IMG/VR virus record: IMGVR_UViG_3300036761_000128
Coordinates: 1-20,420 of that record
DNA length: 20,420 bases
Direction: 5' to 3' (one strand)
DNA from: a virus
Shown: positions 1-20,420 of the stretch, piece after piece
Layout: each line of letters opens with the position of its first letter
How positions within the stretch are numbered: position 1 is the stretch's first letter
The notes under the pieces: generated by a model
What the model saw: only the letters and a program-made list of their open reading frames with translations
What the model was told of the DNA's origin: nothing
Databases searched by the model: none
Program-made: the position numbers and the translations under genes

Positions 1-390
1 GCGGCTCTCAGCGCGGCCCAGACTCAGGCAGTCGGGATACGAGACAGGCTCTTTGAGTTGATAGGCTTCGACCCCTTGGAGCAGGCCGCCTTGACGCGCC
101 GCGTGATCTCGAAGCACGAAGAATTGCTGGATGCACGCAAGGTGCAACGCCTTGTAATCAATGATGGATTACATCATAGCGCAGTGCGTGAGTGGACTGA
201 CCTCGACAACCAAGCGCAGGCTCGTGCAGCGGATGCGCTGGCTGATATTCTCGGTCTCGCACCCTCCAAGAGTGCGGGCTCGAGCAACGCAGATCGTAGC
301 GTGCAGGTGCAGATCGCCTTCGTGCAGCGTCCAACCGGGGCCAAGGCACCCAAGGTTGTAGCGCAAGCACGCATCATTGATGCCGAATGA
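1..390 (+). CDS. Probable terminase small subunit, 5' truncated
   Basis: The frame is open from the first base of the window to a TGA at 388-390, so the 5' end lies outside; a TTG at 58 is the only internal alternative start and is probably not used. About 129 residues are visible. They are mostly helical: a segment with HEELLDA and KVQRLV, then an acidic EWTDLDNQAQARAADALADILGL helix pair, then a basic, beta-like tail (VQVQIAFVQRP). The central pattern resembles the region of small terminases where a 'D-x-R-x-x-A-x-D-x-x-L-x-x-x-G' helix precedes a short tail. Its place just upstream of the large terminase supports a role in recognising phage DNA for packaging. The N-terminal DNA-binding part is not visible, so the call rests on context and weak pattern similarity. 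It could be another small phage protein. Confidence 0.5.
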   Translation, partial: AALSAAQTQAVGIRDRLFELIGFDPLEQAALTRRVISKHEELLDARKVQRLVINDGLHHSAVREWTDLDNQAQARAADALADILGLAPSKSAGSSNADRSVQVQIAFVQRPTGAKAPKVVAQARIIDAE

Positions 391-455
391 TGCGGCGCGT
401 TGGAATAATGTTTGCTGTGACGCGTCAAGACCCCCCCTACCCCCAAAATGACGCG
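388..455. repeat. Three TGAYGCG motifs spaced 30-31 bp
   Basis: TGATGCG begins at 388, TGACGCG at 418 and TGACGCG at 449. The middle copy is part of a perfect 10-bp palindrome, TGACGCGTCA (418-427). The first and third copies continue with related bases (GCGGCGCGTTGG and GCGGTGTGTTAG, differing only by transitions). Spacing of about three helical turns would put the sites on the same face of DNA. The stretch lies between the probable small terminase and the packaging genes, where terminase recognition sites or operators are often found. That function is inference; the motif is short and could be chance. Confidence 0.3.
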
Positions 456-460
456 GTGTG

Positions 461-490
461 TTAGGGGAGGGCGAGCTATTCTGCTATAGT
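461..490 (+). promoter_or_regulatory. Candidate sigma70-type promoter with extended -10
   Basis: An extended -10 element, TGCTATAGT (482-490), matches the TGnTATAAT pattern at most positions. A weak -35-like TTAGGG sits at 461-466 with an 18-bp spacer. It lies in the only sizeable gap before the packaging genes (391-572) and would drive transcription to the right into the small ORFs and large terminase. The -35 match is poor, and the call depends on the extended -10 and the location. The rest of this gap holds a C-rich run (431-445) and no gene I can support. Confidence 0.35.
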
Positions 491-572
491 ACCGAAATCA
501 CGGGCGTATTAGCTTCTGCTGATACAGAGGCGGCCCCACAACCCCGAGGCTCCGACCACCGGAGGCTCAATC

Positions 573-755
573 ATGTCAGTAGGATACGACGCGCTGGCGG
601 CGCGGAACCCCCTGCTCTACCTACTGCCGGGGGACGAACTGAACGAAGGCATAGCACCTGAAGACGGGGGACTCTACTATGGCGCGGTCGCTGGACGATG
701 TGGAGAGAGATTCGTGGTGCGAGGCCCAGTGTGCCGAGTTGCTGCTGGATCTTGA
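573..755 (+). CDS. Small hypothetical protein (60 aa)
   Basis: An ATG at 573 follows a good ribosome binding site, GGAGG at 561-565 with 7-nt spacing. The first 38 or so codons look coding (MSVGYDALAARNPLLYLLPG, then an acidic stretch). The last third overlaps the ORF starting at 679 in another frame and looks less protein-like (VRGPVCRVAAGS). I do not recognise a family. GGAGG lies in the 3' arm of a 5-bp inverted repeat, CTCCG-accac-CGGAG (550-564), which might limit ribosome access. The gene precedes the large terminase and is probably co-transcribed with it. The strong start signal is the main argument that it is translated. Confidence 0.5.
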   Translation: MSVGYDALAARNPLLYLLPGDELNEGIAPEDGGLYYGAVAGRCGERFVVRGPVCRVAAGS

Positions 756-843
756 GGACTTGGACCTTTGGGGCGAGAGCCCCGAGGAAGCACCCGAGTA
801 TGCAATAACCCGTGAGACCCCATTTGACCACGAGGCGCCCTGA
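679..843 (+). CDS. Small acidic hypothetical protein (54 aa)
   Basis: An ATG at 679, preceded by the purine-rich GGGGGA (667-672, 6-nt spacing), opens a 54-residue ORF that ends at TGA 841-843, nine bases before the ATG proposed for the large terminase. The protein is strongly acidic (ELLLDLEDLDLWGESPEEAP is its core) with two cysteines near residues 14 and 18 and no membrane segment. It overlaps the preceding small ORF by 77 bp in another frame. The codon pattern over 755-843 fits coding better than the neighbouring frame does. No family is recognised. Its position suggests a small packaging-operon accessory protein; acidic composition could also fit a DNA mimic or a protein-binding peptide, but nothing shows this. 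Confidence 0.5.
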   Translation: MARSLDDVERDSWCEAQCAELLLDLEDLDLWGESPEEAPEYAITRETPFDHEAP

Positions 844-852
844 CCGCCCCTG

Positions 853-2334
853 ATGGCCATACAGGTCCAGAAGGTGTCGATGGAGATCCCCCGCTACTTC
901 AAGGCGCGGAGTTACCAGTGGGACTTCATCGAGGCGATGCGCGCAGGCTGCCGCCGCGCGATGCTGGTGTGGCACCGGAGAGCTGGAAAAGACGCCACCA
1001 CCCTCAACGTGACCATCGAGCGGATGCTGGAACGGGCCGGAACCTACTACTACTTCCTCCCGACCTATGCGCAGGCCAAGAAAGTCATCTGGGACGGCAT
1101 TCAGAAGGACGGGATGCCGTTCCTCAAGCACTTCCCTGACGAACTGATCATCGACCGCAACGAGACCGAGATGAAGATCACGCTCGGGCTCGGGAACGGC
1201 CTCCACTCGACGTTCCAACTGATCGGCGCCGACAACATCGACTCCATCGTCGGCACCAACCCGATTGGGTGCGTCTTCTCCGAGTATTCGCTGATGTCGC
1301 CGCGGGCATGGGACTTGATGCGGCCGATTCTGGCGGAGAACGGCGGCTGGAGCGTCTTCGTCTTCACGCCGCGCGGCCACAACTGGGCGGCGAAGCTGTG
1401 GAAGAAGGTCAAGGACGAGCCGTCGTGGTACACGAGCCTCTTGGACGTGACGAAGACTCGCCGCGACGGCCTCCTCGACGCACAGGCGAAGGACGGCCGC
1501 CATCTCGAGCGCGTCGTGACCGACGACGCGATCCAGCAGGAGCGCCGCGACGGCATGAGCGAGGAATTGGTGCAGCAGGAGTTCTTCTGCTCGTTCGAGG
1601 GCGCCATGCAGGGCTCCTACTACGGCGACCTCATGGAAGCGATGCGGAAAGAGCACCGGATCTGCTCGGTGCCGTGGAACAACGACATCCTCGTGGACAC
1701 AGCGTGGGATCTGGGCGTGGACGACGAGACGGTGATCGGGTTCTGGCAGTCGGAGACTGACCGGCGCCACGGGCGCCGTACGCTCAACCTGATCGACATC
1801 GAAAAGGGCCATTCGCACGGATTGGAGTATTACTGGCGCATCATGCAGTCGAAACCCTACACCTACGGCCGCCACTACGGCCCGCATGACCTGAAGGTGC
1901 AGGAGTTCGGCTCCGGCAACACCCGGTTGCAGTCGGCCGCGAAAATGGGGCTCTACTTCGAGGTCGTGCCGAAGATTGCGCTCGTGGACGGCATCAACGC
2001 CACGCGGCGGATGCTGCCCTTCGTCTACGCCGACGACACGGTCTGCGAAGGCTGGGTGGACGACATGGTGGCATACCGGCGCGAGTTCGACGAGGATAAT
2101 CAGACGTTCCGCAACATTCCGAAGCACGACAAGTCGTCGCATACCGCGGACATGACGCGCTACCGCGCCACCGCGTTCACGGCCGTCACCGGACGCGCCG
2201 CGCTCGAGCAGCGGCCGCGGTCGCAGGTCGCGATGGCCGACTGGGACGTGTTTGCGCCTCCGGGCGACCGCCAGAGCGGCAACGCGAGCGGCGAACTGCA
2301 CTCGAAGACGAACTGGAGGAACTTTGGCGCGTGA
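853..2334 (+). CDS. terL: Terminase large subunit (packaging ATPase/nuclease)
   Basis: This 493-residue protein has the two-domain plan of phage large terminases. The N-terminal ATPase has a Walker A-like motif HRRAGKDAT (about residues 41-49), a Walker B-like VFSEYS (141-146) with the catalytic Glu after a Ser, and a coupling motif TPRG (172-175). The C-terminal RNase H-like nuclease shows DTAWDLG (Asp282), DDE (290-292), GPHD (343-346) and a late SSHTADMTRY (428-437), giving the expected acidic metal ligands. It would cut concatemeric DNA and pump it through the portal into the prohead. Start: ATG 853 has only a distant GAGG; ATG 880, with AAGGTG at 871-876, is a plausible alternative that keeps all motifs. 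The final 40 residues are polar and probably flexible. The end overlaps the next ORF by 11 bp. Confidence 0.95.
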   Translation: MAIQVQKVSMEIPRYFKARSYQWDFIEAMRAGCRRAMLVWHRRAGKDATTLNVTIERMLERAGTYYYFLPTYAQAKKVIWDGIQKDGMPFLKHFPDELIIDRNETEMKITLGLGNGLHSTFQLIGADNIDSIVGTNPIGCVFSEYSLMSPRAWDLMRPILAENGGWSVFVFTPRGHNWAAKLWKKVKDEPSWYTSLLDVTKTRRDGLLDAQAKDGRHLERVVTDDAIQQERRDGMSEELVQQEFFCSFEGAMQGSYYGDLMEAMRKEHRICSVPWNNDILVDTAWDLGVDDETVIGFWQSETDRRHGRRTLNLIDIEKGHSHGLEYYWRIMQSKPYTYGRHYGPHDLKVQEFGSGNTRLQSAAKMGLYFEVVPKIALVDGINATRRMLPFVYADDTVCEGWVDDMVAYRREFDEDNQTFRNIPKHDKSSHTADMTRYRATAFTAVTGRAALEQRPRSQVAMADWDVFAPPGDRQSGNASGELHSKTNWRNFGA

Positions 2335-2695
2335 CACGCTCTCGCCAGATGTCCACCTCGCCAACGCGGCCCCGCTCGCGTTCAACGGGAAACTCGGGAA
2401 CGTCTATGGCCCCGGTGGCGGTTTCAACCACTCCCCGCTCGGCGGCGGGTGGGAAACCGACCTCGTTGACGCCACAGCGGACCAAGCGGCTGCGGCGATC
2501 GCGGGTCTACAGGCTGCTGCGGCAGCAACGCTGCCTACGGCGGCTGATCTCGGTGTGTCGTCGCTCGGAGGCGACACGGGCGGCGGAGGTGGCGACGGCG
2601 GTGGTGTTGGTGACGGTCCTGCCGGAGATAGCGGCGATGCTGGCGACGGCGACGGTGGCGGTGGCGCAGGAGACGGCGGCTCCGGGTCCGACTAG
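2324..2695 (+). CDS. Hypothetical protein with Gly/Asp-rich tail (123 aa)
   Basis: This frame has the G/C-rich third positions typical of the window and reads as a sensible protein (DTLSPDVHLANAAPLAFNGK, then an Ala-rich helix around residues 50-72). It ends in about 40 residues that are almost only Gly, Asp and Ala (from residue 82). No ATG or GTG is available after the upstream gene, so TTG at 2324 is proposed; GGAGGA (2315-2320) lies only 3 nt before it. The same GGAGGA is better placed for a GTG at 2331 in another frame, but that frame gives an Arg-rich product typical of a shadow. The function is unknown. The tail is probably disordered and might bind cations or act as a linker. It sits between terminase and portal, so a packaging or head role is likely. 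Confidence 0.55.
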   Translation: MARDTLSPDVHLANAAPLAFNGKLGNVYGPGGGFNHSPLGGGWETDLVDATADQAAAAIAGLQAAAAATLPTAADLGVSSLGGDTGGGGGDGGGVGDGPAGDSGDAGDGDGGGGAGDGGSGSD

Positions 2696-2698
2696 CTG

Positions 2699-3148
2699 AT
2701 GGACCACACAACGCTCCGGCACGTCTTCACCTACTACGAAACGCCGCTAATAGTCACCGGGCTTATTATCGGCGACCTCCGCGACGACGAAGTGGAGATC
2801 GAGCGCGTCCTGCTGTACCCCGGCGCCCCGAAAGGCGCCCTGCTGCGTATGATCAAGGCCGGGCTCGCATTCCTCAAGACTGAACAGATCAAGCGGGCGC
2901 TGTTCGTGCTCCCGCGCTCCGATAACCGCATGGAAGCCCTCGCCAAGCGAGTCGGCTTCACATGCTACTTTACCGACGAAAACTACGCGCACTACTACCG
3001 GGAGGTCTCACATGAGCAGCCCCAAGCCGCCGAAAGCCGCAGCGATGCCCGCACCGCCGCTCGATCCGACGCAGAGCGATCAGGCGAAGCAGGCCGCTGC
3101 GGATGCGAAGACGAACGAGAAGCGGCGCTCGCTCGCTGCGAGTTCTGA
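2699..3148 (+). CDS. Small GNAT-like protein with degenerate acetyl-CoA motif
   Basis: ATG 2699 lies four bases after the previous stop codon begins its exit (TAG 2693-2695). Residues 30-55 (EVEIERVLLYPGAPKGALLR) fit strand beta4, the pyrophosphate-binding loop and helix alpha3 of the GNAT fold. Residues 66-92 (RALFVLP, then NRMEALAKRVGF) fit strand beta5 and the 'N-x-x-x-x-x-x-x-x-x-GF' helix. The usual R/Q-x-x-G-x-G/A signature is replaced by PGAPKGAL, so acetyl-CoA binding is uncertain. The N-terminal GNAT strands are short. From about residue 105 the sequence becomes Arg/Glu/Ala-rich and overlaps the next gene by 137 bp in another frame, so this tail may not be meaningful. Short GNAT-like proteins occur in podoviral structural operons; the substrate is unknown. 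Confidence 0.6.
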   Translation: MDHTTLRHVFTYYETPLIVTGLIIGDLRDDEVEIERVLLYPGAPKGALLRMIKAGLAFLKTEQIKRALFVLPRSDNRMEALAKRVGFTCYFTDENYAHYYREVSHEQPQAAESRSDARTAARSDAERSGEAGRCGCEDEREAALARCEF

Positions 3149-3227
3149 GGGGAGTTTCGGCATGTCGTCCGGTTCCTCGACGCTGGCACCGACCAGTAAG
3201 CCCGGCCTCAAGTCCAGTCTCGGGTAA
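3012..3227 (+). CDS. Small low-complexity hypothetical protein (71 aa)
   Basis: ATG 3012 has a strong ribosome binding site, GGGAGG at 3000-3005 with 6-nt spacing. The product is rich in Ala, Ser, Pro and Lys (MSSPKPPKAAAMPAPPLDPT start; GSFGMSSGSSTLAP near the end), has no membrane segment and is probably largely disordered. Third-position G/C use is stronger in this frame than in the overlapping end of the GNAT-like ORF, so this is the better supported reading of 3012-3148. It ends 14 nt before the portal start. Proteins of this size and composition are common between the terminase and portal genes of podoviruses, but I cannot name a family or function. Confidence 0.7.
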   Translation: MSSPKPPKAAAMPAPPLDPTQSDQAKQAAADAKTNEKRRSLAASSEGSFGMSSGSSTLAPTSKPGLKSSLG

Positions 3228-3241
3228 GCCCCGGACACCCT

Positions 3242-4969
3242 GTGGCCGCCATCCAGAACGCAAAAAGCAGCATCGACCGGAGCGCCGAGGCGCTACTGCT
3301 TCGCCACGACGACCTGAAAGGCGAACAGCGCCTCTGGTTGACGTTGTGGCAGGAAGTTGCCGACTTCGAGCAGCCGCGCAAAGGCAATATCGCGTTCAAG
3401 CGCTCGAGCGCGCAGCAACAGACCGATAGGCTGTTCGACTCCACGGCGCCGCACGCATTGGAACTGTTGGCGGCGTCCATGCAGGGCGCCCTCACCAGCG
3501 CCGCGTTTCGGTGGTTTTCGCTGGCGCTGCAAGGCGTCGAACTGAAAGACAACCACGAACTCGCGCTGCTGCTCGAGGCGTGCAGCGACGACATGTTCCA
3601 CGCCTTCAACGACTCGAACTTCGCGTCGGAGACGCACGAGTTGTATCTGGACACGCCGTGCTTCGGCACAGGCGGCATTTTCGTCGAAGAGCGCGAACCG
3701 ACCCGCTACGTCCCCGCGGGCGCGCTGCGGTTCACGGCCTTGCCTCCGGGGAGCTTCTGCATCGACGAAGACGCCGAAGGCTACGTGGATACCGTCTATC
3801 GCACCTTCATGCTGTCGGCGCGCGCCGCGGCAGGCAAGTTCGGCAAAGACAACGTCGGCGGGCAGGTGACGGCGGCGCTCAAGCAGAATACCAACCAACG
3901 GTTCGAGTTTTTGCACGCCGTGTACCCGCGCAAGGATGTGCCGCTCTCCAGCGGCACCCGGCGCCTTCCGGCGACGCAGAAGCCGTACGGGTCGATCTGG
4001 GTGGACATTGCGGGTCGAAAGGTCATGCGCGTCTCGGGGTACGACGAGCAGTGCATGATGATGCCCCGGTGGGGCAAAACGAGCGGGGAAATCTACGGAC
4101 GCGGCCCCGGCATCGTGGCGCTCCCCGACATCAAGACCCTGAACCTCGCGGTGCAGTTGAAGCTGAAGGCGTGGGCGAAAGCGGTCGATCCGCCGCTCAT
4201 GGTGCGTGACGAGGGTGTGATCGGCGACGTGATCCTCCGGTCGGCCGGGATCACCTACGTGCGCGATATGGACTCGATCAAGCCCCTCACCGAACTGGCA
4301 GGCGACCTGCGCATCGCGGACATGAACGAGGACAAGGTGCGCGAGAGTATCAAGCGGATGTTCTTCTCCGACCAGTTGCAGATGCAGGAAGGGCCGCAAA
4401 TGACGGCCTACGAGGTGCAGGTGCGCTACGAGTTGATGCAGCGCATTCTGGGGCCAACGCTCGGCCGTCTCACGGTCGAGTACCTGAATCCGCTGGTCAG
4501 CCGCGTGTTCTGGATTCGGCTCCGCGCAAGCGCCGCCGACAGCCCATACCGGAAGGTGCTGGCGTGGTGCAAGCAGAACAACAAGGCGATGATCGTGGAG
4601 TACGAAGGGCCGCTCGCGAAGGCGCAGCGACTCGCGGAGTCCACGGCGATGCAGCGGTTCTGGCAGATCGCGCTGCCCCTCACACAGGTTGATCCGACCG
4701 TGATGGACAACGTGGATCTGGACTTTATGATCCGTCGTCACGGGGATAGCGTCGGCACGCCCGCGGGCATGATGCGGCAGCCCGAGAAGGTCGCGGAGAT
4801 CCGACAGGCCCGGACGGCGGCGGCAGCACAGAAGGCGCAGCAAGAAGCCGCGCAGCAGACCATGAAGGCGGCGGGCGGCGGCACCGGAGCAGCAGCGATG
4901 GTGTCCGCGCTCAGCGGCCAAAAGGAAGGGACGATCCCCGGTGGATCGCCTGTGGTGACCAGTGGGTAG
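3242..4969 (+). CDS. Head-tail connector (portal) protein
   Basis: The 575-residue product matches the podoviral 'head to tail connecting protein' family (Pfam PF12236) in length and layout. Near the N terminus is an EGEQR-like helix (residues 24-45). RKGNIAFKR-like and DSTAPHALELLAASMQGALT segments follow (46-85). The hallmark GEIYGRGPGIVALPDIKTLN spans 282-301, and a helical stem and wing follow (about 340-420, with MTAYEV). From about residue 520 the tail is Ala/Gln/Gly-rich. As a dodecamer it would form the DNA channel at one capsid vertex, dock the terminase and carry the tail tube. The start is GTG 3242, 14 nt after the upstream gene, without a clear ribosome binding site; no better start exists before the conserved N terminus. 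The end overlaps the next gene by 8 bp. Confidence 0.95.
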   Translation: MAAIQNAKSSIDRSAEALLLRHDDLKGEQRLWLTLWQEVADFEQPRKGNIAFKRSSAQQQTDRLFDSTAPHALELLAASMQGALTSAAFRWFSLALQGVELKDNHELALLLEACSDDMFHAFNDSNFASETHELYLDTPCFGTGGIFVEEREPTRYVPAGALRFTALPPGSFCIDEDAEGYVDTVYRTFMLSARAAAGKFGKDNVGGQVTAALKQNTNQRFEFLHAVYPRKDVPLSSGTRRLPATQKPYGSIWVDIAGRKVMRVSGYDEQCMMMPRWGKTSGEIYGRGPGIVALPDIKTLNLAVQLKLKAWAKAVDPPLMVRDEGVIGDVILRSAGITYVRDMDSIKPLTELAGDLRIADMNEDKVRESIKRMFFSDQLQMQEGPQMTAYEVQVRYELMQRILGPTLGRLTVEYLNPLVSRVFWIRLRASAADSPYRKVLAWCKQNNKAMIVEYEGPLAKAQRLAESTAMQRFWQIALPLTQVDPTVMDNVDLDFMIRRHGDSVGTPAGMMRQPEKVAEIRQARTAAAAQKAQQEAAQQTMKAAGGGTGAAAMVSALSGQKEGTIPGGSPVVTSG

Positions 4970-5288
4970 GCAACGGAAGCCGCGCACAGCAGCAGACCCC
5001 GTACCACGGCTGTCAGCGTCCGAGACGCCCGAGTTGGCGCCGCAGGAGAAGCTGGCAGAAGACTACCGCGTGGCGTTCTCGACCGAGTCGGGCAACGCGG
5101 TGCTACAGGATCTCGAGCATCGGTTCCAACTCCGCGGCTCGTTCGTCCCCGACTCGAACGTGACCGCCTTCCACGAAGGCCAGCGCGACGTGTACCGCCT
5201 GATCCTGCTGATGATCGCGAAGGACGTCGCGCGCGGCAACAAACCTCACATGGCAATCACCGAGGAGACTCATCCCGATGGCGAATGA
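4962..5288 (+). CDS. Bbp19-like phage protein (108 aa)
   Basis: The proposed start is GTG 4962, overlapping the portal stop by 8 bp, which fits translational coupling; the ribosome binding site is weak. Residues about 30-90 resemble the Bbp19-like small phage domain: EDYRVAFSTESGNAVLQDLE, then FVPDSNVTAFHEGQRDVYR, then a hydrophobic helix LILLMIAKDV. This domain is named after a Bordetella phage BPP-1 protein and is usually encoded beside portal and scaffold genes, as here. Its biochemical role is not established. The first 25 residues are Pro/Arg/Ala-rich and probably disordered. The gene ends inside the start of the next gene (11-bp overlap), with GAGGAG of its coding sequence serving the downstream start. 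Confidence 0.7.
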   Translation: MGRQRKPRTAADPVPRLSASETPELAPQEKLAEDYRVAFSTESGNAVLQDLEHRFQLRGSFVPDSNVTAFHEGQRDVYRLILLMIAKDVARGNKPHMAITEETHPDGE

Positions 5289-6078
5289 CGTCGTGGCCCC
5301 GGAAGGGACAACCCAACCCCCAGTAACCGATGGAGTGAATGCCTCGTGGAGGGACAACCTCCCCGACGACCTGAAGGGCGAGAAGACGCTGGAGAAGTTC
5401 GTCGGCAAGGACTGGAGCGAAGCTGGCCCCGCCCTCGCCAAGAGCTACATCAATCTCGAGAAGATGCCGCGCGGCCTCACGGTCCCCGGCGAGGCAGCGA
5501 CGCCCGAAGAGTGGAACGCCTACCACGACAAGGTACGCCCGGCGAAGGTCGAGGAGTACGGGGTCGCGGCCAAGGTGCCCGATGGGATGAACTGGAGCAA
5601 GGAGGCCGAGCAACGCATCGTCAGTTCGATGCACAAGCGCGGCCTCACGACGGCGCAGGCGCAGGGCGTAATCAACGACTACCTCGGGATCGCGCACGAG
5701 GGACTGCTCAACATGGAGCAGGGAAAGAACCTCGCGATTGCCGACGCCGAGAAGTCGATGCAGGACGAGTGGGGTGGCCTGTATCCGCAGAACATCGCGC
5801 TGGTGCAGCGCATCGTCACCGAGTTCGGCGACGACGGCTTCAAAGCGTACCTCGACGACACAGGGCTCGGCAACGACCCCAACTTCCTCCGGTTCGTCTA
5901 CAACCTCGGCCGCCCGATGCTCGAAGACAACCTCGTGCGTGGTGATGGCCTCGGGATGCGGCGCAACGAAGCGCAGGCCGAGATCGACGCGATCATGAAG
6001 ACCAAGGAGTGGCTGGCAGGCGACAAGGCCAGCATCGAGCGCATCAACTCCCTTTACCCTATCGCGAACAGCGACTAG
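5278..6078 (+). CDS. Probable capsid assembly scaffolding protein
   Basis: ATG 5278 follows GAGGAG (5262-5267, spacing 10). The 266-residue protein starts with a disordered stretch and then shows the pattern WRDNLPDDLKGEKTLEKFVG (residues 24-43) and AKSYINLEKM (54-63), seen in podoviral scaffold-like or capsid assembly proteins. The middle (100-190) is strongly helical and charged. A short helical C terminus (230-260) holds basic and acidic residues as expected for a capsid-binding hook. It would act inside the prohead to guide coat assembly and then leave. It lies between portal and major capsid genes, the usual scaffold position, though here five small genes separate it from the capsid gene. 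No protease gene is visible nearby. The family call is by pattern and context. Confidence 0.7.
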   Translation: MANDVVAPEGTTQPPVTDGVNASWRDNLPDDLKGEKTLEKFVGKDWSEAGPALAKSYINLEKMPRGLTVPGEAATPEEWNAYHDKVRPAKVEEYGVAAKVPDGMNWSKEAEQRIVSSMHKRGLTTAQAQGVINDYLGIAHEGLLNMEQGKNLAIADAEKSMQDEWGGLYPQNIALVQRIVTEFGDDGFKAYLDDTGLGNDPNFLRFVYNLGRPMLEDNLVRGDGLGMRRNEAQAEIDAIMKTKEWLAGDKASIERINSLYPIANSD

Positions 6079-6099
6079 GCTCCGCAGAGGAGAACGCAC

Positions 6100-6336
6100 A
6101 TGGCGGCAATCACGTTCAAGGCGCGCGTTAGCGCCATCGGCGGCACCAGCTTCACCCTGACGCCCGTCGTCGGCATCGGCACAGCGGGCGCGCAGGTCGA
6201 TGGCGGCGTACCTGCGAACGGCCCTGCCCTGTCGAGCGGCATCACGACCATCGTCGTGAACAGCACGGGCGCCCCGGATACCACCGTCATCAAGAACGTC
6301 AATCAGGTGGTGACCGTCGAGTTGGGTCTGGACTAG
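6100..6336 (+). CDS. Small beta-rich structural candidate (78 aa)
   Basis: ATG 6100 follows a strong ribosome binding site, GAGGAGA at 6087-6093. The product is rich in Gly, Thr, Val and Ala with alternating hydrophobic residues (TTIVVNSTGA; NQVVTVELGL), suggesting a single small beta domain. It has no Cys, no signal peptide and few charges. I do not recognise a family. Between scaffold and capsid genes, a small beta-domain protein could be a capsid decoration or head-completion protein, but this is inference from position and composition only. Confidence 0.65.
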   Translation: MAAITFKARVSAIGGTSFTLTPVVGIGTAGAQVDGGVPANGPALSSGITTIVVNSTGAPDTTVIKNVNQVVTVELGLD

Positions 6337-6339
6337 GAC

Positions 6340-6756
6340 GTGCCGTATACCGAGGTGATGCACAAGTGGAAGACGGGTCACCTCTTTTCGGGCGGCGGTG
6401 GGAAGAAGGTCACGTCACAGAAGCAGGCGGAGGCGATCATGCTCTCCGAAAAGGAGAAGGCCATGAAGGGCAAGAAAGAGTACCAACCCGCCGCGAAGCG
6501 GCGAATGCCTGCCTACGGTGACGGGGGTGTGGTGGAGGCGACTGGCCCCGCCACGGTCCACAAGGGCGAACTCATCGTGCCCGCCGATCACGCGGCGCAC
6601 GACGCCATCGAGGCGCTGTTGAAGGACGCCGAGCAGGGCAAGAGTGCGTCCACGAAGGGTGACGAGTCGGCCCGCCTCGCGGAAGCTCGGCGCAAATCGC
6701 AGGGGCAGCCGTCGATGATGCAGCGGCTCAAGTCACTGGCGACAGGGGGCAGATAG
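6340..6756 (+). CDS. Hypothetical protein, DUF6496-like N terminus
   Basis: The proposed start is GTG 6340, three bases after the previous stop; ATG 6358 is an alternative but would remove part of a recognisable start (MPYTEVMHKWKTGHLFSG). Residues 1-40 combine 'VMHxWKxGxLxSG' with KVTSQKQAEAIMLSEKEKA, a pattern I associate with small phage and bacterial proteins of the DUF6496 type. The C-terminal half holds GDGGVVEATGPATVHKGELI (about 60-79), where 'TGPATVHKGELIVP' recalls a short motif repeated in many phage structural proteins. The protein is basic and probably partly disordered. Its function is unknown. It ends one base before the next ATG, so the two genes are likely coupled. Confidence 0.65.
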   Translation: MPYTEVMHKWKTGHLFSGGGGKKVTSQKQAEAIMLSEKEKAMKGKKEYQPAAKRRMPAYGDGGVVEATGPATVHKGELIVPADHAAHDAIEALLKDAEQGKSASTKGDESARLAEARRKSQGQPSMMQRLKSLATGGR

Positions 6757-7491
6757 ATGGCAGACAACGTCCTACTCAACGCGGGCGCAGGCGGCGCCAC
6801 CCTCGCGTCTGACGACATCGGCGGCGTGCAGTACCAGCGGGTCAAGCTGGAGATAGGCGCAGACGGCGCCGCTGCCGATGTACATACCGGGAACCCGCTG
6901 CCAGTCAGTGACGCTGGCGGCTCGCTCACGGTAGACGGGACCGTCGCTGTGAGCGGGTCTGTGGCGGTGACCGGGCCGGTGACGGACGCCCAGCTACGCG
7001 CAACCGCGGTGCCAGTGAGCGGGACGGTCACGACGACCCCGCCCGCGAACGCCTCAACCAACGTCGCGCTCGCGTGGCTGCTCAACCTCGGGTTCGCGGC
7101 GACCAGCGACGTCGTGGCGGCCCCGGTGCTGACGAGCCTCACTCCGGCGACCATACAGGCACGGTCGGCCGCGCTCTTCGTCGTCCTGACCGGGACCGGG
7201 TTCACGGACGTCTCGGGCGTCCTGATCAACGGGAGCGCGCATGTGGTGCTGTACTCGAGTGCGACCGTGATAACGACGCGCATCCCGGCGTCCGAACTCC
7301 TCACGGCGGGGACGCTCGCGGTGGTCGTCGTGGACCCCGTGACGGGCACCAGCAACACGCGCTCGTTCACGATCACGGCGCTGACGCTGACGGAAGAGGA
7401 GGAGCGGCTGCTGCAGGACAGCAACCCGCTGCCGTGCCCAGATCCGCATCAGCCCTCTATGTACCGGGGAGCAAATAATGAACGCGTCTGA
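6757..7491 (+). CDS. Structural candidate with IPT/TIG-like Ig domain
   Basis: ATG 6757 follows directly on the previous stop, with AGGGGG (6744-6749) upstream. The first 50 residues (NVLLNAGAGGATLASDDIGG, then YQRVKLEIG and NPLPV) form a start common in podoviral structural proteins. A Val/Thr/Gly-rich repeat region follows (about 55-95: TVAVSGSVAVTGPV). Residues about 123-207 look like an IPT/TIG immunoglobulin fold, starting PVLTSLTPATIQARSAALFV, with a GTGFTDVSGVLING core and ending SNTRSFTITA. Such domains on phage capsids are thought to aid surface attachment. The last 35 residues are polar. The gene sits in the head module and overlaps the next small gene by 14 bp. A decoration role is the best guess. 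Confidence 0.7.
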   Translation: MADNVLLNAGAGGATLASDDIGGVQYQRVKLEIGADGAAADVHTGNPLPVSDAGGSLTVDGTVAVSGSVAVTGPVTDAQLRATAVPVSGTVTTTPPANASTNVALAWLLNLGFAATSDVVAAPVLTSLTPATIQARSAALFVVLTGTGFTDVSGVLINGSAHVVLYSSATVITTRIPASELLTAGTLAVVVVDPVTGTSNTRSFTITALTLTEEEERLLQDSNPLPCPDPHQPSMYRGANNERV

Positions 7492-7657
7492 GGAGTATCA
7501 GCGGAAGCTGCACGAGCACCGCGAAGCTGGGCGGAAGGGAAGTCAGGACGACCGCGAGAAGACCGGGAAGCATCTCCGCGAAGCCGCACTCGAGCGCGCC
7601 AACCGGCGCGAGTGGGCGCACAAGCGCCGTGGAGACGAGAGCCGCTGGACCGAGTAG
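7478..7657 (+). CDS. Small highly charged protein (59 aa)
   Basis: ATG 7478, with GGGGA at 7467-7471, opens a 59-residue ORF overlapping the end of the previous gene by 14 bp. The product is very rich in Arg, Lys, Glu and His (for example EEYQRKLHEHREAGRKGSQD near the start, and WAHKRRGDESRWTE at the end). It is predicted by eye as one or two long amphipathic helices and has no Cys or membrane segment. Codon third positions are mostly G/C as in its neighbours. No family is recognised. It is the last gene before the gap leading to the major capsid gene. Confidence 0.65.
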   Translation: MNASEEYQRKLHEHREAGRKGSQDDREKTGKHLREAALERANRREWAHKRRGDESRWTE

Positions 7658-7676
7658 TACATCGCAGGAGCCAAAC

Positions 7677-7752
7677 GTCGCACGTGCTGCGACTTCCTGC
7701 ATCTCAGATGCACCATTGTTCACGTCCCGTGTACAACGATAAGACGTGAACA
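7677..7752. promoter_or_regulatory. Cluster of three evenly spaced dyad symmetries before the capsid gene
   Basis: Three inverted repeats lie in a row, each separated by exactly 4 nt. The first is GTCGCA-5 nt-TGCGAC (7677-7693), containing the palindrome GCACGTGC. The second is TGCATCT-1 nt-AGATGCA (7698-7712). The third is a perfect 10-bp pair, TGTTCACGTC (7717-7726) and GACGTGAACA (7743-7752), with a 16-nt loop. They lie in the 195-nt gap 7658-7852 before the major capsid gene. As RNA they could form three hairpins (terminator, processing site or stabiliser); as DNA they could be operators. No U-tract follows any of them, so a classical terminator is unlikely. The function is inferred only from location. 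Confidence 0.5.
7716..7743 (+). promoter_or_regulatory. Candidate promoter before the major capsid gene
   Basis: TTGTTC (7716-7721) resembles a -35 box, and GATAAG (7738-7743) resembles a -10 box with 16-bp spacing. Both elements lie largely within the 10-bp inverted repeat 7717-7752, so a regulator binding the repeat would cover them. A capsid-proximal promoter would explain the gap in an otherwise compact operon. Both boxes are imperfect, so this is tentative. Confidence 0.3.
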
Positions 7753-7817
7753 CGCACAGCCGCGCATGGCGAGGATGGCCCCGTAAGGACAAGCCTCCGA
7801 ACTTCTGGCACCGTTAG
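7746..7817 (+). CDS. Possible 23-aa Trp-rich peptide ORF
   Basis: A GTG at 7746 opens a 24-codon frame ending at TAG 7815-7817, in the gap before the major capsid gene. The peptide reads NTHSRAWRGWPRKD then KPPNFWHR: basic, with three Trp, which is rare in chance translations. There is no convincing ribosome binding site, and the start lies inside the inverted repeat ending at 7752. It may be a leader peptide, a remnant of a longer gene, or nothing. The rest of 7658-7852 contains the dyads and the capsid gene's ribosome binding site. Confidence 0.2.
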   Translation: MNTHSRAWRGWPRKDKPPNFWHR

Positions 7818-7852
7818 CGAGGAAGTTCACCACGCAGTAGGAGGGTTACACC

Positions 7853-8782
7853 ATGTCCTTTCAGGTAGACACAGCATTCGTCAAGCAGTTCAACTCGACC
7901 GTCAACGTCAAGCTGCAGCAGGGCGGCAGCCGCCTCCGCCAGTACGTGACCGAGGAGTCGATGAACGGTGAGGAGCAGTTCTTCGAGCAGGTCGGCCCCG
8001 TGGCCGCGCAGGAAGTGACGACTCGCCACGGCGACTCGCCGCTGATCAGCACCCCCCACGACCGTCGGCGCGTCACGCTGCGGTTCTTCGACTGGGGCGA
8101 TCTGATCGACAACTTCGACAAGGTGCGGATGCTGATCGACCCCACCTCGCCGTACACCACGAACGCCGTCAACGCTCTCGGGCGCGCGATGGACGACGTG
8201 CTGCTCGGCGCCGGTCTGACGGGTGAGTCGCCCATCGTGGCGGATACTACGTCCGGTTCGCTCGGTGTGCTGTTTGGCACCGCGTTCAGCGGCAAAGCGG
8301 CCGCGACGTCCAACGCGTTCCCTTCGGCCCAGAAGGTACTGGTGAACTTCGGTGGCACCAACGTCGGTCTGACGGTGCCGAAGATGATTGACGCGCGGCG
8401 CATCCTGAAGAAGGCCGACGTGGATATGAACGTCGAGAGCATCGCGATGTACGTGAACAGCAAGGGTGAGGCGGACCTGCTCAACACCACGCAGGTTACC
8501 TCGCAGGACTTCGCGGGCGTGAAGGCGCTCGTGGGCGGAGACGTGAACGCGTTCCTCGGGTTCAACATCGTGCGCGGTGAGCGCATCCCCGGTGACGGTA
8601 CGAGCAACCTGTACCCGATCTGGGCCAAGAGCGGCGTCAAGTTGGGCGTCGCGAAGGACATCCAGACCGAAGTGGCGCGCAGGGCCGACAAGCGGTTCTC
8701 GTGGTACGTGTACGTCTGCATGGGCCTCGGTGGCGTGCGCATGGAAGAGGGCAAGGTCGTACAGATCGCTGGCCTCCTGTAG
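7853..8782 (+). CDS. Major capsid protein
   Basis: ATG 7853 has the best ribosome binding site in the window, AGGAGGG (7839-7845, spacing 7), as expected for the most abundant virion protein. The 309-residue product fits podoviral HK97-fold coat proteins of the 'Phage capsid protein' type (as in BPP-1-like phages). Near the N terminus it has FVKQFNSTVNVKLQQGGSRL and EQFFEQVG. HGDSPLISTPHDRRRVTLRF (59-78) follows, then DWGDLIDNFDKVRMLIDP (80-97). A helical spine region runs about 170-200, and the C terminus holds DKRFSWYVYVCMGLGGVRME, a long beta-rich P-domain end. There is no sign of a cleavable delta domain, which fits a separate scaffold gene upstream. About 415 copies would be expected if the head is T=7, but the triangulation number cannot be read here. 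It is followed by hairpins and a 134-nt gap. Confidence 0.9.
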   Translation: MSFQVDTAFVKQFNSTVNVKLQQGGSRLRQYVTEESMNGEEQFFEQVGPVAAQEVTTRHGDSPLISTPHDRRRVTLRFFDWGDLIDNFDKVRMLIDPTSPYTTNAVNALGRAMDDVLLGAGLTGESPIVADTTSGSLGVLFGTAFSGKAAATSNAFPSAQKVLVNFGGTNVGLTVPKMIDARRILKKADVDMNVESIAMYVNSKGEADLLNTTQVTSQDFAGVKALVGGDVNAFLGFNIVRGERIPGDGTSNLYPIWAKSGVKLGVAKDIQTEVARRADKRFSWYVYVCMGLGGVRMEEGKVVQIAGLL

Positions 8783-8818
8783 GCCCTCTGTAGCATAGGG
8801 CGGGACCGCCAACCGCCC
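8771..8818 (+). terminator. Overlapping hairpins at the end of the capsid gene
   Basis: Three stems overlap in sequence: GGCCT-5 nt-AGGCC (8771-8785, spanning the stop codon), GCCCT-9 nt-AGGGC (8783-8801) and GGGCGG-9 nt-CCGCCC (8798-8818). The last is GC-rich and is followed by a moderately T-rich stretch (cagttcttctcgtt, 8821-8834), so it could be a weak intrinsic terminator or a 3' stabiliser of capsid mRNA. Neighbouring stems share bases and exclude one another. The remainder of the gap to 8916 holds a T-arm-like motif and the next ribosome binding site, but no gene. Confidence 0.4.
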
Positions 8819-8916
8819 AGCAGTTCTTCTCGTTACCGTCCATAACCCCTTGCTGCCGTTCCGGCGACTGACGAGTTCGATCCTCGTAGCCGCGCCTGCA
8901 CGGTGAGGATAAAAAC

Positions 8917-9411
8917 ATGGCCACATTCAACAGCACCCAGATGGCGAAGCTGAACTCGACCCCGGTACAGCACGTCCGCTCGGACGAGCACGGTCGCGTG
9001 CGTCGGGCGTTCTTCGCGTGGGAGGATGCCACGCTGACCCCGGTCGCTGGTGACACCATCAACCTCTGCAAGCTGCCGCCCGGCGCTCGCGTCATGAACG
9101 GCAAGCTCTTCTGGGAGACCAACACCGCCACGGCGACCCTCGCCATTGGCATCGCTGGTTCCACGGGCAAGTACAGCGCCGTGCCCGCTCTTCTGACCGC
9201 CGCGCCTGTCATTCAGGTGAGCACGGGCGGAGCGACGGGTGGTTGCGGTGGCTTCGACCTCTGCGGCGCGGGCACGGGCGGCACCAACGCCGCGCCTGTG
9301 GTCGGTGAGGTGCTGTCCGGTCCCGTGACCGTCATTGGCACCACCGCGGTCGCCACCCTCGCCGCGAACAAGCGCATCTGCGGCTGGATCGACTACCTCG
9401 GCGTCGAGTAG
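8917..9411 (+). CDS. Capsid-adjacent structural candidate (164 aa)
   Basis: ATG 8917 follows GAGGA (8905-8909, spacing 7). The product begins ATFNSTQMAKLNSTPVQHVR and continues with a beta-rich domain containing DTINLCKLPPGARVMNGKLF (residues 47-66) and ATLAIGIAGSTGKY. This arrangement is common in uncharacterised proteins encoded right after the coat gene in podoviruses. A Gly-rich segment with two of its four cysteines (GGCGGFDLCGAGTGG) lies near residues 108-122, with further Cys in NLCKLPP and RICGW. Position directly behind the coat gene suggests a capsid decoration or stapling protein comparable in role to epsilon15 gp10, but I see no sequence proof of that. Confidence 0.7.
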   Translation: MATFNSTQMAKLNSTPVQHVRSDEHGRVRRAFFAWEDATLTPVAGDTINLCKLPPGARVMNGKLFWETNTATATLAIGIAGSTGKYSAVPALLTAAPVIQVSTGGATGGCGGFDLCGAGTGGTNAAPVVGEVLSGPVTVIGTTAVATLAANKRICGWIDYLGVE

Positions 9412-9500
9412 TTCCCTCTCGCGACTGACACGCCCTCGGCAGCGCACCACCAAACAGTGGAGAGCGGGCCGGGGGTAACCAACCCTATAGGAGACTTCAC

Positions 9501-9974
9501 ATGGCAGATCCTCGGTCACCGCGCGCAACCGCGCAAGCGGTACTCGGCATAGTTGGCGGTTATCCGACGCCTCTTGCGATTCCGGCGACCGGACCTACGG
9601 TAGTCGATGGCGCCGTAGGAGTCGTCACCGTTGGCACCCATCGCTGGGCCGTCACCTTCACGAAGGCGGGCTCGGAGTCGGCTCTTGGTCCGTTCACCAG
9701 CTTTACGAGCGCCGGAACGGTGCATTGCAGTCTGACGGCGGTACCGCTCGGTCCCACCGGGACCACGGGCCGCAACGTCTACAAGACGATTGCGGGTGGC
9801 ACCACCGACTACCGACTCATAGGCGCTATCGCGGACAACACGACCACGACCTTCGACGACAACCTCGCCGACGCTACGCTCAACGCGAACGCTCCGGCGC
9901 CCGTCAGCGGGCAGCCCGAGGCCGACACGTATCAGGAGCATGGTCGCCGCGCTCTGACGGATGGTGGTCTGTGA
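9501..9974 (+). CDS. Beta-rich structural candidate, Fn3-like (157 aa)
   Basis: ATG 9501 follows AGGAG (9489-9493, spacing 7). After a basic start, residues about 40-135 look like an Ig/fibronectin III-like domain. Key parts are THRWAVTFTKAGSESALGPF, then VHCSLTAVPLGPTGTTGRNV, then DYRLIGAIADNTTTTFDDNL. The 'GES-x-x-GP ... PLGP-x-GTTGRN-x-Y-x-T ... IADNTTTTFxD' pattern occurs in many phage virion proteins and is often annotated as an Fn3-like or tail-associated protein. The protein ends with a polar tail. The 89-nt gap before it (9412-9500) holds only the ribosome binding site and no hairpin I trust. A role in the head-tail surface or fibres is likely. Confidence 0.7.
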   Translation: MADPRSPRATAQAVLGIVGGYPTPLAIPATGPTVVDGAVGVVTVGTHRWAVTFTKAGSESALGPFTSFTSAGTVHCSLTAVPLGPTGTTGRNVYKTIAGGTTDYRLIGAIADNTTTTFDDNLADATLNANAPAPVSGQPEADTYQEHGRRALTDGGL

Positions 9975-10183
9975 TCTTCGACACCGCCTCCGCGCATCAG
10001 TACGATAGCTGGACCGACAACGATCTGGTGCGGGCCATCAAACTTGACCCGGACTGCAAGGACGAGTACCTCACCGAACTGGCGGAACGCAGGGCAGAAC
10101 GTGCGCGCATGAAAGACGCGACGGACGCGCTGGATGCCGACATCGCCGCCAAGATCAAGGAGCTAACCAATGGCAACACGTAG
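9971..10183 (+). CDS. Small helical hypothetical protein (70 aa)
   Basis: GTG 9971 overlaps the previous stop as GTGA, a classic coupled arrangement; GGTGGT lies just upstream. The open frame extends further 5' but there reads as an Arg/Gln-rich shadow, so the gene proper starts here. The product (IFDTASAHQYDSWTDNDLVR, then a long charged helix with LTELAERRAERARMKDATDA) looks like an alpha-helical hairpin or coiled coil of about 45 residues. It overlaps the next gene by 14 bp, and its codons include that gene's AAGGAG ribosome binding site. No family is recognised; chaperone-like or linker proteins of this type occur between virion genes. Confidence 0.6.
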   Translation: MIFDTASAHQYDSWTDNDLVRAIKLDPDCKDEYLTELAERRAERARMKDATDALDADIAAKIKELTNGNT

Positions 10184-10565
10184 CCATACGACCGACCGCG
10201 TGCCGGGCTACTCCCCCACGTCGCTGCACGTTATCCGGTGGACGGGCCTGCTCACGACGGACGTGGGCGACTGGGTTACGGTGCCAGAGTATACCGACGT
10301 GACCTACCAGATGATCCTCGACTCTGGGACGACACTCGCGGCGCTCTCCATCGAGGGCAGCAACGAGGTGGCGACTCCGGCCGCGAAGAACACCAGCATC
10401 ATCAACGACAGCCGCGGCTACGGGAACCCGATCACATGGGTGTTCGCGGACGGCAACAAGTTCAAGACCGCCCTCGATTCACCTCTCCAGATCCGACCCA
10501 ACTTCAGCGGAGCGGGCGATTCCAGCGTCACCGTGATCGCCTCGTTCAAGAAAGCGATCTTCTAG
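10170..10565 (+). CDS. Structural candidate of unknown role (131 aa)
   Basis: ATG 10170 has a strong ribosome binding site, AAGGAG at 10157-10162 with 7-nt spacing. The product is beta-rich with no charges clustered: LHVIRWTGLLTTDVGDWVTV near residue 19-38, LDSGTTLAALSIEGSNEV, and a conserved-looking ASFKKAIF end. Similar small proteins occur in environmental podovirus virion operons, but I cannot assign a named family. It ends two bases before the next ATG. A tail or fibre accessory role is inferred from position only. Confidence 0.65.
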   Translation: MATRSHTTDRVPGYSPTSLHVIRWTGLLTTDVGDWVTVPEYTDVTYQMILDSGTTLAALSIEGSNEVATPAAKNTSIINDSRGYGNPITWVFADGNKFKTALDSPLQIRPNFSGAGDSSVTVIASFKKAIF

Positions 10566-10567
10566 CC

Positions 10568-11014
10568 ATGAGCGACATCACCGAACAGATCAAGCGGATG
10601 ATCCGTGAACGCGAGGGGCTGGAGAAAGTTCTCGCGTCTGCTGAGGCACTGGAGTCTGAAGAGGCGCGCCTCAGCGCGCTCAGGGCGCAGGCGGCCGAGG
10701 TGACCAAGACGCGCGACGCGCTGCTGACCCAGATCGAGAGCCTGAAGAAGAAGACGGCCGACGCCGCCACGGAGTACGACGAGACGGTGCAGTCCGCGGC
10801 CTACAAACTGCAATCCACCACAAAGGCGCACGTCGCCCACCTCGCCACGCTAGAGGCTGAGTACGAGCAGGAGCGCGCGGCATACGCTGCCGCACGAGTC
10901 GCACTCGAGGAGGATTACAACGAGCGGAAAGCGCGGATCACCTTCGAACTGGAGGCGCTCGAGTCTCGTACGAACGCCGCGAACGCCGCGCTCGACGCCC
11001 TCAAGCGGTCGTAG
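10568..11014 (+). CDS. Coiled-coil protein (148 aa)
   Basis: The frame is open from far upstream, but ATG 10568, two bases after the preceding stop, marks the likely start; the upstream part overlaps the previous gene and is Arg/Gly-rich shadow. From residue 2 to the end the protein is nearly all helix with heptad-like hydrophobics (ITEQIKRMIREREGLEKVLA, LLTQIESLKKKTADAATEYD, LEAEYEQERAAYAAARVALE). No Pro or Gly breaks appear. It probably forms a dimeric or trimeric coiled-coil rod. Lack of a clear ribosome binding site suggests coupling to the upstream gene. Candidates are a fibre shaft, a fibre chaperone or an assembly ruler; none can be chosen from sequence alone. Confidence 0.7.
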   Translation: MSDITEQIKRMIREREGLEKVLASAEALESEEARLSALRAQAAEVTKTRDALLTQIESLKKKTADAATEYDETVQSAAYKLQSTTKAHVAHLATLEAEYEQERAAYAAARVALEEDYNERKARITFELEALESRTNAANAALDALKRS

Positions 11015-11016
11015 TC

Positions 11017-11556
11017 GTGCGGACGCGCTACTGGCTGCGGAACTGGCGGGCACACCTCCGGGCGCTGCTACTTGGCACTGGGGGGATGGTGGGGTCTGTC
11101 ACGATGGCGGGTCGCCTCGACGCCGTGCTGCTCAAGGCAGACGGACGGCGGATTGACCTCGGGCTCCTCGGGCGGCGTGTCGTCACGACCGCAGGCGTCA
11201 ACTTCCTGCGGGACGACTTCAACGCCGGATCGACCGAGATCACCAGCATGAACTTCCACGACTCCGGCACGGGCGCGGTCGCGGAGGCTGTCGGCGACAC
11301 GGACCTTGGCACTCCGGCTGGTCCGATCACGCGCGCCACAGGCGTGCAGTCGGCGCCTGCGACGAAGCAGTACCGCAGCGTCGGGGTCATCACCTACGCA
11401 GGCGCCCTGACCATCACGGAGCATGGGCTCTTCAACCAAGCGGCCCGTGGCGGCGGCACAACGCTCTGGGATCGCACGGTCTTCGCCGGGATCGCGGTAG
11501 TAGGGAGCGACGCCATCCAGTTCACGTACACCCTGACCATCAACGACGGCGGCTAA
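11017..11556 (+). CDS. Conserved phage structural protein (up to 179 aa)
   Basis: GTG 11017 gives 179 residues with a basic start (RTRYWLRNWRAHLRALLLG). ATG 11104 is an attractive alternative, since GGTGGGG lies at 11088-11094 and the protein then begins AGRLDAVLLKADG. The body carries a pattern frequent in phage virion operons: VVTTAGVNFLRDDFNAGSTE, then MNFHDSGTGAVAEAVGDTDL, RSVGVITYAGALTITEHGLF, and TTLWDRTVFAGIAV before QFTYTLTIND. The 'HDSGTG ... ITEHGLF ... LWDRTVF' signature suggests a beta-structured tail or fibre-base protein. I know the pattern from uncharacterised phage proteins but not a proven function. It ends one base before the next gene. Confidence 0.7.
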   Translation: MRTRYWLRNWRAHLRALLLGTGGMVGSVTMAGRLDAVLLKADGRRIDLGLLGRRVVTTAGVNFLRDDFNAGSTEITSMNFHDSGTGAVAEAVGDTDLGTPAGPITRATGVQSAPATKQYRSVGVITYAGALTITEHGLFNQAARGGGTTLWDRTVFAGIAVVGSDAIQFTYTLTINDGG

Positions 11557-11557
11557 C

Positions 11558-11827
11558 GTGGCAACAGCGCCCGGCTATATCCAAGTCGCAGCGGACGGCG
11601 TCGGCAAGAAGATGCGTACGGAGGTTGACTCCGTTCGGCAACCGGACGGGACGCTCGCGGACGTACACCGGGAGATTGTGTCTGGGCCGCCTGAGTGGTT
11701 CGAAACCGCCCAAGATGAATACATGCGGCAGTTGCAGGAAAATATTCTGATCGAACTTCGGACACACACGCAACTACTCGCTACCATGATGGGTCCAACC
11801 TCAGCCACGGGGAGTAATGTACTATGA
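11558..11827 (+). CDS. Small hypothetical protein (89 aa)
   Basis: GTG 11558 lies one base after the upstream stop; no strong ribosome binding site is seen, so coupling is likely. The product reads ATAPGYIQVAADGVGKKMRT, followed by a His/Ile/Val segment (ADVHREIVSGPPEWFETAQD) and an amphipathic helix (LQENILIELRTHTQLLATMM). The start 'PGYIQVAADGxGKK' followed by 'R-x-x-x-G' looks like a short beta element used in phage fibre-adjacent genes. No family can be named. Its last bases overlap the next gene as ATGA (11824-11827) and include its GGGGAG ribosome binding site (11809-11814). Confidence 0.65.
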   Translation: MATAPGYIQVAADGVGKKMRTEVDSVRQPDGTLADVHREIVSGPPEWFETAQDEYMRQLQENILIELRTHTQLLATMMGPTSATGSNVL

Positions 11828-12453
11828 TCGTCGAAACCAAAGTCGGCATCATTACCGCAGGTGACGGCACCGTCTCGATACAACGCGCTTCGCGTGACGG
11901 CAGCACCATCGTCGGCGACGGGATGGGTCGGTATCAGGAGATGGCCCAGCGCGGGCTGATGTTCACGGGTGGCAATCAAGGCCCCGGTGGCACCACGACC
12001 ACGGTGGGTCTCGCGACCACCTACACGGGGCTGTGTCTGTCCAACCCCGCAGGTAACACGAAGAACTTCGCGCTGCTTCAGGCGTCGCTGGGGATTGTGG
12101 GTGCGCCTGCGGCGCTCTCGACATTCGGGCTGTTGGCCGGATACGCGGCGGGTGGCGTGACGGCGCACACGACACCACTGGTTCCGCAGTGCACGCTGCT
12201 GAGTGCATCGGCAGTGGGCACGGCGAAGATCGACTCGGCGGCGACGCTCGTCGGGTCACCGTTCCTGTACATGGCGTTCGGGGTCACGCCGATCACGGGT
12301 GCGACCGCGCAGGTCGTCAACCCCCCGGTCATCGGCAACCTGTACGACATCGGCGGCTCCCTGATCATCCCTCCGGGTGGGTACGTCGGCATCTACACGT
12401 CAACGGTCGTGACGGTCATCGCCAGCTTCGTGTGGACTGAAGTCGCGGTCTAG
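11824..12453 (+). CDS. Beta-rich virion protein candidate (209 aa)
   Basis: ATG 11824 follows GGGGAG (11809-11814, spacing 9). The protein is rich in Gly, Thr, Val and Ala and low in charge, as expected for a beta sandwich or beta prism. Recognisable pieces are YQEMAQRGLMFTGGNQGPGG (residues 39-58), the segment TGLCLSNPAGNTKNFALLQA, HTTPLVPQC, and near the end SLIIPPGGYVGIYTSTVVTV then FVWTEVAV. The combination of 'GLxLxNPxG', 'AxxDSAAT' and 'PPGGYV' resembles uncharacterised virion proteins from metagenomic podoviruses. It may be a homotrimeric fibre or capsid surface protein; the evidence is only compositional and contextual. It abuts the repeat protein through a one-base overlap (TAGTG). 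Confidence 0.65.
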   Translation: MIVETKVGIITAGDGTVSIQRASRDGSTIVGDGMGRYQEMAQRGLMFTGGNQGPGGTTTTVGLATTYTGLCLSNPAGNTKNFALLQASLGIVGAPAALSTFGLLAGYAAGGVTAHTTPLVPQCTLLSASAVGTAKIDSAATLVGSPFLYMAFGVTPITGATAQVVNPPVIGNLYDIGGSLIIPPGGYVGIYTSTVVTVIASFVWTEVAV

Positions 12454-13061
12454 TGCTCGCACCCCTTCGCTCCCTCTGGGAGCCTGCAGGAGGCATCCCG
12501 CAGACGTTCTTCCAGTCTGTCGCTGGCGCGCTCAGTTTCGTTGGTGACGCGCAGCGGCAGACGAACAAGGTGCTCGATGGTGGGCTCACCTTCGTCGGTG
12601 TCCTTCAGCGGCAGACGAACAAGCTGGTGGCCGGGGTGCTGTCGTTCGTTGGCACCCTCCAACGGCAGACGAACAAGCTGCTCGCTGGCGTGGTGTCGTT
12701 CGTTGGCACACTCCAGCGGCAGGCGAACAAGCTGGTGGACGGCGCGCTCACCTTCGTTGGCGCCCTCCAACGGCAGACGAATAAGTTGGTGGCTGGCGGG
12801 TTGTCGTTCGTCGGAACGCTTCAACGGCAGACGAACAAGCTGGTGGACGGCGGCCTCGCGTTCACCGGGACGCTTCAGCGGCAGACGAATAAGCTACTTG
12901 ACGGCGGGCTCTCGTTCAATGGGGTGCTGACTGCCGCGCGGACCTTCTTCGTGGCGGTTGGCGGTGCGTTGAGTTTCGCAGGTGACGTGGCTACCGTCGT
13001 CCTTACGGGCTTCGCAGCCACAGCGGAGTGGCTTCTCACCTACAGGCGGAGGCGGAAATAA
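12453..13061 (+). CDS. Protein of 18-residue tandem repeats (202 aa)
   Basis: GTG 12453 overlaps the previous TAG by one base. Residues 27-152 are seven copies of an 18-residue unit, close to LSFVGTLQRQTNKLVAGG. Gln-Arg-Gln and Asn-Lys are invariant, while the xSFxG and L(V/L)xG positions vary conservatively. The flanks are related to each other: TFFQSVAGALSFVGD (18-32) and TFFVAVGGALSFAGD (164-178). Alternating hydrophobic residues and Gly at turns suggest a beta-solenoid rung or interleaved fibre shaft. The end is basic (TYRRRRK). It has no signal peptide. The role is unknown; position before the tail tube genes suggests a tail spike or fibre rod, or a length-setting element. TAATG couples it to the next gene. 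Confidence 0.75.
   Translation: MLAPLRSLWEPAGGIPQTFFQSVAGALSFVGDAQRQTNKVLDGGLTFVGVLQRQTNKLVAGVLSFVGTLQRQTNKLLAGVVSFVGTLQRQANKLVDGALTFVGALQRQTNKLVAGGLSFVGTLQRQTNKLVDGGLAFTGTLQRQTNKLLDGGLSFNGVLTAARTFFVAVGGALSFAGDVATVVLTGFAATAEWLLTYRRRRK
12531..12908 (+). repeat. Seven 54-bp tandem repeats inside the repeat-protein gene
   Basis: Units start at 12531, 12585, 12639, 12693, 12747, 12801 and 12855. The centre of each unit is almost fixed (CAGCGGCAGACGAACAAG with A/G and C/T changes), while the outer bases vary more, largely at third positions. A degenerate eighth unit begins at 12909. The repeat is coding and in frame, so copy-number change by recombination would lengthen or shorten the protein without a frameshift. 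Confidence 0.9.
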
Positions 13062-13699
13062 TGGCATCCAGCGCAGTCGATGTCTGCAACATCGCTCTGA
13101 AGCGCCTCGGCGTCGAGGCCATCGTGGACCTGACCGAGAATACCGACCGCGCGTCTGCGTGCAACGCGATCTACCTCGACACCGTGAAGCGCGTCCAGCG
13201 CGAGCATCCGTGGGGATGCTGCCAAGTGCGCGCGACGCTCGCGCTGCTGTCAAACGCGCCGGTCTTCGGCTACGCCTACCAGTTCACCTACCCGACGAAG
13301 CCGCTCTGCCTTCGGATCGTCGAGACAGACCCACCCGACGCGGAGTGGGACATCGAGAACACCATCGACGCGAACGGCGAGTGGACCGGGAAGGTGATCG
13401 TCACCAACGAGTCCAGCTTGAGCATCCGCTACACCGGGCTGCTCGAAGACGTGACGAAGTGGGACTCCTCGCTCGTCGAGGCTATCGCGTCCGACCTGAC
13501 CGAGCAGTTGGCTGGCCCCCTCACCGAGTCGCCCGCGAGGGCGGAGCGGGAGGAGAAGAAGGCGGAGAAGCGCATCAGCCGCGCCCGCACCGCCGACAGC
13601 CAAGAGGGCTCGACCAAGCAGGCCGACATCAATGTGCTCGTTGACATCCGCCGCCACGGGATGCTGAACGACTTCACGCGCAACTCCAACTCGATCTGA
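13061..13699 (+). CDS. Tail tubular protein A (T7 gp11-like)
   Basis: ATG 13061 follows GGAGG (13048-13052, spacing 8) and overlaps the previous TAA; the longer frame upstream is shadow. The 212-residue protein fits the gp11/TTPA family (T7 gp11 is 196 residues). It starts with SAVDVCNIALKRLGVEAIVD, then TDRASACNAIYLDTVKRVQR and EHPWGCCQVRATLAL, the usual 'N-x-AL-x-x-LG ... A-x-x-C-x-x-x-Y ... LR-x-HPW' pattern. A beta region with FGYAYQFTYPTKPLCLRIVE follows, and a helical end (SSLVEAIASDLTEQLAGPLT and a charged helix). It would form the dodecameric adaptor ring between portal and tail nozzle. TGATG couples it to the next gene. The Cys-Cys pair near residue 51 is unremarkable. Confidence 0.9.
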   Translation: MASSAVDVCNIALKRLGVEAIVDLTENTDRASACNAIYLDTVKRVQREHPWGCCQVRATLALLSNAPVFGYAYQFTYPTKPLCLRIVETDPPDAEWDIENTIDANGEWTGKVIVTNESSLSIRYTGLLEDVTKWDSSLVEAIASDLTEQLAGPLTESPARAEREEKKAEKRISRARTADSQEGSTKQADINVLVDIRRHGMLNDFTRNSNSI

Positions 13700-16143
13700 T
13701 GCCGGGCGGCGTCCTCCACCCCATCCTGCCCAGCTTCACAACGGGCGAAGTCTCTCCGTTGATGTACGGGCGCGTGGACTTCGCGAAGTACAACTCCAGC
13801 CTGAAGGTGCTGCTGAACTACATCATCCGCCCGCATGGCCCGGTGCAGCGGCGCATGGGGACGCACTTCGTCGCGCGAGCGAAGTTCGACAACTCGTTCA
13901 CGCGGATGTTCAAGTTCGAGTTCTCGACGACGCAGGCGTACCAACTCGAGGCCGGGGCGCTCTACTTCCGCTTCTTCAAGGACGGCGGCCGTATCCAGCA
14001 GACGATCACGAACGCCGTCAATGCCGCGGGTCTCGTGCGGATCACCTGCACCGCGCACGGCTGGGACACGGGGCAGCAGGTCACCATCGAAGGCGTCAAG
14101 GGCACCATTGAGGCGAATGCGACGTGGCTAATCACGGTCATCGACGTGAACACCTTCGACTTGCAGGGGAGCGTCTTCGTGCACGCCTACGTGTCCAGCG
14201 GCGCCGCGATCCCCGAGGTGGTGACGCCGTACGCCGCCGCTGACCTGCCGAAGGTCAAGTACGTGCAGGCGGCGGATACCTGTTACTACGTGCACCCCAG
14301 CTACCCGGTCCAGAAGTTGGTGCGGCTCTCGCACGTCAAGTGGTCCTTCCTCGCGGTGAACTTCCTCCCGCCCGCGACGTATGAGGCAGGTTTCGTCTCC
14401 AGCGGCACGATCACATTTGGCGCCACGACGGGGCTCGGTGTTGCAATCACGCTGTCCGTTGGCGACCTACTGGCCGCAGACGTAAACCGCCTGATCACGA
14501 CAGGCACCGGGCGCGCGATTATCAAGACGGTGACGCTCTCGACGACGGGCACGGTAGACATCGTAGACACGATCCCCACCACGGCCGCTATCCCCACCGG
14601 GTCGTGGACTATTCAGGGCTCCCCGGTGACCAACCTCACGCCGTCGCTCGGTCAGCCGACGCACGCGAGCACGACCCTGACCCTCGCCGCCGCAGGCTGG
14701 CGAGCGACCGACGTCGGCCGTATCGTGCGCGTCAACGGCGGCACGGTGCGCATCACGACCTTCTCCTCGACGACTGCGGTGAACGGCGAGATCCTGTCCA
14801 CCCTCACGAACGTCACCGCCTCGCCGGGCGGCTCGTGGTCCATCGAAGATCCGACGTGGTCGGCGCTCCGCGGCTACCCCCGCGCTATCGGCTTCATGGA
14901 GCAGCGGCTGGTGCTCGCAGGCAACGCTGCGCAGCCGAATGCTTTCTGGGGCTCGAACCTCGCGACGGGCTACGAGTCCTTCGCGCTCGGCCCCAACGAC
15001 GACGACGCCTACCAGTTCCTCGTGGCGACGAACGAAGTCAACACCATCAACTGGGTCTTGCCGACGCGCGAACTCCTGATCGGCACCGCCTCCAGCGAGT
15101 TCTCCATCAAGGGCTCCGCCATCGGCACGAGCACGGCGATTGGCCCGAATAACGTGGACGTGAAGGCGAGCACCTTCTGGGGCTCAGACGAGAACATTCA
15201 GCCGCTTCGCATCGGCAACGCGGGGCTCTTCGTCAGCCGCACCAAGACCGAGTTCCGCGAGATGGTGTTCAGCCTCCAGCGCGACTCCTACGTGGCCGAC
15301 GACATGCTGCTGCTGGCGGAGCACCTGACGAAGGGCACGGGGCTGTACATCACCGACATCGCCTACCAGCGGCACCCGAACAGCGTCGTGTGGTGCGTCC
15401 GCAGCGATGGGGCGTTGCTCGGGCTCACCTACCAGCGCGAGCACGACGTAGTCGGCTGGCACCGCCACATCACCGGGCCTGACGCGCTGGAGGTCACCCC
15501 AGTGAAAGGCAAGTTCGAGTCGGTGGCGGTCACGCCGCACTGGAACAGCGACCGCGACGTGGCGTTCTTTACCACCGTGCGCATCATCAACGGCACGACG
15601 CGGCGCATGATCGAGTACATGGACGACCTGTACGGCTTCTACGGTCCCCTCGGGATGGACTGCGCGCTCACGTACAGCGGGTCGGCGACGCTGTCCGTCA
15701 CCGGGCTCGACCACCTCATCGGCGAGACGGTGCAGATCCTCGGCGACGGCGCCGTGTACCCGGAGGCGGTGGTGGACGGCTCGGGCATGGTGACAACGAC
15801 CGGGCTCACGTTCACGACGGCCGAGGTGGGGCTCGGGTTCCGCTCGAAGTTGCAGACCCTCAACATCGAGGTGCCCCAGCAGGGCACATCGCAGGGCGTG
15901 AAGAAGCACTGGGCCAAAATCTGGGTGCGCCTCTACAAGACCATCGGCCTCTACGTGAACGGTGAAGAGAAGCCGTTCCGCTCCGCGAACATGAAGATGG
16001 ACCAGTCAGTTGATCAGTTCTCGGGCGACATGCAGCACACCGGGACCACCGGGGACCGCGAAGGGTCCGTCACCTTGGAGCAGCGACAGCCGCTTCCGCA
16101 GACGATCTCCGCCATCTTCGGCAACATGACCGTGGGGGAATAA
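13699..16143 (+). CDS. Tail tubular protein B (T7 gp12-like nozzle)
   Basis: ATG 13699 overlaps the TTPA stop (TGATG), with no separate ribosome binding site. The 814-residue length is close to T7 gp12 (794). The N terminus has the family pattern SFTTGEVSPLMYGRVDFAKY (12-31), NYIIRPHGPVQRRMGTHFVA and FSTTQAYQLEAG. Residues about 110-160 look like the E1 FCCH-like beta domain often annotated in this family (VRITCTAHGWDTGQQVTIEG). Two related inserts of about 60 residues follow (roughly 248-305 and 325-383), each ending in GSW(T/S)I. The beta-propeller-like body resumes with PRAIGFMEQRLVLAG and AFWGSNLATG, then LPTRELLIGTASSEFSIKGS. It would form the tail nozzle below the TTPA ring. The duplicated inserts are not expected in T7 gp12 itself. 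Confidence 0.9.
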   Translation: MPGGVLHPILPSFTTGEVSPLMYGRVDFAKYNSSLKVLLNYIIRPHGPVQRRMGTHFVARAKFDNSFTRMFKFEFSTTQAYQLEAGALYFRFFKDGGRIQQTITNAVNAAGLVRITCTAHGWDTGQQVTIEGVKGTIEANATWLITVIDVNTFDLQGSVFVHAYVSSGAAIPEVVTPYAAADLPKVKYVQAADTCYYVHPSYPVQKLVRLSHVKWSFLAVNFLPPATYEAGFVSSGTITFGATTGLGVAITLSVGDLLAADVNRLITTGTGRAIIKTVTLSTTGTVDIVDTIPTTAAIPTGSWTIQGSPVTNLTPSLGQPTHASTTLTLAAAGWRATDVGRIVRVNGGTVRITTFSSTTAVNGEILSTLTNVTASPGGSWSIEDPTWSALRGYPRAIGFMEQRLVLAGNAAQPNAFWGSNLATGYESFALGPNDDDAYQFLVATNEVNTINWVLPTRELLIGTASSEFSIKGSAIGTSTAIGPNNVDVKASTFWGSDENIQPLRIGNAGLFVSRTKTEFREMVFSLQRDSYVADDMLLLAEHLTKGTGLYITDIAYQRHPNSVVWCVRSDGALLGLTYQREHDVVGWHRHITGPDALEVTPVKGKFESVAVTPHWNSDRDVAFFTTVRIINGTTRRMIEYMDDLYGFYGPLGMDCALTYSGSATLSVTGLDHLIGETVQILGDGAVYPEAVVDGSGMVTTTGLTFTTAEVGLGFRSKLQTLNIEVPQQGTSQGVKKHWAKIWVRLYKTIGLYVNGEEKPFRSANMKMDQSVDQFSGDMQHTGTTGDREGSVTLEQRQPLPQTISAIFGNMTVGE

Positions 16144-16592
16144 TGGCAACCCGGTTCATGAACGAGAGCGACGACAACCGCGTTCGATACATCTTCGCAG
16201 TGTGCTACCCAGAACGACCGCCGCACCCGCCGACGTGGTTTCAGGTCCATCCGACGATTGTCGCAACAGAAGACGTTCGTGACACTGTCGTCGGGTATAC
16301 GTCGCTGATCATTGATCCCAGCGAGAAACTTGTCCACTACAGGGATATAGCGGTGATGCCGGAGTACCGAGGCCAGAACTTCGGAATGCACCTATTCCAG
16401 CGCAGGCAACTGGCGGGGATGGACCTTGGTATCACATCGCACGTTGGCGCGACATGGGCCGAAAATAAGCGGATGATCCGGCTGTTCGAGAACAACGGCT
16501 TCCACCTCTGCCAGCGCGTACCGGGCTACTACCCGGATGGCAAGGAGGGCTTGATCTTCGTAAACCACGGTGGGGGACTTATCCATGCGTAA
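16143..16592 (+). CDS. GNAT-family N-acetyltransferase
   Basis: ATG 16143 overlaps the TTPB stop (TAATG), with GGGGGA just upstream. The 149-residue protein shows an intact GNAT core: beta4 and motif A in HYRDIAVMPEYRGQNFGMHL (65-84), where RGQNFG provides the R/Q-x-x-G-x-G/A acetyl-CoA pyrophosphate loop, and motif B in AENKRMIRLFENNGFHLC (106-123). The C-terminal strand (EGLIFVNHGG) closes the fold. It would transfer acetyl from acetyl-CoA to an amine; the acceptor is unknown. GNAT genes at this point of podoviral tail operons recur, and modification of a virion or host protein is possible. It is clearly distinct from the smaller, degenerate GNAT-like protein near 2.7 kb. It overlaps the next gene by 8 bp. 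Confidence 0.85.
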   Translation: MATRFMNESDDNRVRYIFAVCYPERPPHPPTWFQVHPTIVATEDVRDTVVGYTSLIIDPSEKLVHYRDIAVMPEYRGQNFGMHLFQRRQLAGMDLGITSHVGATWAENKRMIRLFENNGFHLCQRVPGYYPDGKEGLIFVNHGGGLIHA

Positions 16593-17160
16593 CCTCTTCA
16601 GGCACGACTGCGGCCAGTATTACTGGGATTGTCAGTGCGGGTGGGTGGCTGCGGGTGTTATAGCGGCAGTGCTCGCGGCAGGCATGAGCGCCTACGGTGC
16701 CTATTCCCAGCAGCAGGCGCAAGCACAGTCAGCGCGCATCGCGCAAAAGCAGGCGCAGGCGCAGGCCGACGCCGAGGCGGCTGCTGGGACCGCGCGCGCC
16801 AACCAGATCCAGTACGAGGCCGATAAGAAGAAGAAGGGTATGTACTCGCGGCAGGCCGCTGCCGGTGTTGTGACCGGGCAGGGGTCGCTGTTGGAGACGG
16901 AGGGCGAGTTCGCTGCCGACGTGGAGTACAGCAAGCAACTGGCGAAGTACCCCCACGAACTGGCTGGCTGGAGCGACAAGTATCAGTCTGACCTGTTCGG
17001 GTTTCAGGCGAAGCAGGCGAGCGGGAAAGCGCTGTCGAGCGCCCTGATCGCCGGAGGCGGCAGCCTCGCGACGTCTGCGCTCTCCGGCTATGGCAAGCAG
17101 AGCGGCGGCGGCGGGCAGACCATAGCGTCCAATTACGGGTATCCGGGGGCAGGCAGCTAG
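16585..17160 (+). CDS. Internal virion protein candidate (T7 gp14 position)
   Basis: ATG 16585, with GGGGGA at 16572-16577 and 7-nt spacing, is preferred to the GTG at 16570. The 191-residue length matches T7 gp14 (196). A hydrophobic segment WVAAGVIAAVLAAGMSAYGA (25-44) is followed by a Gln/Ala-rich helix (QAQAQSARIAQKQAQAQADA), as in gp14-like internal core proteins that insert in the outer membrane during DNA ejection. The middle carries MYSRQAAAGVVTGQGSLLET, and the end is Gly/Ser/Ala-rich. Unusual is the Cys-rich start (HDCGQYYWDCQCGW) before the membrane segment. It is followed without gap by the gp15-position gene. The assignment is by layout and composition; sequence identity to gp14 was not tested. 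Confidence 0.7.
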   Translation: MRNLFRHDCGQYYWDCQCGWVAAGVIAAVLAAGMSAYGAYSQQQAQAQSARIAQKQAQAQADAEAAAGTARANQIQYEADKKKKGMYSRQAAAGVVTGQGSLLETEGEFAADVEYSKQLAKYPHELAGWSDKYQSDLFGFQAKQASGKALSSALIAGGGSLATSALSGYGKQSGGGGQTIASNYGYPGAGS

Positions 17161-18879
17161 ATGCCTATCATCGAGAAGTGGCAGGTGCCGGGGCTCGACT
17201 ACACACCGCCGCGGCTGCCGCATTTGCCCGCGGACTACACGACGGCCGAGCAGGCGACGGCCATTGGCAAGATCGGCTCGCAGATCACCGACGAACTGTC
17301 CACCATCGCCGGGCAGCGGGCACACGCGGCAGCACGGCTTGAGTCGGACGCGCGCCGGGGCGATGTCGCAGTCGCCTTCGATGCCCTGAAGAACAAGATC
17401 ATGACGTCGCCGCTGCGGCAGCGCAAGCTGGCTGGCGGTGAAGGTGAAGACCCCGAGGCAGCGGCGTTCCTCCCGTCCACGCCGATCCCCAAGAGCGAGA
17501 CGATGATGGAGGATTGGAACAAGGGCGCCGAGGCTATCAGGAAGCAGGCGCTCGAGGGGACCGACGCGCTGACGGCCCAGTATCTCAAGGGGCACGTACT
17601 GCTGATGTACAGCAACGCCACCAAGACGATGCAGGATCTCAAGATGCAGTCGCAGCAGCACGAGATGCTTGCCTCGGTGCAGCGCGGCATCGACGTGATC
17701 CACAACGAAGTAGGCGCGACACCCGCCGACCAGTACATGACCATGAACAAGAACGGCACCGCCGTGTTCACCACGGACCCCGCGCAGTCGTCGTCGTTCC
17801 AGAACGCCAAGCGCTTGATCACGAATCGGATCGGGTTCGCCGAGCAGAACGGGCTTCGCCCGGACGCTGCGGAGCAGATGCGGCGTCATGAGTTGGCCTT
17901 CCTCGCAAAGAACTGGGCCGAGAAGCAGATGCGCCTCGATCCCGCGGCATGGGCGCAGTCGGTCGAGGCGGGCACGAACCTGTGGGGCAGCGAGATCAGC
18001 GACACGCAGCAGGCGCACCTCAAGACGCAAGCGGACGCCGCGGTCACCAAGACCAATGCGGCGGAACACAAGAAGATCCTCGACGCCCGCGAGAAGGAAG
18101 AGCAGGCGTTGGGCGACATGCTGCTCGAGAAGACGCTCACGACGCAGGCTATCAAGGAGCGGCGGAACCTGACGGGCGACCAGAAAGCGACGTGGGAGAT
18201 GAAACGCGTCGCGCAGGACCACGCGTGGGAGGGCAACGCCGCCGTTGAGCGCCAGATGTCCATCGAGGCGAACGCTGCCGACGCTGGCTATCGTATGCAG
18301 GATAAGCTGAACCTCCTGCTGCGCGATAAGCAGATCAGTGATGCGGCGCACACTCGGCTCTCTGCGGTGATTAGGGCCAACATTCACCGCAACCAAGACA
18401 TCGCCCGCGAGGAGGGCACCAAGGCGTACAACCGCTGGAAGGAAGACTTCAAGACGCTGCTCACGCCGTCACCCGCGCTCGCATTCGATAAGCCGGAGAT
18501 CCACGGTGTGTGGGCGGGTGCGCTCGACGACATGACTGCGCGCATGAAGGGCCGCCCTGACGGTGACCTGCCCAAGGTGATCGACGAGATACGACAGCAT
18601 CACCTTGGCCGCCTCGGTGACCAGCTTGAAGGGATGCGCGACGCCTACAACAAGGGCCTCACGAAGCCGATGGAGTTCAAGCAAGATGGCTCGACTGATC
18701 CTAACGCGAAGAAGGACGCTGTCACCGCCGCCTACGAGCGGTGGAAGGTGGACCCTAAGCAAGGCGCAGCGATGCGTCGTAGTGGTACGTTCCCTTCCGG
18801 CCTCTCGCAGGAGTTGGACTCCATCGACAAGACTATTGAGTACAACGGCTACGTCGCCAAAGCGAGGAAGAAGCCCTAA
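17161..18879 (+). CDS. Internal virion protein candidate (T7 gp15 position)
   Basis: ATG 17161 follows the previous TAG directly. The 572-residue protein is almost entirely helical and charged, shorter than T7 gp15 (747). Its N terminus has WQVPGLDYTPPRLPHLPADY, a Pro-rich lead. Long helical segments follow, including ILDAREKEEQALGDMLLEKT and RIGFAEQNGLRPDAAEQMRR, with ELAFLAKNWAEKQMRLDPAA forming a tetratricopeptide-like look without a clear repeat. The C terminus is basic (YNGYVAKARKKP). Proteins of this type form the periplasmic part of the ejection channel in podoviruses. Assignment comes from position between gp14-like and gp16-position genes, size and composition. The next gene starts in its stop codon region (TAATG), with GAGGAAG at 18864-18870 as ribosome binding site. 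Confidence 0.7.
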   Translation: MPIIEKWQVPGLDYTPPRLPHLPADYTTAEQATAIGKIGSQITDELSTIAGQRAHAAARLESDARRGDVAVAFDALKNKIMTSPLRQRKLAGGEGEDPEAAAFLPSTPIPKSETMMEDWNKGAEAIRKQALEGTDALTAQYLKGHVLLMYSNATKTMQDLKMQSQQHEMLASVQRGIDVIHNEVGATPADQYMTMNKNGTAVFTTDPAQSSSFQNAKRLITNRIGFAEQNGLRPDAAEQMRRHELAFLAKNWAEKQMRLDPAAWAQSVEAGTNLWGSEISDTQQAHLKTQADAAVTKTNAAEHKKILDAREKEEQALGDMLLEKTLTTQAIKERRNLTGDQKATWEMKRVAQDHAWEGNAAVERQMSIEANAADAGYRMQDKLNLLLRDKQISDAAHTRLSAVIRANIHRNQDIAREEGTKAYNRWKEDFKTLLTPSPALAFDKPEIHGVWAGALDDMTARMKGRPDGDLPKVIDEIRQHHLGRLGDQLEGMRDAYNKGLTKPMEFKQDGSTDPNAKKDAVTAAYERWKVDPKQGAAMRRSGTFPSGLSQELDSIDKTIEYNGYVAKARKKP

Positions 18880-20420
18880 TGTCTGAGAGCCACGCAGAGC
18901 GGATGGACCGCCTCGCCCAAGAGGCGGAGCAGCTAATCGCGGCCCCGAAGACGGAGACGGCGGATCAGTCGCAGAAGCCTGCCGAGGAGAAGAAGGGCAA
19001 ACTGGCGAAGGTCGCGGGCGCAGCGCTCGACGTTGCTGCCGGTCACCCGTACGTGAGCGGCTTCAAGGCCGCCCTTGGCGGCGCCAAAGCAGGCGTCGAA
19101 TCCGTGGTGGCTGGCGGCAAGAAGGTTGCCGACGCACTCCTGCCTCCGACGCGCCCCGGTGAACTGGGCAACGTCGTGCCGGGCTTCATGCCGGGCACCA
19201 ATATCGCTGGGCAGCGGACTGGTGAGTCCTACCAACTCGAAGACGTGCTCAAGGTGGCGGGTGGCGTGCTCGGCATCGCCTCTGCGCCGCTCGCTGCCTT
19301 CGTCGGGTACATTCAGTCGGCTGTGCAGCAGGCGGGCGGCGACACCGGCAACGCGACACAGTTCGTCCGTAAGGCGGCTGAGCAGGCCGGGATCGACCCT
19401 GACGTAGCGCACACCGCGCTCCATATGATCGGGGCCGTCAACCGCATCCCCGATATAATCGAGCGCGCGCCGCTCCTGTTGGAGGCCAGCCCAAAGGGGC
19501 ACGAGGCACGGACGCAGCTTGCCGATGAACTGACGCGCGACAAGAGCGTCACGGAGACGGCAGGCGACGTAGCAGGGCTCGCGGCAGGCGTTGCAGCCAT
19601 CGCGCATGGTCTGAGCAAGGGGCAACCGAAGACAGCGCCCCAGACTGGGGCCGGAGGGGCTGCGCCTGCCGCTCCCGCAACGCCTGCGGCGGCCCGCGCC
19701 GCCCAGCAGGGCAAGGGCGAGGCTGCGCTCGTCGGGAAGGCTGCGGCTGCACCGACCCTCGAGCGCCCGGCGATGCCCGTGGACAAGAACGGCCGCCCAG
19801 TTGGCGTAAACTCGCTTGCCGATCTGAAGAGGTGGGCAGACTACGCGGACAAGAAGCGCGCCTACGAAGACCAGCAGCGCGGTGTGGCCGCCAAGAACAT
19901 CGCAGCGACGCCGACGTCTGCGCCCGCGGTCGCGCCACAGTCGCTCGCCCAGACCGGCCCCACGCTGGCGGAGAACACCGCAGGCGCGTGGAACACGTCG
20001 AAGGTCGGGGAGCCCACGCGTATCAACGCAGCACCTGTGGATGTGTCGAACCTTCCCGCATCTGACGCGCGCAGTGGTGTGATCGGGCAGGCGCTCAAGG
20101 CCCGCGAGGATGCTGCCATCAGCGCACGTGCCAACGAGCCACCCGGCATGTTCGCCCGGCAGGCAACGCCGACCCCGCCCGACGTGAACGAGCCGCCCGC
20201 AGGGATGCCTGACACCCGTGGCGCTGGCATCCTCACAGCCTTCAAGGCTGACCTGACGCCCGAGGAGAATGCGGCGCGCATGGAACAGGCGCGTGCAGAG
20301 TTGACCGCGCAGGGCTACGCCCCTGCCGATCAGATGGGTCAGTACGGCGGCGCGGAGCCCAGCTTCCACGTGCCCGGCATGACACAGGAGCACGCGGTGC
20401 AGTTCGGGCAGAAGTACGGG
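18879..20420 (+). CDS. Large internal virion or polyvalent protein, 3' truncated
   Basis: ATG 18879 (GAGGAAG at 18864-18870, spacing 8) opens a frame with no stop through the window end, 514 codons. The start is charged, then Gly/Ala-rich amphipathic stretches follow (KLAKVAGAALDVAAGHPYVS; a hydrophobic segment at about 122-145). A long Ala/Pro-rich linker spans about 245-300. Later segments include VNSLADLKRWADYADKKRAY. Residues about 465-514 resemble the DUF3293-like region of phage polyvalent proteins: ARAELTAQGYAPADQMGQYG, then GAEPSFHVPGMTQEHAVQFG. Position after the gp14- and gp15-like genes points to the gp16-type ejection protein, but no N-terminal lytic transglycosylase is seen here, unlike T7 gp16. 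It may be a multidomain protein delivered into the host with DNA; the deciding domains lie downstream of the window. Confidence 0.65.
   Translation, partial: MSESHAERMDRLAQEAEQLIAAPKTETADQSQKPAEEKKGKLAKVAGAALDVAAGHPYVSGFKAALGGAKAGVESVVAGGKKVADALLPPTRPGELGNVVPGFMPGTNIAGQRTGESYQLEDVLKVAGGVLGIASAPLAAFVGYIQSAVQQAGGDTGNATQFVRKAAEQAGIDPDVAHTALHMIGAVNRIPDIIERAPLLLEASPKGHEARTQLADELTRDKSVTETAGDVAGLAAGVAAIAHGLSKGQPKTAPQTGAGGAAPAAPATPAAARAAQQGKGEAALVGKAAAAPTLERPAMPVDKNGRPVGVNSLADLKRWADYADKKRAYEDQQRGVAAKNIAATPTSAPAVAPQSLAQTGPTLAENTAGAWNTSKVGEPTRINAAPVDVSNLPASDARSGVIGQALKAREDAAISARANEPPGMFARQATPTPPDVNEPPAGMPDTRGAGILTAFKADLTPEENAARMEQARAELTAQGYAPADQMGQYGGAEPSFHVPGMTQEHAVQFGQKYG

Follow-up and report, generated by a model that had tools for sequence, protein, structure and literature searches.

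A conserved pair of bulged hairpins in the RNA leader before the capsid gene of HTVC010P-like podoviruses

The gap before the capsid gene and its inverted repeats

The stretch of viral DNA analyzed here (referred to below as the window; 20,420 nucleotides, positions 1 to 20,420 of IMG/VR record IMGVR_UViG_3300036761_000128) contains a major capsid gene at 7853–8782 on the plus strand, an ORF assigned to phrog_3437, major head protein. A 195-nt gap (7658–7852) separates it from a 59-aa ORF (7478–7657), and the Shine-Dalgarno-like sequence AGGAGGG of the capsid gene is located at 7839–7845 (plus strand). Capsid relatives were present in 62 phage records, of which 23 are Pelagibacter phages and 19 are Vibrio phages; a search of plasmids returned one relative, 28.5% identical, and a capsid scan of genome contigs returned 4 distant loci. 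Capsid identity to the window was 99% for locus L001, 81% for L023, 78% for L002, 74% for both L003 and L004, and 72% for L007.

The original prediction described three inverted repeats in the gap, separated from each other by 4 nt, and all of their coordinates and separations were confirmed. Dyad 1 (GTCGCA/TGCGAC) occupies 7677–7693 and dyad 2 (TGCATCT/AGATGCA) 7698–7712, both on the plus strand. Dyad 3 is, as predicted, a perfect 10-bp pair (7717–7726/7743–7752) with 16 nt between the arms. Of 2000 dinucleotide shuffles of the gap, 0.25% contained a perfect 10-bp inverted repeat with arms 3–30 nt apart. Two such repeats are present in the window as a whole, dyad 3 and one at 18572, inside an ORF at 17161–18879. 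As RNA, the gap folded better than its shuffles (z −3.34, with 1 of 200 shuffles as good). In the best fold of segment 7658–7716 alone, dyad 1 paired as described and dyad 2 was unpaired.

Comparison with relatives separated the third dyad from the other two. Dyad 3 is kept in L002, L003, and L023, in which the sequence before it is shorter, while dyads 1 and 2 and the even spacing are absent from these loci. The gap of L001 reads like that of the window by eye, and apart from these two no gap was seen with three equally spaced dyads. Conservation and covariation had been named beforehand as the check on the proposed element; by this measure dyad 3 is conserved, with two compensatory pairs (see below), whereas dyads 1 and 2 are not conserved and lie outside the family element. 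A promoter-like sequence had also been placed inside dyad 3. The hexamer GATAAG is indeed there, but it is not kept, reading GACAAG in L002 and L023 and GACAAA in L003, and it overlaps the conserved internal loop described below. Since a consensus scan of 6000–9500 yielded no promoter site matching at 9 of 12 positions, the enclosed sequence must be considered weak.

Two hairpins with a bulge on the 3′ strand can be drawn in the gap. Hairpin 1 (7717–7752, plus strand) consists of the outer 10-bp stem, an internal loop of A-U-A-A (7739–7742) opposite C7727, an inner 3-bp stem (CGU/ACG), and a 5-nt loop. Alone, this segment had a folding energy of −15.0 kcal/mol (z −4.68), and none of 200 shuffles was as good. 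In the four distinct sequences available (window, L002, L003, and L023), 94.2% of the 52 cells representing its 13 pairs were paired, the mismatch in L002 and L023 being at columns 7/30. Two of the 13 pairs changed on both sides, compared to none in slid controls, although 99 of 500 shuffles also reached two such pairs. In an ungapped alignment, the innermost pair of the outer stem is C-G in the window and U-A in L003, and at the top of the inner stem the window and L002 have U-A where L003 and L023 have C-G.

Hairpin 2 (7777–7795, plus strand) is short. It has a GGC/GCC outer stem, A-C-A-A opposite C, a CC/GG inner stem, and a GUAA tetraloop, reading GGC-C-CC-GUAA-GG-A-CAA-GCC in the window, with a conserved UCCG directly after it. 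On its own, the window hairpin 2 was no more stable than shuffled sequences (z 0.35). In the four sequences, its 6 pairs were formed in 95.8% of 24 cells; one of the 6 flips between C-G and G-C, and 329 of 500 shuffles did as well. The special pair of its internal loop is A·C in the window, G·U in L002 and L003, and A-U in L023. A variable middle hairpin (7753–7771, plus strand) appears in minimum-energy folds only, and is stronger in L002 and L023 and weak in the window. Covariation within the window's own clade, limited to three pairs in four sequences, is thin.

The element can evidently be lost, since L007 has no gap and L004 has another ORF in its place. In L007, the capsid gene starts 3 nt behind the previous gene, and the element is missing. 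In L004 (4419–5001), the capsid ORF starts with ATT and a different ORF precedes it, with no element. By eye this ORF was thought to be a homing endonuclease; it had no Pfam match, and the assignment was dropped.

Twin bulged hairpins in the wider family of capsid leaders

Leaders were collected from capsid scans and from annotated phages, which yielded 274 usable sequences, 150 of them non-redundant (149 without the window); since each of three scans contributed the best 80 of 580–585 relatives, the set is a sample. L004 (copy L026) and L007 (copy L029) are outside the set and would count as misses. L089, L091, L162, L180, and L211 were skipped because upstream DNA was short or missing, L125, L077, and L256 were removed because their start was unusual, and L019–L022, L024, and L025 are repeats of other loci. 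L047, L048, L049–L052, and L301–L305 are also outside the set; L046, L049–L051, and L301–L305 were inspected singly. Searching with a degenerate DNA pattern of the third dyad matched only 3 contigs, all known already, and blastn against phages produced only matches at E ~8.

Many leaders contain two hairpins, each with a 3-nt N-A-A or N-A-G bulge beside an A·C, A-U, or G·U pair. Hairpins whose bulge lies on the 5′ strand are called 5′-type and those with a bulge on the 3′ strand 3′-type, and both occur. The motif was defined by eye on some leaders and then counted on all, with shuffles, control windows, reverse complements, and covariance-model searches as guards. When a hairpin had to have an N-A-A bulge and helices no shorter than 3 bp, 56 of the 150 leaders contained a 3′-type hairpin, 64 a 5′-type, and 31 both; in 20 dinucleotide shuffles, a control that covers this N-A-A count, the corresponding means were 16.7, 16.8, and 2.05, and the maxima 29, 25, and 6. 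Among the 16 possible bulge dinucleotides, AA stood out, and AG did so less. A score-based count over the 149 non-redundant HTVC010P-like podovirus leaders gave 82 with the 3′-type, 85 with the 5′-type, and 42 with both. Random windows, drawn 20 times from the same loci, gave 6.4, 6.75, and 0.05 on average, and the reverse complements of the 149 leaders gave 7, 4, and 1. The low reverse-complement counts indicate that the feature belongs to the sense strand.

At a score of 17, the 150 leaders were distributed as follows: 30 had the 5′-3′ arrangement, 22 the 3′-3′ arrangement, 42 only a 5′-type hairpin, 22 only a 3′-type hairpin, 10 some other arrangement, and 24 none. The window, with hairpins at 7717–7752 and 7777–7795, is of the 3′-3′ kind. 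The identity of the special pair was coupled to that of the bulge: in 168 hairpins, A·C occurred with NAA in 80 of 83 cases, A-U with NAA in 18 of 19, and G·U with NAG in 42 of 66, numbers that lean slightly to A because motif scoring gave NAA a small bonus. Given this coupling, the loop is best written as R-Y-A-R opposite one pyrimidine, with the first and last R usually alike. It is a 4×1 internal loop, AYAA or, with G·U, GYAG, opposite a single pyrimidine, and usually adjoins GG/CC pairs.

Covariation was clear in the A6 cluster. In its 14 rows, 94.9% of cells at 24 pairs were paired and 10 pairs changed on both sides; slid controls gave at most 5 such pairs, with 48.8% paired. None of 500 shuffles reached the paired percentage or the covariation score, and 31 reached 10 both-sided pairs. 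The A6 loci (L186–L224) also carry two further covarying hairpins (helices 3 and 4) between hairpins 1 and 2. In other clusters, where the structure was taken from one member per cluster, five hairpins paired 72–93% of the cells of the other members, compared to 15–68% when slid, and two weaker candidate hairpins were 63% and 58.5% paired. Run de novo on sequence-only alignments of four clusters, RNAalifold predicted the two bulged hairpins in those of 14 and 23 rows, with a 2-nt rather than a 3-nt bulge in hairpin 2; in the clusters of 45 and 24 rows, the hairpins it found were only weak or partial.

A covariance model, R1, was built from the 14 A6 rows and used to search both strands of 87 loci (355,420 bases). 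It returned 31 matches at E ≤ 1, all on the plus strand and all, as read from coordinates, in the leader before the capsid gene; one of these lies in L214, which is closely related to the training rows, and no match was obtained in 56 of the 87 loci. The 79 loci searched with a second model, R2, contained 19 matches at 18 places, again all in leaders. In HTVC010P, the R2 match (E 2.3e-9) was the sole one in the 34,892-base genome. Both models were trained mainly on 5′-3′ members. At E ≤ 1, neither matched the window, L023, or L042, and both missed the whole genome L300 (ct3Et533), in whose leader the motif scan finds both hairpins. In L003, only the hairpin 2 segment was matched, and weakly (R1, E 0.67; R2, E 0.17); L002 was matched weakly as well (R2, E 0.34). 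As the models cover the 5′-3′ type, the 3′-3′ window is assigned by motif and not by model. Judged by that motif, the window is a divergent member of a twin-bulged-hairpin family found upstream of the capsid gene in many podoviruses of the HTVC010P-like group.

Of nine distant relatives viewed singly, two carry the element. Alteromonas phage ZP6 (L302) has, in the leader before its capsid gene at 701, promoter-like hexamers TTGACA and TATAAT followed by two 5′-type hairpins with UAG bulges. L049, a Micavibrio MAG contig whose capsid gene is distant (25%), has hairpin 1, a terminator-like T run, and then hairpin 2 at about 2892–2960. The other seven (Vibrio, Yersinia, Methylophilales, and Alcaligenes phages, L046, L050, and L051) were without it.

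Motif matches outside capsid leaders were taken as chance. In the window, those with scores of at least 24 were inside genes (4170–4201 and 12642–12672), and weak single matches fell in gaps 391–572 (plus strand) and 3149–3241 (minus strand). HTVC010P had two inside genes and a weak one in gap 1–724, and ct3Et533 had one per strand, with single matches of score 17–18 in three other gaps.

Promoters and ribosome-binding sequences around the hairpins

Sigma-70-like promoters matching at least 9 of 12 consensus positions were found in 76 of the 150 leaders, compared to a mean of 25.9 and a maximum of 37 in shuffles. Both such a promoter and a 5′-type hairpin were present in 45 leaders, and in 29 of these the hairpin began 1–18 nt downstream of the −10 box; when hairpin positions were permuted among the 45 leaders, the mean was 13.2 and the maximum 24, and none of 5000 permutations reached 29. 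Hairpin 1 thus tends to be predicted near the start of the expected transcript where a promoter is recognizable. The window leader itself has no promoter at 9 of 12, its best site matching at 7 of 12. The T7-type RNA polymerase family PF00940 was over the Pfam cut-off in none of 18 relatives' records, some of which are fragments, as is the window; there was 1 weak sub-threshold match, and 14 control genomes were also without a match, so the sensitivity of this search is undemonstrated. The result makes use of the host polymerase likely.

Downstream of the hairpins, 140 of 149 leaders had a Shine-Dalgarno-like string in their last 20 nt (19.6 of 149 for random 20-mers). The A+T content was 71% at −40 to −21 before the capsid start, compared to 53% at −60 to −41. 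The heptamer TTAACTT, part of the T7 gene 10 enhancer word, occurred in 19 of 150 tails, compared to 2.7 in shuffles; the complete word was present in only 5 of 150. The 3′-type hairpins ended a median of 44 nt before the capsid start. The exact hairpin 2 pattern of one clade was found in 75 contigs, and in 74 of them the capsid start codon began at base 44–48 after the pattern, a nearly fixed distance.

Possible roles of the leader and relation to known systems

Taken together, the family counts, the controls, and the covariation argue that the gap very probably encodes a structured RNA element of the sense strand before the capsid gene. The original prediction had offered, among other readings, a structured leader setting capsid levels. 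Its structural part is supported by the two compensatory pairs of dyad 3 and the strong covariation of the wider family, while an effect on capsid levels would follow from the role proposed here. We favor, with a probability of roughly 45%, a cis-acting leader with a role in mRNA stability or translation, which would act by way of a factor on the twin loops to set the output of capsid mRNA. Three features favor such a role: a start codon at a nearly constant distance (in one clade), a Shine-Dalgarno site left open, and the AU-rich stretch. The RNA would be the 5′ leader of the capsid mRNA and would fold while host RNA polymerase makes it. One trans-acting factor, either a host or a phage protein, may then dock on the two equal loops, where it would protect the 5′ end and keep the AU-rich stretch and the Shine-Dalgarno site open. 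The expected outcome is high, more, or steadier capsid production.

The main competing explanation, which we consider appreciably less likely, is processive antitermination, in which the twin hairpins would bind the host RNA polymerase as it transcribes, with or without Nus factors, and let it read the long late operon without pausing or terminating. The model here is HK022 put RNA (putL/putR), an RNA with a triple helix and an A9-G35 pair. Beside a promoter of the host polymerase, the first ~100 nt of the phage transcript contain two bulged stem-loops; putL is an element of ~70 nt with two stem-loops just downstream of PL that binds the β′ zinc-binding domain (PMC9378689). Relatives of the window resemble it in having two bulged stem-loops within ~100 nt that follow a sigma-70-like promoter more often than chance, while the window itself has no promoter at 9 of 12; this promoter-proximal position, the two bulges, and the likely use of host polymerase favor a put-like role, and the single model match in the HTVC010P genome agrees with it. 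The near-fixed distance to the start codon in one clade, however, fits a link to translation better, the element precedes the capsid gene and not the terminase and portal genes, and a T run is rarely found behind the hairpins. The leaders further differ from put in that they precede a podovirus capsid gene, and in that their two hairpins share one R-Y-A-R/Y loop, whose bulge can lie on the 5′ or the 3′ strand.

Autogenous control, in which a phage protein (capsid, scaffold, or other) would bind the twin loops and limit capsid translation or mark the mRNA, seems rather improbable. Proteins commonly bind RNA at sites of this type, a 3-nt bulge next to a wobble pair, both hairpins carry the same loop, and in model searches the element was always at the capsid gene. 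The Shine-Dalgarno site is nevertheless outside both hairpins of the window, and with 3′-type hairpins ending at the distance given above, simple occlusion of the start is not obvious.

An intrinsic terminator, an attenuator, or an RNase III processing site is quite unlikely: though hairpin 1 of L049 is followed by a T run, only 4 of 85 and 4 of 83 hairpins had five or more T among the 8 bases that follow, and 6000–9500 of the window contains no terminator-like site. RNase III substrates are long, unlike the short, interrupted stems of the leader. A DNA operator array, or a promoter inside the third palindrome, is the least credible reading, because the palindromic nature and equal spacing of dyads 1–3, which had suggested stacked operators, are outweighed by the sense-strand specificity of the family signature, by the compensatory changes, and by the lack of conservation of dyads 1 and 2, the spacing, and the hexamer.

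Among known leaders, that of T7 gene 10, which encodes the capsid protein, combines a promoter, a 5′ hairpin, an AU-rich stretch, and a strong Shine-Dalgarno site. The cis-acting leader favored here is similar in placing a strong Shine-Dalgarno site after an AU-rich stretch before a podovirus capsid gene, and differs in having two hairpins with a conserved internal loop. T7, moreover, uses its own polymerase, whereas none exceeded the cut-off in the 18 relatives' records, with control genomes being equally silent. Leader RNAs that load an antitermination factor are also known in the form of the LoaP/NusG-paralogue leader hairpins and EAR; these belong to bacterial operons and have structures other than the twin-hairpin leader. 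Searches of Rfam 15 at the gathering threshold gave no hits in the window or in 20 relatives' loci (126,208 bases), and at a permissive threshold the only match in 7600–7900 had an E of 6.3. No description of a twin-hairpin capsid leader was found in the open-licence PMC literature; the marine and phage RNAs listed in PMC2864571 are different ones, and its word counts do not include capsid. The element represents a new RNA family whose general type, a structured leader in front of a phage gene, is already known.

The bulk of what a phage infection produces is capsid protein, and the literature found does not explain how phages such as these, in which no T7-type polymerase was found, reach capsid levels. 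With its single, repeated internal loop, a well-defined leader RNA of this kind offers a small target for testing, and since the family has cultured members (HTVC010P, which infects Pelagibacter, and Alteromonas phage ZP6), its binding partner, structure, and effect are measurable. A repeated loop that persists although it moves from one strand to the other also deserves attention as a motif for RNA recognition.

The gap after the capsid gene harbors a second conserved structured RNA (8848–8908) in the window, L002, L003, and L023. A motif-like hairpin at 8880–8910 was rejected as a member of the leader family, the scan being without a match in L002, L003, and L023. ARAGORN called no tRNA in 8848–8908, and Rfam gave nothing above chance. 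In the structure, for which RNAalifold returned −23.5 on the four sequences, a long stem surrounds a hairpin whose loop (UUCGAUC) resembles the T-loop of a tRNA.
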